64,000 nt of DNA, taken from positions 124,001-188,000 of the forward strand of contig NZ_JAIWHV010000001.1 in NCBI RefSeq assembly GCF_020177375.1, in the 5' to 3' direction. This DNA is from Saliphagus infecundisoli. GTDB lineage: Archaea > Halobacteriota > Halobacteria > Halobacteriales > Natrialbaceae. Positions 1 to 64,000 of the stretch are shown here, one piece after another; positions within the stretch are counted from its first letter, which is position 1; every line of letters begins with the position of its first letter. The translations under genes were made by a program, and so were the position numbers. The notes beneath the pieces are model-generated. The model worked only from the letters and a program-made list of their open reading frames with translations. It was not told where the DNA came from and did no database searches.

Positions 1-524
1 CCACCTCGGGGTTTGGCCGTGATGTAAACGCCGTCCTGGAAGACGCGGGCGTCCTTTCCTTTCACTTTCGTGAGCTGTTCGATGTCCGCCGCCGTCTGGC
101 CGACGTCCTCCTTGTTCGGACCGGAGAGCGTGACCGACTCGCCGTCGACGGCGACCTCGGTGTCGCCGTGGATCGTCGTCCGTCGGGGCGCCTGCTCGCC
201 GAGGAAGTTCTCGATGACGACCTCCTCGCCGTCGACGCGGACCTGCATCGGGAAGTGGGAGTAAAAGACCTCCATCGTGTACTCCCAGCCCTCGACGACG
301 CCGTGGAAGGCGTTTCGCAGGTGGCTCTCGAAGGTGCCGACGGTCGCGGTCGTCTTCGCGTCCTCAACGTCGCTCTCGACGACGACGACGTCGTCCTCGA
401 GTTCGACCGTGACGTTCGGGTACCAGAGCCGGCGGGTGACGCTGCCGTTCGGGCCGGAGACGGTGACGTCGAGGTGGTCGACCTCGACGTTTACGTCCTC
501 CGGGGGTTCGAGTTCTGTGCGCAT
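1..524 (-). CDS. rpl6: 50S ribosomal protein L6 (uL6), 3' end missing
   Basis: L6 of the large subunit binds 23S rRNA helix 97 near the sarcin-ricin loop. The frame opens with MRTELEPPEDV at 524 and stays open to the window edge, giving 174 residues. The family is about 178 residues, so only the last few are missing. The two similar L6 alpha/beta repeats are visible, and the second carries the SGPNKEDVGQTAADIEQ stretch typical of archaeal L6. It is the last gene of the operon seen here and starts 2 nt after the S8 stop. The identification is firm from sequence and gene order; the C-terminus is not visible. Confidence 0.95.
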   Translation of the reverse strand, partial: MRTELEPPEDVNVEVDHLDVTVSGPNGSVTRRLWYPNVTVELEDDVVVVESDVEDAKTTATVGTFESHLRNAFHGVVEGWEYTMEVFYSHFPMQVRVDGEEVVIENFLGEQAPRRTTIHGDTEVAVDGESVTLSGPNKEDVGQTAADIEQLTKVKGKDARVFQDGVYITAKPRG

Positions 525-526
525 TG

Positions 527-919
527 TTAGTAGACGTACGCGATCACCTGGCCCCCGATACCCTGCTCGCGGGCCTCGTAGTGGCTCATGATTCCACTGC
601 TCGTCGTGACGACGAGCGCGCCGAAGTCCCGAGCGGGGAGAAACCGCTTCTCCCAGCGCTCGAAGTCGTCGGCGCCGACCGAGTACCGCGGCTTGACGGG
701 GCCACAGGCGTTGATCGCTCCGTTCAGTTCGACCTCGAACCGACCGGCCTTCCCGTCCTCGACGAGCTCGAACCCGGAGATATACCCCCGGTCGTAGAGC
801 ACTTCGAGGACGCTGCCGATCTCGTTCGAGGCTGGCGATACCTCGTGTGTGAGATGCCCCACGCTCTCGGCGTTGTCGAGTCCCGAGAGCGCGTTGCTGA
901 GTGGGTCGTTCCCTGTCAT
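527..919 (-). CDS. rps8: 30S ribosomal protein S8 (uS8)
   Basis: S8 is a primary binder of the central domain of 16S rRNA. The 130-residue product starts [18 protein letters not shown] and ends VIAYVY, with the conserved C-terminal S/T-rich core ([14 protein letters not shown]) that contacts RNA. A longer in-frame start at 967 was rejected because it would run back into S14. The ATG chosen overlaps the S14 stop by one base (TAATG), as expected for translational coupling in this operon. Confidence 0.97.
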
Positions 920-1098
920 TATCTGTACTTCTTGAATCCCATGTCGCGGGCGACCTCGCGGAAACACTGTCTGCAGAGGTTGATGTCGTACTTGCCGACG
1001 AGCCCCTGCTTGCGGCCACAGCGCTGGCAGGCCTCGATCTGGCCCGTCCGCTTGGTGGCGTGTTCGCCCGTCTCGGTTTCGGTGTCGCTTTCACTCAT
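919..1098 (-). CDS. rps14: 30S ribosomal protein S14, zinc-binding type (uS14)
   Basis: This is a 59-residue protein beginning [17 protein letters not shown]. It carries two CxxC pairs (CQRC and CRQC) separated by about 14 residues, the zinc-binding form of S14 found in archaea and eukaryotes, and ends DMGFKKYR, the usual S14 C-terminus. It lies between L5 and S8. Its start region overlaps the end of L5 by 8 nt, and its stop shares one base with the S8 ATG. It acts in the head of the 30S subunit near the decoding centre. Confidence 0.95.
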
Positions 1099-1633
1099 CG
1101 TTTCCCTCCGTGATCTCCGCGTCGAAGGCGGCCTCGAGGTAGGCCGTCGCGTCCTCGGCGGTCAGACGGTGACCGGCGGGGATCGAGCGGTTGGCCTTGT
1201 CGCGTTTCGAGACCCGGTAGCCCGGCCGCACCAGGTTGACGGTGACGTCGAGCCCGTAGATCCCGACCTCAGGGTCGTACTCCTGGCTCGGGAAGTCGGT
1301 GTGTTCCTCGACCCCGAAGCTGACGTTGCCCGTGTCGTCGAACTGGGTGGCCGACAGCTCCGTGAGGCCGAGTGCGGTCTCGAGGAACTCGTCTGCCTCC
1401 TCGCCCCGCAGCGTGACTTTCGCGCCGATGGGCTCGCCCTGGCGGATGCCGAACTCGGGTTCGGTCGCCGTCGCCTGGGTCCGGACGCTCGACTGGCCGG
1501 TGATCTCCTCTAAGATCCCCTCGGCCCGGTTGAGATCGCGCCCGCCACGGCCGACGCCCATGTGGACGACGACCTTCTCGATGCGGGGTTCGCGCATCTC
1601 GTGGAAGCCGGTTTCGGTGTCTGCCTCGCTCAT
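1091..1633 (-). CDS. rpl5: 50S ribosomal protein L5 (uL5)
   Basis: L5 binds 5S rRNA in the central protuberance. The 180-residue product has the archaeal L5 landmarks: a conserved [13 protein letters not shown]-terminal strand, a [10 protein letters not shown] region, and the [20 protein letters not shown] segment that forms the P-site tRNA-contacting loop region. Its ATG overlaps the S4e stop by 4 nt (ATGA), and its 3' end overlaps S14 by 8 nt. Length and gene order match other haloarchaea. Confidence 0.97.
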
Positions 1634-2370
1634 TCGTCCTCACCTCCGTCCGCGCTCTCGCCGGTCGTGGTGACGTCGGGGTCGTCGTCGCCGACGAAGT
1701 TCTCGTCGATGACGACGACGTACTCCTCGACGGTCTCGAAGGGGTCGTCGCCGGAGATGGTGACGGCGTTCGAGCCGCTGCCGGCGGTGATCTCGATCGC
1801 CTCGATCTCGCCGATCTTGCCGGCGTGGTTGCCACGGACGGCGGTGACCAGCGCGCCCTCCTCGTAGGGGAAGTGGGCGACGATCTCCTTCGATTCGTTG
1901 TCGACGACGATCGAATCGTTGGTCGCGTACTCCTCGTCGACGACGACGTTCGCGCCGTCGTGAAGGGTCAGCTGGGTCCGGCCGCCGTCGACCTGACGCT
2001 TGCCCTCGATCTTCCCGAGGCGGCTGCCGGCGGCCTCGGCGTCGATCGCCGACAGCGCCAGTCGGCCGCCCTCGTCGGGAAACACGCGGTAGTACTCCTC
2101 GCGGTCGGGGAACGCGACGATGTCGAACATCCCGATCGGACGGGCCTCGTCGCCGACGGGCTCGCCGTTGACCAGGATCGCGTCCTCGCTGACCGCGTAG
2201 CGGGCCTCCTTCTTCGAGTCGACGTAGCCGAGCACGTCCCGGAGCAGGATCAGGAGGGGAACACCCGCCTGTCCGTGGGGGCCGGCGCCGGCTTTGACCG
2301 TGAACGTCTCGGTCTTGCGCTCGACGGGCCAGGAGTTCGGCGCCGCGAGGCGTTTCTGGTGGTTGGTCAT
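1630..2370 (-). CDS. rps4e: 30S ribosomal protein S4e (eS4)
   Basis: This 246-residue protein belongs to the archaeal/eukaryotic S4e family, which is absent from bacteria. It opens [19 protein letters not shown], followed by an S4-type RNA-binding region (about 40-105) and a KOW-type motif (about 175-195, [15 protein letters not shown]). The C-terminus is a short acidic tail, a common haloadaptation. It is coupled to L24 upstream and L5 downstream by 4-nt ATGA overlaps. Its location between L24 and L5 is the standard archaeal order. Confidence 0.96.
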
Positions 2371-2723
2371 TCGTCCTCACCCTCCAGGCGCGCCTCGCGC
2401 CGGTCGTCCTCCAGGTCGAGGTCGACGAGCCGGACGTTCGAGGGCTCGACCGAACGAGGGACCTCCTCGCCGTCGGCGGTCTCGATCGTCACGTCCTCGA
2501 CGTCTACGGTGCCGTCCTCTAAGTCGACGCCGACGACCTCGCCTTCCTCGCCGGCGTGGTCGCCTCTCATTAGTTCGACGGTGTCGCCGACGTTGACGCG
2601 GGTCCGACGACGGTCGTACTCCTCGCGGAGCTCCCCGTCGAGGGTCGCGTGGAGCTTCGTGCCCCGTTCGTGGAGGGGCGCCTCCTCGCTTCGCTTTCGT
2701 TGTTTGCGTGGTTGCTTGCTCAT
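2367..2723 (-). CDS. rpl24: 50S ribosomal protein L24 (uL24)
   Basis: L24 is an early assembly protein at the polypeptide exit side of the 50S subunit. The real start is [11 protein letters not shown] at 2723, giving 118 residues; a much longer open frame upstream is a shadow of L14. A KOW motif ([22 protein letters not shown]) sits at about 48-70. The C-terminal half is Asp/Glu-rich. The stop overlaps the S4e start by 4 nt, and the gene begins 2 nt after the L14 stop. Confidence 0.96.
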
Positions 2724-2725
2724 GG

Positions 2726-3124
2726 TTAGACGATCATCGTCGCCGTGCTCGCGATGGCGCCGAACCGTTCGGCGACCTCGCGGGCGATCGGCCCCTTGAT
2801 CTCGGTGCCCCGTGGCTCCTCGTTCTCGTCGATGATGACCGCCGCGTTGTCCTCGAACTTCAGGCGGGTGCCGTCGGGCCGGCGGATCGGCTTCCGCTGG
2901 CGGACGATCACCGCTTCGAGCACCTGGCGGCGCATCTCGGGGGTCCCTTTCGTGACGGAGACGGTCACCTTGTCGCCAAGCCCTGCCTTCGGCTGGCGGT
3001 TCTTGGTTCCCTGGTAGCCCGCGACGCTGATGACTTTCAGCTCGCGTGCGCCCGTGTTGTCCGCACACGTGACCAGGGACCCCTTCTTCAGGCCCTGGGT
3101 GACGTCGGCTTTCATCGCTTCCAT
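2726..3124 (-). CDS. rpl14: 50S ribosomal protein L14 (uL14)
   Basis: This is a 132-residue L14, which forms part of the intersubunit bridge and factor-binding face. Diagnostic segments are the N-terminal [19 protein letters not shown], the basic [15 protein letters not shown] strand and the C-terminal [18 protein letters not shown]. Its ATG shares one base with the S17 stop. There is no insertion or truncation relative to the family. Confidence 0.98.
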
Positions 3125-3576
3125 CAGGCGTCACCCTCCGTGTCGGCCTCGGGTTCGGCGCCCTCGGTGACGTCGCTCGCCGAGAGCTCCTGGTCGGGCT
3201 CGGTCTGGCGGGTCAACTCGGCGAGGTCCTCGGCGGTCGCCTCCTCGATTCGTTCGACGACCACGTGCGATTTCGTCTTCGACAGTGGTCGGGTCTCTGC
3301 GATCGTGACCGTGTCGCCGACCGAGAGGCCCTCGAGCACGCCCGGCACGTGTGCCGGGATGCGCGAGCGACGCTTCATCTGACGGTCGTACTTCGGGACC
3401 GTCACGTCGTACTCTCGTTCGACGACTACGGTCTTGTCCATGTCCGTCGAGACGACGGTGCCGACCAGGGTCTGGCCCCGGACCGGCAGGTCGCCGTAGA
3501 ACGGACACTTCTCGTAGTCGTATTCCTCCGGGTTGTCCGGTTCCGGAGGGGTTTCTACATCTAATCCTATTGCCAT
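3124..3576 (-). CDS. rps17: 30S ribosomal protein S17 (uS17) with long C-terminal tail
   Basis: The core is an OB-fold S17 (about 20-110), with [24 protein letters not shown] and the conserved [22 protein letters not shown] strand that binds 16S rRNA. The protein has 150 residues, while archaeal S17 is usually about 105-115, so roughly 40 residues (from RIEEATAED to TEGDA) form an added acidic C-terminal tail. Its first codons overlap the end of rnp1 by 10 nt, and its stop overlaps the L14 ATG by one base. Start 3576 is supported by the [12 protein letters not shown]-terminus. Confidence 0.95.
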
Positions 3577-4031
3577 GGTGAATCACCGCTCGTTTCGGTT
3601 CGTCGCGCGGGTCGTGAGAGCAGTCGCGATCCATCGACCGTAACGTAGGCCACGTTCTCGCCAGCACCGCGACGCTGACCCCTCGAGGGATCACCGTCGG
3701 GGCGGCCGGCACCGTCGGCGCCGGCCCGGTCCTCGGACTCCGGCGAGGCCGGAGTCGAGGGTTGGGCGTCGGCCAGTTTGAACGCGGTCCCCGGGGACCT
3801 CTCGTCCCCGGCGGCGTCATCTGTGATCGCGAACTCGAAGACGGATCCGTCCTTGGGCACGGTCACCACCCGCCCGGAGCCGCCACCTCCGGTCTCGACC
3901 TGCAGGGTGTTGGTCGTCTCGACGACGACCCGTCCCAGGAGGCCGACCCGCGAGGAGTCGTCGCTCTCTGCGACCCGAACGGGAAGCCCGTTCAGCTCGT
4001 GGCGAACCAGGGTTTCGGGTGTGAGTGCCAT
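3567..4031 (-). CDS. rnp1: Ribonuclease P protein component 1 (Rpp29/Pop4 family)
   Basis: This is the archaeal RNase P protein that, with Rpp21, acts on the specificity domain of the RNA and matures tRNA 5' ends. The protein begins [20 protein letters not shown], typical of Rnp1. Its Sm-like barrel strands are seen in [18 protein letters not shown] and [15 protein letters not shown]. Between the last barrel strands there is a Pro/Asp/Gly-rich insertion of about 50 residues (about 80-130) before [18 protein letters not shown]. It lies between L29 and S17, as in many archaea, and overlaps S17 by 10 nt. Confidence 0.92.
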
Positions 4032-4058
4032 GGGTTGGGGTCCGTCTCGGTTGCCGTG

Positions 4059-4277
4059 CTATTCTTCGTCCGCTTCGAGATCGCCTTCTTCTCGCTGGAT
4101 CGTCTTGATCCGGGCGATCGTTCGCTTCAGCTCGCCGATCTCGCCGGGGTTTTCGGGTGCGCCGCCGGCGGCGAGCACCGCCTTCGCGTTGAGGAGCTCG
4201 GTCTCTAACTCCTCGAGTTCGGCCTCGCGCTCGGCGGGGGTCATGTCTCGGAGCTCCTCGGCGTGGACGATCGCCAT
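4059..4277 (-). CDS. rpl29: 50S ribosomal protein L29 (uL29)
   Basis: This 72-residue helical hairpin protein sits at the tunnel exit of the 50S subunit. [24 protein letters not shown] and the [18 protein letters not shown] helix match archaeal L29. The C-terminus is acidic (GDLEADEE). Its ATG overlaps the S3 stop by one base, and 27 nt separate it from rnp1. Confidence 0.96.
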
Positions 4278-5224
4278 CAGTCCTCACCTCCCTCGTCTTC
4301 GTCGTTTTCGTCGTCATCCGAGGCCTCGCTCTCCTCGTCCATCTCCGAGAGCAACTCCTCGGCTTCGGCCTCGACGTCCTCCTCGAGGTCGTCGAGTTCC
4401 TCCTCGATCTCCTCGTCTGCCGGCGCTTCGGCCTCGCCGTCGGCCGTCTCCTCGTCGATGATCTCCTCGACGACCTCCTCGTCGACCTCGGCTTCGCCGG
4501 GCTCGGCGGGCTCCTCGACGTCCTCGTCGGCGCGTTCGTCGGCGACGTCGTCGTCGGGTTCGCCCTCGAGCAGGTCCTCGACGCTCTCGTTGGCCTCGAC
4601 GGCCTCGGGGACGACCTCCTCGGGGTCTGCGTCCTCGTGGACGTCGAAGTCGTCGGGGAGTTCGGCTCCCGGCGGGATGATCTTGACGTTGACGCCGATC
4701 GTGCCGAGCTTCATGACGGCGACGCCCTGGCCGTGGTCGACGACCTCCTCTGCGGGCTCGCCGTTGTGCTTGATGTAGCCCCGGTTGAACTTCTCGACCC
4801 GCGAGCGCGCGCCGGTGACCTTCCCGGCGAGGACGATCTCGGCGCCCAACGCGCCGGCGTCCATGATCCGGTCGATGGTGGTGTGGCCGGCTTTCCGGAA
4901 GTACCACCCTCGTTCGAGGGCGTTGGCGAGTCGGTCGGCGACGATCCGTGCGTTCAGATCGGGTTCGTCGACCTCCTGAACGTCGATCTGGGGGTCGTCG
5001 AGGTTGAACTTCTCCTCTAAGGCGGTGGTGACCTTCCGGATGTTCTCGCCGCCCTTGCCGATGACCATGCCGGGTTTCTCGGCTTTGAGGACGATCTGGG
5101 TCCCCATCGGGGTCTTGGCGACGTCCATTCCGCCGTAGCCCGCACGGCCGAGTTCGTCCGCGAAGAACTCGTCGATCTGGGAGCGTTGCAGGCCGTCCTC
5201 GATGAACTGGTGTTCGTCCGCCAT
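4277..5224 (-). CDS. rps3: 30S ribosomal protein S3 (uS3) with large acidic C-terminal domain
   Basis: S3 sits at the mRNA entry of the 30S subunit. The N-terminal KH domain carries [15 protein letters not shown] (about 52-66), with an intact GxxG loop, and the C-terminal S3 domain includes [19 protein letters not shown]. From about residue 195 to 315 the protein is an almost uninterrupted run of Glu/Asp with Ala and Val. This tail of over 100 residues makes the protein longer than non-halophilic S3 (about 210-235). Acidic S3 tails are known in haloarchaea. It is coupled to L22 and L29 by 1-nt overlaps. Confidence 0.96.
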
Positions 5225-5706
5225 TAGCTATCGTCCTCCGTGTGTTCGTCCTCGATCTCGGCGACGACGATCTCGACGTCGACCTCCGGCGTGTTCCAGG
5301 CGCTCGCCCGCCCCATCGCGCGGGGCTTGCGGCCCGTCGACTCGCCGACCTTGTGGGCGGCGACGTGTTCGATCCGCATCTCGTCGCCGGTAAACCCCTG
5401 GTGGTCGGCGTTGGCCGTGACGTTCTCGAGCAGGTCGAGGAACTCGCCGCTTACCTTCTCGGGGTACTTGCCGGCGTCCCAGCCGTCGATGTCCGAGCGG
5501 TGGCCGGCGCCGGTGTTGTGGGACTTGAACGGCACCGACTGCTCCTCGTCGATGACCGACTGGAGGTACTCCGTCGCCTCGGCGACGGTCTTGCCCTTGA
5601 TCGCGCGGGCGACCTCCTTGCTGTGCTTGTGGCTCATTGGGCGCTCCCGGAGCATGGCTTTCGCCGTCGAATCCGGGTCCGCCTCGACAGAGTAGTTGAT
5701 TCCCAT
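5224..5706 (-). CDS. rpl22: 50S ribosomal protein L22 (uL22)
   Basis: L22 lines the exit tunnel through a long beta-hairpin. The 160-residue product begins [21 protein letters not shown], has the [20 protein letters not shown] helix, and ends with the hairpin region ([24 protein letters not shown]). Its stop overlaps the S3 ATG by one base. The start 7 nt after S19 fits the archaeal N-terminus. Confidence 0.97.
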
Positions 5707-5713
5707 GCGTGGA

Positions 5714-6136
5714 TCACTTCAGTGGGACGAACTTCGAGGAGCGCGTCGCGCCGATCCCCGCCTGGCCGTGTTCGACCGAGTTGCGGGTCAGCTGGAACTC
5801 GCCCAGGTAGTGGCCGATCATCTCGGGCTGGACGCGCACGCGCTCGAAGCTCTGTCCGGTGTAGACCTCGAAGGTGAGATCGACGAACTCGGGGACGATC
5901 GGCATGTCCCGCAGGTGGGTCCTGATCGGCGAGTTCGCCGTCTCCTCCTCCTCGGCCTCGCGGGCCTCCTCGAGGAGCTTCTGCTTCTCGACGGAGAGCC
6001 CGCGGTCGATGCTTCGCCGCATCCGTGCGGGCAGCAGTTCGGCGACCTCCTCGAGGTCCATTCCCTGGAGGTCGTCTAGCGTGTGACCGCGGTAGGTAAA
6101 CTCGCCCTCGCGGCCGGTTCTGTACTCGGAACTCAT
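5714..6136 (-). CDS. rps19: 30S ribosomal protein S19 (uS19)
   Basis: The 140-residue protein includes an archaeal/eukaryotic N-terminal extension (about 1-60, [24 protein letters not shown]) and the S19 core with [15 protein letters not shown] and [13 protein letters not shown], the head-of-30S RNA-binding segment. It ends SSKFVPLK, the conserved terminus. The start codon overlaps the L2 stop by 4 nt. Confidence 0.97.
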
Positions 6137-6855
6137 TCGTTACCACCCCGCCCGGTTCGTCGGGAGGAGATGTCTCCCACTTTCCGTCCCGGCGGCGCGT
6201 TGCGCGAGACGGATTTGGGCTTGCCCGGGTGCTGGCGACCGCCGCCGCCGAACGGGTGGTCGATGGCGTTCATCGCGACGCCCCGGACGCGGGGCCACTT
6301 CGTGCCCCGTGCTTTCATCTTGTGATACTTGTTGCCGGCCTTGACGAACGGCTTCTCGGTCCGGCCGCCGCCGGCGACGACGCCGATGGTGGCCCGACAC
6401 TGGGGATCCAGCCGTTTGACCTCGCCGCTCGGAAGCTGGATCACTGCCGCGTTGCGGTCGTGGGTCACGAGGTCGGCGTTGACGCCCGAAGCACGGGCGA
6501 ACTTCCCGCCGTCGCCCTGGTTGGCCTCGACGTTACAGATCGGAACGCCCTCGGGGATCTCCGCCAGGGGCAGCGTGTTCCCGGGTGCGATCTCGGCGCT
6601 GATCCCGACCTGGATCTCGTCGCCGACCGTGATTCCTTCCGGCGCGAGGATCAGACGCTGGTCGCCGTCCTCGAACTCGACGGCGACGACCGGCGCCGAC
6701 CGCGCGGGGTCGTGTTCGACGTCGACGACCGTCCCGCGGACGACGTCGCCGTCCTCGGGTTTCTTGTGCTCTAAGTTCTCCTTGTACCGGTGGGAGGGTG
6801 CCCGGAACGTCGGCGTGCCGCGGCCGCGTCGTTGGCCGAGGATCCGTCGTCCCAT
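6133..6855 (-). CDS. rpl2: 50S ribosomal protein L2 (uL2)
   Basis: L2 is one of the core proteins at the peptidyl-transferase centre and subunit bridge B7b. This 240-residue protein starts [23 protein letters not shown]. It has the OB-like domain (about 35-90), the SH3-like domain, and the C-terminal signature [22 protein letters not shown], in which the conserved histidine is present. It starts 1 nt after the end of L23 and overlaps S19 by 4 nt. Confidence 0.98.
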
Positions 6856-6856
6856 C

Positions 6857-7111
6857 TCAGAACACCCCGATCCGCGAGGCGACTTCCTGTGCGTCGTCGT
6901 CCTCGCTCAGTCTGACGGTTGCCTTTTTCTTCCCTTTCATCGTGATCTGTGTGTTGACCCCGGAGACGGAGACGTCGAACTGGTCCTCGATCGCCTCCCT
7001 GATCTCGGGTTTGGTGGCGTCCAGGTGGACGACGAACTGGAGCTTGTTCTCGAAGTCCATATCGTTCATCGCCTTCTCGGTGACCAGCGGGTAGTCGATG
7101 ACGCCGCTCAT
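6857..7111 (-). CDS. rpl23: 50S ribosomal protein L23 (uL23)
   Basis: This 84-residue tunnel-exit protein provides the docking site for SRP and chaperones. It begins MSGVIDYPLVTEKAMNDMDFENKLQF, the usual archaeal L23 start, followed by the conserved KPEIREAIEDQFDVSVSGVNTQ helix-strand pair. It overlaps the L4 stop by 4 nt. It is compact, without a long internal loop. Confidence 0.97.
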   Translation of the reverse strand: MSGVIDYPLVTEKAMNDMDFENKLQFVVHLDATKPEIREAIEDQFDVSVSGVNTQITMKGKKKATVRLSEDDDAQEVASRIGVF

Positions 7112-7860
7112 CGCTCGGCCACCTCCTCGACGGCGCTTTCCGTCCAGACCGTGAGCCGACCGCCCTCCGCGCCCGGCGCGAGGTCCTCGGCGTTGACCTC
7201 GCTCGCGGTCGCCACGTCGGCGCCCGCGAGGTTCCGCGCGGCCCGGGAGGGCCCCGCCTCGGTGCTCGTCACGAAGAGGATCGACGACGGCTCCTTATAC
7301 TTGCGGCCACGGGTCGTCCCGCGGCCCGAGCGGACCGACCGGCCCTCGTCGGCGCGGGCGACGTCGCCCACGAGGCCGACGGTTTCGAGGAAGTCGACGA
7401 CCTCCCTGGTCTTTTCGAGGTCCTCGAACTCGTCGGTGACGACCAGCGGGAACTCGAGGTCGCTCTCGATGCGATGACCGCGTTCCGCGACGAGGTCGGC
7501 GTCGGCCGTCGCCGCGATCGCGCTGCGGACCGCGAGCCGCTTCTCTTTGGTGTTGATCGATTCGCTCCAGTCCTTCTCGGCTTTCGGCGGGTGGGCCTTG
7601 CGCCCCTTGATCGCCTGGGGGACGCGGCGTGCGCGCCCGTCCTGGCGGGGAACGTGGGCCATCCCGCGGCCGCTGCCGTACGATTCGGCCGGCGTCCGCT
7701 TGCCGGCGAACTCGTCGGCGCCGTACTCCTGTTTTCGGTTCGCCTGGGCGGCGCGGACGGCCCGGCCGATGACGTCCGGCCGGTAATCGGTCTCGAAGAC
7801 CGACGGGAGTTCGACCTCCCCCGCGTCGCTTCCGTCCAGGTCGTATGCTGTTGCTTTCAT
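7108..7860 (-). CDS. rpl4: 50S ribosomal protein L4 (uL4)
   Basis: The 250-residue L4 binds 23S rRNA domain I and lines the exit tunnel with an extended loop. The loop is seen at about 57-90 (RTPAESYGSGRGMAHVPRQ, then GRARRVPQAIKGRKAHPP). The globular part carries EKRLAVRSAIAATAD and SVRSGRGTTRGRKYKEPSSILFV, both archaeal L4 signatures. A gap of 18 nt separates it from L3, and it is coupled to L23 by a 4-nt overlap. Confidence 0.97.
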   Translation of the reverse strand: MKATAYDLDGSDAGEVELPSVFETDYRPDVIGRAVRAAQANRKQEYGADEFAGKRTPAESYGSGRGMAHVPRQDGRARRVPQAIKGRKAHPPKAEKDWSESINTKEKRLAVRSAIAATADADLVAERGHRIESDLEFPLVVTDEFEDLEKTREVVDFLETVGLVGDVARADEGRSVRSGRGTTRGRKYKEPSSILFVTSTEAGPSRAARNLAGADVATASEVNAEDLAPGAEGGRLTVWTESAVEEVAER

Positions 7861-7878
7861 TGGTGTGCGTTAGCCAGT

Positions 7879-8898
7879 TTATCCCTGGTTGGATGCGGTG
7901 GAGACGAACCGGACCTCGGGATCGAGGCGCGGCTGGTCTCCCGGTCGGATCGCCGGCCGGAAGCGCACGAGGCGCTTTTCCGGTCCGGGGAGCGAACCCT
8001 TGATCAACGCGTGGGGGCCGTCGACCTCGCCGTAGTTGACGAAGCCGCCCTCGACCGTCGCGTCGGCGCCGTCGCCGACGGTGACGAGACGCTTGTTGAG
8101 TTCGGTGCGCTGGTGGTAGCCGGTCTGGCCCTGCTGGGGGACCGTCGAGCGCACGCGCGAGGGGTTCCAGGGACCGAGGTTGCCGATCCGTCGGCGCCAG
8201 CCCTGGCGGGCGTGTTTGCCCTTGCGTTTCTGGACGCCCCAGCGCTTGACGGGGCCCTGGGTGCCCTTTCCTTTCGTGACGCCGCCGGCGTCTACGTACT
8301 CGCCGGCGCGGAAGACGTCGTTCATCGCGTGCTCGCCGCCGTCGGCGACGAGCTCGAGCGCGTAGTCGAGTCGGTCGTCGATCGAGCCCCCGCCGACGCG
8401 GGTCTCCATGACGTCCGGTCGCTTCTTGGGGACCGACGGCACCGATCCCGGGACGGTGTGGGTGATGACCCTGACGTCGGCGATGCGGCCCTCGTCGGCC
8501 GCCCGGCGGAGGTCGTCCTCGGCCGCGTCGGCGTCGTAGTCGTCACCGGGGAGGTCCAGGACGCGTTCGAGGTCGTCCTCGAGTTCGGTCGTCCAGACCT
8601 CGGTGATCGGTTTCTGTCCGTACGGTGTGTCCTCGTACGCACGCAGGGCGACGGCGCGCATCGGCGGCGTCTCCACGATCGTGACGGGAACGGTCGTCTC
8701 CATTCCCTCCGTCGACGAGTTCGCCTCGTCGTCGATCATCACGACGTGGGTCATGCCGGCCTTGTAGCCCGCAAAGCCCTGGAGCGTCGGCTGTCCGTCG
8801 TCGTCCGGCCACGAGTTGAATCGCGGGACCTCGCTGGCCGCGCGCTTTCGTGGGCCGAACCCGAGTGAGCCTTTCCGTGGTGAGTTCGGTTGTGGCAT
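7879..8898 (-). CDS. rpl3: 50S ribosomal protein L3 (uL3)
   Basis: The 339-residue L3 reaches the peptidyl-transferase centre and is an assembly initiator. It starts MPQPNSPRKGSLGFGPRKRA, contains GFAGYKAGMTHVVMIDD, and has the internal GVTKGKGTQGPVKRWGVQKRKGKHARQGWRRRIGNLGPW segment that is the family hallmark. It is the first ribosomal protein of the operon and begins 5 nt after the SPOUT methyltransferase stop. Confidence 0.98.
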   Translation of the reverse strand: MPQPNSPRKGSLGFGPRKRAASEVPRFNSWPDDDGQPTLQGFAGYKAGMTHVVMIDDEANSSTEGMETTVPVTIVETPPMRAVALRAYEDTPYGQKPITEVWTTELEDDLERVLDLPGDDYDADAAEDDLRRAADEGRIADVRVITHTVPGSVPSVPKKRPDVMETRVGGGSIDDRLDYALELVADGGEHAMNDVFRAGEYVDAGGVTKGKGTQGPVKRWGVQKRKGKHARQGWRRRIGNLGPWNPSRVRSTVPQQGQTGYHQRTELNKRLVTVGDGADATVEGGFVNYGEVDGPHALIKGSLPGPEKRLVRFRPAIRPGDQPRLDPEVRFVSTASNQG

Positions 8899-8902
8899 TC
8901 TA

Positions 8903-9754
8903 TCACGCTGGCAGTGTGAGGCAGGCGAGGGTCGCGAACATCGCTTCCTCCGTCCGCACGACCTCGCTGCCCTGATCCGGAACCGTGTTCAGCCAGAGGT
9001 CGAACCCCGGATCGGCGGGTTCGACTCCGTTCTCGGCACCGTCGGCGCCGACGGCCGACGCCTCAATGCCGAGGATGTCGGGCAGCCCTCTCTCGGGCGA
9101 GCCGAAGGCGACGGTCATCCCGTCGCCGACCCGTCCGGCCAACCTCCCCAGCCGCCCGACGGTGAGTTCTTCACCGTAGCGGGAGGCCGCGATGGGGACG
9201 CCGGCGTCCTCACGGCCGAGTGCTGTCCGAAGGTCCGCACGGCAGATCGACAGCCCCGGAACGGGCCGATCGACCAGTTTCGCGCGGACCGGTCGTCGCG
9301 AAGAGATCCTGACGGTGACGCGCTCCCCCTCGGAGACCTCCATTCCGGGAGGCTGGTTGAGAGAGATCGGGTGTTGCAGTCCGCAATTGACCCGGACGCG
9401 GCCTTCAGGTCCGACCTCGGTCACGATCCCTTGTCTTATCGACCCCGAACCGTTCGATTCGGAGCCGGTCCGTGACGCGACACGCAGCGGCGGGAGGACA
9501 CCGACGTACTCCAGTTCGTCGCGCTTGCCCCACACCTCGGTTTTGAGGTATGGCGGCGTCGCGGCGTACCGCAGCACGGTTTCGACGAACCCGCCACCGA
9601 GTCGCCTCTCGCCTTCCCGGTCGGGGAAGACGACGAGACGGTCGGCGCGGAAGACCGTCGCCGCGCGGGCGATGTAGCCGAGTTTTCGGGTCGCCTCGCG
9701 TTTGTCTTCTGCCTCGCGGCAGACCGACGACGGCACGAGTACGCTGACTGTCAT
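8903..9754 (-). CDS. Putative SPOUT-class RNA methyltransferase (COG2106, SPOUT1/C9orf114 family)
   Basis: This 283-residue protein has an N-terminal SPOUT-type half (VSVLVPSSVCREAEDKREATRKLGYIARA, then RADRLVVFPD) interrupted by an OB-like insertion (about 110-170, QGIVTEVGPEGRVRVNCGL). The C-terminal half contains the region expected to form the trefoil knot and S-adenosylmethionine site (VAFGSPERGLPDILG, then FDLWLNTVPDQGSEVVRTEEAM). The family is conserved directly upstream of rpl3 in haloarchaea and is inferred to modify RNA; its exact target cannot be told from sequence. It is the first gene of the ribosomal operon. Confidence 0.85.
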   Translation of the reverse strand: MTVSVLVPSSVCREAEDKREATRKLGYIARAATVFRADRLVVFPDREGERRLGGGFVETVLRYAATPPYLKTEVWGKRDELEYVGVLPPLRVASRTGSESNGSGSIRQGIVTEVGPEGRVRVNCGLQHPISLNQPPGMEVSEGERVTVRISSRRPVRAKLVDRPVPGLSICRADLRTALGREDAGVPIAASRYGEELTVGRLGRLAGRVGDGMTVAFGSPERGLPDILGIEASAVGADGAENGVEPADPGFDLWLNTVPDQGSEVVRTEEAMFATLACLTLPA

Positions 9755-9810
9755 CCCGTGGCGCTTGGGCGCCTCGCCACTAGACTGTAGCGATCATTGC
9801 GCCGATGGCC

Positions 9811-9817
9811 CTAAAAG
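9811..9817 (-). promoter_or_regulatory. Probable TATA box of the ribosomal superoperon
   Basis: Read on the minus strand this is CTTTTAG, about 57 nt before the ATG of the SPOUT methyltransferase. Start of transcription about 25 nt further on would leave a leader of roughly 30 nt. No other convincing archaeal promoter lies between the methyltransferase and the tRNA gene. Confidence 0.4.
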
Positions 9818-9919
9818 AGTAGCGGATTCGCTCGGGGCTGTCAACGGCTCACACCACCGTTATCGTGAGAATTGGGGTCATGCGACCGATCGTCAGGATA
9901 CCCCATCCGATTCGCAATC

Positions 9920-9927
9920 CTTATACA
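9920..9927 (+). promoter_or_regulatory. Probable TATA box of tRNA-Gly
   Basis: TTATACAC lies about 30 nt upstream of the mature 5' end of the tRNA, at the usual haloarchaeal spacing for a transcript with a short 5' leader that RNase P would remove. Confidence 0.5.
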
Positions 9928-9955
9928 CCCTTCCGGCTGTACGATTGAATACAGG

Positions 9956-10026
9956 GCGCTGGTAGTGTAGTGGTATCACGTGACCTTGCCATGGTCACAA
10001 CCTGGGTTCAAATCCCAGCCAGCGCA
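9956..10026 (+). tRNA. tRNA-Gly, anticodon GCC
   Basis: The 71-nt gene folds into a full cloverleaf. The acceptor arms GCGCTGG and CCAGCGC pair over 7 bp, with A as discriminator. The anticodon arm is TGACC-TTGCCAT-GGTCA, giving anticodon GCC, and the T arm is CTGGG-TTCAAAT-CCCAG. No intron is present and the CCA end is not encoded. The last 21 nt of the paired 3' part recur 149 bp downstream (10154-10174), which marks this gene as an integration target. Confidence 0.97.
10005..10025 (+). repeat. tRNA-Gly 3' end, first copy of a 21-bp direct repeat (putative att site)
   Basis: This is the T-arm to acceptor 3' segment of the tRNA-Gly gene. It is repeated identically at 10154-10174. Site-specific integrases of archaeal elements commonly target exactly this part of tRNA genes, leaving one copy in the intact tRNA and one at the far end of the insert. 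Confidence 0.8.
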
Positions 10027-10108
10027 CTTCTACGGCGAACGACTCCGACGAGCACCGCGTACCGTGTGCTCGTCACAGGGGAGCCGAGAAGTCGCCCTCT
10101 ATTTTACG

Positions 10109-10149
10109 GAAGACGCACGCTCACGAGCGTAGCGAGTGAGACCGTCTTC
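10109..10149. repeat. Imperfect inverted repeat between the two tRNA 3'-end copies
   Basis: The outer arms GAAGACG and CGTCTTC (7 bp) enclose inner arms CTCAC and GTGAG around a GAGCGTAGCGA centre. The inner motif resembles intergenic palindromes common in haloarchaeal genomes. It could form a hairpin in RNA. It lies inside the short interval bounded by the direct repeats, which otherwise holds no gene. Confidence 0.6.
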
Positions 10150-10153
10150 AGGT

Positions 10154-10174
10154 GGTTCAAATCCCAGCCAGCGC
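10154..10174 (+). repeat. tRNA-Gly 3' end, second copy (putative att scar)
   Basis: The 21 bp are identical to 10005-10025 but no tRNA body precedes them. The preceding sequence cannot supply D or anticodon arms. The simplest reading is the distal attachment site of an integrated element that has since been deleted down to about 127 bp. Confidence 0.7.
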
Positions 10175-10200
10175 CGTCCGAAACCGGGTCGGTCGGGGAG

Positions 10201-10845
10201 TCACCGCGAGGCGAGACGCTCGCCGATCACGGCAGAGAGGTCGGTGAGGTAGATCCCGCCCCAGATCGCGACGACCACCCCGCCGATGAGGTTGAAGGTG
10301 AGGTCGAGCAAGGTGTCCTCGATGCCGTACTGGACGAGGATGCCCCGGGTACCGAGCAGGTCGGCGACGATCCCGATGGCGAACTCGAGGAGCTCCCAGG
10401 CGACGCCGAAGGCGAGGACGAACACGAGGATGACGACGGACATGAACCGCGGCGGGATCGAGACCGCCTCGGCGTGGCGCTCGAAGGCGAGGACGGTGGC
10501 GTAGCCGGCGGCGGCGACGACGGAGGCCGACAGCGAGTGGGTGACGTGGTCCCACCACCACACCTGTCTGTAGAAGGTCCAGCCCGCTCCCGGGATGCCG
10601 ACGACGCCGACGGCGTGGAGGAAGGCGGCGGCGGTGAGCCACAGCGCGAGTCCCGGTCCGAGCGTGATGCCGTAGTCCCGTTCGAGAACCGAGGGGAGCC
10701 GAGCCACGAGGAGCGCGACGCCGGTGTTGACGATGACGCCGACGCTGCCCCGCTCGAGCCCGACGAACAGTAGGCCGACCAGTACGAGTTCCATCGCGCG
10801 GACGAGCCGGCGCTGGCCGGCCTCCGAGAGCCGCAGGTCAGCCAT
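10201..10845 (-). CDS. YjdF/DUF2238-like integral membrane protein (paralogue 1)
   Basis: The 214-residue protein has about six hydrophobic segments. Recognisable features are WWWDHVTHSLSASVVAAAG (about 94-112), with a His that is conserved in the YjdF/VanZ-like group, and VAWELLEFAIG followed by TLLDLTFNLIGG, which repeats the helix-acidic-helix pattern of the family. No enzymatic activity is established for this group. The start overlaps the end of the upstream paralogue by 8 nt, so the two are co-translated. Assignment is by motif pattern and moderately secure. Confidence 0.65.
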   Translation of the reverse strand: MADLRLSEAGQRRLVRAMELVLVGLLFVGLERGSVGVIVNTGVALLVARLPSVLERDYGITLGPGLALWLTAAAFLHAVGVVGIPGAGWTFYRQVWWWDHVTHSLSASVVAAAGYATVLAFERHAEAVSIPPRFMSVVILVFVLAFGVAWELLEFAIGIVADLLGTRGILVQYGIEDTLLDLTFNLIGGVVVAIWGGIYLTDLSAVIGERLASR

Positions 10846-11473
10846 CGACCCTCCCTCGAGCCTCGGGCGGGATGCGGTCGTCGATCGACACCCGTTCGCG
10901 GAAGTACCACCGGAAGATCGCGCCGGCGGCGACGCCCGCGAGCGTCGAGTAGGCGAACTCGATCATCAGCTCGTCGTTGGTCGTCTCGTAGGGCCGTTCC
11001 AGCAGGACGGCGGCGTACCACTGGAGGAGTTCCCAGACCGCCGCGGCGGCCATCGTTCCGGCGACGACGAGGACGATGGCGAACCCGGAGGACATCCGGA
11101 TCGAGGTGAACGCGTCGAGCTCGACGGCGATCACGAGCCCGACGGCCGCGAGCGCGAGGTAGGCGAAGAGGGGCCCCGAGAACCGCTCGGCCCCGAGGAC
11201 GAGCCCGATCAGGGGGAGCGTCGCCAGCGCGAGCACCTCCCAGGGGAGCATCACGTACCGCGACCGGTAGGCGATCGGCGGGAGCACCGCCAGGCTCACC
11301 ACCACGAGCGCGAACGTAGACCAGAGGACGCCGGCAACGACGAGTTCGCCGACCCAGACCGCGGCCGCGAGCGCGACCAGCAGCCAGGCGGCGACGGCGT
11401 TTCGTCTCCCGTCCGCGAGCATCCCTGTGAGCGTCGACCCGGACACGCTCTCCTCTCGCTTCCGGGGCCCCAT
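10838..11473 (-). CDS. YjdF/DUF2238-like integral membrane protein (paralogue 2)
   Basis: The 211-residue membrane protein has a short cytoplasmic N-terminus and about six transmembrane segments. It shares the second-half motif of its neighbour (AVWELLQWY, then NDELMIEFAYSTLAGVAAG compared with AWELLEFAIG, then DTLLDLTFNLIGG), so the two look like diverged tandem duplicates. It lacks the WWWDHVTHS element, having ELDAFTSIRMSSGFA at that place. It starts 13 nt after the upstream YdjM-like gene. Function unknown. Confidence 0.6.
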   Translation of the reverse strand: MGPRKREESVSGSTLTGMLADGRRNAVAAWLLVALAAAVWVGELVVAGVLWSTFALVVVSLAVLPPIAYRSRYVMLPWEVLALATLPLIGLVLGAERFSGPLFAYLALAAVGLVIAVELDAFTSIRMSSGFAIVLVVAGTMAAAAVWELLQWYAAVLLERPYETTNDELMIEFAYSTLAGVAAGAIFRWYFRERVSIDDRIPPEARGRVDG

Positions 11474-11485
11474 TACTGTGGGGGA

Positions 11486-12466
11486 TCAGCCCGCCAGGAG
11501 GTAGACGGCGGCGTAGCTCCCCAGCGCGAGGGCGACCCCGGCCAGCCCGGTCGAGACGGTCTCGAGGGTGCGCAATGGGTCCTCCAGGCGGCGCCACGCC
11601 TCGGTCCGGAGGGCGACCGGCGGTCGCGAGAGTCCACAGACGACGCCGACCGCGAGGATCGAGAGGACGAACGGGTAGGCGACGTGGATCGTCGGCGGCG
11701 CGAGCACGAGCGCGATGGCGCCGTAGCCCGCGCCCAGCGTCGCGCGGCGGTCGACGAGCCCGCGGGGCGACCGGCCGGCCAGGTGTGCCACCACCGCCAC
11801 GGCGAGGGCGACGACGGCCAGCTCGAGGGCGAACGTCGCGAGCAGGTGCAGCGTCGGATCGCCGGCGAGGACGACCCGCTCGGTCGCGAGGTCGGCGTCG
11901 AGGGGGTAGAGCAGCGCCGGCGGCTGGCCGGTCAGGAAGTCCCCCCAGGGATGAGAGGCCAGGCCCGCGGTCGCGGCCAGCCCGACGACCCGCGGGGAGA
12001 GGTCGGCGTGACGGCGCGCGAGCGTCGCCACCCCGAGGCCGGCCGCGGCGAACGCGGCCATCACCGCCCCGCCGGCGGGGCCCTCGAGGGCGGCCGCGAC
12101 GGCCACGAGCGCCCCGAGGGGGCCGAGCGAGAGCGCCCGGACGGCCGTTCGCGAGCGGTCGGGGGTCTGGGGGCGGGCCCACAGCCCGAACGCGGGTCCG
12201 GCGACCGCCGCGACGACCAGCGAGTGGGTCATCGAGCGGTGGACGCCGTCGACGGCTCCCCAGAAAGCGCCGGGGCGGACGGTGGAGCCGGCGACGAGGT
12301 GGGCCGGGTCCATCGCGAAGACGGCGTAGACCACGTCGACGTCGGGGATCGCCGCGAACGCGCCGGCGAGGATCCCGAGGGCGACGACGCGGTGGCGGGC
12401 CCAGCCTCGCCACTCGGCGGCCAGGGCCGCGAGGGCGAACGCCAGGAGCGCGTGGCCGACGAACAT
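11486..12466 (-). CDS. YdjM/DUF457-like membrane-bound putative metal-dependent hydrolase
   Basis: The start is placed at MFVGHALLAFALAALAAEW (326 residues); an upstream ATG at 12529 would add an unrelated basic stretch. The family pattern is a GH near the N-terminus, then IPDVDVVYA (about 39-47), HRSMTHSLVVAA (about 75-86) and SHPWGDFLTG. These conserved His/Asp residues are expected to bind a metal. About eight hydrophobic segments follow. It is likely the first gene of a three-gene membrane operon. Substrate unknown. Confidence 0.72.
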   Translation of the reverse strand: MFVGHALLAFALAALAAEWRGWARHRVVALGILAGAFAAIPDVDVVYAVFAMDPAHLVAGSTVRPGAFWGAVDGVHRSMTHSLVVAAVAGPAFGLWARPQTPDRSRTAVRALSLGPLGALVAVAAALEGPAGGAVMAAFAAAGLGVATLARRHADLSPRVVGLAATAGLASHPWGDFLTGQPPALLYPLDADLATERVVLAGDPTLHLLATFALELAVVALAVAVVAHLAGRSPRGLVDRRATLGAGYGAIALVLAPPTIHVAYPFVLSILAVGVVCGLSRPPVALRTEAWRRLEDPLRTLETVSTGLAGVALALGSYAAVYLLAG

Positions 12467-12566
12467 CGATCGAGTCGTAGGGATCGGGCGAGCATAAGCG
12501 TCGCGCCCGATCGTTCGTTCACGATGCATCCCATAGATTCATTTCGCTCGGATCGATAGTCGGGGT

Positions 12567-13874
12567 ATGCGACGTCGAGAGCTCCTGTCGGCCGGCACCG
12601 TTCTCGCGGCCGGGCTCGCCGGCTGTGCGGCCGAGCGGATCGAGGAGGAGAACGAATCCGAGGGCGGGAACGGCAACGGGACTGGCGACGACTCCACCGA
12701 CACCGACGGGAACGACACTGGCGGGAACGACTCCGATGGGGACGACGGGAACGAGACCGCCGACGGGGCGGACGGAGAGGGGGACGAGGCCGGAAACGAC
12801 ACCGCAGTCGACAACGACACCGAAGGCGACGACGATACCGAGTCCGGCAACGATACCGACGGATCGGACGACGGTGATTCGAGCAACGAGAGCGAGGGAA
12901 GCGCCGACGACGGGGGCGACGGATCGGACGCCGACGACGATACCGCCGACGAGACGACGGATACCGAGGGGGGCGGATCCGACGGATCGGAAGACACCGA
13001 TGAGGACGAGGACACTGACGACTCCGGCAACGGGGACACCGACGACGACAGTGACGGCGACTCCGGTGACGGGGACGGTTCCCAGGGGGCCGAGACCGAC
13101 GACGGTTCGAGCGACGGGAACGGGAGCGACGACGGCTCCGGGGAGGAGGATAGCGGTGACGACTCCGGCGATGGTTCCGAGAACGGTTCCGTCGATGACG
13201 ACACTAACGAGTCGGATGACGACGATACCGACGGCGACGATGACTCCGAGGACGACTCCGGCGGAGACGATACCGACGAGGACGATAGCGATGATACCGG
13301 CGGATCCGACGGCGGCGACGATGACGACTCGGAGGACGGCGGGAGCGAGGAGGACACGGAGACGGCGCCGTTCGGGATCCGGGTCCTCGGTCCGGCCGGG
13401 GAGGGAATCGAGGGGGCGAGCATCCGGACCGAGGGGCCGAGCGTCCTCGAGGGCGAGACCGGCGGCGACGGGACGTACGCCACGGAGGCGCCGGTCGGCA
13501 CGTACGCCGTCGAGATCTCTCATCCCGACTATCGAGGCCGGACGGTCGAGTACGAAAACGACGACGGGGAGGAGGCTGTCGTGGAGCTCGAGGCCGCCGA
13601 GGGTGCGCCGCCGACCTCCGGACTGCGCCTGATCGTCACCGACCCCGACGGCGAGCCGATCGAGGGCGCGAGCGTCCGCGGCGAGGGCGAGTCCCTCGCG
13701 GCCGACGTCCCGCTGGTGTTCACCGGCGAGACCGATTCCGAGGGGGTCTACCCGGACCGGATCTACGAGAACACCTATACGATCGAGATCTCTCATCCGG
13801 ACTACGAGTCCCGGACGGTCGAGTACGACCACGACGGTGCGACCGAGCTCACCGTCGAACTCGCGCCGGCGTGA
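12567..13874 (+). CDS. Secreted acidic lipoprotein with two carboxypeptidase-regulatory-like domains
   Basis: The 435-residue protein begins with a twin-arginine-type lipoprotein signal (MRRRELLSAGTVLAAGLAGC, lipobox LAGC at about 17-20). Residues about 25-265 are a low-complexity region of Asp, Gly, Ser, Thr, Asn and Glu with many Asn-X-Ser/Thr sequons (NDT, NGT, NDS, NES). Two similar beta-sandwich-type repeats follow (about 268-350 and 355-435), each ending EISHPDYxxRTVEYxxD and having an IEGASxR core, as in carboxypeptidase regulatory-like folds. It is probably an anchored surface protein on a flexible, glycosylated acidic stalk. The binding target is unknown. Confidence 0.75.
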   Translation: MRRRELLSAGTVLAAGLAGCAAERIEEENESEGGNGNGTGDDSTDTDGNDTGGNDSDGDDGNETADGADGEGDEAGNDTAVDNDTEGDDDTESGNDTDGSDDGDSSNESEGSADDGGDGSDADDDTADETTDTEGGGSDGSEDTDEDEDTDDSGNGDTDDDSDGDSGDGDGSQGAETDDGSSDGNGSDDGSGEEDSGDDSGDGSENGSVDDDTNESDDDDTDGDDDSEDDSGGDDTDEDDSDDTGGSDGGDDDDSEDGGSEEDTETAPFGIRVLGPAGEGIEGASIRTEGPSVLEGETGGDGTYATEAPVGTYAVEISHPDYRGRTVEYENDDGEEAVVELEAAEGAPPTSGLRLIVTDPDGEPIEGASVRGEGESLAADVPLVFTGETDSEGVYPDRIYENTYTIEISHPDYESRTVEYDHDGATELTVELAPA

Positions 13875-13877
13875 GCC

Positions 13878-15119
13878 CTACTCCCGTCTGAGCGCCTCGA
13901 TGGGATCGACGCTGGCCGCCCGCCAGGCCGGATAGAGCCCCGAGAGGACCCCCACGCCGACGCCGACGGCGGCCGCAATGGCGATCCACTGTAGGGGATA
14001 GACCATCGGCCAGCCGAGCATCGAGACCGCGAGGTAGCCGAGCCCGATCCCGGCGGCGACGCCGACGACCGCGCCGATCGCTCCGAGGATCACCGACTCG
14101 AGCAAGAAGAGCTGGACGATGTCGCGTTTGCGCGCGCCGACGGCCTTCATCACGCCGATCTCGCGGGTCCGTTCGGTCACCGAGACGATCATGATGTTGG
14201 CGATCCCGATCGAGCCGACGACCAGCGAGATGGCGGCGATCCCGCCGATGAACACCGTCAACTGGTCGACGATCCCCGCGACCTGGTCGACCGCGTCGTC
14301 GACCGTCTGGACCGCGATCGTGTGCTCGTCGTCCTTCAGTTCCCGAGCGTCCGCGTCCGTCTCGAAGTACTCCGTGATTGCCTCCTTCGTCGGATCGACG
14401 TCGTCCATGCTCTCGGCGCGCACCTCGAGGGAGGGGTAGGCCCGTTCGGTCTCCCCGTCGGGGGTCTCGATGGTGAGTTCGTAGTGGGAGTCGACGGGGA
14501 GGTAGACCGTCGGCTGGCTCGGCTGTCCGCCGACGGTGGTATTGGCGATTCCGACCGCCGTGACCGTTTCCGTCTCGCCGTCCTCGAACGTGATCGAGAG
14601 CTCGTCGCCGACCGAGACGTTGTCCTCGAACAGCCGGGCGACCTGGCCACTGACGACCGCCTCGTCGTCGGCCGACGGCGAGAACGTCTCGCCGTCCTCG
14701 AGGGGGTACATCGACTCGTTGCCGAACCGTTCGGGGATCGTCGCCTCGACGCCGACCGTCCCGGTCTGGCTCTCCTCGCCGTGCGAGAGCTGGACCGCCG
14801 GGAGGCTCCCCGAGGGAGCGACGTAGTCGACGCCGTCCATTCCCTCGATGGCCTCGACGTCGGACTCGGTGTAGATCGGCGCCTCGACGAACATGATCCC
14901 GGTGCCGGTCTCGGGCTCGGTCTGGGTGACGACCTGCATCACCGGCTCGCTCTCGTCGTCCAGGTCGCCGACGACGTTCTCGGTGAACGCGCCCCCCAGC
15001 ACCATGAAGACGATCACGGAGGCGATGCCGATGATGACGCCGACGGTGGTCAGCGTCGACCGGAGCTTGTGGCCGGTGATCGCCCGCCAGCCGATCCGGA
15101 CGCTCTCGCGGAGCTTCAT
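13878..15119 (-). CDS. MacB/FtsX-family ABC transporter permease
   Basis: The 413-residue permease has the layout of the MacB group: an N-terminal helix ([21 protein letters not shown], about 17-37), a long extracellular domain (about 45-270), then three C-terminal helices containing [32 protein letters not shown], the FtsX signature. It ends [16 protein letters not shown], typical for the family. It overlaps the ATPase gene by 4 nt, so the two form one transporter. Export of a lipoprotein, peptide or small molecule is possible, but no substrate can be inferred. Confidence 0.92.
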
Positions 15120-15835
15120 CGCTTGCCCTCCAGCTGCTCGATCTCCGCTAGCTCGCCGTCGATCAGGTGGACGATCCGATCCGCGCGCTCGGCGACCCGG
15201 CGCTCGTGGGTCACCATCAGGATCGTCCGGCCGGCGGCCTGGAGCTCGTCGAAGACGGCCAGGATCTCGTTGCCGGTCTCGGTATCCAGGTTGCCCGTCG
15301 GCTCGTCGGCCAGCAGGAGCGTGGGTTCGTTCGCGAGCGCCCGCGCGATGGCGACGCGCTGGCGCTGTCCGCCCGAGAGCTCGTTGGGCGCGTGATCGAG
15401 GCGGTCGCCCAGTCCCACCCGCGAAAGCAGCGTCTCCGCGCGCTCGTGGCGGCCGGCCTCGACGCCGTCGTGAAAGACCAGCGGCAGCGTCACGTTCTCG
15501 GCGGCGGTGAGCCGGGGCATGAGGTTGAACGTCTGGAAGACGAACCCGATCTCGGTCCCCCGCAGGCGGGCGCGTTCGCCTCCCGAGAGGTCGCCGACGG
15601 AGCGACCGCCGATCTCGACCGTCCCCTCGTCGGGCGTGTCGAGACAGCCCAGGAGGTTCATCAGCGTGCTCTTGCCCGAGCCGCTCGGCCCCATCACCGC
15701 GGTGTACGATCCGGCAGGGAGCGACAGCGAGACGCCGTCGAGGGCGTCCACGGACTCTCCCATGTAGTACGTCCTTCGGACGTCGCGAGCGACGACCGGC
15801 GATCCCCCCTCCGACGCAGGTTCCCCCGTTGACAT
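15116..15835 (-). CDS. ABC transporter ATP-binding protein, MacB/LolD type
   Basis: The 239-residue ATPase has Walker [10 protein letters not shown] (about 52-60), the Q-loop [10 protein letters not shown], the ABC signature [15 protein letters not shown], Walker [13 protein letters not shown] and the switch histidine in [10 protein letters not shown]. These are the motifs of the MacB/LolD class. It lies upstream of its permease on the same strand with a 4-nt overlap. A TATA-like element (GAATAATG on the minus strand, about 15862-15869) lies about 29 nt before the ATG, consistent with a leaderless transcript. Confidence 0.95.
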
Positions 15836-15961
15836 CCCCTCGAACTAGTCCCTCGATCTACATTATTCTGGGGGTGGTACGTGAACCCGAACTGCCGGTT
15901 CGAACCGGCATCCGGAGCCGCCGGGCGAACGCTTTTGGCCGGCGTCGGCGAAGCCGGCGGT

Positions 15962-16777
15962 ATGCGAACCGTCACCGCAGGCGACGTCGAGATCCCCGCG
16001 CTCGGCTTCGGCACCGCACGGATGGACGACCACGACGTCCGGGTGAGAGCGATCGAGGCCGCCCTCGAGGCGGGCTATCGCCACATCGACACCGCCCAGA
16101 TCTACGGCAGCGAGCCCGCCGTCGGCGAGGCCATAGAGAACTCCGCCGTCGACCGCGAGGAGGTGTTCGTGACGACCAAGCTCGCCGACGACAACCGCGC
16201 CCACGACGCCGCCGTCGAGTCGGTCCACGAAAGCGTCGAGAACCTCGGCGTCGAGACCGTGGACCTCCTCCTGATCCACTCGCCCAACGACGACGTGAGC
16301 CACGAGGAGACCCTGGATGCGATGAACGAGGTCCGCGACGACGGGCTGGTCTCTCACCTCGGCGTCTCTAACTTCTCGGTCGCCCAGACCCGGGAGGCCG
16401 AGGAACTGTCGGACGCGCCGATCGTCACCAACCAGGTCGAGTACCACGTCGAGCACCGCAAGGACGACCTTCTCGCCTACTGCATCGAGAACGACGTCGT
16501 CCTCACCGCGTACAGCCCGCTCGGCGTCGGCGACCTGCTCGACGACGACACGCTCGGCGAGGTCGCGGCGGCCCACGACAAGACCCCGGCCCAGGTCGCG
16601 ATCCGGTGGCTGCTCGAACAGCCCCAGGTCTCGCCGATCCCGATGTCCTCCTCGCCCGAGCACGTCCGGGAGAACTTCGAGGTGTTCGACTTCGAGCTCT
16701 CCGGGGAGCAGCGCCGCGACCTCTTTGCCGTCGGCGGCGACCTCCCCGACGGGCTCGCCGACCGGCTCGGGCTGTAA
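15962..16777 (+). CDS. Aldo/keto reductase
   Basis: The start is MRTVTAGDVEIPALGFGTARM (271 residues). The catalytic tetrad of the superfamily is present: Asp and Tyr in DTAQIYGSE, Lys in VTTKLADDN and His in LLIHSPND. The C-terminal NADPH-binding residues lie in IPMSSSPEHVRENFEVFDF. It reduces an aldehyde or ketone with NAD(P)H; the substrate is not predictable. A TTTTGG-like element about 27 nt before the ATG would give a leaderless mRNA. It diverges from the ABC operon. Confidence 0.93.
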   Translation: MRTVTAGDVEIPALGFGTARMDDHDVRVRAIEAALEAGYRHIDTAQIYGSEPAVGEAIENSAVDREEVFVTTKLADDNRAHDAAVESVHESVENLGVETVDLLLIHSPNDDVSHEETLDAMNEVRDDGLVSHLGVSNFSVAQTREAEELSDAPIVTNQVEYHVEHRKDDLLAYCIENDVVLTAYSPLGVGDLLDDDTLGEVAAAHDKTPAQVAIRWLLEQPQVSPIPMSSSPEHVRENFEVFDFELSGEQRRDLFAVGGDLPDGLADRLGL

Positions 16778-16827
16778 CTTGCTTCTGTCGACGGAATCCT
16801 TTTCGTCCTCGATCCGCTTCCGGGGAT

Positions 16828-19800
16828 ATGAGTCGGTCAGCGCCGTCGCCCGGGGAGGTCCTCGAGGTGGTAGGGGACCTCGCTCCTCCCGGCACGCCGC
16901 TTACGACCCCGGAGGTCGCCACGGAGTTCGACTGTACCTCCCGGACCGTCTACAACAAGCTGGAGGCCCTGGTCGAGGAGGGGGTCCTCGAGACGAAGAA
17001 GGTCGGCTCCCGCGGTCGGGTCTGGTGGCGGCCGCCGGTCGGCGGGATCGACGACGACGGCGCGGACGCAGACGGTGTGCTGGCGGGCGACGATGCCAGC
17101 CGGGAGCCGTTCGACGACGAGTTCGACCGGGAGGGACGCTTTCTCGACGCGATCCTCTCGAACGTCGACGACTACGTCTACGTCTGGAACCGCGAGAAAG
17201 AGCTGGTGTACGCAAACGAGTCCCTCGAGGCGTTCTGGGGGATGGCCGACGGCGAGTACCTCGGCAGAACGAACCGGGAGTTGGGGACGCCCCCCAGGGA
17301 GAGCGACCGCCTCGAGGGCGAGGTCGAGCGGGTGTTCGAGACCGGGGAGACGGTCCAGGGCGAGGCCCCCTACACCGAGCCCGCGGACGCGGAGGGCTAC
17401 CACGAGTACGTCCTCAGCCCGATCCGGGGAGGAGACGGCGCGGTCGAGTTCGTCGCCGGGATCTCCCGGGACGCCACCGAGCGCAGGGAGGCGGAGGCGG
17501 CGGCGGCCGAATCGACGTTCCGACAGCTGTTCGAGAACGTCCCCGGCAACTACCTCGTCGTCGAACCCGGGAGCTACGAGATCGTCGCCGTCAGCGACGC
17601 CTACCTCGAGTCGACGATGACCGAACGCGAGGCGATTCTGGGCGAGAGCCTCTTTTCGGTCTTCCCGGCCGATCCCGCCGATCCCGCCGAAGGCGTCTCA
17701 CGGCTCAGAGACTCCCTCGATCGCGTCGAGACGGAGGGCGAAAGCGACGTGATGTCGATCACCTATTACCCGATCCCCGACCCCGACTCGGAGGGGGAGT
17801 TCGTCGAACGGTGGTGGAACCCGATCAACTCGCCGGTCTTCGGTTCGACGGGTGAGATCGACTACGTCATCCACCGCGTCGAGGACGTGACGCCGGTCGT
17901 CGAACGGCTCGACGACGGGGAGATCGAGACGATCCTGGAGGGGTTTCCGGCCGACGACTCCCGGCTCACCGGCGACGTGATGCTCCGGGGTCAGGAGCTC
18001 TACCGGGCGAAAGAGCGGGCCTACGAGCGACTCCGCGAGAGCGAGCGCCGCTACCGGACGCTGTTCGAGTCGATCGACGAGGGGTTTTGCGTCCTCGAAC
18101 GCTGCGACGGCGAGGGGCCGACGGACTTCCGGTTCGTCGAGGCGAACCCGGCGTTCGAGGCCGAAAGCGGCGTCGTAGACGTCGTCGGGCGGACGATCCG
18201 GGAGGTGGTTCCCGAGGAGGCCGACGGCTGGATCGAGGCCTACCGGGAGGTCCTCGAGACGGGCGAATCGATCCGGTTCGAACGCGAACTCCGGACGACG
18301 GGGCGGATCCTCGAGCTGTACGCCTTCCGGGTCGGCGACGGATCGGAGGGGCGAGTCGGCGTGATCTTCCAGGACGTCACCGAGCGAAAGCGGACCAGGG
18401 CGACGATCGAGCGGCTGAACGCGGTCGGCCGGGAACTGATCGACGCCGATCCCGATGGGATCCGCGAGCGCGCCCCCGAGGTCGTCCGGGAGACCCTCGG
18501 GGTCGAGTACGCCGCCCTCTGGCGGTACGACGAGCGCGGCGAGATCGAGCGGGCGGCGAGCAGCGTCGATCCGGGGACGGCCATCGACGTCGACGGGTTC
18601 CCCGAGGGGTTCGACGAGCGGATCTGGGAGGCGTTCGTCGGGGGTGCGATCGCCGTCGAGGAGGATCTGCCCGAGGAACTTCCCCTGGAGACCTGTGCGC
18701 TGGTCCCCCTCGGCAGACACGGCGTCGTCCGTCTGGGGACGACCGAGTCCGGGCGGTTCGACGAGACGGCAGTCGACCTCGCGGGGACCGTCGCGGCGAC
18801 GATCGAGGCAGCCCTCGACCGCGCTGAGGGGGAGCGCCAGCTCGAGGACCAAAACGAGGAACTCGAGCGCCTGGACCGGCTCAACACGCTCATCCGCGAC
18901 ATCGATCAGGCGCTGGTCCAGGCGGACACCCTCGCGGGGATCGACCGGGCGGTCTGTGAGCGACTGGCCGACGCAGACCGGTTCGCGTTCGCCTGGATCG
19001 GCGAGTACGACCCCGCCGCCGGGCGGGTCGAGCCCCGGGAGTGGGCCGGTATCGGCGCCGGCACCGTCGAGGAGCTCGTGGCCGACGAGCCCGCACGCGA
19101 CGACCCGATCGTCGCCGCCGTCGAGCGCCGGGAGACCCAGGTCGTCGCCGATGTCGCCACCGACCCCCGGGCCGGCCCGTGGCGCGAGGCCGCCCTGGAG
19201 CGGGGCGGGCGATCGTGTCTCTCGATCCCGCTCGTCTACGAGGAATCGATCTACGGCGTCCTGAAGGTCTACGGCGCCAGCCCGCGACCCGACGAGCGCG
19301 ACCGCGAGGTCCTGGCGGAGCTGGGCCGGACGATTGCCCACGCGATCCACGCGGTCGAGGCCCGCGAGACGCGGCGGACCGACAGCGTCGTCGAGCTGAC
19401 GGTCCGCTCGCGGGGTTCGGAGACGCCCCTCGCCCGGCTCTCGCGGGAAACGGGGTGTACGTTCGAGGTCGAGGGAATCGTCCCCCGACCCGGCGGGCCG
19501 GACGCGGTCTTCGTCACCGTCGTGGGCGATCCCGAGGCGTTCCTCGCGGCCGCCGAGGACGCCGTCCCGATCGAGGGCGTCGGCGCCATCGCCGACCGGG
19601 AGGGCGACTCCCCGTTCCGGGTTCACCCCGCGGAGCCGACCCTCGCCTCGACGCTGCGGGAGGGCGATGCCGTCGTCAGCTCGCTGTCGATCGAGGAGGG
19701 GGTCGCGACCGCCGTCGTCGATCTGGACCGCTCGGCGGACGTCCGGGCGTTCGTCGAGGGCGTCCGGGAGCGGGTTCCCGACCTCGAACTGCTCACGCGC

Positions 19801-20040
19801 CACACCCGGGCCCGTCCCCTCGGAAGCCGGCGGACGTTCCGGACCGCATACGAGGACCGGCTTACCGCCCGCCAGGAGGAGGTCATCCGGACCGCCTACC
19901 GGAGCGGGTTCTTCGAGTCGCCCCGCCACCGGACCGGCAGCGAGCTCTCCGAGACCCTCGAGATCTCCCAGTCGACGTTCACCCACCATCTCCGGGAGGC
20001 CGAACGGAAGCTCTGTGAGCTGCTGTTCGACCGGTCGTGA
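16828..20040 (+). CDS. Multi-PAS/GAF Bat-type transcriptional regulator with HTH at both ends
   Basis: The start MSRSAPSPGEVLEVV gives 1070 residues. Domain order: winged-helix HTH (about 1-75, TTPEVATEFDCTSRTVYNKLEAL), PAS (about 100-225), PAS (about 230-370), PAS (about 400-530), GAF (about 530-670), GAF (about 680-845, LNTLIRDIDQALVQA), the GAF/HTH_10-associated domain (about 850-1005), and a C-terminal HTH_10 (about 1010-1065, LTARQEEVIRTAYRSGFFESPR). No histidine-kinase catalytic domain is present. It is a cytoplasmic one-component sensor expected to bind DNA directly; the ligand (redox, light or small molecule) is unknown. Confidence 0.88.
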   Translation: MSRSAPSPGEVLEVVGDLAPPGTPLTTPEVATEFDCTSRTVYNKLEALVEEGVLETKKVGSRGRVWWRPPVGGIDDDGADADGVLAGDDASREPFDDEFDREGRFLDAILSNVDDYVYVWNREKELVYANESLEAFWGMADGEYLGRTNRELGTPPRESDRLEGEVERVFETGETVQGEAPYTEPADAEGYHEYVLSPIRGGDGAVEFVAGISRDATERREAEAAAAESTFRQLFENVPGNYLVVEPGSYEIVAVSDAYLESTMTEREAILGESLFSVFPADPADPAEGVSRLRDSLDRVETEGESDVMSITYYPIPDPDSEGEFVERWWNPINSPVFGSTGEIDYVIHRVEDVTPVVERLDDGEIETILEGFPADDSRLTGDVMLRGQELYRAKERAYERLRESERRYRTLFESIDEGFCVLERCDGEGPTDFRFVEANPAFEAESGVVDVVGRTIREVVPEEADGWIEAYREVLETGESIRFERELRTTGRILELYAFRVGDGSEGRVGVIFQDVTERKRTRATIERLNAVGRELIDADPDGIRERAPEVVRETLGVEYAALWRYDERGEIERAASSVDPGTAIDVDGFPEGFDERIWEAFVGGAIAVEEDLPEELPLETCALVPLGRHGVVRLGTTESGRFDETAVDLAGTVAATIEAALDRAEGERQLEDQNEELERLDRLNTLIRDIDQALVQADTLAGIDRAVCERLADADRFAFAWIGEYDPAAGRVEPREWAGIGAGTVEELVADEPARDDPIVAAVERRETQVVADVATDPRAGPWREAALERGGRSCLSIPLVYEESIYGVLKVYGASPRPDERDREVLAELGRTIAHAIHAVEARETRRTDSVVELTVRSRGSETPLARLSRETGCTFEVEGIVPRPGGPDAVFVTVVGDPEAFLAAAEDAVPIEGVGAIADREGDSPFRVHPAEPTLASTLREGDAVVSSLSIEEGVATAVVDLDRSADVRAFVEGVRERVPDLELLTRHTRARPLGSRRTFRTAYEDRLTARQEEVIRTAYRSGFFESPRHRTGSELSETLEISQSTFTHHLREAERKLCELLFDRS

Positions 20041-20305
20041 GTCGCGGTACCGTCCGTCTACCGGACGGGATCGTCCGTTCGGTCCGATCCCCGGTGATTT
20101 CGGCGGGTTCGCTGCGACCGACGCGCCACGGATCTAGATGGTTCGTATCCGCGGTCGAACCGAGAAAGTTCGCAACCATTTTTGGTCCCCCGATTGCCGA
20201 ACGCGGGTATGGTCTCACGCGACCCGAACGGACCGGAACGGAACGCGCCACCGAGACGCCCTCCGGTCGAACCGGCTCCTCCACGCTGGCGGTGGGAGGT
20301 CGTCG

Positions 20306-21028
20306 GTGACGTCCGCGGCGGACGAAGCCGAGGGCGTGGTCGCCGACGTCGGCATCGAGCGGCCGACTTCCGGCTCGAGGCGACGATCGGCGGCGGGGGC
20401 GTGCGGTGTACGGTCGAGGAGTTCGCCACGACCGACCCCGGTCGGATGACAGTGTCCGTCCGGATCGAGAGCGACCCCGTCGGGTCGAGGAGGCCCTCGC
20501 GTCCGACGGGACCGTCGAGCGGGTCACGCGGGTCATCGAACACGACGAGCGACGGCTCTACCGGATGGACCGGATGGACCGGATGGACCGGATCGACCCG
20601 CTCGTCCGACTCGTCAGGGACGAACAGGGGGCAGTGCTTTCGGCCAGCGGCACCGACGACGGCTGCTCTGTTCGACCCGCGAGGAGCTCTCGGGGCTCTA
20701 CGATTACTGCCGGGGGAACGGGATCGCCGTCGAGGTCCACTCGCCGCACATCGTCGATACGGACCGTCAGGGCCAGTTCGACCTCACGACCGGCCAGGAG
20801 GAGGCACTGACCATGGCCCTGGCGCGTGGTTACTGCGACATCCCGCGGACGGTGGACATGGAGGAACTGGCCGACGAGCTCGGAGTTTCCCACCAGGCGC
20901 TCTCCGAACGCCTCCGGCGAGCCCACGGCACGCTCGTCGGGAACGCCCTCGAGCGTCGCGAGGAGAGCCGCGACGACCTGCAGGCCGACACCCGGACGCC
21001 CTCGGACGCCACGACCCGCTTCCAGTAA
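20306..21028 (+). pseudogene. HTH_10 (Bat-like) regulator broken by frameshifts
   Basis: Coding similarity runs through three reading frames: VTSAADEAEGVVADVGIE (from 20306), then DFRLEATIGGGGVRCTVEEF, then VEEALASDGTVERVTRVI, then EELSGLYDYCRGNGIAVEV through the intact HTH_10 (LTTGQEEALTMALARGYCDIPRT, DELGVSHQALSERLRRAHG) to the stop at 21028. Frame changes fall near 20363, 20478 and 20663; the second looks like a single lost base in GACCCCG(A)TCGG. The original 5' end is uncertain. It lies between two intact Bat-type genes. It is either a decaying gene or assembly error; a short terminal HTH peptide from 20813 could still be made. Confidence 0.75.
20561..20596 (+). repeat. 9-bp tandem repeat inside the HTH_10 pseudogene
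   Basis: CCGGATGGA occurs three times in a row, followed by a one-base variant (CCGGATCGA). It encodes repeating Arg-Met-Asp in the local frame. Such repeats arise by replication slippage, which fits the frameshifts around it. Confidence 0.85.
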
Positions 21029-21106
21029 TCATCTCCTTTCGGCCCCGCGGCGGGCCCCACCACGGCGGCAAACGTATGGGGCGGGGGGTTCGATTGTGAA
21101 CCATCC

Positions 21107-23959
21107 ATGGTCCCCCTCACTGACTCCCTCCTGGACTCCGCCCACCTCCTGCTGGTCGGGACGACCGACTGGATCGGAGCCGTCGAGGACGAACTCCAGG
21201 CCCGGACCGACGCGACGGTGCGGACGGCCGCCACGGCTGCGAGGGCCCGCGAGGCCCTCGCCGACCCGCCCGACTGTCTCCTCACTGAGTACGCACTCGG
21301 CGAGGAAACGGGGATCGACCTCCTCTCGACGGTCCGGTCGGAGACGGCGACTCTCCCCGTCGTCGTCTGTACCGCGTCCGGCGACGAGGCCGTCGCCAGC
21401 GAGGCCATCGGCGCCGGCGCGGCCGACTACGTCCCGATCGAGGTGGCAGATGACGGGGTCGAGGAGGTTCTCGAGCGAACCGAACGCGTCGTCCGGGAGG
21501 CCCGCCGGAGCGCGACCCGCCGCGAGCGCGCCAAGCAGTTCGACGCCCTCTTTCACGACGCGAGAGCGGCGACGTGGGTTCTGGAGCCGAACGGCCGCGT
21601 GAGCCGGCTGAATCGGACGGCCCGCGGGATGGTCGAGACCGACGCCGCCGCGGTCGTCGGCGATCCCTTCTGGGGCCTTTCGTGCTGGTCGGACGCCGCC
21701 GAGGACGTCGAACGGCTCGTCTCGAACGCCCTCGAGGGCGGGTTCGCGAGCGCGGTCGTCTCCCGGCCCTCCGGCAGCGAGGACCCCCGCGTCGTCGAAC
21801 TCTCCGTGCGCGTCGTCGAGGGCGAACGCGGCGACCCGGTCTCGATCGTCGTCGAGGGCGTCGATATCACCGACCGAGTGAGTCTAGAGCGGGATCTCCG
21901 GCGCTCGGAGGAACTCCACCGGGTCACGCTGAACAACATGACCGACACCGTCCTCATCACCGACGAGGACGGCGCGTACACCTACGTCTGCCCGAACGTT
22001 CACTTCATCTTCGGCTACACCGCAAGCGAGATCCGCGAGTTGGGACGGATCGAGGATCTGCTGGGCGAGGACCTCTTCGATCGGGCGGAACTCGCCGAGC
22101 GGGGCGTGTTGAAGAACATCGAGTGTACGGCGACCGACAAAGCAGGGCGAGAACACACCCTGCTGGTCAACGTCCGGGAGGTCTCGATTCAAGGCGGGAC
22201 GCTCCTCTATAGCTGCCGGGACGTCACCAAGCGCAAACAGCGCGAGGAGGCCCTGGCGACCCTCCAGGGGACCGCCCGGGACTTCCTCTACGCGGGGACC
22301 CACGCCGAGATCGCCGGTCACGTCGTCGACGACACGCCGGGCGTACTCGACCTCGAGGCGAGCGCCGTCTATCTCTTCGACGCCGAGACGAACGACCTCC
22401 GTCCGGCGGCCCAGTCGGCGGCGATGGAGGAACTCAACGGCCCGCTCCCGACGGTCCACGCCGACGGCGAGACGCTCCCGAGCCACAGCTTCGTCGCCGA
22501 CGAGGCGCTGTTTTTCGCGGACGTCCACGACGCGGATCGACTCGACAACCGGGTGACCGACCTCCGGAGCGCGTGTTACATCCCTCTGGGCGACCACGGG
22601 GTCTTCGTCGCCGGCTCCCCGGAAGTCGGCGTCTTCGACGAGGTACGCCGGGAGCTCGCGGATCTGCTCGCCGCGACCGCGGAGGCGGCCCTCGACCGGG
22701 TCAGCCGGGAGTCCCGCCTCCGGGAACAGGACCGGACCCTCCAGCAACGCAACGACCAGCTCACCGCTTTGAACCGGATCAACGAGACCATCCGCGAGAT
22801 CGACCAGGCGATCGTCCGCGCGGAGACCCGCTCGGAGATCGACCACGCCGTCCCCGAGTTGCTGACCGCCGACGACCGCTTCGCATTCGCCTGGATCGGG
22901 GCGGTCGACCCGGACGGCGACGGCGTAGTGCCCCGGGCCTGGGCCGGCGACGAGGGTGGATACCTCGACAGCCAGTCGTTTCCCGTCGAGCGGTCGGGGG
23001 TCGAACCCGCGGGCCGGGCCGCGGCCAGCGGGGAGGTGACGCTCGTCGGAAACGTCGCCGCGGGGCTCCGCGAGGAGCCCTGGCGCTCGGGGGCCCTCGC
23101 ACGGGACTACCTCTCCGTACTGAGCGTTCCGCTCGTCTACAACGACCTCTCTCACGGCGTGTTGACCGTCTACGCCGGGAGCAGGGACGCCTTCGAGGGC
23201 ACTGCCCGGGACGTGCTGGCCGAACTCGGCGAGACCGTCGCCGCCGCGATCAGCGCGATCGAACGCAAGAACGCCCTCCTCACATCGTCGATGACCCGCC
23301 TTGAGTTCGCCGTCGACGACCCGACGTTCGTTCTCTCCCGGCTCGCCCGCGAGGCCGGCTGTGGCCTCTCCTATCGTGGCGGGGTCCAGCAGACGGCGGA
23401 GGGCAGTTACGTGTTCGTCGCCGTCGAGGACGTCGACGCCGTCGCGGAGGCGGCGGCCGACCTCGTCGCCGTCGAGACCGTCAGGCGAATCAGCGCCGAC
23501 GGGGAGGAGGGGATCCTCCGGCTGGGGCTCTCGGAGCCGTTCGTCGCGCTGGATCTGGCCGACCACGGCGCCGTGTTCCGGGAGGCCACCGCCGAGCCCG
23601 AGGGGACGACGGTCGCGATCGACGTGCCCGAAACGGTCGATTCCCGGGGGATCGCCCGGCTCGTCCGGGAGACGTTCGGCGGCGCGGAGTTGCGCGCCAA
23701 ACGGGCCCTCGATCGCGCGCCCGACGAGGACCTCCAGTCACGGGTGCTCGGCGAGTTGACCGACCGCCAGCTCGAGGTCGTCCAGACGGCCTACTACGCG
23801 GGCTTCTTCGAGTCACCCCGCGAGAGCACGGGCGAGGACGTCGCAGTGGCTCTCGACATCTCGCCGACGGCGTTCTACGGCCACGTCCGGACCGTCCAGC
23901 GCACGCTGTTTGCGGCGATCTTCGACGAGGGGGCCGCCCGGGTCGCCGCGTCCGGGTGA
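21107..23959 (+). CDS. Receiver-PAS-GAF Bat-type transcriptional regulator
   Basis: The 950-residue protein has a degenerate response-regulator receiver domain (about 1-130), PAS (about 145-255), PAS (about 260-385, HFIFGYTASEI), GAF (about 390-550), GAF (about 555-725, INETIREIDQAIVRA), the GAF/HTH_10-associated domain (about 730-890) and a C-terminal HTH_10 (about 893-945, LTDRQLEVVQTAYYAGFFESPR). In the receiver the expected phospho-acceptor Asp is Glu61 (CLLTEYAL), and the conserved Lys near residue 106 is missing (ADYVPIE), so it is unlikely to be phosphorylated. It is related to the upstream regulator in its second GAF and C-terminal parts. Confidence 0.87.
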   Translation: MVPLTDSLLDSAHLLLVGTTDWIGAVEDELQARTDATVRTAATAARAREALADPPDCLLTEYALGEETGIDLLSTVRSETATLPVVVCTASGDEAVASEAIGAGAADYVPIEVADDGVEEVLERTERVVREARRSATRRERAKQFDALFHDARAATWVLEPNGRVSRLNRTARGMVETDAAAVVGDPFWGLSCWSDAAEDVERLVSNALEGGFASAVVSRPSGSEDPRVVELSVRVVEGERGDPVSIVVEGVDITDRVSLERDLRRSEELHRVTLNNMTDTVLITDEDGAYTYVCPNVHFIFGYTASEIRELGRIEDLLGEDLFDRAELAERGVLKNIECTATDKAGREHTLLVNVREVSIQGGTLLYSCRDVTKRKQREEALATLQGTARDFLYAGTHAEIAGHVVDDTPGVLDLEASAVYLFDAETNDLRPAAQSAAMEELNGPLPTVHADGETLPSHSFVADEALFFADVHDADRLDNRVTDLRSACYIPLGDHGVFVAGSPEVGVFDEVRRELADLLAATAEAALDRVSRESRLREQDRTLQQRNDQLTALNRINETIREIDQAIVRAETRSEIDHAVPELLTADDRFAFAWIGAVDPDGDGVVPRAWAGDEGGYLDSQSFPVERSGVEPAGRAAASGEVTLVGNVAAGLREEPWRSGALARDYLSVLSVPLVYNDLSHGVLTVYAGSRDAFEGTARDVLAELGETVAAAISAIERKNALLTSSMTRLEFAVDDPTFVLSRLAREAGCGLSYRGGVQQTAEGSYVFVAVEDVDAVAEAAADLVAVETVRRISADGEEGILRLGLSEPFVALDLADHGAVFREATAEPEGTTVAIDVPETVDSRGIARLVRETFGGAELRAKRALDRAPDEDLQSRVLGELTDRQLEVVQTAYYAGFFESPRESTGEDVAVALDISPTAFYGHVRTVQRTLFAAIFDEGAARVAASG

Positions 23960-24020
23960 GGGTTCAATAGTCAACCCCGATCTCTACCAGGGGTTCGGCT
24001 GTGAGCCACCGAGTATTCCC

Positions 24021-24028
24021 TTATACAC
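24021..24028 (+). promoter_or_regulatory. Probable TATA box for the rubrerythrin-like/gdh pair
   Basis: TTATACAC lies 50-57 nt upstream of the ATG at 24078, predicting a leader of about 25-30 nt. Confidence 0.45.
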
Positions 24029-24077
24029 TTAGTATCGTTTTACCGAGCCCCGGTCCCCGACCGGCGGCCTGATCCCA

Positions 24078-24221
24078 ATGAGAGACGTCGAGATCGACCC
24101 CGACGAAGCGAGTCCCTACGAGTGTTTCGAGTGCGGTACGATCATCGTCGCGGAGGACAACCCCGGTACCTGTCCGGACTGTGCCGGCGCGATGCGCAAC
24201 CGATGGACGGCGATCGAGTAA
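24078..24221 (+). CDS. Rubrerythrin-like domain microprotein (zinc/iron ribbon)
   Basis: This is a 47-residue protein starting [20 protein letters not shown] and ending RNRWTAIE. It has two CxxC knuckles (CFEC and CPDC), the rubredoxin-like ribbon that in full rubrerythrins binds iron; here no diiron domain is attached. Haloarchaea carry many such short proteins of unknown role, perhaps in metal or redox binding. Its stop is followed 2 nt later by the ATG of glutamate dehydrogenase, so the pair is probably co-transcribed. Confidence 0.82.
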
Positions 24222-24223
24222 CG

Positions 24224-25522
24224 ATGGCCTCCTCCAGTTCTTCCCACGACGACGGCACGGAGACGACCCCGGACGGGAGCGAGCCCGAGTCGGCCGTCGA
24301 GACTGCCCGCCGGCAGCTCCAGGGCGCGGCCGACCGCCTCGAGATCGACCCGAACATCGTCGAGCGCCTGAAACACCCGACGAAGGTCCACGAGGTGACG
24401 GTGCCGATCGAGCGCGACGACGGCACCGTCGAGCTGTTCACCGGGTATCGGGCCCAACACGACAGCGTCCGCGGTCCCTACAAGGGCGGACTCAGATATC
24501 ATCCCGACGTGAGTCGGGACGAGTGCGTCGGCCTGGGAATGTGGATGACCTGGAAGTGTGCGGTGATGGACCTCCCCTTCGGCGGCGCGAAAGGCGGCAT
24601 CGCCGTCGATCCCAAGGAGCTGAGCGACGGGGAGACCGAACGGCTCACCCGGCGGTTCGCCGAGGAGCTCCGGGAGGTCATCGGCCCGACCGTTGACATT
24701 CCCGCCCCCGACATGGGCACCGATCCGCGGACGATGGCGTGGCTGATGGACGCCTACTCGATGCAGGAAGGCGAGACCATCGCGGGCGTCGTCACGGGCA
24801 AGCCGCCGGTGATCGGCGGCAGCGAGGGCCGCGAGGAGGCCCCCGGCCGGAGCGTCGCCATCGTCACCGAACTCGCCTGCGAGTACTACGACCGGCCTCT
24901 TGAGGGGACGACCGTCGCGATCCAGGGCTACGGCAGCGTCGGCGCCAACGCCGCGCGCCTGCTCGACGACTGGGGCGCGAAGATCGTCGCGGTCAGCGAT
25001 GTCAACGGCGCGATGTACGACCCCGACGGGATCGACACCCGCGCGGTCCCCTCTCACGACGAGGAGCCCGAGGCCGTCACCGACCACGCGGACACCGTCA
25101 TCGGGAACGAGGCGTTGCTCACCCTGGACGTCGACGTGCTCGTCCCCGCGGCGCTCGGCAACGTCATCACCGAGGAGAACGCGGACGCGGTCGCCGCCGA
25201 CATCGTGGTCGAGGGCGCGAACGGGCCGACGACCTCCGCCGGGGACGCGATCCTCGCCGACCGGGGCGTCCAGGTGATCCCCGACATCCTCGCGAACGCG
25301 GGCGGGGTCACGGTGAGCTACTTCGAGTGGCTCCAGGACATCAACCGACGGGCGTGGTCCCTGGAGCGAGTGAACGAGGAACTCGAGGCGGAAATGAACG
25401 CGGCGTGGGCGGCCGTCCGGAGCGAGTTCGACGCCCGGGAGGTCACCTGGCGGGAGGCGGCGTACGTCGTCGCGCTCTCGCGGGTCGGCGAGGCCCACGA
25501 GGCCCGAGGGCTCTGGCCGTAG
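24224..25522 (+). CDS. gdh: Glutamate dehydrogenase
   Basis: The start [11 protein letters not shown] at 24224 (432 residues) sits 2 nt after the rubrerythrin-like stop. Hallmarks are the substrate Lys in [31 protein letters not shown] with the catalytic Lys region, the proton-relay Asp in [12 protein letters not shown], and the dinucleotide fold [13 protein letters not shown]. It interconverts glutamate and 2-oxoglutarate with NAD(P), linking nitrogen and carbon metabolism. The Ser/Asp-rich N-terminus is a halophilic extension. Coenzyme preference cannot be read with confidence. Confidence 0.95.
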
Positions 25523-25581
25523 CGCGGGTCGGGAGTCGTGACGGGGAACAGCTACTTCTCGATCCGGCCCGTCCCCCATCC

Positions 25582-25896
25582 ATGACGGTGATCGCGTTTC
25601 TGTCGGTCGCGCCGGTCGTCGAGGACAGCATGGCGAGTGAGGTCGCGGCGGCGGTCGAGGCCCTGGAGGCGTTCGACGTCTCCTACGAGACGACGCCGAT
25701 GGGGACCACCATCGAGGCCGACGACGCCGGAGAGCTGTTCGCCGCGGCCGAGGCGGCCCACGGGGCCGTCGACGCCGACCGGGTGAGCACGGTCCTCAAG
25801 GTAGACGACAAGCGCGCGAGTTCGGAGGGCGCCGCCGAGAAGGTCGAGGCCGTCGCCGACGAACTGGGCCGCGAGCCGACGAGCGACGCCGACTGA
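25582..25896 (+). CDS. MTH1187/YkoF-like thiamine-binding protein
   Basis: The 104-residue protein has the ferredoxin-like fold of the MTH1187 (DUF77) family: MTVIAFLSVAPV, SMASEVAAAVEALEAF, YETTPMGTTIEAD and VSTVLKVDDKRAS are the family blocks. Members bind thiamine or its pyrimidine precursor and may help handle thiamine in the cytoplasm. It stands alone between gdh and the HMA gene. Assignment to family is good; physiological role is inferred. Confidence 0.85.
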   Translation: MTVIAFLSVAPVVEDSMASEVAAAVEALEAFDVSYETTPMGTTIEADDAGELFAAAEAAHGAVDADRVSTVLKVDDKRASSEGAAEKVEAVADELGREPTSDAD

Positions 25897-25965
25897 GCGA
25901 CGGATCGGCGCCGCGAACCCCGAAGGCACCGACACCGTAAACAGGCCGGAGGCGGTAGCGCGGGC

Positions 25966-26169
25966 ATGGACCAAACCACTCGAGACGTCCGTGGAATGTC
26001 CTGTGAGGGCTGCGAGGAGACCGTCCGGACGGCCCTGGAGGCCATAGACGGCGTCGTCTCGGCGACCGCCGACCACGAGGACGGCGAGGTTCGGGTGAGC
26101 CACGAGGCCGTCGGGACCGAGATGATCGACCGGACGATCGCCGACGCCGGCTACGAGGTCGAGGGCTGA
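25966..26169 (+). CDS. Heavy-metal-associated (HMA) domain protein, CopZ-like
   Basis: This is a single 67-residue HMA domain. The metal-binding loop is GMSCEGCEE (Cys 13 and 16), followed by the beta-alpha-beta pattern VRTALEAIDGVVSATADHEDGEVRV and the C-terminal IADAGYEVEG. Such stand-alone domains carry Cu(I) to P-type ATPases. No copper ATPase or regulator is adjacent, so the partner is elsewhere in the genome. Confidence 0.9.
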   Translation: MDQTTRDVRGMSCEGCEETVRTALEAIDGVVSATADHEDGEVRVSHEAVGTEMIDRTIADAGYEVEG

Positions 26170-26249
26170 TACCGCCGACGGGACGGTTCTGCCCCGATCC
26201 GTGGTGTGCGTTCCCGGAACTGTTTTAGTGGAGACGGCAAAGGGCGGGT

Positions 26250-27182
26250 ATGGAGAGTCTCAACCGGATGGCGATCGAGCTGGTCGACGAGGCCCTCGAG
26301 TACGCCGAGGAACTGTCGGTCGGCGCCCGTGAGACCGAACGCGGCGCGACGGTGATCGACTGCGGACTCGAGTTCGCGGGCGGGATCGAGGCCGGACTGC
26401 TGGCCACCGAGATCCAGACCGCCGGGCTCGCAACGCCCGGGCGCGATATCGAGGAGATCGCGGGCGCCCCGATCCCCCACGTCGAACTCTCGACCGACCA
26501 GCCCGCCCTCGCCCTGCTCTGTTCGCAGAAGGCGAGCTGGGAACTGACGACCGAGGACTTCGAGGGGCTCGGAAGCGGGCCCGCACGCGCGCTGGTCGCC
26601 GAGGAAGAGGAGTTCCAGCGGCTGGGGTACGCCGACGCTTTCGACCTGACGGCGCTGGCCGTCGAGAGCGACGAACCCCCGACGGAGGCCGCGATCGACC
26701 AGATCGCGGAGTTCGCCGACGTCGAGCCCAGCGGCGTCTTCGTGCTGGCCTATCCGACCGCGAGCGTCGTCGGCAGCGTCACCAACGCCGCGCGGGCGGC
26801 CGAACTCGCGACCTTTCGCCTCTCGGAGCTGGGCTACGACCCACGGGACGTCGTCTCGGCGTCGGGGCGGGCGCCGATGGCCCCCGTCGCGGGCGACGAA
26901 TCGACCGCCATCGCCCGGACGAACGACGCCGTCGCCTACGGCGGCCGCGCCCACCTCGTCGTCAGCGAACCCGTCGAACACCCCGAGGCGGTCGCCTCGA
27001 CGGCCGGAGCGGAGTACGGCCGGCCGTTCGCCGAGATCTTCGACGACCTGGAGTGGGAGTTCGAGGAGGTCCCCGCCGACCTGTTTGCCCCCGCAACGGT
27101 GACCATCGACGTGCTCGGCGGCGAGACCCACGTCGTCGGCGAGGTCCGCGAGGACCTCGTTGCGGAATCGTTCGGCCTCTGA
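26250..27182 (+). CDS. mch: Methenyltetrahydromethanopterin cyclohydrolase
   Basis: The 310-residue protein matches Mch along its length: SLNRMAIELVDEALEYAEEL, ATVIDCGLEFAGGIEAGL, the PTASVVGSVTNAARAAE stretch and YDPRDVVSASGRAPMAPVAGD. It converts methenyl-H4MPT and formyl-H4MPT in the archaeal C1 pathway. Haloarchaea do not make methane and generally use tetrahydrofolate, so the pterin used here is uncertain. It runs into the next small gene with a gap of 2 nt. Confidence 0.9.
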   Translation: MESLNRMAIELVDEALEYAEELSVGARETERGATVIDCGLEFAGGIEAGLLATEIQTAGLATPGRDIEEIAGAPIPHVELSTDQPALALLCSQKASWELTTEDFEGLGSGPARALVAEEEEFQRLGYADAFDLTALAVESDEPPTEAAIDQIAEFADVEPSGVFVLAYPTASVVGSVTNAARAAELATFRLSELGYDPRDVVSASGRAPMAPVAGDESTAIARTNDAVAYGGRAHLVVSEPVEHPEAVASTAGAEYGRPFAEIFDDLEWEFEEVPADLFAPATVTIDVLGGETHVVGEVREDLVAESFGL

Positions 27183-27184
27183 GC

Positions 27185-27673
27185 ATGCAGTTCAAGCTCG
27201 TCCCCGCGGCGCCAGACGACCTCGCTTTCGTGGGGGAGGTCCAGGAGGCCGTTCCGCTGTTCCCCGGCGACGAGAACGACTGCTGTGCCCGGATCATGGA
27301 TCGAACGGGAATCGCCCCCCGCGACGAGGCCCGGACCTGGCTCACCTTCCTGCGGGCGCTGGGCCTCGCCCGCGAGGGCCCCGCCGGCTTCTCGCGGGTC
27401 CGCGAGGAGCCAGATCCCGACCGCCTCCGCGAGCGGTTCCGGGAGCGGTGTTACGGCGTCGAGACCGTCCTCGAGATCCTCGAGACGGCCGACGGTCCCC
27501 TGGCGAGCGAGGCGGTGTACGATCGCTTTCGCGAGGAGATCCCCGCCTACGAGCAGTACCGCTGGAGCGATCGGCTGGACGAGGTCTGGGGCGAACGCGT
27601 CGAGCGGATCCTCGGATGGGCCTGCCTGCTCGAGCTGGCGAAACGAACCCCGGAGGGCTACCGGCGGACCTGA
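27185..27673 (+). CDS. Conserved haloarchaeal protein of unknown function
   Basis: The 162-residue protein starts MQFKLVPAAPDDLAFVGEVQEAV, 2 nt after mch, and is probably co-transcribed with it. It is mostly helical and rich in Arg and Glu, with DENDCCARIMDRTGI (a Cys pair at about 33-34) and two Trp-rich stretches near the C-terminus (YRWSDRLDEVWGERVERILGWA). Winged-helix-like spacing can be imagined (VLEILETADGPLASEAVYDRF), but I do not recognise a family. There is no signal peptide or membrane helix. Confidence 0.7.
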   Translation: MQFKLVPAAPDDLAFVGEVQEAVPLFPGDENDCCARIMDRTGIAPRDEARTWLTFLRALGLAREGPAGFSRVREEPDPDRLRERFRERCYGVETVLEILETADGPLASEAVYDRFREEIPAYEQYRWSDRLDEVWGERVERILGWACLLELAKRTPEGYRRT

Positions 27674-27723
27674 GATCGCGCCGGTACCGTCGTCGGACAA
27701 ACCGGAGACCGGGCGGCCCGGGA

Positions 27724-28959
27724 TCAGCCCGGATCGGCCTCGCGCTCGACGTAGACGAGTTCGTCGGCGGCCTCGAGGAGACGGACGCCCCAGGTGACGG
27801 TGGCCGGCACGAGCGCGGTGGTGAAGATCGCGATGAAGACGAGGATCGAGAACATCGACTGGTCGATGACGCCCGCGGTGAGCGCGACCGAGGCGATGAT
27901 GATCTCGACGGTCCCCCGGCCGTTCATCCCGAAGCCGACGACGAGCCCCTCCAGCGAGGAGAGCTGGGTCGGCAGCGCGAACAGCCAGGAGCCGACGATC
28001 TTGCCGAGGAAGGCGATCGCGACCAGCCCAGCGAGGATCCAGAACGACTCGAAGAAGACGTCGAACGTCATCTCGAAGCCGACGGTGACGAAGAAGACGG
28101 GCGCGAAAAACCCCATCGCGAGGTCGTAGATGACGGTGTGCATGTGCTCGTACAGCGACGGCTGGACGTCGGCCTGCCGGAGGAACATCCCGGCGACGAA
28201 GCCGCCGATGATCATGTGGAGCTCGGCGAGCGTCGCGAGCTGGGCGAACAGCAGGGAGACGAGCAACGCGAACGTGAAGGCGGTCGTGCGGTCCACGAAC
28301 CCGTAGCGCTCGCTCAGTGCCTCGATGCGGCTCCAGGCCAGGGGGAGAAAGCGGTAGCCGATGAACAGCGTCACGGCGAAGAAGCCAAGCGCCTGCCCGA
28401 CGATGAGGCCGATCTCGGCGACGTCGAGGCTGCCGGCCGTGACGTAGCTGTCGACGGCCGCGAACGCGATCAGGACGCCGACGTCGGAAGCGAGGGCGCC
28501 TCCGAGTAGGACGTTCGCGATCCGGGTGTCGAGCAGCTCGAGGTCGGCGAGGATCCGCGATTTCGTCGCCAGCGAGGTCGCGGCCATCGCCAGGCCTAAG
28601 AAGAGCGCGGCGCCCGTCGAGACGCCCAGCCAGAGCCCGGCGCCGTAGCCCAGCCCGAACGGGATGACGAACGCGCCGATGGCGATCAACAGTGCCTGCG
28701 GGCCCAGTCGGAACAGCTCCCGGAGGTCGACCTCCATCCCGACGTACACCATCAGCAGGAAAACCCCGAGCTCCGAGAGTACGGAGAGCAGCTCGGATGG
28801 CTGGAGAATTCCCAACAGCGCGGGCCCGAAGACGATCCCGGCGAACAGTTCGCCCATCATCGTCGGGTAGCCAAGCCGTTCGGAGACCGCCCCGAACACC
28901 CACGCGACCGTAAGCACCAGCAGCAGGCTGAGGACGTCGATCCCCGCGGCCTCAACCAC
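27724..28959 (-). CDS. Cation:proton antiporter, CPA2/Kef-type membrane subunit
   Basis: The 411-residue protein has about 12 transmembrane segments and no C-terminal nucleotide-binding domain. Family motifs are RLGYPTMMGELFAGIVFGPALLG near the N-terminus, LALGLAMAATSLATKSRIL-like helix 4/5 sequence (LGLAMAATSLATKSRILADL) and FGMNGRGTVEIIIASVALTAG near the end. It exchanges Na+ or K+ for protons. It converges with the mch operon. A second, divergent CPA2 antiporter lies at 36248. Confidence 0.9.
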   Translation of the reverse strand: MVEAAGIDVLSLLLVLTVAWVFGAVSERLGYPTMMGELFAGIVFGPALLGILQPSELLSVLSELGVFLLMVYVGMEVDLRELFRLGPQALLIAIGAFVIPFGLGYGAGLWLGVSTGAALFLGLAMAATSLATKSRILADLELLDTRIANVLLGGALASDVGVLIAFAAVDSYVTAGSLDVAEIGLIVGQALGFFAVTLFIGYRFLPLAWSRIEALSERYGFVDRTTAFTFALLVSLLFAQLATLAELHMIIGGFVAGMFLRQADVQPSLYEHMHTVIYDLAMGFFAPVFFVTVGFEMTFDVFFESFWILAGLVAIAFLGKIVGSWLFALPTQLSSLEGLVVGFGMNGRGTVEIIIASVALTAGVIDQSMFSILVFIAIFTTALVPATVTWGVRLLEAADELVYVEREADPG

Positions 28960-29134
28960 TGCGGTTCACCCCGGGCGGGTCGGCGTCGGCCGGCGGACGA
29001 TCCCCCTTCGTGAACCATCGAATAGAGCTGTATCTCGTCATGGATACGAACCGGCCGGTCCCCACGCCGGCCAGGAGTCGGTCGTGGATACTGACCGGTC
29101 GGTCAAAAGGCCTTCGAAGGGGGCACGGCTCGCG
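28960..29134. other. Gene-free stretch between antiporter and GTPase genes
   Basis: The 175 bp between the antiporter start and the GTPase stop hold no convincing coding region on either strand and no repeat. The part next to 28959 should include the antiporter promoter, but no strong TATA box is evident. Confidence 0.4.
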
Positions 29135-30736
29135 CTATCTCGCCGGGTGGACCGCGGTGACGGTTCCGACGCCCTTGCTGCGTCCCTCCCGGAAGACGAA
29201 CGTCTGGCCCTCCTCGATCAGGTACGGGCGGAACTTGAACCGGACCGTCGCCTCGCCGGTGTCCCCCGGAAGCAGCCGCCCGCCCTCCGGGGAGAAGGCC
29301 GCGGCCTCGCCGATCGTCTCGACGTGGACGACCGGCTCGTACCCCTCGCCGATTCTGGTGGGATGGTTCAGGACCATGACCTCGGCCTCGAACTCCCTCA
29401 CCGGTTCGGGATCGGCGTCGGCCGGCAGGAGCGCCATTCCCCGCTCGAGGGCGCTCTCCTTGACCCCCTTCAGCGCGATGCCGACGATCCGGCCCGCGCG
29501 GGCCTGGTCGACCCGGTGGTAGTGCATCTCGATCGAGCGCACCTCGACCTCCTGGAAGCGCCCGTCGGGCATCGGGCCCAGCAGGAGTTCGTCGCCGGCC
29601 TCGACCTCGCCGGTCATCACCGTCCCCGACGCCACTGCTCCGACGCCGGTGACCGAGTAGCTCCGGTCGACGTACATCCGGAACTCGCCGTCGCCGCTTG
29701 CGGTTTTGGGGAGGCGATCGAACAGTTCGTCTAAGACGTCGAGGCCCTCGCCGGTGACGGCGCTGGTCTCGACGATCGGCACCACGCGGTCGCCGACCTC
29801 CTCGATGGCGGCGTCGACCCCGTGGCGTCCGACCCGGAGGGGAGACTTCTCGACCTCCCGGAGCAGGCCCTCGACCTCGCGTTCGACCTCCTCGAGCCGG
29901 TCGTCGTCCACCGCGTCGGCCTTGGTGATCGCGACGATCGTCGGCAGCTCGGTCGCAAGCAGGATCCCGAGGTGCTCCCTCGTCGTGCGGGTCGGGCCGT
30001 CGTCGGCGGCGACGACCAGCAGGCCGTAGTCGAGTTTCTGTCCCACCAGTCCCCGGATGGTCGTCCGGAGCCAGGGCTCGTGGCCGACGGTGTCGACGAA
30101 CGACACCAGTCTGTCCGCGTCCTCGACGACCTGTGCGCGGTCGCCCTTCCGGTCGGGGTTGTCCACCCGGATCGGCCCGTCGTCGTCGAAGCCGTAGACC
30201 GCATACGAGAGGTCCGCCGAGAGCCCGCGTTCGACCTCGTGGGGCTGGACGTCCAGGAATCCCCGGGTCGCGCCGTCGCCGTCGTCCGCCCGTCCCGTCA
30301 CGAGCGAGCCCACGAGCGTGGACTTGCCGTGGTCGACGTGGCCCGCGGTGCCGACGACGACGTGTTCGTCGTCGGTCTCTAAGACGGCGCCGTCCCGGAT
30401 CGTCGCGACGCCGACTAACCCTTTCCCTACGCCCCAGGTCTCGACGTCGTCGATGTGGGCGTCGGCCTCCTCGGCGAGAAGCGAGAGGACGTCCATCGTC
30501 TCCGAGAATCGGTCGTGGTCGATCCCCGCCAGTCCCCCGTCGTCGGTGACCCCGAGGACGTATGTCGCCTCGCCGTCCCCCGAGAGCACCCGGTGGCGAA
30601 GCTGTGCCGCCAGGCTCTCCCGGCGTCCTTCCGCCAGGTGGACCTCCCGGGTGAGTCGCTCCTTGAACTCGACGTTTCCGCCCTCGCTCTCGCCACGGTC
30701 CAGGGCTCGCTCCAACAGAGCCCGGTCACGGCTCAT
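29135..30736 (-). CDS. GTPBP1/GTPBP2-like translational GTPase
   Basis: The 533-residue GTPase is related to EF-1A. G1 is GTAGHVDHGKST, G3 DTVGHE, G4 ITKAD and G5 ETSAVTGEG. The beta-barrel domains II and III follow (YSVTGVGAVASGTVMTGEVEAG). The N-terminal 100 residues resemble an AlbA-like or nucleic-acid-binding module (GGNVEFKERL, TYVLGVTDDGGLAGID). The start MSRDRALL at 30736 is preferred over 30763 because a TATA box (CCTTTTG at 30761-30767) overlaps the upstream ATG. Mammalian GTPBP1 acts in ribosome quality control and mRNA decay; the archaeal role is inferred. Confidence 0.88.
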   Translation of the reverse strand: MSRDRALLERALDRGESEGGNVEFKERLTREVHLAEGRRESLAAQLRHRVLSGDGEATYVLGVTDDGGLAGIDHDRFSETMDVLSLLAEEADAHIDDVETWGVGKGLVGVATIRDGAVLETDDEHVVVGTAGHVDHGKSTLVGSLVTGRADDGDGATRGFLDVQPHEVERGLSADLSYAVYGFDDDGPIRVDNPDRKGDRAQVVEDADRLVSFVDTVGHEPWLRTTIRGLVGQKLDYGLLVVAADDGPTRTTREHLGILLATELPTIVAITKADAVDDDRLEEVEREVEGLLREVEKSPLRVGRHGVDAAIEEVGDRVVPIVETSAVTGEGLDVLDELFDRLPKTASGDGEFRMYVDRSYSVTGVGAVASGTVMTGEVEAGDELLLGPMPDGRFQEVEVRSIEMHYHRVDQARAGRIVGIALKGVKESALERGMALLPADADPEPVREFEAEVMVLNHPTRIGEGYEPVVHVETIGEAAAFSPEGGRLLPGDTGEATVRFKFRPYLIEEGQTFVFREGRSKGVGTVTAVHPAR

Positions 30737-30760
30737 GCCAACGGGTAGCGAGCGAGCGGA

Positions 30761-30767
30761 CAAAAGG
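30761..30767 (-). promoter_or_regulatory. TATA box of the GTPase gene
   Basis: CCTTTTG on the minus strand is centred 28 nt before the ATG at 30736. This implies a leaderless transcript and decides between two possible start codons. Confidence 0.5.
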
Positions 30768-30806
30768 CTCCCGCAGGACGGATGCTACCACACCTCACTT
30801 CGCGTC

Positions 30807-31319
30807 TCACTCCGTGAGGCGGTCGTAGGCGGCCGTCACGTCCTTGAACGCCTCCTCGTCCCCCCCGCGGTCGGGGTGGACCTCCTTGACCCGGTCTCGG
30901 TAGGCAGAGCGGATCTCGCTCTCGCCGGCGTCGGTTCCCACACCGAGCGTCGAACGGGCCTCCGCGGCCGTCGGTCCCGAGGCGGGCGCCCGGCGCCGGG
31001 AGCCGGTCCCACGCCGGCGTCCGGCGCCCGCACGGGCCCGGCGATCGGCGCGGGTTCGCGGTCCGGCCCGGTCCCGCGGTCCGGCACCCGCCGCGCGCCG
31101 GCGGCGTGCGCGCTCGGCTCGCTCCCCGCGGCGAACGGCCGCCCGGGCGAGTTTCCCGCTGCCGTGGTAGTACATGACGTAGCTCGTCAGCCCGAACGGG
31201 ACCGCGACCGCGACCGCGATCGGCTGGGCGCCGACGACGCCGAAGATCCCGAGTACGGCGGTCAGCCCCGCGAACACCGAGGCCAGCCCCAGGACGAACG
31301 GCGAGCGATCGAACTCCAC
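30807..31319 (-). CDS. Membrane-anchored J-domain (DnaJ-like) protein
   Basis: The 170-residue protein has two N-terminal hydrophobic segments (about 7-50), then a basic Arg/Ala/Gly-rich linker (about 60-115, about half Arg and Ala), then a C-terminal J domain (about 118-170, LGVGTDAGESEIRSAYRDRVKEVHPDRGG) with the obligatory HPD. No Gly/Phe or zinc-finger region is present, so it is a type III J-protein. It likely recruits DnaK to the membrane. Strongly basic linkers are unusual in haloarchaeal cytosolic proteins. Confidence 0.87.
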   Translation of the reverse strand: MEFDRSPFVLGLASVFAGLTAVLGIFGVVGAQPIAVAVAVPFGLTSYVMYYHGSGKLARAAVRRGERAERARRRRAAGAGPRDRAGPRTRADRRARAGAGRRRGTGSRRRAPASGPTAAEARSTLGVGTDAGESEIRSAYRDRVKEVHPDRGGDEEAFKDVTAAYDRLTE

Positions 31320-31408
31320 GCCCCCGTTAGCGGGGCGACCACCCTAAGTCTCACGGCCCCGGTGTCTTCCGGCCGCGGATTGATACGTGACCAGCGCGTA
31401 CGGCGACC

Positions 31409-31630
31409 ATGAGCGTCAGTGGGCTGTGCCAGATCTGTGAGTCCCGCCCCGCCGAAGAGCAGTGTCGTAACTGCGGGACGTTCACCTGCGAACAGCACTA
31501 CGAGAGCGATCTCGGGCTCTGTGCGGAGTGTGCGGCCCAGGCCGACTCCGGCGACCCCGGCCAGGGCGACGGTCGGCCCGACCCCGACAGGGACCCGAAC
31601 GACGACGCAGGCGACACCTACCAGTTCTGA
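31409..31630 (+). CDS. Small zinc-finger protein
   Basis: The 73-residue protein's first 45 residues have a double treble-clef-like Cys/His pattern: CQICESRPAEEQCRNCGTFTCEQHY, then LCAEC. This resembles B-box or HIT-type zinc fingers that bind two metal ions. The tail is Asp/Pro/Gly-rich and acidic, ending DTYQF. It is separated by 10 nt from a second small gene, probably in one transcript. Function unknown; protein or nucleic-acid binding is plausible. Confidence 0.75.
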   Translation: MSVSGLCQICESRPAEEQCRNCGTFTCEQHYESDLGLCAECAAQADSGDPGQGDGRPDPDRDPNDDAGDTYQF

Positions 31631-31640
31631 GACCGACGCC

Positions 31641-31886
31641 ATGACCTCCATCCGGGACCTCTTTTCGGCACCGCTGGCGATCGGCGAACGGTTCGAGCTC
31701 TCCCTCGAGTACGACGCCGAGGGCCGCCTCGTCGCCGACCACCCCAACGAGTCCAGCCCCGCCGACATCGCCGTCTGCGAGGGACTCGACCGGCTTCCGG
31801 AGGATCCGACCGCCGAACCCGTCGCCGTTGAGGTCGTCGGCCGCTTCGAGGGCGACCGGCTCGTCGGCCGGGTCGTCGGCGACTGA
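31641..31886 (+). CDS. Small conserved protein of unknown function
   Basis: The 81-residue protein starts MTSIRDLFSAPLAIGERFEL, 10 nt after the zinc-finger gene. It is acidic, predicted mostly beta-strand (RFELSLEYDAEGRLVAD, then VAVEVVGRFEGDRLVGRVVGD), with one Cys and no membrane segment. I do not recognise a family. The compositional bias (GC at third positions, acidic) supports real coding. Confidence 0.65.
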   Translation: MTSIRDLFSAPLAIGERFELSLEYDAEGRLVADHPNESSPADIAVCEGLDRLPEDPTAEPVAVEVVGRFEGDRLVGRVVGD

Positions 31887-32020
31887 TCTCGCACCCCTCG
31901 TGTATCGCCGCGGCGAGTCCGAGAGAGGTCGGAGCGACCCGCCGCCCGAGGGGACTGTCCGCCCGGTCGCGAACGCCGGTTATCTCCCTCGGGCGCCTAC
32001 GTACCACCGGTGAACCGACC

Positions 32021-32629
32021 ATGAGCACACACGCGCGGCGGACGGAGAACGAACGCGTCGAACACGACGTCCGGGTCGAGGAGTTCCTCGAGTTCATCGA
32101 CTGGCTCGAGGAACACCCCGAGGACGGTCACATCGAGTTCCGGGCCTCGGGCGACGCCGAGGCGGTCGCAAACCGGACGACAGCGACCATCGGCCCCTGG
32201 GGATTGGGCGGCGACGAGATGGGCGGAGGTCGCGAACACACCCTCGAGTTCGGGCTCCCGCCGGAGCTAGAGGAAACCCTGGGCTACCTCGATCCGACCG
32301 GCCGCTACGAGGCGGTCGAGGGGGCGCTCGCGGGGCTGACCGCCTGCATCAACGGCACGATCGTCTGGAACGCGATCCGCGAGGGCGTTCCGGTCGAGGG
32401 CGTCACGACCACGGTCTACGCGCCCGTCGATCTCCGGATGCTCTTTGGCATCCACGACACCGACCGGGCCGACGAGATGTACGACGACCTGGAGATCGAA
32501 ATCGAGGTCGAGGGCGACCTCACCGACGAGCAGCGGGAGGCCGTCGGCGACTACTACCGCCGATCGCCCGTCTACACCCTCGTGACTCTCGCCCAGCCCA
32601 ACAGCCCGACCGTCGAGTTCGCCGACTGA
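32021..32629 (+). CDS. OsmC family protein
   Basis: The 202-residue OsmC/Ohr fold protein has the central helix LEGALAGLTACINGTIVWNA-like pattern (here VEGALAGLTACINGTIVWNAI) with the conserved redox Cys at about 110. The N-terminal Cys of peroxidatic Ohr proteins is not obvious, so it may not be a full peroxidase. The C-terminus has ICDV-like strands (IEIEVEGDLTDEQREAV and YYRRSPVYTLVTLAQP), standard for the family. Role in hydroperoxide or sulfur handling is inferred. Confidence 0.85.
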   Translation: MSTHARRTENERVEHDVRVEEFLEFIDWLEEHPEDGHIEFRASGDAEAVANRTTATIGPWGLGGDEMGGGREHTLEFGLPPELEETLGYLDPTGRYEAVEGALAGLTACINGTIVWNAIREGVPVEGVTTTVYAPVDLRMLFGIHDTDRADEMYDDLEIEIEVEGDLTDEQREAVGDYYRRSPVYTLVTLAQPNSPTVEFAD

Positions 32630-32717
32630 TTCGTCGGTGCGCCCGACGCTCGACCCGTTTTCTCCGCCCGCCATCCGACGACGGTACACGGAGCACGCCC
32701 CGACGACGTTCTGCCAA

Positions 32718-33560
32718 CTACGCTCGATAACGATTGAGTCGGCTCTTGAGGCGTTTCGCGGCCTGGCCGGCCGCGGAGGCGTAGGCGTCGGCTCCCTCGC
32801 CGGCGGCGTCGTCGCCGGCGAAGACGATACCTCGCGAGGAGTTGATCAGTCCGACGCCCTCTGCGAGCCCGTACTCGACTGCAGGCTCGGCGTCGCCGCC
32901 CTGGGCGCCGATTCCGGGGACCAGAAAGGGGAGATCCGGAACGATCTCGCGGAGCTCTTCTAACTCCTCGGGCTGGGTCGCGCCGACGACCAGCCCGACG
33001 TTGCCGTGGTCGTTCCAGAGGTCCGCGAGCGCGGCGACGCGCTCGTAGACGGGTTCGCCCGTCTCCAAGGGGAGGTCCTGGAGGTCGCTGCCGCCCGGAT
33101 TGGAGGTCCGACAGAGGACGAACACGCCCGCAGTCTCGTTGGCCAGGAACGGCTGGAGGGAGTCTCCGCCCATGTAGGGGTTGACGGTGATCGCGTCCGC
33201 GGCGGGTCCGTCGCGGTCGGGATCGACGAGATCCGCGTAGCGGCGGGTCGTGTTCCCGATGTCGGCGCGTTTAGCGTCAAGCAGGACCGGAACCCCCTTC
33301 CCGTGGGCGTACGCGATCGTCTCCTCCAAGGCGCGCCACCCCTCCGGATCCTCGTAGAAGGCGGCGTTGGGTTTGAAGACGGCGGCGTGTTCGTGTGTGG
33401 CGTCGATGATCCGACGGTTGAACGCCCACCGTGGCAGGTCCCGGTCGCGGAGGTCCTCGGGCAGTCGGGCGGGGTCGGGATCGAGACCCACCGAGAGGAC
33501 GCTGTCGATCCGCTCGATGCGCTCGGCCAGTCGGTCGAAGAAGGGGGTCCTGGCGGTCAT
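32718..33560 (-). CDS. pyrF: Orotidine 5'-phosphate decarboxylase
   Basis: The 280-residue protein is of the longer PyrF subfamily. SVLSVGLDPDPARLPE opens the barrel, FKPNAAFYE follows, and the catalytic Asp-Lys-Asp array lies in LLDAKRADIGNTT. The phosphate-binding end is LVPGIGAQGGD, then INSSRGIVFA. It makes UMP in the last step of de novo pyrimidine synthesis. The start MTARTPFFDRL at 33560 is preferred; an ATG at 33599 would add 13 residues. It diverges from mgsA, 60 bp away. Confidence 0.95.
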   Translation of the reverse strand: MTARTPFFDRLAERIERIDSVLSVGLDPDPARLPEDLRDRDLPRWAFNRRIIDATHEHAAVFKPNAAFYEDPEGWRALEETIAYAHGKGVPVLLDAKRADIGNTTRRYADLVDPDRDGPAADAITVNPYMGGDSLQPFLANETAGVFVLCRTSNPGGSDLQDLPLETGEPVYERVAALADLWNDHGNVGLVVGATQPEELEELREIVPDLPFLVPGIGAQGGDAEPAVEYGLAEGVGLINSSRGIVFAGDDAAGEGADAYASAAGQAAKRLKSRLNRYRA

Positions 33561-33620
33561 CGCCCCGAGTGGCTCGTCGAGGGCCGAAAACGTTTCCATC
33601 GCCGGCGCGAGAGGTCGGAT

Positions 33621-34001
33621 ATGACCCGCGTCGCGCTGATCGCCCACGACGAGAAGAAAGACGACCTGGTCGACTTCGCCCGCGAGCACGCGGCCCAGCT
33701 CGCCGAGTACGACCTGATCGCGACCGGAACCACCGGCGGCCGGCTCAACGAGGAGACGAACCTCGACGTCGATCCCCAGGCCTCCGGTCCCCTCGGCGGG
33801 GACCTGATGATCGGCGCGGAGGTCGCCCGCGACCGTCTCGACGGGATCGTCTTCCTCCGGGACCCGCTTCGGGCCCAGCCCCACGAACCCGACATCTCCG
33901 CGCTGCTGCGGATCTGTGACGTCCACGACACCGCGCTGGCGACCAACCTCGCCTCCGCAACCTTCCTGATCGAGGGGCTGGCCGATCAGGAGCGCCAGTA
34001 G
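33621..34001 (+). CDS. mgsA: Methylglyoxal synthase
   Basis: The 126-residue protein starts MTRVALIAHDEKKDDLVDFA, the conserved MgsA opening. The phosphate-binding ATGTTGGRL, the catalytic Asp region GPLGGDLMIGAEVA, and FLRDPLRAQPHEPDISALLRICDVHDTALATNLASA are all present. It converts dihydroxyacetone phosphate to methylglyoxal as a glycolytic overflow bypass. Its 3' end overlaps the convergent trkH by 16 nt. Confidence 0.95.
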   Translation: MTRVALIAHDEKKDDLVDFAREHAAQLAEYDLIATGTTGGRLNEETNLDVDPQASGPLGGDLMIGAEVARDRLDGIVFLRDPLRAQPHEPDISALLRICDVHDTALATNLASATFLIEGLADQERQ

Positions 34002-35527
34002 GCCGGCGTCAGGATCACGAGCACCGCGAGGATCTCGAGGCGCCCGATCCACATCAGAAAGACCATGTAGAGCTTCGCGGTCGCCGAGAACGGCTCGTAG
34101 CTCCCCATCGGGCCGACGACGCCGAAGCCGGGGCCGACGTTGCCGAGGGTGGCGATCGCCGCGCTCGTCGCCTCCAGGGCGTCGAGTTCGAGGCCGATCC
34201 GGTGGGCGTCCAGAAAGAGCAACAGCGTCGAGGCCCCAAACAGGAGCAAGAAGAGCGCAGTGAAGACGAAGATGCTGTGGACGGTTTCCTCGTCGACGAC
34301 CTCGTCGCGGGCGCCCATCCGAATCGGGCGGACGGCCTCGGGATGGACGATCCGGAACAGCTCCCGGCGGATCGACTTCCCGACGACGTACCAGCGGACG
34401 ATCTTGATCGAGCCGGCCGCGGAGCCGGCCGAGCCGCCCAGAAACATCGCGAACATCAGGGCGACCTGTGCGGAGGCGTTCCAGGTGTTGAAGTCCATGC
34501 TCGCGTAGCCCGTCGTCGTCACGACCGCGACAGCCTGGAAGACGCCGTGGCGCAGCGAGATCTCGAGGTTGCCCGGGATCGGCCCGATCGTCGGCGTCTC
34601 CGCGAGGCCGACCCCGGCGAACAGGAGCCCGGAGACGAGCGCGCTCACGGCGCCCATCGCGGCGAGGTAGAGCCGAAACTCTGCGTTCTCGGTCAGGCGT
34701 TCGATCCGGCCCTGGAGGACGTACCAGTAGAGCGCGAAGTTCGTCCCTGCGACGATCATGAACGGGACCACCGTCCACTGGACGATCGGTGTGAACGCCT
34801 CGACGCTCCTGGCTTCCGGCGAGAACCCGCCGGTGGGGAGCGTCGTCAGCGCGTGGGCGACGGCGTTGTAGAGGGTCATGTTCGGGGCGAGACCGAGGAG
34901 GTGAAGGAGGTAGTAGACGACGACGGCGCCGACGGTGAACCCGGCGTAGATCGACCACAGCACCTGTGCGGTCTCGCGGATGTGGGGCGTGAGCTTCTCG
35001 ACTCTGATTCCGGGGGCCTCGTGGCGGATGAGCTGGGTGCCACCGACCGACAGCTCAGAGAGGATCGCGACCATCAGCACCAGAATGCCCATCCCGCCGA
35101 GCCACTGGCTGAGCTGGCGCCACATGAGGATCGACCGCGAGTGGCGCTCGAACGAGATCTCTCCCAGGACGGTCGCGCCCGTCGTCGTAAAGCCGCTCAT
35201 GCTCTCGAAGAGGGCGTTGACCGGATGGGCGACGGTTCCCGACCCGGCGACGAGATAGGGGAGAGCGCCCACCAGCGGGACGACGAGCCAGGTCAGCGCG
35301 CCCATCAGGAACGCCTCGCGGTTGCCCATCTCCGGCTCGTCGTCGAGACGCTCGAGGCCCCGTCCGACCGTGACCGCGACCGCGAGCGCCACGAGGAACG
35401 GAAGCGGACTCTCGCCGTAGTAGACGGCGACGGCCGTCGGGAACAGAAGCGCGGCCGAGAGATAGGTGAGCACCGTCCCGAGGGTGGAGAGGCTCGCACG
35501 GTAATCGACGTGGATGCGGCGGGCCAT
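33986..35527 (-). CDS. trkH: TrkH family potassium uptake protein
   Basis: The start MARRIHVDYRASLSTLGTVL gives 513 residues; a longer frame to 35779 would run over the divergent khtT promoter and gene. The four selectivity-filter repeats are visible around SMSGFTTTGATVL, ALTTLPTGGFSPEA, VTTTGYASMDF and LGNVGPGFGVVGP. It works with a TrkA-type regulator to import K+, which haloarchaea keep at molar level. A TATA-like element (about 35559-35566) precedes it. It is divergent from the KhtT/KhtU pair. Confidence 0.94.
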   Translation of the reverse strand: MARRIHVDYRASLSTLGTVLTYLSAALLFPTAVAVYYGESPLPFLVALAVAVTVGRGLERLDDEPEMGNREAFLMGALTWLVVPLVGALPYLVAGSGTVAHPVNALFESMSGFTTTGATVLGEISFERHSRSILMWRQLSQWLGGMGILVLMVAILSELSVGGTQLIRHEAPGIRVEKLTPHIRETAQVLWSIYAGFTVGAVVVYYLLHLLGLAPNMTLYNAVAHALTTLPTGGFSPEARSVEAFTPIVQWTVVPFMIVAGTNFALYWYVLQGRIERLTENAEFRLYLAAMGAVSALVSGLLFAGVGLAETPTIGPIPGNLEISLRHGVFQAVAVVTTTGYASMDFNTWNASAQVALMFAMFLGGSAGSAAGSIKIVRWYVVGKSIRRELFRIVHPEAVRPIRMGARDEVVDEETVHSIFVFTALFLLLFGASTLLLFLDAHRIGLELDALEATSAAIATLGNVGPGFGVVGPMGSYEPFSATAKLYMVFLMWIGRLEILAVLVILTPAYWRS

Positions 35528-35660
35528 TCGTGACTGGCGAGAGGGAGACGGCAGTCGGAAATAAAGCCGATGATTCACGGACTTCGGAACGAACGGAGGG
35601 CTCGTCTCCTGCGACGGGGCGATCACGACCGGGCGCCCGCGGCCGGGCGCCGTCACGTGC

Positions 35661-35667
35661 TTTATTA
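35661..35667 (+). promoter_or_regulatory. TATA box of the khtT-khtU operon
   Basis: TTTATTA is centred about 26 nt upstream of the ATG at 35690. This supports that ATG as the start of a leaderless mRNA and excludes the longer open frame beginning at 35570. Confidence 0.5.
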
Positions 35668-35689
35668 CTACCCCGCCCGGTGTTCGGGT

Positions 35690-36184
35690 ATGACCATCTA
35701 CGAGAGCGACCTCCCGGGCGTCGGGAAGAAGTACGAGGTCGAACTCGAGGACGGCGAGCGCCTCGTCGTCGTCACCCACAACACGGGCAAACGCGAGGTC
35801 TACCTGAAGGCAGAGGAGGGTGCCGACGGCGAGAAGCTGTTCGAGTTACCCGACCGCCTCGCCCGGACCGTCGGCACGATCCTCGAGGGCGCGTACTTCC
35901 AGCCGGTGACGAGCGACCGCGTCGAGACGATGCTCTCCGAGGAGACGTTCCTCGAGTGGTACAACGTCGCTCCCAACGCGGAGCTCGCCGGCCGGAGCCT
36001 GGGGGAGGTAAACGTCCGCGAGGAGACGGGGGTCTCGGTCGTCGCGATCCAGCGCGACGACGAGGTCGTCGCCCCGCCGGGTCCCGAGAGCGTCATCGAG
36101 GCCGGCGACACGCTCGTCGTCGTCGGCGACCGCGAGAGCTGTACGGCCTTCGAGGCGCTGCTCGGGGACGATCCCCAACGGTGA
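35690..36184 (+). CDS. KhtT/TrkA_C-type regulatory subunit of a K+/H+ antiporter
   Basis: The start MTIYESDLPGVGKKYEVEL gives 164 residues. The N-terminal half (about 1-85) matches the KhtT domain, with a short repeated-strand layout (GERLVVVTHNTGKREVYLK). The C-terminal half is a TrkA_C/RCK-C domain (about 95-164, LAGRSLGEVNVREETGVSVVAIQRDDE, then IEAGDTLVVVGD) that binds a regulatory nucleotide such as cyclic-di-AMP in relatives. It lies 63 nt upstream of the antiporter it should control. Confidence 0.88.
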   Translation: MTIYESDLPGVGKKYEVELEDGERLVVVTHNTGKREVYLKAEEGADGEKLFELPDRLARTVGTILEGAYFQPVTSDRVETMLSEETFLEWYNVAPNAELAGRSLGEVNVREETGVSVVAIQRDDEVVAPPGPESVIEAGDTLVVVGDRESCTAFEALLGDDPQR

Positions 36185-36247
36185 GGGGCGCCCTACCGGC
36201 GAGAGATCTCCAATCGGCGCTTCGTGTGGGACGGAGGGTGATCGCCC

Positions 36248-37522
36248 GTGGCGGCTGAGACCGCCCTGATCGACGTCGGCGTCCTCTTCGGGGCCGCGGC
36301 GGCCGTCGGCGTCCTCGCGACTCGCCTCGGCCAGTCGGTGATCCCCTTCTACATCCTCGTGGGGATGCTTCTGGGCACCCACGTGCTCGGCGGGATCGAC
36401 TTTCCCGCCTTAGTGGGGCTCGACGTCCTCCCCCACGGCGCCGCCCTCGCCCTCGACGGCGAGAGCGAGTTCGTCTATCTCGGGGCCGAACTCGGGATCG
36501 TGATGCTCCTCTTCTTCCTGGGTCTGGAGTTCAACGTCGAGCGGTTGCTCGCCTCTCGGGACCTGATCGGGAAGGCGGGAGCGGTGGACCTGCTGATCAA
36601 CTTCGGCGCCGGCCTCGCCCTCGGCTACCTCCTCTTCGGCGCCTTTCTCCCCGCCTTCCTCCTCGCGGGGATCGTCTACATCTCCTCGTCGGCGATCATC
36701 ACCAAGTCCCTGATTGACCTGGGCTGGATCGCAAACGACGAGGCCGACCCGATGCTCGGCACGCTCGTCTTCGAGGACCTCTTCATCGCCGTCTACCTCG
36801 TCGTCGCCACCGCGCTTGCTCTCGGCGGAGGCGACGTCGGCGCGGCCGTCGGCGAGGTCGCGGTCGCGGTCGCGTTCATCGCCGTGCTCCTCGCCGGCGT
36901 CCACTACGCCACCCCCGTCCTCGAGCGCGCCCTCGACACCGACTCCCACGAGTTCCTCGTGCTCCGGGCGCTCGGAATCACGGTTCCGATCGCGGGGGCC
37001 GCCCTCGCGATCGGCGTCAGCGAGGCCGTCGCCGCTTTCTTCGTCGGGATGGCCTTCGCCTCGACCGACCACGTCACCGAGATCGAGCGGCTCCTCGAAC
37101 CCGTCCGGGACGTCTTCGCCGCCGTCTTCTTCCTCTGGATCGGGCTCGCCACGGACCCGGCGCTGTTTCCGGGGGTCGCCGGCCTCGTCGCCGTCGCCGT
37201 CCTCGCGACGACGCCGACGAAACTCGTCAGCGGCTACCTCGGCGGGCGGATCTACGGCCTCGACGAGCGCCGTTCCGTGCGCGTGGGCCTCGGAATGGTC
37301 ACCCGCGGGGAGTTCTCGTTGATCATCGCGAGCGTCGCCATCGCGGGCGCGGGAAGCGGGCTCGCGAGTGACACTGCCAACGCGATCAACGCCTTCGCGG
37401 TGGGCTACGTGCTCGTGATGAGCGTCCTCGGCACCACGCTGATGGGGTACGCCGGCCGGATCGAGGAGCGGGTCGTCCCGCGGCTCTCCGAGGGGCTACG
37501 GGGAACTCCGACTGACGACTGA
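36248..37522 (+). CDS. KhtU-like K+/H+ antiporter (CPA2)
   Basis: The 424-residue membrane protein with about 12 helices uses a GTG start (MAAETALIDVGVLFGAAAAV). Motifs are GQSVIPFYILVGMLLGTHVLGG, FLLAGIVYISSSAIITKSLIDL and GLGMVTRGEFSLIIASVAIAG, as in Kef/KhtU proteins. It should export K+ (or Na+) in exchange for protons under control of the upstream KhtT-like subunit. It is paired across a divergent promoter with the uptake protein TrkH. Confidence 0.9.
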   Translation: MAAETALIDVGVLFGAAAAVGVLATRLGQSVIPFYILVGMLLGTHVLGGIDFPALVGLDVLPHGAALALDGESEFVYLGAELGIVMLLFFLGLEFNVERLLASRDLIGKAGAVDLLINFGAGLALGYLLFGAFLPAFLLAGIVYISSSAIITKSLIDLGWIANDEADPMLGTLVFEDLFIAVYLVVATALALGGGDVGAAVGEVAVAVAFIAVLLAGVHYATPVLERALDTDSHEFLVLRALGITVPIAGAALAIGVSEAVAAFFVGMAFASTDHVTEIERLLEPVRDVFAAVFFLWIGLATDPALFPGVAGLVAVAVLATTPTKLVSGYLGGRIYGLDERRSVRVGLGMVTRGEFSLIIASVAIAGAGSGLASDTANAINAFAVGYVLVMSVLGTTLMGYAGRIEERVVPRLSEGLRGTPTDD

Positions 37523-37598
37523 GGGTTCGCCGGTCCCGGCTCTCGGAGGCCGTCCGAGAGGGGACAGCTTCAAGCCGGCACCGTCCCAACCCCCGTCC

Positions 37599-38249
37599 AT
37601 GCCCACCGCGGTCGTGTTCGATCTCGACGACACCCTCGCAGTCCCCGACCGCGACCGGGAGACGGTCCTCGCCGAGGCCGTCGAACGCGCCGACGCCCCC
37701 GCGATCGCCCGCGAGGAGTACCTCGCGGCCCACGGCCGGAACCTCACCCGCGAGAGCCGCGAGCCGATCTTCGCCGACCTGCTCGCCGACAGCGACGCCG
37801 ACCCCGAAGCCGTCGCGGCGGCCTACCGCAAGCGCACCGCCGAGACGATCGGTCCCGTCCCCGGTGCCGAGACGATGGTCGAGACCCTCCGCGACCGGTA
37901 CCGCGTCGGCCTGCTCACCAACGGCCCCGTCCGCGCCCAGCGCGAGAAACTCGCGACGCTCGGCTGGGAAGGACGCTTCGACGCCGCCTTCGTTACCGGC
38001 GAACTCGAGGCCGGCAAGCCCGACCCGCGGGCGTTCGAGGCGATCCTCGCCGCCCTCGGCGTCGCGCCCGGCGAAGCGGTCTACGTCGGCGACGACCCCG
38101 AGACGGACGTCACCGGCGCGGTCGGCGCCGGAATGGACGCCGTCCACGTCCACGAACGCGGCGAAACGCCCGACTCACGCGCGGTCGCCGGCGTCATCCG
38201 GGACCGGATCGCCGAGGACCTCCCCCGGATCCTCGCCGACCTCGAGTGA
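37599..38249 (+). CDS. HAD superfamily hydrolase
   Basis: The 216-residue protein has all four HAD motifs: I VFDLDDTLA (nucleophile Asp 7), II LLTNGP, III the Lys in LEAGKPDPRAFEAI, and IV VGDDPETDVTGA. A helical cap (about 17-90) makes it a class C1 phosphatase. The substrate is a phosphorylated metabolite that cannot be identified. The stop codon abuts the convergent gene at 38250 without a gap. Confidence 0.92.
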   Translation: MPTAVVFDLDDTLAVPDRDRETVLAEAVERADAPAIAREEYLAAHGRNLTRESREPIFADLLADSDADPEAVAAAYRKRTAETIGPVPGAETMVETLRDRYRVGLLTNGPVRAQREKLATLGWEGRFDAAFVTGELEAGKPDPRAFEAILAALGVAPGEAVYVGDDPETDVTGAVGAGMDAVHVHERGETPDSRAVAGVIRDRIAEDLPRILADLE

Positions 38250-38609
38250 TCACGCCGCCGCGGCGGCGAGCGCCCGCGTCGCGGGTTTGACCGCCGCGCC
38301 GCTTCCGACCTCGAGAACCGTCCGCTCGCCGTCGGTGTGGACCACGATGTCGTCGCGGTCGCCGAACGTCGCCGACCGCACGGCCTCGTCGCCGCGGGCG
38401 AACTCGAGTCGGGCCTCCTCCTCGCCGACGAACACCCGCGCGAGCACCCCCTCCCCGTCGGCGACGTCGTACGCGCGGGCGCCCCCCGCTGCGTCGGGCG
38501 CTGCGTCGACCACCGACAGCGCCCCCAGTTCGCCGCCCTCGTGCCCTTCGATCTCGCTCGCGAGCAGCTGGGCGATCCGGCGGCCGTCGGTGATCCGTCC
38601 TTCGACCAT
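38250..38609 (-). CDS. Conserved haloarchaeal protein of unknown function
   Basis: The 119-residue protein starts MVEGRITDGRRIAQLLASEIEGH. It is predicted as an alpha-beta protein with repeated short strands (ARVFVGEEEARLEFARGDEAV, DDIVVHTDGERTVLEV), ending in an Ala-rich tail. There is no Cys and no membrane segment. I do not recognise a family. It ends exactly against the HAD gene and starts 23 nt after the stop of the DUF2240 gene, which may be in the same transcript. Confidence 0.65.
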   Translation of the reverse strand: MVEGRITDGRRIAQLLASEIEGHEGGELGALSVVDAAPDAAGGARAYDVADGEGVLARVFVGEEEARLEFARGDEAVRSATFGDRDDIVVHTDGERTVLEVGSGAAVKPATRALAAAAA

Positions 38610-38632
38610 ACCCCGTCTTCGGGTGAGGGGGA

Positions 38633-39112
38633 CTAACCCTCGTCGCTCCCGGCGCCATCGCTTCCGTCGGCGAGAACCGCCGCCCGGGCCGGGTCCTCGA
38701 GTTCCTCGACGGGAAGCCCCTCCCGCCGGGCGTAGACGACCGCCGCGGCCTCGATGGCGATCCCGAGTTCGGTCTGGAGCCGGTTGATCGCGCCGACGGC
38801 CTCGTGTTTCTCGACGCCCTCGGCGACCAGCGCGTCTAAGACCCGCTCGAACGGCGAGCGCTCCCGCAGGAGGTCCTCCTCGGGGGCGAACCCCTCCGGA
38901 ACCGTGACCTCGGCGGGGTCGAAGGTGGTCTCGAGGTCGTTTCCCTCCCGATCCAGGAGGCCCCGTTCGGTGGCGACGTCCACCAGCCGCTTGGCCTGGT
39001 CGGGCGAAAACCAGTCGCGATCCAGCGAGAGGGCGACGACGAACTCGTTCTCCCGGAGCCTACGGCTCCCGCTCTGGACGAACGGCGCCGCGACGGCGAC
39101 CCGGAGACTCAT
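38633..39112 (-). CDS. DUF2240 family protein
   Basis: The start MSLRVAVAAPFVQSGSRRLRENEFV is preferred (159 residues) over a 9-residue N-terminal extension. It resembles the euryarchaeal DUF2240 family: an N-terminal helical segment with LDRDWFSPDQAKRLVDVATERGLL that looks like a winged helix, and a C-terminal helical part (SPFERVLDALVAEGVEKHEAVGAINRLQ). Family function is unknown. It diverges from S8e. Confidence 0.75.
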   Translation of the reverse strand: MSLRVAVAAPFVQSGSRRLRENEFVVALSLDRDWFSPDQAKRLVDVATERGLLDREGNDLETTFDPAEVTVPEGFAPEEDLLRERSPFERVLDALVAEGVEKHEAVGAINRLQTELGIAIEAAAVVYARREGLPVEELEDPARAAVLADGSDGAGSDEG

Positions 39113-39223
39113 CGACGGAGGACTCTCCGGGGGAGACAAAACCGTGGTGGTTCACGGCTCGGTCCCGGCGGCGGCGCGGGTCGAAAGGCTGCATTCAAGT
39201 ACGTCCCCGGCCTCGTCGGGGGT

Positions 39224-39598
39224 ATGCAGGATCAGGGACGCTCGACGCGCAAGCGGACCGGCGGCCGACTGAAGGACACCCGAAGCCGGAAGAAACACCA
39301 GCTCGGCCGGCTCCCCACCGAGACCCAGGTCGGGGAGGGCCGCTTCAAGACCGTCGACGTCCGGGGCAACGGGACCAAGACCCGCGCGCTCGCGACCGAC
39401 GTCGCGAACGTCCACGTCGGCGGCGAGACGCGGACGGCGACGATCATCGACGTCGTCGAGAACGACGCCAACCCCAACTACGTCCGGCGGAACATCATCA
39501 CGAAGGGCGCCGTCATCGAGACCGACGAGGCCGATCGCGCCCGCGTCACCTCGCGTCCGGGCCAGACCGGCGAGGTCAACGCCGTCGCGCTGGACTGA
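39224..39598 (+). CDS. rps8e: 30S ribosomal protein S8e (eS8)
   Basis: This 124-residue archaeal/eukaryotic ribosomal protein is absent from bacteria. It starts MQDQGRSTRKRTGGRLKDTRSRKKHQLGR, the family N-terminus, and has VRGNGTKTRALATDVANVHV, NPNYVRRNIITKGAVIET and the C-terminal VTSRPGQTGEVNAVALD. It is monocistronic, with a TATA-like TTCAAGT about 27 nt before the ATG and a T-rich terminator right after the stop. Confidence 0.97.
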   Translation: MQDQGRSTRKRTGGRLKDTRSRKKHQLGRLPTETQVGEGRFKTVDVRGNGTKTRALATDVANVHVGGETRTATIIDVVENDANPNYVRRNIITKGAVIETDEADRARVTSRPGQTGEVNAVALD

Positions 39599-39607
39599 GT
39601 TTTTTTT
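39599..39607 (+). terminator. T-tract terminator of the S8e gene
   Basis: Eight consecutive T residues follow the S8e stop codon by one base. Archaeal RNA polymerase terminates at such U tracts without needing a hairpin. Confidence 0.75.
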
Positions 39608-40010
39608 CTCGTCGACCACCGTCTCCTCGAGTTCCACGAGATCCTCACCTCTACCAGCAGACCGCCGCTCGATGTTCCGTAGCGATTTCCTTCCACACAG
39701 CTGAACTGCGTTACGTACAGGCGGTGGCAAGCCCGACAGCCGCGAGCGAACGGAGTGAGCGAGCGGGCCGAGTAATCCCTCGAAGCCGCGCCAAAGGCGC
39801 GGCTGAGGGGGTGACGCCGTGCTTTTCATCGACGTTTTGCCGAGCGACCGAGCACTGCGAGGGAGCGCAGCGCAAAAGGTTGGCACACTCGAAGTAACGG
39901 GGATTCGGAACGAATCCCGGAACCCACCTCTCGGATTCACCCGGTGAGTCGAGCGGACTCGCGGCTATCGGAGATGGTCGTCGAAAGACGGGGACCTGCC
40001 AGTGCTCCGC
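39608..40010. other. Gene-free 0.4-kb interval with structured repeats
   Basis: No open frame here has haloarchaeal protein character on either strand. The stretch holds a GAGCGAACGGAGTGAGCGAG palindrome-like element (about 39747-39767), a strong stem-loop (39784-39804) and a CACTGCGAGGGAGCGCAG motif (about 39853-39870). Its GC content is lower than in the flanking genes. It could be a decayed gene or repeat element, or host a small RNA. Confidence 0.5.
39784..39804. repeat. Perfect 9-bp stem-loop in the S8e downstream interval
   Basis: AGCCGCGCC and GGCGCGGCT pair perfectly around an AAA loop, and flanking CCCTC and GAGGG can extend the stem. No T tract follows, so it is not an obvious terminator. 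It resembles dispersed intergenic palindromes of haloarchaea. Confidence 0.7.
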
Positions 40011-40250
40011 CTACAGCCGCCGGACCTGGATCTCCCGGTCGGTGATCGCTTCGACGTTGCTCTCCTTCAGGGCGTACGTGTCCTCGCCCGAGTCGCCCCA
40101 GCCCATCGCGGACTTGAACGTGTCCGCGACGTTTGGGTCCGGATCGACGTAGGCGGTGCCGCCCTCGACGCTCTTGACGATGCCGACCTTCTCGCCGTCG
40201 GCGTTGACGACCGGTTTTCCCTCGTCCTCGTCGGTGAACCTCGCTGACAT
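40011..40250 (-). CDS. PRC-barrel domain protein
   Basis: The start MSARFTDEDEGKPVVNADGEKVG gives 79 residues; the frame opens further upstream but only with basic non-conserved sequence. It is a small PRC barrel: GKPVVNADGEKVGIVKSVEGGTAYVDPDPN, then YALKESNVEAITDREIQVRRL. Similar proteins are abundant in haloarchaea; some have been linked to cell division (CdpB family), but which subgroup this belongs to cannot be decided from sequence alone. It diverges from proS. Confidence 0.82.
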   Translation of the reverse strand: MSARFTDEDEGKPVVNADGEKVGIVKSVEGGTAYVDPDPNVADTFKSAMGWGDSGEDTYALKESNVEAITDREIQVRRL

Positions 40251-40336
40251 ACCCCGTGATTTCGGCTCCTGACCCCTGTAACCGGGGCTTGCACCTGCCT
40301 GATTGCCCCGCCATCGACCGCCACACCTTCGCATCG

Positions 40337-40342
40337 TTTAAG
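40337..40342 (+). promoter_or_regulatory. TATA box of proS
   Basis: TTTAAG is centred about 26 nt upstream of the proS ATG, predicting a leaderless transcript. Confidence 0.5.
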
Positions 40343-40365
40343 CCTGCGCTGACGGACTGGGTAGT

Positions 40366-41856
40366 ATGAGCGAGGAGAGCCAAGAGAGCCAGGAACTCGG
40401 GATCACCGAGTCCAAATCGCACAGACCCGGCGAGTGGTACGCCGAAGTCGTCCGGAAGGCGGGGCTTGCCGACTACGCCCCGATGGGCGGCTTCATCGTG
40501 ACGAAACCGCGGGGCTACGCGCTTTGGGAGGCAATCCAGGATGCCCTCGACGGCTGGTTCGCGGAGACCGGCGTCGACAACGTCTACTTCCCGATGTTCA
40601 TCCCCGAGAGCTTCCTCGAGCGCGAAAAGGAGATCGTCGAGGGGTTCGACCCCGAGGTCGCGTGGGTCACGCAGGGCGGCCACGACGAACTCGAGGAACG
40701 CCTTGCGGTGCGACCCACCAGCGAATCGATCATCGCGCCCTTCATGGCCGACTGGGTCCGGAGCCACCGCGACCTCCCCATGCGGCTCAACCAGTGGTGT
40801 TCCGTGGTCCGGTGGGAGGCCACCGAGACCAAGCCCTTTTTTAGAACCAAGGAGTTCCTCTGGCAGGAGGGCCACACCGCCCACGCCGACGATGCGGGCG
40901 CCTGGGCGGAGGTCTGGACCCGCCTCGGCCAGTACGAGCGGGTGTACGAGGACGTGCTCGCCATTCCCGTTCTCCGGGGCAAGAAGCCCGAACACGACAA
41001 GTTCCCCGGCGCCGATACGACGACGACGGTCGAGGCGCTAATGCCCGACGGGCGCTCGGTCCAGGGCGGGACGAGCCACCACCTCGGCCAGAGCTTCGCA
41101 GAGGCGTTCGACATCTCGTTCGCGGGCGAGGACGAAGAAGAGCAAACGGCGTACACCACCTCCTGGGGCCTGTCGTGGCGGGCACTCGGCGCACTGATCA
41201 TGACTCACTCCGACGACCAGGGGCTCGTACTGCCCCCGACGGTCGCGCCCACCCAGATCGCCATCGTTCCCATCTGGCAGGAAGACACCCAGGAGGAGGT
41301 CCTCGAGTACTCGGCGGCGATCGCCGACGAACTCGAGGAGGCCGGGTTCCGGGTCGAGCTCGACGACCGCGACGAGCGAAATCCCGGCTTCAAGTTCAAC
41401 GAACACGAGTTGAACGGCGTCCCCCTGCGACTCGAGATCGGCCCCTACGAGGTCGAAGACGAGGAGGTCACCCTCGTCCACCGGCCGGACAAGGAGGAGG
41501 GCGTCGAAGGGCGCGAGGGGATCGTCGACGCCGTCGACGACCATCTCGATCGGATCTACGACAAGCTGTACGACGCCGCAGCGGAACGTCTCGACGACAA
41601 CGTTCGGGAAGCCCATGCCCCGGAGGATATCATGGGCACCCTCGGACGCCACGGCGGCTACGTGAAGACGCCGTGGTGTGGCGACGAGGCCTGCGAGGAG
41701 GCGATCAAGGAGAAGATGGCCGCCGAGATCGTCCTCCAGCCCCTGGAAGCGGAGGGCGGCGAGACCGCGGGCGAGGTCGAGAAACCCGAGAGCGAGGAGT
41801 GTGGGGTCTGTGGCGACCACGCAGAGGAGGTCGCCTACTTCGCGCGGACGTACTGA
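40366..41856 (+). CDS. proS: Prolyl-tRNA synthetase, archaeal/eukaryotic type
   Basis: The 496-residue class II synthetase has motif 2 in WCSVVRWEATETKPFFRTKEFLWQEGHTAH, motif 3 toward HSDDQGLVLPP, and the anticodon-binding domain after about 285 (PTQIAIVPIWQEDT). The C-terminal zinc-binding domain has Cys ligands in CGDEACEE and CGVCGD and ends YFARTY, which is characteristic of the archaeal/eukaryotic ProS without the bacterial editing insertion. It is monocistronic. Confidence 0.97.
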   Translation: MSEESQESQELGITESKSHRPGEWYAEVVRKAGLADYAPMGGFIVTKPRGYALWEAIQDALDGWFAETGVDNVYFPMFIPESFLEREKEIVEGFDPEVAWVTQGGHDELEERLAVRPTSESIIAPFMADWVRSHRDLPMRLNQWCSVVRWEATETKPFFRTKEFLWQEGHTAHADDAGAWAEVWTRLGQYERVYEDVLAIPVLRGKKPEHDKFPGADTTTTVEALMPDGRSVQGGTSHHLGQSFAEAFDISFAGEDEEEQTAYTTSWGLSWRALGALIMTHSDDQGLVLPPTVAPTQIAIVPIWQEDTQEEVLEYSAAIADELEEAGFRVELDDRDERNPGFKFNEHELNGVPLRLEIGPYEVEDEEVTLVHRPDKEEGVEGREGIVDAVDDHLDRIYDKLYDAAAERLDDNVREAHAPEDIMGTLGRHGGYVKTPWCGDEACEEAIKEKMAAEIVLQPLEAEGGETAGEVEKPESEECGVCGDHAEEVAYFARTY

Positions 41857-41872
41857 GCGCGAGCGGCGCGAA

Positions 41873-42868
41873 TCAGGGCCGGGGCGCGGCCTTCTGGAGG
41901 GCGGTCTCTGCGACGTTCCCCCCGTAGTCGGCACTTCGCGACAACGAGTCGACGATCAGCCCCAGCGACTGAGCCTGGATGGGGTCGAGTTCGCGCAGCA
42001 TCTCGTCGATCGCGCGTGCGTGCTCGTCAATCTCGAGGATCGCCTCGCGGGCGGCGTGGCCGAGTTCGGTCGCCTCCGCGCTCTCCTCGGCGAACAGTGC
42101 GTCCATCGACTTCTCGAGGACGTCGAAGGCGTCCTCGCGGAGCGCGACGAGGGCCTCGGCGACCTCCTCGGGGATCTCCTCTAGCTTGAGCGCGAGGGTG
42201 GCGATCTTGACCGCGTGGTCGGCGATCCGTTCGAGCTGGCGGGCGCTCGAGTGGTAGTCGAAGCAGTCCTCCCGGGGAACACCCAACTCCTCGGCAGCAC
42301 GGGGCGAACGGAGCGTCGCTCGGAAGATCCGGGAGACGACCAGCCAGAGGCGGTCGACGTCGTCGTCGCGCTCGATGACGTCCCTCGCGATGTCGTCGTC
42401 GTCCTCGACGAGGGCGGTGACGGCGTCCTCGAGCATCGAGCCCGCGATCAGGCGCATCCGGGTGACGGCGTTGACGATCGAGAGCTCCGAGGAGTCGAGT
42501 AGGTCCTGAATGACGACGCTGTCGGTCGTCTCCTCTAACACCTCGACGCCGACGAGTCCCTGGGTCGCCTCCCGGATCGCGCGTCGCTGGTCGGTGGTGA
42601 TCCGGCCGGCCTCCAGGCTGATGACGTCGAAGCCACTGACGTACATCGTCATCACGGCACGCGTGAGCCGCTCGCCCTCGAGGTTCGTGACGTCCAAGGT
42701 GCCCCGCTGGCGGTCGGCGTCGCTCTCGGGGGTGAGCACCAGCGAGTCGTCCTCGGGGTAGAACTCGACGGTCGTCCCGCCGCTGACCGCGTTGTCGGTC
42801 GCCCACGACTTCGGGAGCGAGACGGTGTACGTCGAGCCGCCGGTCACCTGGACCTTGCGCGTCTCCAT
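41873..42868 (-). CDS. AbrB-PhoU fusion phosphate regulator
   Basis: The 331-residue protein has an AbrB/SpoVT-type DNA-binding domain at the N-terminus (about 1-50, METRKVQVTGGSTYTVSLPKSWA) and PhoU-like helical bundles (about 115-325, with the E-R-D metal-binding pattern in SARQLERIADHAVKIA). In haloarchaea such fusions sit next to pst genes and are thought to regulate phosphate uptake. The TATA box is 27 nt from the ATG, so the mRNA is leaderless. It is divergent from pstS1 across a 206-bp control region. Confidence 0.9.
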   Translation of the reverse strand: METRKVQVTGGSTYTVSLPKSWATDNAVSGGTTVEFYPEDDSLVLTPESDADRQRGTLDVTNLEGERLTRAVMTMYVSGFDVISLEAGRITTDQRRAIREATQGLVGVEVLEETTDSVVIQDLLDSSELSIVNAVTRMRLIAGSMLEDAVTALVEDDDDIARDVIERDDDVDRLWLVVSRIFRATLRSPRAAEELGVPREDCFDYHSSARQLERIADHAVKIATLALKLEEIPEEVAEALVALREDAFDVLEKSMDALFAEESAEATELGHAAREAILEIDEHARAIDEMLRELDPIQAQSLGLIVDSLSRSADYGGNVAETALQKAAPRP

Positions 42869-43074
42869 GTGGCGCCGTTTCGACTCCAGGAATATAAATC
42901 TACGACAAGCTATAGAGAGGGAAGGTCGGATCTGAAACGCCGCTCTCTCTTGTGATTAGTCGATCAGTGTCTCGGTATCGGTCCGGAGATATCGTGCGCC
43001 AACGGTTGGCCAACGTAGATCTATATAGACATCATAGTAGGACATTTAGATAGGGTGTCCTCAATAGATGGACG
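42869..43074. promoter_or_regulatory. Divergent control region of AbrB-PhoU and pst operon 1
   Basis: The minus-strand TATA box TTTATATT (42891-42898) serves the AbrB-PhoU gene. The plus-strand TATATAG (43022-43028) lies 47 nt before the pstS1 ATG. Between them is a perfect 13-bp palindrome (42998-43010), and downstream an inverted pair GGACA/TGTCC (43040-43060) overlaps the predicted start of transcription. These are candidate operator sites for phosphate control. Confidence 0.6.
42998..43010. promoter_or_regulatory. 13-bp palindrome upstream of pstS1, candidate operator
   Basis: GCCAACGGTTGGC is a perfect inverted repeat with a single central base. It is centred about 20 bp upstream of the pstS1 TATA box, where an archaeal activator or repressor would bind. 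A search of the pstS2 upstream region by eye did not reveal the same palindrome. Confidence 0.5.
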
Positions 43075-44064
43075 ATGGTACGCGAGCCGACGAGTGGCGG
43101 CGGCCGCGGGGTGTCGCGCCGGGGGTTTCTGGCGGTCGCGGGCGCGGGGGCGACCGCCGGGCTCTCGGGGTGTCTCGGGTCGAACCCGATCGCGGCGGTC
43201 GGCGGCGACCCGCGGGAGGTGGCGATCGCGGGAAGCAGCACCGTCTTCCCGGTCGCGGAGGCGATCGCCGCGGCGTTCGACGAGGAGCGGTCGGACGTCA
43301 CCGTCTCGATCAGCCAGACCGGGAGCGGCGGCGGGTTCTCGAACTTCTTCTGTCCGGGGATGACCGACCTCAACAACGCCAGCCGCGAGATCTCGGAGGG
43401 CGAGATCGAACAGTGTGGCGACAACGGGATCACGCCGATCGAGTTCACCGTCGCGACCGACGCGCTGACGGTGGTCGTCAACCCCGAGGCCGACTGGATC
43501 GACTGTCTGACCGTCGATGAACTCCGGGAGATCTGGCGGGCCGACGGCGCCCAGCGGTGGAGCGACGTCCGCGAGGAGTGGCCCGACGAGGAGTTCGAGT
43601 TCTACGGCGCCGACACGACCTCGGGCACCTTCGACTACTTCGTCGAGGCGGTCATCGGCGAGGACGCGAACCACCGCAGCAACTATTACGCGACCGAGCG
43701 CGACCGGACGATCGTCCAGGGCGTCCAGGGCAACCGGCACGCGATCGGCTACTTCGGATTCTCGTTTTACAGCGAGAACCCCGACTCGATCAAGGCCGTC
43801 GCGATCGACGCCGGCGACGGCTGTGTCTCTCCCTCCCTCGAGACGGCGATGAACGGCGAGTACACGCCCCTCGCCCGGCCGCTCTTTACGTACGCCGCAC
43901 AGCAGTCCTTGGCCGAACCGGAGGTACGGGACTTCGTGCGCTTTTTCATCGAACGGGCGGCGACCGACATCGTCTCCGAGGTCGGCTACGTCCCGATCAC
44001 CGAGGAGGTCCGCGACGAGAACCTCCAACGCTTAGAGGAGGCGGTCGCGGAGGTGACCGGATGA
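43075..44064 (+). CDS. pstS: Phosphate-binding lipoprotein PstS1
   Basis: The 329-residue protein has a Tat lipoprotein signal (SRRGFLAVAGAGATAGLSGC, Cys about 33). The phosphate-binding loops are GSSTVFPVAEA, TGSGGGFSNF and DTTSGTFDYF. It belongs to the haloarchaeal PstS group, with four Cys (FFCPG, EQCGD, IDCLT, DGCVS) also conserved in PstS2, which could form two disulfides outside the cell. It captures phosphate and delivers it to PstC1/PstA1. Its stop overlaps the pstC1 ATG by 4 nt. Confidence 0.95.
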   Translation: MVREPTSGGGRGVSRRGFLAVAGAGATAGLSGCLGSNPIAAVGGDPREVAIAGSSTVFPVAEAIAAAFDEERSDVTVSISQTGSGGGFSNFFCPGMTDLNNASREISEGEIEQCGDNGITPIEFTVATDALTVVVNPEADWIDCLTVDELREIWRADGAQRWSDVREEWPDEEFEFYGADTTSGTFDYFVEAVIGEDANHRSNYYATERDRTIVQGVQGNRHAIGYFGFSFYSENPDSIKAVAIDAGDGCVSPSLETAMNGEYTPLARPLFTYAAQQSLAEPEVRDFVRFFIERAATDIVSEVGYVPITEEVRDENLQRLEEAVAEVTG

Positions 44065-44984
44065 GCGGTCTCGAACTCGGTCACGACAGCGCCCGGTCGA
44101 TGCGGGGCCGGGTCGTCCGCGTCGTGTTCGCGGTGTGTGCGGCCGTCTCGATCCTGACGACCGCGGCGATCCTCCTCACGCTGCTCGCGGACGCCGTCGA
44201 GTTCTTCTCGGCGGTGTCGCCGATCGAGTTCTTCACGGGAACGCGGTGGACGCCGACGAACGAGCCGGTGAGCTTCGGGGTCCTCCCGCTGGTCACGGGC
44301 ACGCTCGTCATCACGTTCGGCTCGGCGCTGATCGCCCTGCCGATCGGGCTCCTGACGGCGATCTACCTCTCGGAGTACGCCAGCGGCCGGGCGCGGTCGA
44401 TCCTGAAGCCGGCCCTCGAGGTGCTCGCGGGCGTCCCCACGGTGATCTACGGCTACCTCGCGCTGGTCTATATCACGCCCGCGATCGACGCCCTCGTGCC
44501 GGTCTCGACGTTCAACGCGCTGTCGGCCTCGATCGTCGTCGGCATCATGATCATCCCGATGGTCTCCTCGATCAGCGAGGACGCCATGTCGGCGGTCCCC
44601 GACGACCTCCGGCAGGCCTCCTACGGGCTGGGCGCGACGAAGTTCACCGTCTCGACGTCGGTCGTCGTCCCCGCGGCGCTGTCGGGGATCGTCTCCTCGT
44701 TTATCCTCGCGCTTTCCCGCGCGATCGGCGAGACCATGGCCGTCACGATCGCCGCGGGCCAGACCCCGCGGCTGGTCGATCTCACGGATCCCGCCGGGGT
44801 CTTCCTCGAGTCGGTCCAGACGATGACGGCGGCGATGGTCCAACTGGGCGCGAGCGACGTCACGGGCCAGTCGATCGCCTACAAGAGCCTTTTCGCCGTC
44901 GGGCTCACCCTCTTTGCCATCACCTTCGTCATGAATCTGCTGAGCGAACTCGTCGCCTCGCGCTATCGGGAGGTGTACCGCTGA
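44061..44984 (+). CDS. pstC: Phosphate ABC transporter permease PstC1
   Basis: The 307-residue permease has six helices. The EAA-type loop facing the ATPase is DDLRQASYGLGATKFTVSTSVVVPAALSGI. Conserved elements of PstC are ITFGSALIALPIGLLTAIYLSEYA, PTVIYGYLALVYI and SRAIGETMAVTIAAG. The N-terminus (MSGLELGHDSARSMRGR) is short. It is translationally coupled at both ends (ATGA with pstS1, TGATG with pstA1). Confidence 0.95.
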   Translation: MSGLELGHDSARSMRGRVVRVVFAVCAAVSILTTAAILLTLLADAVEFFSAVSPIEFFTGTRWTPTNEPVSFGVLPLVTGTLVITFGSALIALPIGLLTAIYLSEYASGRARSILKPALEVLAGVPTVIYGYLALVYITPAIDALVPVSTFNALSASIVVGIMIIPMVSSISEDAMSAVPDDLRQASYGLGATKFTVSTSVVVPAALSGIVSSFILALSRAIGETMAVTIAAGQTPRLVDLTDPAGVFLESVQTMTAAMVQLGASDVTGQSIAYKSLFAVGLTLFAITFVMNLLSELVASRYREVYR

Positions 44985-45856
44985 TGGCCGCCGATACGGG
45001 GGACGACCACTCGTTCGGGCGGATCAGCCGGAGCAAGGACGTCGCCTTCGAGTACCTCACGCTGGCAGCGACGCTCGTCGGCATCGTCGCGCTCGGGATC
45101 CTGTTCGTCTACGTCACGCGAGACGCCGTCGGCTGGCTCGACTGGCAGTTCCTGACGAGCCCGCCCCACCCCGACCCCTACGAGGCCGGCTTCTACCCCG
45201 CGCTCGTGGGTTCGATCTTCCTCATGATCGTGATCGCCCTCGTTACCTTCCCGCTGGGCGTCGGCGCCGCGGTCTACCTCGAGGAGTACGCCGGCGACGG
45301 ACCCGTAGAGCGGTTCGTCCGGATCAACATCGCGAACCTCGCGGGCGTTCCCTCGGTCGTCTACGGCTTACTGGGGCTGGGACTGTTCGTCACGCTGCTC
45401 GATATCGGCTACGGCACGCTGCTCGTGGCCGGCTTCACCGTCTCCCTGCTCGTCCTGCCGATCGTCATCATCTCCGCCCGGGAGGCGATCCGAGCGGTCC
45501 CCGACTCGCGGCGCCAGGCCTCCTACGGGATGGGCGCGACCAAGTGGCAGACGATCCGCAACGTCGTCCTCCCCGAGGCCCTGCCGGGGATCATGACGGG
45601 AACCATCCTCGCGCTCGGGCGGGCGATCGGCGAGACCGCGCCGCTGATCATGATCGGGGCGCCGACGACCGTCTTCGGGGTGCCAAACAGCCTCTTCAGC
45701 AAGATCAGCGCGATGCCGATGCAGATCTACACCTGGGCCTCCTACCCCGACACCGCCTTCCAGTACGGCGTCGTCGCCGCCGCCTCGGTGACGCTGCTGG
45801 TCGTTCTGCTGTCGATCAACTCCGCGGCGATCCTCGTCAGGAACCGGTACCAGTAG
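44984..45856 (+). CDS. pstA: Phosphate ABC transporter permease PstA1
   Basis: The 290-residue permease is of normal length. The first helix (TLAATLVGIVALGILFVYV) is followed by the WLDWQFLTS segment and a five-helix core. The ATPase-contact loop is [30 protein letters not shown], and [16 protein letters not shown] follows. It ends RNRYQ, like PstA2. It is the last gene of the first pst unit; no pstB follows, so PstB1 or PstB2 further downstream must serve it. Confidence 0.95.
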   Translation: MAADTGDDHSFGRISRSKDVAFEYLTLAATLVGIVALGILFVYVTRDAVGWLDWQFLTSPPHPDPYEAGFYPALVGSIFLMIVIALVTFPLGVGAAVYLEEYAGDGPVERFVRINIANLAGVPSVVYGLLGLGLFVTLLDIGYGTLLVAGFTVSLLVLPIVIISAREAIRAVPDSRRQASYGMGATKWQTIRNVVLPEALPGIMTGTILALGRAIGETAPLIMIGAPTTVFGVPNSLFSKISAMPMQIYTWASYPDTAFQYGVVAAASVTLLVVLLSINSAAILVRNRYQ

Positions 45857-45992
45857 TTCCCCCTTCACGGCCTCTATAGTCCGCCGACCATCGATCGCCT
45901 ACCGATCGGCACTACAGTTCTCGTTCCCCGTAATCGTCGGATATAGGCGATCTACTGCGCTGTACGTATCGGGACATATCCCTACAGTCGAA

Positions 45993-45999
45993 TATATAG
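45993..45999 (+). promoter_or_regulatory. TATA box and shared motif upstream of pstS2
   Basis: TATATAG is followed after three bases by TCATAG, exactly as upstream of pstS1 (43022-43037). The distance to the ATG is 46 nt here and 47 nt there. The second pst unit therefore has its own promoter, likely under the same control. Confidence 0.6.
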
Positions 46000-46044
46000 G
46001 GGTCATAGCATCGTATTTCTACGACCCTCCGAACCATCCGGGTG

Positions 46045-47232
46045 ATGACGGCAGACAACGGCCGTTCGATCGGGGGCGTCTCGAGGCGGAAATTCATCGC
46101 GACGACGGGGGTCGCCGGCGTGCTGTCGGTCGCCGGTTGTTCGGAAAACGATGCGAGCGGGGACGGAAACGGCGGCAACGGCAACGGGAACGGAAACGGC
46201 GGGAACGGCAATGGTAACGGAAACGGGAACGGGAACGGTAATGGCGGAAACGGCGGGAACGGCGGAAACGGCGGAAACGGCGGGAACGGTAATGGTAACG
46301 GAAACGGAAATGGGAACGGCAATGGCAACGGCAGTGGCAACGACTCCGGCAACGGGAACGGAAACGGCGGCTCAGAGGACCTCTCCGGCGAGGTAATCAT
46401 CACGGGGAGTTCGACGGTGTTCCCCGTCTCCGATTCGTTCGCCGAGCTGTTCATGGAGGAGTACCCCGACGTCAACGTCACGGTCGACTCGACCGGGAGC
46501 GGCGGCGGCTTCGAGAACCACTTCTGTCCGGGCGACTCCGACATCAACGGCGCGTCGCGCCCGATCCAGGAGGCGGAGACCGAGAACTGCGGGTCCAACG
46601 ACGTCGAACCCGTCGAGTTCCAGATCGCCAGCGACGCGCTGACGGTGGCGGTCAACAACGACGCGGACTGGGTCGACTGCATGACGTTCGACGAACTCTC
46701 ACAGATCTGGCGCGACGACCGCGCACAGACTTGGTCGGACGTCCGCGATGATTGGCCCGACGAGGAGATCGCGCTGTTCGGCCCGGCCTCGACCTCGGGG
46801 ACCTACGACTGGTTCAACGAGAACGTCATCGGGGAGGACTACGAACACACCGCCGAACACGAGCCCACCGAGGAGGACAACCTCATCGTCCAGGGGATCC
46901 AGGACAACCAGTACGCGATGGGCTACTTCGGGTACGCCTACTACAGCGAGAACTCCGACTCGGTGAAGGCCGTCGAGGTTCGCGAGTCAGAGGACGGCGA
47001 GTGTACGGAACCGAGTCTTGAGAACGCCCAGTCTGGCGACTACCCGATGGCTCGCCCGCTGTTCATCTACGCGAGCGAGGAGTCCGCTCAGCGCCCGGAG
47101 GTCGCCGAGTTCCTGAACTTCTATATCGAGAACTCCGAGACCGACCGCGTCTCCGAGATCGGCTACGTCCCCGCCAGCACCGATCTGCGCGACGAGAACC
47201 TCAGTACCTTAGAGGAGATCACCGGGAGCTGA
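46045..47232 (+). CDS. pstS: Phosphate-binding lipoprotein PstS2 with Gly-Asn linker
   Basis: Using the ATG rather than the GTG 3 nt upstream gives 395 residues. Tat motif SRRKFIATTGVAGVLSVAGC (Cys about 32) is followed by a linker of about 70 residues that is almost purely Gly and Asn (about 39-110). The PstS domain then begins (GEVIITGSSTVFPVSDS), with STGSGGGFENHF and PASTSGTYDWF as phosphate-binding loops. It is clearly a paralogue of PstS1, with which it shares four Cys. The linker should extend the binding domain from the membrane through the S-layer. Confidence 0.94.
   Translation: MTADNGRSIGGVSRRKFIATTGVAGVLSVAGCSENDASGDGNGGNGNGNGNGGNGNGNGNGNGNGNGGNGGNGGNGGNGGNGNGNGNGNGNGNGNGSGNDSGNGNGNGGSEDLSGEVIITGSSTVFPVSDSFAELFMEEYPDVNVTVDSTGSGGGFENHFCPGDSDINGASRPIQEAETENCGSNDVEPVEFQIASDALTVAVNNDADWVDCMTFDELSQIWRDDRAQTWSDVRDDWPDEEIALFGPASTSGTYDWFNENVIGEDYEHTAEHEPTEEDNLIVQGIQDNQYAMGYFGYAYYSENSDSVKAVEVRESEDGECTEPSLENAQSGDYPMARPLFIYASEESAQRPEVAEFLNFYIENSETDRVSEIGYVPASTDLRDENLSTLEEITGS
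46158..46370 (+). repeat. GGNAAC low-complexity repeat encoding the Gly-Asn linker
   Basis: Hexamers of the form GGNAAC or GGNAAT are repeated over about 200 bp with occasional extra GGN codons. The third positions vary (GGA, GGC, GGG, GGT), so the protein repeat is maintained despite synonymous change. Length variation between strains is likely. Confidence 0.8.
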
Positions 47233-47276
47233 TCGGAGCGCCCGCTATCAGTTAGACCACTCATATATTATACGTC

Positions 47277-48224
47277 ATGGACGACCAGATACGAACGGAG
47301 TCGACGCGTTTGCAACTGACCGGCGGCGAGCGGAGTCGGGTCGCACGCGAGCGGGTGTACCGTCTCGTACTGTTCCTCTGTGCGGCGCTGTCGGTCGTCG
47401 TGACGGTGACTATCGTCGTCGCGCTCGCCGTCGACGCAGTCGAGTTCTTCGGGATGGTCGACCCCGTCGACTTCTTCACCGGAACGACGTGGGTGACCGC
47501 CAGAGACCAGTTCGGCGTCCTGCCACTGGTCACTGGCACATTGCTGGTGACGGCCGTCTCGGCGCTCGTGGCGATCCCGATCGGGGTCGCGTCGGCGATC
47601 TACCTCTCCGAGTACGCGAGTCCGCGTGCCCGGTCGGTGTTGAAGCCGGGACTCGAGATCCTCGCGGGGATCCCCACCGTCGTCTACGGCTACCTGGCGC
47701 TGATCTACCTGACCGACTTCCTTCGGGGCCTCGGGCTCGATCTGGGGACGTTCAACGTCCTCAGCGCCTCGATTATGGTCGGTATCATGATCATCCCGAT
47801 GGTCTCCTCGCTGTCGGAGGACGCGATGAGCGCCGTGCCTGACTCGCTCCGGGAGGCCGGCTACGGACTGGGCGCGACGAAGTACGAGGTCTCGACCGGT
47901 ATCGTCGTCCCCGCCGCCCTCTCGGGCATCTTCTCGTCGTTCATCCTCGCGCTCAGCCGCGCGATCGGCGAGACGATGATCGTCGTGATGGCGATGGGGC
48001 TTCGCCCCCGGATGTTCGACCTGACCGATCCCGTCGGGAGCCTCGCCGAGTCCGGCCAGACGATGACCTCGGCGATGGTCCAGGCCGTCACGAGCGACGT
48101 CGGGGCGGCCTCCCCGACGTACAAGAGCATGTTCGCCCTCGGGCTCACCCTCTTTGCCATCACGTTCGCCATGAACCTACTCAGCAACGCGATCGCCGCA
48201 CGGCATCGGGAGGAGTACCAATGA
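47277..48224 (+). CDS. pstC: Phosphate ABC transporter permease PstC2
   Basis: The 315-residue PstC is strongly similar to PstC1 (SEYASPRARSVLKPGLEILAGIPTVVYGYLALIYL, DSLREAGYGLGATKYEVSTGIVVPAALSGI, SRAIGETMIVVMAMG). It has a longer polar N-terminus (MDDQIRTESTRLQLTGGERSRVARE). An AT-rich patch TCATATATTATA lies directly before the ATG (47261-47272), too close for a leaderless promoter, so it is probably read from the pstS2 promoter. Its stop overlaps the start of a 13-residue micro-ORF. Confidence 0.94.
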   Translation: MDDQIRTESTRLQLTGGERSRVARERVYRLVLFLCAALSVVVTVTIVVALAVDAVEFFGMVDPVDFFTGTTWVTARDQFGVLPLVTGTLLVTAVSALVAIPIGVASAIYLSEYASPRARSVLKPGLEILAGIPTVVYGYLALIYLTDFLRGLGLDLGTFNVLSASIMVGIMIIPMVSSLSEDAMSAVPDSLREAGYGLGATKYEVSTGIVVPAALSGIFSSFILALSRAIGETMIVVMAMGLRPRMFDLTDPVGSLAESGQTMTSAMVQAVTSDVGAASPTYKSMFALGLTLFAITFAMNLLSNAIAARHREEYQ

Positions 48225-48262
48225 CCGCGAGCGTAGACGGGACGGATCGGAGGTGTGCCTGA
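48221..48262 (+). CDS. Micro-ORF of 13 codons bridging pstC2 and pstA2
   Basis: ATG at 48221 overlaps the pstC2 stop (ATGA). The ORF encodes MTASVDGTDRRCA, and its TGA at 48260-48262 overlaps the pstA2 ATG (TGATG). A Shine-Dalgarno-like GGAGGTG lies inside it, just upstream of pstA2. It could be a coupling peptide that carries ribosomes between the two permease genes, or the relic of an older pstA2 N-terminus moved out of frame. Whether the peptide is made is unknown. Confidence 0.4.
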   Translation: MTASVDGTDRRCA

Positions 48263-49989
48263 TGGCGGGCGGCACCGCCGAACCGGCCGAACCGCCCGAA
48301 TCGGCCGGGATGACGGGAACGGAGGAGGTCAGCCGCCTTCGGGGAACCCTGTTCGAGGCCGTCACCCTCGGCGCGACGGTGTTCGGACTGCTGATGGTCG
48401 GCGTCCTGTTGCTGTACGTCGTCAACGACGCGGTCCGCCCGCTCAGCGCCGACCCCGGCTGGCACCTCGTCTTCTTCCTGACGCTCGTCGTCCCCTCGCT
48501 TTCGGTCGCGGCCTACTGCTACACCCGCGAGGGACCGGCCGGCGAGGTGGCCTACGCGACGTTCGGGCTCCCGGTCGTCGGCCTGCTCGTCGGCGCGGGG
48601 ATCGTCGTCGTCTTCCTCGAGGTCGTCTCCGTCGCCGACTGGTTCGGCCTCGCGCTGGCGCTCGTCGCCGCCGCGGGGGCGATCGAACTCCACCGCCGAC
48701 TCCGGCCGTACGCCGCGCTCGAGCGCCTGGCCGTCCTGATCGTCGCCCCGCTGGTGGCGATCTTCGGGGTTCCCGCCCTCTCGGTCGATCGGACGCTCGC
48801 GACGCCGCTGACGGGGACGGAGCTGTTCACCCTCTCGTTTTCCACCCCGAAACTCCTCCCGGGCGTCCCGGAGCTGTTCACCTCCCTGCCCGTCCTCCCG
48901 CTCGACTGGCTATTGCTCGTCGTCTCGCTCACCCTCCCGGTCGCGTTCGCGTTCGGGCGCATCGTCTCCCGGCGCCGCGAGGACGACCGGGGCCGTCTGG
49001 AGACGGTCGCGGCGGCCGGCGCCGTCGCCCTCGTGGGTGCGCTGGTCGCCCCGACGGTCGGCATCGACGCCGCTCACTGGGTGGTGCTCGCGACGACGAC
49101 GCTCCTCCCGCTCGGCGTCTACCTCGAGGGCGTCGTCCGCGAGCGTGCGGGCCTCGCCGGCCTCTGGTTCCCGGTCGTCGTCGTCGCGGGAACGCTCGTC
49201 GGTGCCCTCGTCGTCGAGACGGTCGGGTTCGCCGGGCCGGATCCCTGGCTCGACTGGGGGTTCCTGACGAGTGCGACCTCCCGGTCGCCCGCCGACGCCG
49301 GCATCTACCCCGCGCTCGTCGGCAGCATCCTGATGCTCGTCGTAATCGTCGTCTCGGCGTTCCCCGTGGGCGTCGGGGCGGCCATCTATCTGGAGGAGTA
49401 CGCCCCGAACTCCGGGCCGCTCGGGACGTTCGTCACGCTCGTCGAGATCAACATCGGCAACCTCGCGGGGGTGCCCTCGGTCGTCTACGGGCTCCTGGGG
49501 CTGGCGATCTTCGTCCGGACGTTCGATCTGGGCAACGGAACGGTGATCGTCGGCGGGTTCACGGTCGGGCTGTTGATCCTGCCGATCGTCATCATCTCCG
49601 CCCAGGAGGCGATCCGGGCGGTGCCCGACTCGCTGCGACAGGCCTCCTACGGGATGGGTGCGACCCAGTGGCAGACGATCCGCAACGTCGTGCTCCCGCG
49701 GGCGCTTCCGGGGACGCTCACCGGGACGATCCTCGCGTTGGGGCGGGCCATCGGCGAGACCGCGCCCCTGTTGATGATCGGGGCGGCCGCGAGCGTCCGG
49801 ACGCCGCCGAACGGCTTCTTCTCCCGGTTCAGCGCGATGCCCCGCCAGATCTACTCGTGGTCTTCGGAGATCCAGCCGGAGTTTCGCTACGGCGTCCTCG
49901 CCGCCGGCGTCGTGACGCTGCTGGTCGTCCTGTTGATGATGAACGGGACGGCGATCCTCATCCGGAACAAGTACCAGCGAGAGAGTTGA
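48262..49989 (+). CDS. pstA: Enlarged phosphate permease PstA2 with inserted membrane region
   Basis: The start [14 protein letters not shown] gives 575 residues; GGAGGTG lies 6 nt before the ATG. Helix 1 ([24 protein letters not shown]) and the core from WLDWGFLTS onward (about 320-575) align with PstA1, including [23 protein letters not shown] and [15 protein letters not shown]. Between them lie about 270 residues with about eight hydrophobic segments that PstA1 lacks. The core should pair with PstC2. The function of the inserted region is unknown. Confidence 0.9.
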
Positions 49990-49993
49990 TACC

Positions 49994-50881
49994 ATGGCCA
50001 GAAACGTACCAGACGACGGGAAGCCGAGTCGGAACGAACGGATCGATGCCGCGGAAGCGAGCGGCGAGACCGGCGGGCTCATCGAGACGTCGGTGACGAC
50101 CGAGGACTCGGACGAGCACTCGACCCCCGGGCGGACGATCATCGAGTCCCGGGGCGTGGACGTCTTCTACGACGACGTCCAGGCGCTCCGGGGCGTCGAC
50201 ATGGAGATCCCGGAAAACCGGGTCACCGCGATGATCGGTCCGTCGGGCTGTGGAAAGTCGACGTTCCTCCGGACGATCAACCGGATGAACGACCTCGTCG
50301 ACAGCGCCCGCGTCGAGGGCGAGCTCCGCTTCGGGGGAACGAACGTCTATGACGAGGGCGTCGATCCGGTCGCCCTCCGGCGGAGGATCGGGATGGTGTT
50401 CCAGTCGCCCAACCCGTTCCCCAAGAGCATCTACGACAACGCCGCCTACGGCCTCAAAGTGCAGGACAAGACCGACGACATCGACGATCGCGTCGAGCGC
50501 GCGCTGCGAGACGCCGCGCTGTGGGACGAGGTCCAGGACCGCCTCGACGAGTCGGGACTCGAGCTCTCGGGCGGGCAACAACAGCGGCTGTGTATCGCCC
50601 GCGCCATCGCGGTCGATCCCGACGTCCTCCTGATGGACGAGCCCGCGTCGGCGCTGGACCCGGTCGCGACCTCCAAGGTCGAGGACCTCATCGCCGACCT
50701 CGCCGAGGAGTACACGGTGGTGATCGTCACCCACAACATGCAGCAGGCCGCCAGGATCTCGGATAAAACGGCAGTGTTCCTCACGGGCGGCGAACTCGTC
50801 GAGTTCGGCGATACGAACGAGATCTTCGAGAACCCCGAACACGACCGGGTCGAGGACTACATCACCGGCAAGTTCGGATAG
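49994..50881 (+). CDS. pstB: Phosphate ABC transporter ATP-binding protein PstB1
   Basis: The 295-residue ATPase has Walker [14 protein letters not shown]-loop [13 protein letters not shown], signature [15 protein letters not shown], Walker [14 protein letters not shown] and the His switch in IVTHNMQQA. These are diagnostic of PstB. An acidic, poorly conserved extension of about 50 residues precedes the ATPase core. It begins 4 nt after pstA2 and ends 2 nt before phoU. Confidence 0.97.
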
Positions 50882-50883
50882 GG

Positions 50884-51564
50884 ATGGCCCGCGAGCGATA
50901 CCGGCCCCGTCTCGAGCGCATGGAGGAAGCCGTCGTCGCGATGGGCGACCTCGTCCGCGATCGACTCGCGACCGGCATCGAGACGCTGTTTACCGGAGAC
51001 GCCCACCTCGCCGAGGCGGTGATCGAGCGCGACCGGGAGGTAAATCGTCGGTACCTCGCAATCGAGCGCGAGTGTCTCGACCTGATTCGCCTCCACCAGC
51101 CCGTCGCCTCCGACCTGCGGCGGATCGTCGCGGCGTTCGCGATCGTCACCGATCTCGAACGGGTCGGCGACCTCGCGACCAACCTCGCGGGATACGCGTT
51201 GGGGGCGAGGCCCGCGGTCGCGACCGTCGACGCCGACGTAGAGCGGATCGGGGCGCTCGCGCTCGAACTCCTTGAGCGTGCGATCGAGGCGTTCGTCGCC
51301 CGCGACGCCGGGGCGTGCCCCGCGATCGCCGACCGCGACGACGAACTCGACGAGCGGTGTGGGGCCGTCACCGACCGGGTCCTCCGGCACCTCCTGGAGA
51401 CGACTCGCGGCTCCGGGGACGAGGCGGGCGACGGGAAGCCGTTTGACGCCGTCTTGGGGACGTTGCTGGTGGTCCGCGACATCGAACGGGTCGGCGACCA
51501 CGCGGTCAACGTCGCCGGCCGGACCCTGTACGCCCTCGAGGGCGACGACCGACTTCTGGAGTGA
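50884..51564 (+). CDS. phoU: PhoU, phosphate signalling protein
   Basis: The 226-residue protein is made of two three-helix bundles. Each carries the PhoU metal-binding pattern, in IVTDLERVGDLATNLA (about 82-97) and VVRDIERVGDHAVNVA (about 197-212). PhoU restrains the Pst transporter and passes phosphate status to regulators. It is a stand-alone PhoU, in addition to the AbrB-PhoU fusion at the far end of the locus, and sits between the two pstB copies. Confidence 0.95.
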   Translation: MARERYRPRLERMEEAVVAMGDLVRDRLATGIETLFTGDAHLAEAVIERDREVNRRYLAIERECLDLIRLHQPVASDLRRIVAAFAIVTDLERVGDLATNLAGYALGARPAVATVDADVERIGALALELLERAIEAFVARDAGACPAIADRDDELDERCGAVTDRVLRHLLETTRGSGDEAGDGKPFDAVLGTLLVVRDIERVGDHAVNVAGRTLYALEGDDRLLE

Positions 51565-51603
51565 TCCGGAACAGGTAACTTGGGGCGGCCCAACGTCGAA
51601 CCA

Positions 51604-52464
51604 ATGAGCTCGGATGGCGCCGGTCAGGGGGCAGTCACGGGGATGGCCGATCGCTCCGAACCGGAATCGAGAACCGACGACGACCCCGAGCGGTCGGGAG
51701 CCACGGACGGGGCCGAGACCGTCATCGAGTCCCGGGACTTAGACGTCTTCTACGGCGACGAGCAGGCCCTCCGGGGGATCGACCTGACGATTCCCGAACA
51801 CCGGGTGACGGCCCTCATCGGTCCGTCGGGCTGTGGGAAGTCCACCTTCCTCCGGTCGATCAACCGGATGAACGACCTCATCGACGTCGCCCGCGTCGAG
51901 GGCGACCTCCTCTTTCGGGGCAAGAACGTCTACGACGAGGACGTTGATCCGGTCGCCCTCCGGCGAAAGATCGGGATGGTGTTCCAGAAACCGAACCCGT
52001 TTCCCAAATCGATCCGCGACAACGTCGCCTACGGCCTCGAGGTCCAGGGCAAGACCGACGACATCGACGAGCGGATCCACACCGCCCTCGAGCGCGCGGC
52101 CCTCATCGACGAGGTCGAGGACCGCCTCGACGAATCCGGGCTGGACCTCTCGGGGGGCCAACAACAGCGGCTGTGTATCGCCCGCGCCATCGCGACCGAC
52201 CCCGAAGTCCTCCTGATGGACGAGCCCGCGTCGGCACTCGATCCGGTCGCCACCTCCAAGGTCGAGGATCTGGTCGAGGAACTGGCCCAGGAGTACACCG
52301 TCGTCATCGTCACCCACAACATGCAGCAGGCAGCCAGGATCTCGGATAAAACGGCAGTGTTCCTCACGGGCGGCGAACTCGTCGAAGCCGGGGACACGAA
52401 CGAGATCTTCGAGAACCCCGAACACGACCGGGTCGAGGACTACATCACCGGCAAGTTCGGTTAG
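51604..52464 (+). CDS. pstB: Phosphate ABC transporter ATP-binding protein PstB2
   Basis: The start [13 protein letters not shown] is preferred (286 residues). The ATPase core is nearly identical to PstB1 in its motifs ([38 protein letters not shown]) and its C-terminus ([17 protein letters not shown]), showing a recent duplication or gene conversion. The N-terminal extension differs. Together with PstB1 it provides one ATPase for each PstSCA set. Its stop interlocks with the stop of the convergent DUF7344 gene. Confidence 0.96.
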
Positions 52465-52838
52465 TCGAAGGCCGGCACCACGAGGTCGCGTTCCTGTTCG
52501 TAGGCGACGAGCCCGGCGTCCTCGATTCGCGGCAGGTGATCGTGGTAGATCGAGGCGTAGATCTCGGTCACGATTTCTGGCTCGATCTCGGTCAGGGGGC
52601 GATCCAACTCGCGTACGGCGACCTCCTCGGCGAGGTCGGGTAGCGTCAGCGCCTCGCCGTGGGCTCGAAGGGCGTCGATCGTGACCCGCCGGCGCCGGTT
52701 CGAGACGGTATCGAGGACGAGCGAGAGCTCCGCGGGCGTCCGGTCTCGCGTCTCGAGCCAGTCGAGCAGCGAGGCGACGAGGGCCGCACGGTTTCCGTCG
52801 GGCCCGGGATCGGGTGGGGTCGGTGTGGTCGTCGTCAT
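52461..52838 (-). CDS. DUF7344-type winged-helix protein, putative regulator
   Basis: The start [15 protein letters not shown] gives 125 residues. The body fits the haloarchaeal DUF7344 pattern: [41 protein letters not shown], a winged-helix-like helix set, followed by [32 protein letters not shown]. Such proteins are presumed DNA-binding regulators. It is convergent with pstB2 and overlaps it by 4 nt, so its link to phosphate control is only positional. Confidence 0.78.
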
Positions 52839-52902
52839 GTGAGTCGCTCGCGTTCCTACCGGCTTCCTCTCCGCCGCGGTAAATAGCGCTGTCGCCATCG
52901 GT

Positions 52903-53199
52903 CTATTCGCTCCCGATCGTCACCCGTGGCTCGGCGACGGCCTCGCTCTTGCAGTCGGGACACCGGGAGGGACGATTCAGGAGGTCGTCGAAGCCGTCGA
53001 ACCCGCAGTCCGTACACGCAGGCGGCGCGACCATCACCGTCTCGCCATTGCCCTCGGCCGACCGGGCGACGTGTTCGACGTGGGCGAGCGCGACCGAGGG
53101 GGTGAGGTCGAACCGGGCGGCGAGTTCGCTCGGGGTGGCCGGCTCCTCGGCGAGCGCCGCCCGGATCCGCTCGCGGGTGGTCTCGTCTGCCTCGCGCAT
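52903..53199 (-). CDS. Transcriptional regulator with HTH fused to zinc ribbon
   Basis: The start MREADETTRERIRAALAEEP is chosen (98 residues); an in-frame ATG 15 codons upstream is possible. An N-terminal winged helix (about 8-45, TPSELAARFDLTPSVALAHVEHVARS) is followed by a rubredoxin-type zinc ribbon with CTDCGF and CPDCKS. This is the archaeal HTH/Zn-ribbon family (COG3357). Target genes are unknown. Confidence 0.85.
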   Translation of the reverse strand: MREADETTRERIRAALAEEPATPSELAARFDLTPSVALAHVEHVARSAEGNGETVMVAPPACTDCGFDGFDDLLNRPSRCPDCKSEAVAEPRVTIGSE

Positions 53200-53281
53200 G
53201 GAGAGCACGGACGCCCGACCGGAATAGGTCTTCCGAGACGACATGGCGAAACGACTTACGGCCCGAGGGCGAGGTGCGTGT

Positions 53282-54253
53282 ATGAAGGCCGTCGTCCTCG
53301 CGGGCGGGTACGCGACCAGGCTGTGGCCGATCACGAAGGATCGGCCCAAGATGTTCCTCCCGATCGGCGACTCGACGGTCATCGACCGGATCTTCGAGGA
53401 GTTGGAGGGCGACGACCGGATCTCCGAGGTGTTCGTCTCCACGAACGAGCGGTTCGCGGAGAGCTTCGAGGACCACCTCGCCGAAAGCGAGTTCGAGAAA
53501 CCCACTCTGTCGGTCGAGGACACGAGCGCCGAAGACGAGAAGTTCGGCGTCGTCGGCGCCCTCGCACAACTCGTCTCCCGCGAGGGCGTCGACGACGACC
53601 TGCTCGTGATCGCGGGCGACAACCTGATGAGCTTCGCGGTCGGCGACTTCCTCGACTTCTTCGAGGAGAGCGGTGGGCCGACGATCGCCGCCTACGACGT
53701 CGGTTCCGTAGAGAAGGCCAAATCCTACGGGCTCGTCGAGCTGGAGGGCGACCGGGTCGTCGATTTCCAGGAGAAGCCCGACAACCCGGCGAGCACGCTC
53801 GTCTCGATCGCCTGCTACGCCTTTCCCCGGGAGTCGGTGTCGCTGCTCTCGGAGTACCTCGCCGGCGACAACAACCCCGACGAGCCCGGCTGGTTCGTCC
53901 AGTGGCTCGTCGACCGGGAGCCGACCTACGCCTTTACCTTCGAGGGCGCCTGGTTCGACATCGGCACCCCAGAGAGCTACCTCGAGGCCGTCCGCTGGCA
54001 GTTGGAGGGGGAGTCGATCGTCGCCGACACCGCACGCGTCGAGGACTCGACGATCGGGGCGGACGTCCACGTGATGGACGGTGCGACCGTCGAGGGGAGC
54101 CACCTCGAGGGCTCGCTCGTCTTCCCCGAGGCGACGATCCGGGACGCCGACGTCCGCCGGTCGATCATCGACGAGGGCACCGTACTCGAGGGGCTGGACC
54201 TCGCGGGCGCGCTGATCGGCGCCCACACGAGGATCACGAACGGCGACGGCTAA
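53282..54253 (+). CDS. NDP-sugar pyrophosphorylase (nucleotidyltransferase)
   Basis: The start MKAVVLAGGYATRLWPITKDRPKMFLP gives 323 residues, beginning at the nucleotide-binding motif as is usual. GDNLMSF carries the metal-binding Asp, and AWFDIGTPESYLEA closes the catalytic domain (about 1-235). The C-terminal about 75 residues show hexapeptide-like repeats of a left-handed beta helix. It activates a sugar 1-phosphate with UTP or dTTP for surface glycans or protein glycosylation. Exact sugar unknown. Confidence 0.9.
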   Translation: MKAVVLAGGYATRLWPITKDRPKMFLPIGDSTVIDRIFEELEGDDRISEVFVSTNERFAESFEDHLAESEFEKPTLSVEDTSAEDEKFGVVGALAQLVSREGVDDDLLVIAGDNLMSFAVGDFLDFFEESGGPTIAAYDVGSVEKAKSYGLVELEGDRVVDFQEKPDNPASTLVSIACYAFPRESVSLLSEYLAGDNNPDEPGWFVQWLVDREPTYAFTFEGAWFDIGTPESYLEAVRWQLEGESIVADTARVEDSTIGADVHVMDGATVEGSHLEGSLVFPEATIRDADVRRSIIDEGTVLEGLDLAGALIGAHTRITNGDG

Positions 54254-55027
54254 CTACTCTAGGGACGCGTCGGTCACCCGAAGCCGTCCCCGGGTGCCCT
54301 CCCAAACCGGTTCGGACGAGAGCTCGATCCGGCGGTCCATGTGGGGGCCATCGACGACGAGCGTCTCGAACTCGCCGCCCTCGCCGAGCAGATGGACGCC
54401 GTACTCCTCGCTGAGGGCCTCCAGTTCGGCGAGGGCGTCGCGGTCGAGCCGGCGCCCGAGCCAGGATTCATCGAGGCCTTCGGCGGCGACCTGGACGATC
54501 ACGATCTCGAACCCCACCTCGAGCATCGCCTCGGCGAGCTCCCGGGGCTCTTCGCGCCACAGCGGCGCGTACAGCTCGCAATCGAGGCGCTCGCACATCG
54601 CCTCGATCCGGCTCGTCTGGTACTCGCTTTCGACGGCGCCGGCGGTGACGCCCGCGAGCCCGCCCTCGAGTTCGTCGTCTACGTCGGCGAGAGCCACCTC
54701 GAGGGGCTCGAGCTCGGCGTCGCCCTGGCGGCCCGAATCCGTCGCCTCCTCCGCGTGGAAGTCGTCGGGCGAGACCTCGACGAGGGGGATCCCGATGCTC
54801 TCGGCGGCGAGGGAAGCGAGTTCGGTCGCCGGGACGTGGTACATGTAGGAGTCGCCCGCGGGGTGGACCGTCACCAGCCGGGAGAGGGGGAGACCGCGCT
54901 TCATGGCCCGATACACCGCCCACGAGGAGTCCTTCCCGCCCGAGAAGAGCCCGACCCACGCGCCTCCGTCGGTCCGGTCGTCGCCTGCATCGCTACCCGC
55001 GTCGTCCTCGGTCCCGATCCCGTCCAT
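54254..55027 (-). CDS. dph6: Diphthine--ammonia ligase
   Basis: The 257-residue N-type ATP pyrophosphatase has the PP-loop GLFSGGKDSSWAVY (about 26-39). The Dph6-specific part follows: VHPAGDSYMYHVPA, ESEYQTSRIEAMCERLDCELYAPLWREEPRELAEAMLEVGFE and GEGGEFETLVVDGP. It performs the last amidation step in making diphthamide on the elongation factor aEF-2 histidine. The acidic N-terminus (about 20 residues) is an added halophilic extension. It abuts the convergent sugar nucleotidyltransferase. Confidence 0.93.
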   Translation of the reverse strand: MDGIGTEDDAGSDAGDDRTDGGAWVGLFSGGKDSSWAVYRAMKRGLPLSRLVTVHPAGDSYMYHVPATELASLAAESIGIPLVEVSPDDFHAEEATDSGRQGDAELEPLEVALADVDDELEGGLAGVTAGAVESEYQTSRIEAMCERLDCELYAPLWREEPRELAEAMLEVGFEIVIVQVAAEGLDESWLGRRLDRDALAELEALSEEYGVHLLGEGGEFETLVVDGPHMDRRIELSSEPVWEGTRGRLRVTDASLE

Positions 55028-55076
55028 GCGTCGTCTCGGGGCGGCGCGGACAAAGGCGTGGCGGGTTCGCGAGCGC

Positions 55077-56261
55077 TCACTGCCGATGGGAGTCCGAATC
55101 CGAGCCGCCGTCGGCGATCTCGGGCTCCTCGATTGAAGGGTCGACCCCGCGGAGCGCGGAGGCGACTTTCACCCCCACGAGGCTCAGGAGGACCCCGCCC
55201 ACGACGAACACCGCGAGGCGGTTGCCGCCGCCGACCGCGAAGCTCTCGACGGAAAGCACGCCCAGGTCGGCGGCGCTCACGGTCAGGGGTCCGATGAGGT
55301 CGGCCTGTTCGAGGAAGTACGCCGAGAACCCCCGGACGACGAGGCCGACGGCGACGACGACGAAGGGGAGGTTGATGTACGATCCCCGGATCGGCTCCTC
55401 GTCGATCGCCTCGTCGAGCAGTCGGCCGGCGCTGGCGGTCAGTGCGGCCGCGGCGAGCCAGGGGACGCTGTCGAAGGCAAACCGCATCGCCGGGATGAAG
55501 TAGCCCTGGGGGTCCTCTAGCGTCGAGACGCCGAGCCCGCCCGCGAAGAGGCCGGCGGCGGTGAGCCCGGCGGCGACGACGTAGGTCACCACGGAGACCT
55601 GACCGCTGTACAGCGACCGGCGGGCCTGGCGGGCGAACCCGCCGAGGACGTCGTCGACGCTGAACCCCTTGTAGAGCAGGAAGAGGCCGATGACGGTCGT
55701 GATCGCCGCGGCGCCCTCCGCGGGGGAGAACTCGAAGACCATCGCGAGGATCGGGAAGACGAGGAGGGTGAGTCCGATCGGAACCAGAACGGTCTGGCGG
55801 AGTTCCTCGTCGGCCAGAAACTGCTTCATGAGGTAGTAGGTGGACTCGATGTCCCTGGCCTGGCGGACGACCACGCGATCGACGCTGTCGACCCGGACCC
55901 GGCTCTCGACGATCGGGACCAGGCGCTCGTCCTCGGCGCTGTCGATGACCACGACCGCCGAGTCGGGGTCGTGGTCGGCGATCAGCTCGTCGAGCTGGCG
56001 GGCGACCGCCCGATCCGCCCGGACCATCGACTCGCGGTCGCCCGAGACGACGGCGACGACGGTCTCCTCGTCGTCGTCGCGCAGCCCCTGGGCGACCCGG
56101 AGCGTCTCGAGCAGGGAGTTGACCCCGGAGTCCTCGGGATCGGCGAGGCCGACGTCGGTCACCAGCGCGCGGACGGCCTCCCAGCCGACGACCGGCGAGT
56201 GCAGCCCGGTCTTGCGGCCGACGTCGTCGGTCCGATCCAGACAGACGACGAGCGTTGTCAC
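55077..56261 (-). CDS. DUF373 family membrane protein
   Basis: The 394-residue archaeal protein has a soluble N-terminal domain (about 1-150, MTTLVVCLDRTDDVG, with VVAVVSGDRESMVRADRAVARQLDEL resembling a Toprim- or DHH-like nucleotide fold) and about seven transmembrane helices. It is the DUF373 family, conserved in Euryarchaeota and without an assigned function. It begins 50 nt before dph6 on the same strand, so a shared transcript with dph6 is possible. Confidence 0.85.
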   Translation of the reverse strand: MTTLVVCLDRTDDVGRKTGLHSPVVGWEAVRALVTDVGLADPEDSGVNSLLETLRVAQGLRDDDEETVVAVVSGDRESMVRADRAVARQLDELIADHDPDSAVVVIDSAEDERLVPIVESRVRVDSVDRVVVRQARDIESTYYLMKQFLADEELRQTVLVPIGLTLLVFPILAMVFEFSPAEGAAAITTVIGLFLLYKGFSVDDVLGGFARQARRSLYSGQVSVVTYVVAAGLTAAGLFAGGLGVSTLEDPQGYFIPAMRFAFDSVPWLAAAALTASAGRLLDEAIDEEPIRGSYINLPFVVVAVGLVVRGFSAYFLEQADLIGPLTVSAADLGVLSVESFAVGGGNRLAVFVVGGVLLSLVGVKVASALRGVDPSIEEPEIADGGSDSDSHRQ

Positions 56262-56364
56262 GGCTCCCGGTGGGTTCCCCGCGACGATAAAACCACGTAC
56301 TCGACCGCTCCGACCGCCCGGTCACCGCTCGCGGCGACGCCACCGTCCCGCGTTCTCGCGGCCG

Positions 56365-57363
56365 TTAGAGGCGAAACCGGAACCCGCTGCTGCCGCGGTC
56401 GACGAGCCCCGCGAGGCCGGCCCCGAACGCGTAGGCGACCCCCCGGGCGCCGGTTCCCATCCGCTCGACGAGCGAGCGGGAGGGCTCGAACTCCTCGACT
56501 GCGACATCCTCGCGGCCGAGGCGGTCGGCGACCCGCTCCTCGACGGCCTCGCGGGTCCCCAGCTCGTCGACGAGCCCGTTCTCGACGGCGTCGCTGCCCA
56601 GGTAGACCCGGGCCTCGGTCTCCCGGACGAACTCGGGATCCAGGCCCCGGCCCTCGCTGACGCGCTCGACGAAGTGGGCGTAGGAGTCGTCGATCAGTCC
56701 CTGGAGATAGGCCCGTTCGTCATCATCCATTTCCTTCAGGGGGACGCCGGCGTCCTTGTACTCGCCCGCCGTGAAGCCCTCGTAGGAGAGCCCCAGCTTG
56801 TCGGCGAGTTCGCTCGCGTTGACCCGCGAGCCGACGACGCCGATCGAGCCGACGATGGAGGCCTCGCGGGCCCACAGCTCGTCACAGCCGCTCGCGATCC
56901 AGTAGCCGCCGCTGGCACAGACGTCCGTCGCGTAGGCTATCGTCGGCCCGTCGAACTCCGCCGCGGCGAGCCGGATGTCCTCGCTCGGGACGACCTGGCC
57001 GCCGGGCGTGTTCAGGCGCACGATCAGCGCCTCGGCGTTGCTGGCATCGGCGCGTTCGATCTCGCTTACGACCTCGTCGGCACCGGTCCCCCGCGGGGAG
57101 GAGGGAAGCCCGCCTCCGCCGCCGTCGCGGGTGATCGGTCCCTCGACCGCCACCTCGGCGACGTCGTAGCCGGGAAACACCGAGTCGGCGATCGAGCCGC
57201 CGACTCGCACGCCGACGACGGCGAGACCCAGCGTGAGGACGATCCCCGCTAGTTCGACGGTCGAGTCGGGGAGCCACCAGAAGAGGACGATCCCGGCGAG
57301 CGCGACCGCGCCGGCGACGGCCGCGACCACCGTGATCCGGCCCGCCGACCGGACGCTACTCAC
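56365..57363 (-). CDS. sppA: Signal peptide peptidase SppA
   Basis: A GTG start at 57363 (MSSVRSAGRITVVAAVAG) gives 332 residues; the ATG at 57474 would add an unrelated basic segment. Two N-terminal transmembrane segments (about 10-55) are followed by a ClpP-fold peptidase domain. The serine nucleophile lies in CASGGYWIASG and the catalytic Lys in GEYKDAGVP, as in archaeal and Bacillus SppA. It degrades leftover signal peptides in the membrane. Confidence 0.88.
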   Translation of the reverse strand: MSSVRSAGRITVVAAVAGAVALAGIVLFWWLPDSTVELAGIVLTLGLAVVGVRVGGSIADSVFPGYDVAEVAVEGPITRDGGGGGLPSSPRGTGADEVVSEIERADASNAEALIVRLNTPGGQVVPSEDIRLAAAEFDGPTIAYATDVCASGGYWIASGCDELWAREASIVGSIGVVGSRVNASELADKLGLSYEGFTAGEYKDAGVPLKEMDDDERAYLQGLIDDSYAHFVERVSEGRGLDPEFVRETEARVYLGSDAVENGLVDELGTREAVEERVADRLGREDVAVEEFEPSRSLVERMGTGARGVAYAFGAGLAGLVDRGSSGFRFRL

Positions 57364-57543
57364 GCGCCGGCCCCCGGCCGGTCCGCTCTCTCCACGTGGT
57401 CGGGTACATGACGGTCGACCAGACGGACCCGGAGTGCAAAAGGATGGGGGCCGGATCTCCCGGACTCCCGTCACTGCCCCGCCAGCCTCCAGCCGTGGCT
57501 CACGGGTCGCGTCTCGAAAAGGGACACACGGTGACGAACCGCC

Positions 57544-58425
57544 TTAGAGCAGTCCGGTCTTCTGGAGCTTCATCAGGTCCTCGGTGTCGAGGGTCTCGCC
57601 GTCCTTGAACTTCTGGTAGATCTCTTCGGCTTCCTCCTTGGCCTCCTCTTTCTTCTGGTCGCGGGCGGACTTGCGCTGTTCTTCCTCCTGTTTGTCCATC
57701 TCCCGCAGCCGTTTCTGGACCCGGACGAAGTCCTCGTGGTGGCGGTCGGCGGCCTCCTGGGCCTCGACGAACGAGTCGTGCATGTCGTCGGCCTCGTCGC
57801 GGACGTCGTCGGCCTCCCGATAGGCCTCGATCATCCGGTTGTGGTGTTCCTGGGCCTCGTCGGCCAGTTCGGTCACCTTCTGGTGGTGCTGGGAGGCCTC
57901 CGAGCGAACCTCCTCGGCCTCCTCGACGAGCTCCTCTAGGTCGCCGTTGTCCTCGAGTTTCTCCTTTCGGTCGGCGTACTCCTCGCGCTTGCTCTCGATC
58001 TTCTCGATGAGTTCGCGTTCCTCCTCGCTCGAGAGGACCTCGGTCTGCTGTTTGAACTCGAGCTGTTCGATCTCCTCTTCGAGCTCCTCTAGGTCCTTGC
58101 CCTCGCCCAGTTCCATCTCGGACTTGAGCCCCTCGACCTCGTCGAAGAGCTCGTTTGCCTCGGCGTTGAGCTCGTTCCGGCTCTCCTTGTGTTCCTGGAC
58201 CTGCTCGTTGAGTTCGTCGCGTTTCTCGCGGTGTTCCTGGGCCTCGTCGACCTTCTCTCTGGTCTTCGCGTTCAGGTCGTCGCGCTTGGAGGCGCGCTCG
58301 GAGGCCATCTGGTTCAGCTCGTTCCGTCGGTCCCGGAGCTGTCCGGCCTTCTTGATGAGCTGTCCTTTCGAGTCGTTCTCGATGTCGTCGTCGGTGAGTT
58401 CTACGTTCTTCGATTCGTCTACCAT
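57544..58425 (-). CDS. Long coiled-coil protein (COG1340-like)
   Basis: The 293-residue protein is almost entirely predicted coiled coil: uninterrupted heptads rich in Glu, Lys, Arg and Asp from about 20 to 270 (GQLRDRRNELNQMASERASKRDDLN, EELEEEIEQLEFKQQTEVLSSEEERELIEKIESK). A C-terminal globular tail ends TEDLMKLQKTGLL. Homologues in archaea are annotated as COG1340 and often wrongly as phosphoserine phosphatase. It contains no Cys. Function unknown; a structural or nucleoid-associated role is possible. Confidence 0.85.
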   Translation of the reverse strand: MVDESKNVELTDDDIENDSKGQLIKKAGQLRDRRNELNQMASERASKRDDLNAKTREKVDEAQEHREKRDELNEQVQEHKESRNELNAEANELFDEVEGLKSEMELGEGKDLEELEEEIEQLEFKQQTEVLSSEEERELIEKIESKREEYADRKEKLEDNGDLEELVEEAEEVRSEASQHHQKVTELADEAQEHHNRMIEAYREADDVRDEADDMHDSFVEAQEAADRHHEDFVRVQKRLREMDKQEEEQRKSARDQKKEEAKEEAEEIYQKFKDGETLDTEDLMKLQKTGLL

Positions 58426-58743
58426 GTGTTAGTCAAACCTCTGTGCCATACACCCACCGGCGGTGGCTGGCGCTCGTGACCTGTCGAACCTCGTGAGGAA
58501 GCGTTCTGTCATCGATCATCGAGCGATACACGCCACGCCGGTGGCGTTCTGGTGGCCGTTACTACTGGCGCGTCTCATTTAAGTGTACCGGTGGGCGGGA
58601 GTGTGAAAACCGTTAGCAGACGCCCCCTCGTGGCGTGTAACGCGTTCCCACGGTCTGCGGACTGGCTTATAAACATCCGGCGGCGACCGGTCCGGACGGC
58701 GGGGATGGGAACCCCTTTCCGAACTCCGGCCGTTCGTGACGCC
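58426..58743. other. Intergenic control region between coiled-coil and DUF5791 genes
   Basis: The 318 bp hold no convincing gene. A clear TATA element (CTTATAAA, 58666-58673) faces the DUF5791 gene. Start of transcription would be near 58698. An in-frame ATG at 58705 could therefore be used for an almost leaderless start, competing with the GTG at 58744. The TTTAAG at about 58577 may be a second promoter. Confidence 0.5.
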
Positions 58744-59157
58744 GTGTTCTACGAACAACGGATGCAGGTTCCGGATACCCCGGCGGCGCTCCGGCGGGAG
58801 TACGACGACGAGCTCCGGGCGATCCTCGAGCGCGTCGAGGAGCCGGCCGCACGGACGGGAATCGACGCCGACCGGATCGACGCGCTGCTGGCGGGGGACT
58901 CTCCCGACCTCTCTCTGGAGGAGGCCGCCGAGATCCAGGCGGTAGACGACGGCAGTCCCGACGCGGAGACGATAGTCGAGATGGCGTGTGAACACCTCCT
59001 CCTGGGAATGACGACGGCGGTCCTGGACGTCGATACGCTCGCGAGCGAACTCGAGATCGACCGCGAGGGAAAGGAGGTCCAACAGAAGATCGAGCGCCGG
59101 GCGCCGATGAGCTTCGAGGAGTTCGTCCACGTCCAGTACGCCATCGCGAGCCGGTAG
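58744..59157 (+). CDS. DUF5791 family protein
   Basis: With the GTG start (MFYEQRMQVPDTPAALRREY) the product has 137 residues. Alternative ATGs are at 58705 (adds 13) and 58762. The protein is acidic and helical: IDALLAGDSPDLSLEEAAEIQAVD, then MACEHLLLGMTTAVLDVDTLASELEIDREGKEVQQKIERRAPMSFEEFVHVQYAI. This matches the haloarchaeal DUF5791 pattern as I recall it. Function unknown. Confidence 0.78.
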   Translation: MFYEQRMQVPDTPAALRREYDDELRAILERVEEPAARTGIDADRIDALLAGDSPDLSLEEAAEIQAVDDGSPDAETIVEMACEHLLLGMTTAVLDVDTLASELEIDREGKEVQQKIERRAPMSFEEFVHVQYAIASR

Positions 59158-59183
59158 CTCCGCTATCCGGTCTCGCTCGGCGG

Positions 59184-59630
59184 CTACGCCCCGCCGCCCA
59201 TCCGGTCGGTGTAGTCCCAGCCGGCGACCGTCTCGGGCTCGATTTCGATCCGTACCTCCCGGCGGTCGGGATCGAGCAGTCGGTCGGCCAGATCGCTCTC
59301 GGTCGTCCCGAGATACCGCTCGAGGAGGTCCCCGAGAACCTCCTTTTCGGGGTCGGGCGAGATCGTCGCGGTCCCGTTGCCCCTGACCCCGCGATATGGG
59401 GGGTCGTTCGTCGAGACCTCGAAGGCGACGTGGGAGTCGGCCGCCAGAAAGGAGACCACGTCGGCGTCCGCCGACGTCGCACACTCGAGGACTCCCTCCC
59501 GGAAGCGAAACCACAGCGAGACCATCCAGAGTCGCCCCCCGGGAGTCCGACAGGAGAGCCGGACGGGGACCGTCGTCTCCTCGAGGAACGTCTCGACCTC
59601 GTCGGGCTCGAGGGTGCCACGGACGTTCAT
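59184..59630 (-). CDS. Pyridoxamine 5'-phosphate oxidase-like flavin/F420-binding protein
   Basis: The start MNVRGTLEPDEVETFLEETTV gives 148 residues. The split-barrel fold is indicated by PVRLSCRTPGGRLWMVSLWFRFREGVLECATS and DSHVAFEVSTNDPPYRGVRGNGTATI, as in the PNPOx-like family. Such proteins bind FMN or F420, but true pyridoxamine oxidases have extra C-terminal residues that are missing here. Substrate unknown. Confidence 0.87.
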   Translation of the reverse strand: MNVRGTLEPDEVETFLEETTVPVRLSCRTPGGRLWMVSLWFRFREGVLECATSADADVVSFLAADSHVAFEVSTNDPPYRGVRGNGTATISPDPEKEVLGDLLERYLGTTESDLADRLLDPDRREVRIEIEPETVAGWDYTDRMGGGA

Positions 59631-59801
59631 GCTACCTCCGCCTCCGGCCGTGCCCTCGATCGCCAGGTACGAAGCCGCCACATCCGTCTCGAAGAGGCCA
59701 CCGGGACCGGAGTCATCGGTCGTGGGTTCCACGGATGACTGGAAAAAGGTTTGCCGGAGCGTCGATGGAGCCTTGGGTCCGGGGGCCCAATCGCCGGGCG
59801 C

Positions 59802-60332
59802 GTGGAGTACGAGATCCTCGGTTGGCCGCCCGACGGGCCGACGCTCCGGCTCGACCACGAGCGCTTTAGCTACGCCGGCAAGTTCGTGATGTCGAACACG
59901 GGCAAGGCCGTCGCCCGCGAGGACGGCGAGGTAGTTGCCGCCGTCGCGTTCAACGAGGACCGCACCGACGACCGCACCCTGTGGCTCCGCTACGTCACGG
60001 TCCGGAACGACCGCCGCGGCGAGGGGATCGGTCCCGAACTCCTCTCGCGCGTCCGCGAGGCCGCCCGCGAACGGGGGTACGACCGGCTCCGGATCGCGGT
60101 CAACAACCCCTACGCCTTCGAGGCGCTGTACCGGACCGGCTTTGCCTACACGGGCGAGACGACTGGGATCGCCGAGTTGGTCCTCGAGTACCCCCCGGAT
60201 GCGGTCGGGGCCGACCCCGAAGAGCGCTACCGCGAGGGGCTCGCCGAGTTCGAGGGGCGGGAGCTGACCGACGGCGAGGAGCGTTTCCTCGCCGAGAAGG
60301 GCGAACGGGGGCCGCCCGAGCGGATCGAGTGA
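59802..60332 (+). CDS. GNAT family N-acetyltransferase
   Basis: The GTG start ([22 protein letters not shown]) gives 176 residues. The acetyl-CoA-binding motif A appears as [23 protein letters not shown] (about 68-90), followed by [24 protein letters not shown], the usual motif B region. The C-terminus has an extra acidic helix. Target amine unknown. It is divergent from the PNPOx-like gene with 171 bp between. Confidence 0.9.
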
Positions 60333-60418
60333 GTGTCGCCGCCGACGGTCGACGAGGGGGTCCGGGAAATCGGGAGTCGCGGGGCGGACAAGACGGTCGG
60401 GTCGGAGACATGGGGCAA

Positions 60419-60426
60419 CTATCAAA
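60419..60426 (+). promoter_or_regulatory. TATA-like element of fen1
   Basis: TATCAAAT lies about 28 nt before the ATG at 60451, giving a leaderless mRNA. Confidence 0.4.
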
Positions 60427-60450
60427 TCCCGCTCGCTCCAACGTCCGTCG

Positions 60451-61428
60451 ATGGGAAACGCAGCGCTCCGAGAGATCGCGGCCATCGAGGAGATCCCGAT
60501 CGAGGAGCTGTCGGGCTCGGTGATCGCGGTCGACGCCCACAACTGGCTCTACCGGTATCTGACGACGACGGTCAAGTGGACCTCGACGTCGGCGTACACG
60601 ACCGCCGACGGCGAGGAGGTCGCAAACCTCATCGGGATCGTCAAGGGACTGCCGAAGTTCTTCGAGCACGACATCACTCCCGTGATGGTGTTCGACGGCG
60701 GCCCCTCCGACCTCAAAAGCGACGAGATCGAGTCCAGGCGCGCCCAACGCGAGAGCTACGAAGAGGACCTCGAGGTCGCCCGCGAGGAGGGCGACCCGGT
60801 TGCGATCGCTCGACTGGAATCGCGGACCCAGCGCCTGACGCCGACGATCCAGGAGACCAGCCGAGAGCTGTTCGACCGACTCGACGTTCCGGTCGTCGAG
60901 GCCCCCGCAGAGGGCGAGGCCCAGGCGGCCCACATCGCCCGTCGAGGCGACGCCGACTACGTCGGCAGCGAGGACTACGACGCCCTCCTCTTTGGCGCGC
61001 CGCTGACCGTCCGCCAGCTGACGAGTTCGGGCGATCCGGAGCTGATGGATTTAGACGAGACCCTGGCGACTCACGATCTCACCCACGAACAGCTGATCGA
61101 CGCCGCGATCCTGATCGGGACGGACTTCAACGAGGGAGTATCGGGAATCGGCCCGAAGACCGCCCTCTCGGCGATCGCCGAACACGGCGACCTCTGGAGC
61201 GTCCTCGAGGCCAGGGGCGACTCGATCGCCCACGGCGACCGGATCCGCGCGCTGTTTCGCGACCCGAACGTGACCGACGACTACGCGTTCGACCCGACGA
61301 TCGAACCCGACGTCGGGGCCGCACGCGAGTACGTCGCCGACTGGGGCGTCGCCGAGAGCGAGGTCGAACGCGGCTTCGAACGGCTTGAGGAGAGCATCGT
61401 CCAGACCGGGCTCGACCGCTGGTCGTGA
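60451..61428 (+). CDS. fen1: Flap endonuclease 1
   Basis: The 325-residue structure-specific 5' nuclease starts [16 protein letters not shown]. Metal-ligand acidic residues lie in [36 protein letters not shown] and [15 protein letters not shown]. The helix-hairpin-helix is [19 protein letters not shown]. The C-terminal QTGLDRWS fits a PCNA-interaction motif (QxxLxxW). It removes RNA-primed flaps during Okazaki-fragment maturation and acts in repair. Confidence 0.96.
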
Positions 61429-61562
61429 GGCGTTTCGGCCGCTCGTCCGTACACAGGTGGCATGAATAGTCTCGTTGGGCGGCGTCTGAATCTCGCGTTA
61501 CACGGGGTGTGCATAGAACGGTCAGGGGGACACTGAAGTGGCCGTCAGGTTTCAACTCGTGT

Positions 61563-62177
61563 ATGGATGAACGCCGGGACGTAAAGGACGCCTATGACGA
61601 GATGGCTGAACACTACATGGACGTAGTGACTTCTGGATCCTCGTCAGAACTACCTAACCCAGTAAAGCGCTTTCAGAAAGAACTCGGGCCCGAAGACGAA
61701 CTATTGGACGCCGGTTGTGGACCAGGCAGATCGACATTACGAATGGTCGGAGAGAGCGGCGTCGGTCTCGATATTTCCCGCAGGCAGTTATCACTGGCTA
61801 GCCAAAGGGCTACGGCAAGACTCGTTCAAGGTGACATGACCACACTCCCTTTCGCCAGCGATTCGTTCGATGCCGTCAGCGCGATCTATTCGCTGATCCA
61901 CGTTCCGGTAGATGAGCACCAAACCGCCCTCGAAGAGTTCGCACGCGTACTCCGGCCCGGCGGGACGTTGCTGGTCACCGAGGGCGGTGTCGAGTGGACC
62001 GGATCAAATCCCGATTGGCTCGACAGTGGGGTCGAGATGCGCTGGTCAATGGCAGGTCCCGAAGCGACGCGGAAAGACCTACAGGCCTGTGGGTTCGAGG
62101 TACGAGACGCATGGGACGTACCGGACCCAACCACCGACGACGGAATGAAGCCCTTCTTCCTCGCTACTCTTCCGTAA
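61563..62177 (+). CDS. SAM-dependent methyltransferase, class I
   Basis: The start MDERRDVKDAYDEMAEHY gives 204 residues; an ATG 18 codons upstream is possible. Motif I is LLDAGCGPGRSTLRM, motif post I GLDISRRQL, motif II region DSFDAVSAIYSLIHVP, and motif III VLRPGGTLLVTEGG. It is most like Methyltransf_11/25 enzymes. The gene is clearly less GC-rich than its neighbours and uses codons such as CTA, TTA and AGA, suggesting foreign origin. Substrate unknown. Confidence 0.88.
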   Translation: MDERRDVKDAYDEMAEHYMDVVTSGSSSELPNPVKRFQKELGPEDELLDAGCGPGRSTLRMVGESGVGLDISRRQLSLASQRATARLVQGDMTTLPFASDSFDAVSAIYSLIHVPVDEHQTALEEFARVLRPGGTLLVTEGGVEWTGSNPDWLDSGVEMRWSMAGPEATRKDLQACGFEVRDAWDVPDPTTDDGMKPFFLATLP

Positions 62178-62260
62178 CTGTTCAGTTCACCGCCTGTAGG
62201 TAACGACGACTCAACCGTGCTGAGCGACACCGTCCGGCCTCTCACCAGTAGCGAACGGAC

Positions 62261-63388
62261 TCACCGTCGCCGCCCGAGTTCCCGCGAGACGAGGTCGATC
62301 GCGTTCCCGACCGCACCCACCGATGAGAGGTAGCCGACGCCGACGGTCGTCTTCAGGGCCGTCGCCGCCCGCCCCGTCACCACGGAGGAGCCGACCTGTG
62401 CGACCGCGTCGTCGCCGACGCTGACCAGCCAGCCCGGCGAGTCGAACGTAAAGGGCTCGAGTCGGGGCTCGAACTCCCCGCCCTCCCGGTCGTGGGCGAC
62501 CAGTCGGGAGACGTTCTCGGCGACGGTCCGGGCCTCACGGACCGCGCTCTGGGCACTCGCGGGGACGGCCTCGCCGTCGGCATCGACGGCCCGGACCGCG
62601 TCGCCCAGTCCGAACGTCCGGGGCGCCAGCCGGAGGTCGCTGCGGACCGTCGGGCGCTCGCCGAGGGCGTCGGCCCCTCGGATCCCGCCGGTCCAGACGA
62701 ACACGTCGTAGGCGAGTTCGCCGGAGGCCAGATCGACCCGGTCGGCGTCGGCCCCCCGGACCGTCTCGCCGGCCCGTACCTCGACGCCCTTCCGTTCGAG
62801 GGCCTCCCGGACTGCCCGGGAGAACGCCGGCGGGAATCCGGGGGCGACGCGCTCGAGGCGCTCGACGAGGACGATTTCGGGATCGACGCCCTCCTCGCGT
62901 GCGAGTTCGGCGAGTTCGCCCGCGACCTGGACCCCCGAGAGGCCGGCGCCGCCGACGACCACCTGGGGGTCCCCGTGGTCGGTCGCCCGGAAGAACTCCC
63001 GGCGGATCCGTTCGGCGTGGGCCAGCCGTTTCAGGGGAATCGCGTGTTCGCGGACGCCATCGAGGCCGTAGAAGGCGGTCCGGGCGCCCAGACAGACCGC
63101 GCCGACGTCGTAGGAGAGGGTTCCCCTCGAGAGGGCGACCTCTCCGTTCTCGGGATCGACCGACTCGACGCGTGCGACCCGGACATCCGCGTCGACCGCG
63201 TCGGCGAGGGGGACGGTGATCCCGCGCGCGAGCTCAGGACGGCGGATGACCCGGTGGAGCTCGTGCTGGACGAGGTGGTTCGGGGAGGCGTCGACCAGCG
63301 TGAGGGTGGCGTCGGGGGAAAGCTCGCGCTCGAGCCGGCGCGTCAGCGTCAGGCCGGCGTAGCCCGCGCCGAGGACGGCGACGTGCAT
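62261..63388 (-). CDS. NAD(P)/FAD-dependent oxidoreductase, NDH-2-like
   Basis: The 375-residue protein has two dinucleotide folds: an FAD-binding VLGAGYAGLTLTRRLE at the N-terminus and an NADH-binding VVVGGAGLSGVQVAGELAELA (about 141-161). The pattern VWTGGIRGADAL then LAPRTFGLGDAVRAVD follows. It is typical of type II NADH dehydrogenases that pass electrons to menaquinone. The C-terminal part (VGYLSSVGAVGNAIDLVSREL) could form an amphipathic membrane anchor. Specific electron acceptor not proven. Confidence 0.88.
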   Translation of the reverse strand: MHVAVLGAGYAGLTLTRRLERELSPDATLTLVDASPNHLVQHELHRVIRRPELARGITVPLADAVDADVRVARVESVDPENGEVALSRGTLSYDVGAVCLGARTAFYGLDGVREHAIPLKRLAHAERIRREFFRATDHGDPQVVVGGAGLSGVQVAGELAELAREEGVDPEIVLVERLERVAPGFPPAFSRAVREALERKGVEVRAGETVRGADADRVDLASGELAYDVFVWTGGIRGADALGERPTVRSDLRLAPRTFGLGDAVRAVDADGEAVPASAQSAVREARTVAENVSRLVAHDREGGEFEPRLEPFTFDSPGWLVSVGDDAVAQVGSSVVTGRAATALKTTVGVGYLSSVGAVGNAIDLVSRELGRRR

Positions 63389-63507
63389 ACGAGAACTTGG
63401 GCGCCCAGTCCCAAAAGCGTCGCCTCACAGGGTCGGTTACAACGATTCACCGTTCGATCGCGCCACCGTATCGCGATCGACGGCGCACTGACTTGTAACC
63501 GGCTCTG

Positions 63508-64000
63508 TCAGAACAGGTGGTCGTCTACCGTCCGGGCGGGGCCGCCGACCCCCCAGCGGGCTGTCTCGACGCCGCAGTCGGCGACGGCCTCCTCGACCCG
63601 ATCCGCATACGCCTCGCGGGTGTTGACGTAGACGCTCGCGCCCGTGTCCGTCGAGAAGTACACTGGTATCCCCTCCTCGCGGAGTTCTCGCACGCGAGTG
63701 AAGATTTCGAGGGTCCGGGGCTGCCAGTAGACCCAGCCCGCGGGCCCGGTCATCGTCGTCGCCGCCAGCGACAGCGAGTCGTGTTCGGCGGTCTCGAAGA
63801 CCCGGTCGAAGTCTCCCTCCCGGAGCGCGTCGCGCATCTCGACCATCTGGTCGTGGATGTGGGCGTTCCTGGCCCCGAACATGTGGCTCTCGGTTGCCTC
63901 CTCGTGGGCCGCTTCGGTCTCCTTGTGGTAGGGCACCAGCCCCGCGATGATCGTCAGATCATCGCCGACGTCGGTCTCCAGATGGCGCGACCGACAGTCC
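63508..64000 (-). CDS. mvaD: Phosphomevalonate decarboxylase, C-terminal part (5' end beyond window)
   Basis: 164 codons are visible and the frame continues past the right edge. The C-terminal GHMP-kinase fold is recognisable: LTIIAGLVPYHKETEAAHEEATESHMFGARNAHIHDQMVEMRDALREGDF, MTGPAGWVYWQP and GIPVYFSTDTGASVYVN, the latter around the phosphate-binding Asp. In haloarchaea the enzyme decarboxylates mevalonate 5-phosphate to isopentenyl phosphate in the modified mevalonate pathway. It feeds isoprenoid lipid synthesis. Confidence 0.87.
   Translation of the reverse strand, partial: DCRSRHLETDVGDDLTIIAGLVPYHKETEAAHEEATESHMFGARNAHIHDQMVEMRDALREGDFDRVFETAEHDSLSLAATTMTGPAGWVYWQPRTLEIFTRVRELREEGIPVYFSTDTGASVYVNTREAYADRVEEAVADCGVETARWGVGGPARTVDDHLF

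What the first reader, a model, noticed from the sequence alone, without database searches (positions are those of the whole stretch)
9956..10174. Integration scar: tRNA-Gly 3' end duplicated 149 bp downstream
The last 21 paired bases of tRNA-Gly(GCC) (10005-10025) recur exactly at 10154-10174 with no tRNA body before them. Archaeal integrases target this part of tRNA genes, so the pair looks like attL and attR of an element. Only about 127 bp remain between the copies, too little for any element, which implies near-complete internal deletion or a minimal satellite. The site may still be active for new insertions.
Basis: partly seen in the sequence, partly recalled or inferred. Interest (0 to 1): 0.5.

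Follow-up and report, generated by a model that had tools for sequence, protein, structure and literature searches.

The report
Haloarchaeal tRNA-tail repeat cassettes
The duplicated tRNA end looks like one member of a family of small hairpin cassettes that sit right behind many tRNA genes in salt-loving archaea, each ending in a copy of the tail of its own tRNA, rather than a leftover from a lost virus.

Summary
The repeat is real: 21 bp at 10005-10025 recur exactly at 10154-10174, with 128 bp between. It is not a one-off scar. The interval is a cassette: hairpin H1, an inverted copy of the tRNA T-arm (decayed here), hairpin H2, then a copy of the tRNA 3' end. A copy of the own tail follows 15 of 44 tRNAs in this genome and 23 of 43 in a genome of another family. 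The arm-and-copy signature occurs in 375 of 391 Halobacteria genomes (control 0); elsewhere in the phylum 43 of 311 genomes have one or two matches. Of 119 testable elements from a collection scan, 116 follow a tRNA. Copy and arm are specific to the tRNA in front; H2 cores are shared between tRNAs. Relatives differ by whole cassettes, exactly at the repeat. Viral contigs with this tRNA end carry a longer core, and this contig has no integrase gene. The topology matches the E. coli tyrT rtT repeats, but not their Rfam model; my searches found no description. Best reading: rtT-like tRNA-trailer cassettes, with H2 probably acting as RNA (inferred). A minimal integrative element remains a live rival. 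No expression data were available.

The parts
9956..10026 (+). tRNA-Gly(GCC), complete
   Evidence: ARAGORN (9956-10027); Rfam RF00005 66.7 bits
10005..10025 (+). first repeat copy: T-loop to end of acceptor stem of the tRNA
   Evidence: exact match
10026..10092 (+). hairpin H1, starting at the discriminator base
   Evidence: fold z -2.96 with ends paired; the antisense strand folds at least as well; hairpins in the same place in related loci
10097..10105 (+). decayed inverted T-arm (intact form GGATTTGAA in relatives)
   Evidence: only 6 of 12 bases match the expected arm; at this tRNA in relatives the arm is within 2 mismatches in 128 of 133 units and exact in 68
10109..10149 (+). hairpin H2, its core the same but for two bases as that behind tRNA-Ser(GGA) of the same genome
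   Evidence: fold z -2.0, 10 of 200 shuffles as good; alignment with L159; same core at L029, L030, L159
10154..10174 (+). second repeat copy: tRNA 3' end without tRNA body, right border of the cassette
   Evidence: exact match

Best explanation
The duplicated tRNA end is the right border of a small cassette (H1, inverted T-arm, H2, copy of the tRNA 3' end) belonging to a class-wide haloarchaeal family that works like the rtT repeats of the E. coli tyrT operon. Shown: the anatomy, the position behind tRNA genes, the tRNA-specific arm and copy, the sharing of H2 cores between tRNAs, and differences between relatives by whole cassettes exactly at the repeat. Inferred: the cassette is co-transcribed as the tRNA's trailer; the inverted arm pairs with the downstream copy and so closes the H2 stem; tRNA-end cleavage would free a structured trailer RNA; and recombination between the repeats keeps the copies identical to the tRNA and changes the cassette number. 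In this window the inverted arm has decayed, so this particular unit has lost its closing stem.
For: Class-wide: 375 of 391 genomes, 85 of 87 genera, control 0. 116 of 119 testable elements follow a tRNA, 29 ARAGORN tRNA labels, and the copy matches the own tRNA in 91 of 116 against 2.1% for other tRNAs. 15 of 44 tRNAs here (control 4/1890) and 23 of 43 in another family (control 15/1802) have a copy. The arm follows the T-loop type in 44 of 45 and its stem covaries (score 0.218 against 0.131, 0 of 500 shuffles). H2 is more stable as sense than antisense RNA in 109 against 10 of 128 units, and over 23 clusters (17 against 5, p 0.0024). 13 pairs of tRNA-Gly genes, some sharing a member, differ in cassette number with the flank starting at the same place. 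E. coli rtT has the same topology.
Against: H1 shows no energy bias and has more G-U pairs on the antisense strand (257 against 89). The arm gives no strand signal (G-U 46, A-C 24, both below the independence expectation). Much of the H2 bias remains when G-U pairs are forbidden, so it may reflect purine-rich loops. An RNA role does not explain why the copy reaches the acceptor end when only about 12 nt pair with the arm. The own arm beats every other tRNA's arm in only 7 of 37 units. 44 of 153 tRNA-Gly genes have no recognised cassette, so it is dispensable at a given tRNA. No expression data.
Confidence: 0.55

Rival explanations
1. Minimal non-autonomous integrative element: the 21-bp T-loop-to-end sequence is an attachment core and H1/H2 are recombinase arm sites, so ~110-160 bp circles insert behind tRNAs with an integrase acting in trans.
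For: Relatives differ by whole cassettes at the core; the copy ends exactly at the acceptor end; H2 cores shared between tRNAs; a Haloquadratum provirus has a 22-nt tRNA duplication (PMC3119063, passages); H1 is not biased to sense RNA; tRNA-Arg(CCT), one of the 15, has an integrase gene about 2 kb away.
Against: The other 14 of the 15 tRNAs with a copy lie on contigs with no integrase hit. Three viral contigs with this tRNA end have a ~43-bp core and, by eye, no H1/H2 on their own side. The inverted arm is tRNA-specific, which a moving element could hardly bring along. H2 has a strand bias.
Confidence: 0.27
2. Integration scar: attL and attR of one element whose interior was deleted.
For: tRNA 3'-end repeat; viral-contig sequence joined to this tRNA end does occur (L124, L125).
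Against: The same cassette type sits behind many tRNAs in most haloarchaea searched; spacing at this tRNA is short, at most 1,952 bp between neighbouring matches; the viral core is different.
Confidence: 0.06
3. Neutral palindromic repeats that spread by template switching or gene conversion at the T-arm, with no function in RNA or DNA.
For: Variable presence (44 of 153 tRNA-Gly genes without), decayed arm in this window, mixing of H1 and H2 types between loci (by eye).
Against: Compensatory changes in the arm, near-universal presence in one class, strand bias of H2.
Confidence: 0.12

Closest known systems
rtT RNA repeats of the E. coli tyrT operon (Rfam RtT, RF00391)
   Same: Repeats behind a tRNA gene, each ending exactly in a copy of the tRNA 3' end (19 nt), with an inverted arm upstream that can pair with that copy (paired so in one of two repeats folded) and a structured insert between; tRNA genes and repeats alternate.
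   Different: One tRNA locus in the E. coli stretch looked at, 175-178 bp spacing, arm over T-stem and acceptor. The haloarchaeal family occurs behind tRNAs with 29 ARAGORN labels, has a hairpin H1 right behind the tRNA and an arm over T-loop and T-stem, and the own genome has no match to the RtT model.
Tyrosine-integrase attachment sites in archaeal tRNA genes
   Same: Repeat of the tRNA 3' end next to the intact tRNA.
   Different: No integrase on the contig, no cargo, short interval, hairpins, tRNA-specific inverted arm; three viral contigs with this tRNA end use a ~43-bp core.
PATEs / IS605-type elements of Haloquadratum (PMC3119063, passages)
   Same: Small haloarchaeal elements with palindromes; HqIRS46 has a 22-bp repeat.
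   Different: HqIRS46 is 390 bp and a 4-5 bp targeting sequence is mentioned; the passages tie none of them to tRNA ends. No direct sequence comparison was made.

Membership tests
RtT RNA (RF00391) | scores over the Rfam covariance-model cut-off | tested here: not met
   0 matches in the own genome, E. coli control rings; no RtT hit
RtT RNA (RF00391) | repeat behind a tRNA ending in a copy of the tRNA 3' end | tested here: met
   E. coli compared
RtT RNA (RF00391) | inverted arm pairing with the tRNA-end copy | tested here: met
   met for the haloarchaeal family and seen in E. coli; decayed in the window unit (6 of 12)
RtT RNA (RF00391) | released as a processed RNA from the tRNA transcript | not testable with these tools
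   no expression data held
Integrase attachment scar | tRNA 3'-end direct repeat | tested here: met
Integrase attachment scar | same core as elements that use this tRNA | tested here: not met
   ~43-bp core from the anticodon loop in L124-L126; a 22-nt duplication is reported for another tRNA in Haloquadratum
Integrase attachment scar | related genomes carry an element between the copies | tested here: not met
   119 of 125 family genomes with a match: at most 1,952 bp between neighbouring matches on one contig; G020, G068, G102 and G124 have matches on two contigs
Integrase attachment scar | integrase gene nearby | tested here: not met
   8 PF00589 hits in the genome, none on contig C11
Minimal integrative element | excised circle or recombinase-dependent movement | not testable with these tools
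   whole-cassette differences between relatives only

The most novel reading that the evidence does not exclude
Halobacteria carry a class-wide, self-spreading family of tRNA-trailer RNA elements: H2 cassettes move between tRNA genes and acquire the arm and tail of each new host tRNA, giving from one to a few dozen structured RNAs per genome tied to tRNA expression. With rtT in E. coli this would be an independently evolved kind of tRNA-parasitic or tRNA-regulating element in two domains.
Probability: 0.3. Interest if true: 0.88.

Novelty: new variant of a known kind. Interest (0 to 1): 0.72.

Why it matters
A structured element behind a third to a half of the tRNA genes in the two genomes surveyed, with its signature in nearly every haloarchaeal genome searched, appears to be undescribed within the searches made. 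It mimics tRNA ends, so it can mislead the annotation of attachment sites and tRNA fragments, as it did here. It offers a genetically tractable way to ask what rtT-type repeats do, and how cassettes acquire the tail of the tRNA they sit behind.

Tried and rejected
Deleted-element scar: rejected (shared cassette build, different viral core, no integrase on the contig, no large insert). CRISPR-like array or ordinary tandem repeat: rejected by eye, since the spacers are hairpins and the repeat is tRNA-specific. Known Rfam family: none. Similar DNA: one plasmid record, the N. bangense megaplasmid carrying the same locus, and no phage record. Viral contigs with the arm-and-copy pattern: 29 listed, only scanned for tRNAs and not followed further. 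Integron attC-like and tRNA-intron-like readings were considered from memory and not tested. H1 as sense RNA: not supported. Arm strand test: uninformative. The strand bias (109 against 7) is not used as evidence because that pattern fixes the orientation.

Rows dropped before counts: 12 tRNAs of the dense C25 cluster; 5 of 133 units without an arm; tRNA-Gly genes with 320 bp or less behind the last core, and the plasmid locus L063; one of the 38 tRNAs with a copy (37 used). In the 45-element set one element (L252) is counted in both directions; the alignment leaves out that second entry and three of the remaining entries (over 80 bases, or identical inside), 41 used. One of the 15 tRNAs with a copy, Arg(CCG), has it 16 bp behind the tRNA, with no room for a cassette.

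Literature: searches listed no paper that I recognised as describing these units. Passages only were read in PMC3119063, PMC9897764, PMC8371274, PMC5496347, PMC3402447, PMC2864571 and PMC2841640. A Haloferax small-RNA paper (PMC3495736) is not held.

Full report
Observation. The two 21-bp copies are exact, the only ones in the window within 3 mismatches and unexpected by chance. Their 17-base core occurs only at these two places in the assembly, up to 1 mismatch. The tRNA-Gly(GCC) is intact. The interval is 128 bp.

The locus in the family. A search for the repeat, with 1 mismatch allowed, in 125 genomes of the same family found it in 119, the tRNA itself included; many have 2 to 6 copies in one direction, often 110-160 bp apart. 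The locus was obtained from 118 of those 119 genomes (and the window; G068 left out), plus one plasmid locus. Family membership (Natrialbaceae) is inferred from the near-identical tRNA region of Natronorubrum bangense. Of 153 tRNA-Gly genes with enough sequence behind them, 44 have no further core within the limits used, 80 have one, 27 two and 2 three. Where the tRNA differs in sequence, the copies usually follow it (by eye).

Anatomy. Between tRNA and copy lies a fixed order (by eye): hairpin H1, which starts at the tRNA 3' end; a stretch complementary to the T-loop and T-stem (GGATTTGAA in tRNA-Gly loci); hairpin H2; then the tRNA-end copy. Of 133 core-to-core units at 88 loci, 128 have the inverted arm within 2 mismatches, and 68 of these contain it exactly. 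In the window the arm has decayed (6 of 12 bases), while H1 and H2 still fold (z -2.96 and -2.0; for H1 the antisense strand folds at least as well).

Not only tRNA-Gly. A symmetric pattern for arm and copy found 6 places in this genome, all behind tRNA genes: Arg, Met, Ser, Leu (TAG), Val and Leu (GAG). Over all tRNAs outside a dense cluster of 12 on contig C25, 15 of 44 have a copy of their own 3' end within 600 bp (2 mismatches in 16), against 4 of 1890 cross pairs; in G383, from another family, 23 of 43 against 15 of 1802. One of the 15 has its copy only 16 bp away. The H2 core behind tRNA-Ser(GGA) is the same as that in the window but for two bases, while the tRNA part differs.

Distribution. 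The pattern occurs in 375 of 391 genomes of the class and 85 of 87 genera, with no control match. In a phylum sample of 392, 78 of the 81 members of the same order have it; of the other 311 genomes 43 have one or two matches and 12 have control matches (counted from its rows). These loci hold 126 elements: 116 follow a tRNA gene (106 in the strand of the pattern, 10 in the other), 7 are too near an end to tell and 3 have none. ARAGORN gives 29 tRNA labels, and the copy continues with the own tRNA end in 91 of 116, against 2.1% for other tRNAs. An earlier sample of 50 elements gave 44 with a tRNA.

Specificity of the arm. In 45 entries (one element counted in both directions) the arm matches the T-loop type of the copy in 44, and its next five bases pair with the own tRNA more than with shuffled partners (2.49 against 1.93, 0 of 2000). 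Rare T-loops have matching arms in G383 (by eye). Over 37 units the own arm scores 9.8 of 12 against 8.4 for other tRNAs, but is strictly best in only 7. In an alignment of 41 elements the arm stem has 83.6% standard pairs and 48 cells changed on both sides against 28.5 in shuffles; the invariance of most of it comes from the search pattern itself.

RNA or DNA. H2 folds better as sense than antisense RNA in 109 against 10 of 128 units. The bias holds over 23 sequence clusters (17 against 5) and in the 45-entry set (34 against 9). It persists with G-U pairs forbidden (161 against 4 of 173), so loops carry much of it. H1 shows no energy bias and more G-U on the antisense strand (257 against 89); the arm is uninformative. 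An RNA role for H2 is therefore favoured but not shown.

Gain and loss. Thirteen pairs of tRNA-Gly genes with matching flanks, several sharing a member, differ in cassette number, the flank match starting within 9 bp of the core on both sides. Example: L092 has one cassette where L096 has none, with 600 bp of flank 94% identical. L076 has two; L075 shares its first and L077 its second. Cassettes come or go whole and at either position, as expected from recombination between repeats or from site-specific insertion; direction was not determined.

Viruses. Four viral contigs hold the 20-base end of this tRNA. In L124, L125 and L126 it belongs to a ~43-bp stretch starting at the anticodon loop; in L124 and L125 an H1 / inverted-arm stretch lies beyond it, as in host loci, and L126 encodes an integrase (PF00589) beside it. 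L124 also holds a tRNA-Glu with such a unit behind it, which I read as host sequence. L127 is a different context. So viral use of this tRNA end looks different from the window repeat. An integrated virus-like region with a 22-nt tRNA duplication is reported in Haloquadratum (PMC3119063, passages), so a T-loop-type integrase is possible. In this genome 8 integrase hits were found, none on contig C11; of the 15 tRNAs with a copy, 14 lie on contigs without one, and tRNA-Arg(CCT) has one about 2 kb away.

Comparison. In one E. coli record the tyrT locus has tRNA-Tyr, one rtT, tRNA-Tyr and three rtT repeats. Each repeat ends in a 19-nt copy of the tRNA end, and a GGGGAAGG-type arm lies upstream; in one of the two repeats folded it pairs with that copy. 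The topology is the same; the sequence model is not met. That rtT is processed from the tyrT transcript is stated in the record's note; its function is not known to me.

Verdict. The finding is real but is one decayed member of a class-wide family of tRNA-tail cassettes. Function is open; I favour trailer RNA over a mini integrative element by about two to one.

Noticed in passing
window 9309-9408 (-): Rfam L4-Archaeoglobi leader (RF03135, 70 bits) lies inside the RNA methyltransferase ORF 8903-9754 (PF02598); the same Rfam hit occurs in five related loci. A leader inside a coding region looks odd.
   Followed up: no
own genome contig C25:6686-9493 (L191): Twelve tRNA hits packed in 2.8 kb with an unusual isotype mix, perhaps a virus or plasmid tRNA array, or contamination.
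   Followed up: no
own genome contig C12:3331-4659: An integrase hit lies directly behind tRNA-Glu(TTC) on the same strand, perhaps a true integrated element.
   Followed up: no
   Followed up: partly
L138, L142, L147, L149, L153: GC-rich viral contigs carry long palindromes starting GATTTGAACC and ending GGTTCAAATC, with no tRNA found in the stretches held; they resemble a T-arm.
   Followed up: no
window 7736-7829: ARAGORN tRNA call with a four-base anticodon inside what is, by gene order, the ribosomal protein L4 gene; likely false.
   Followed up: no
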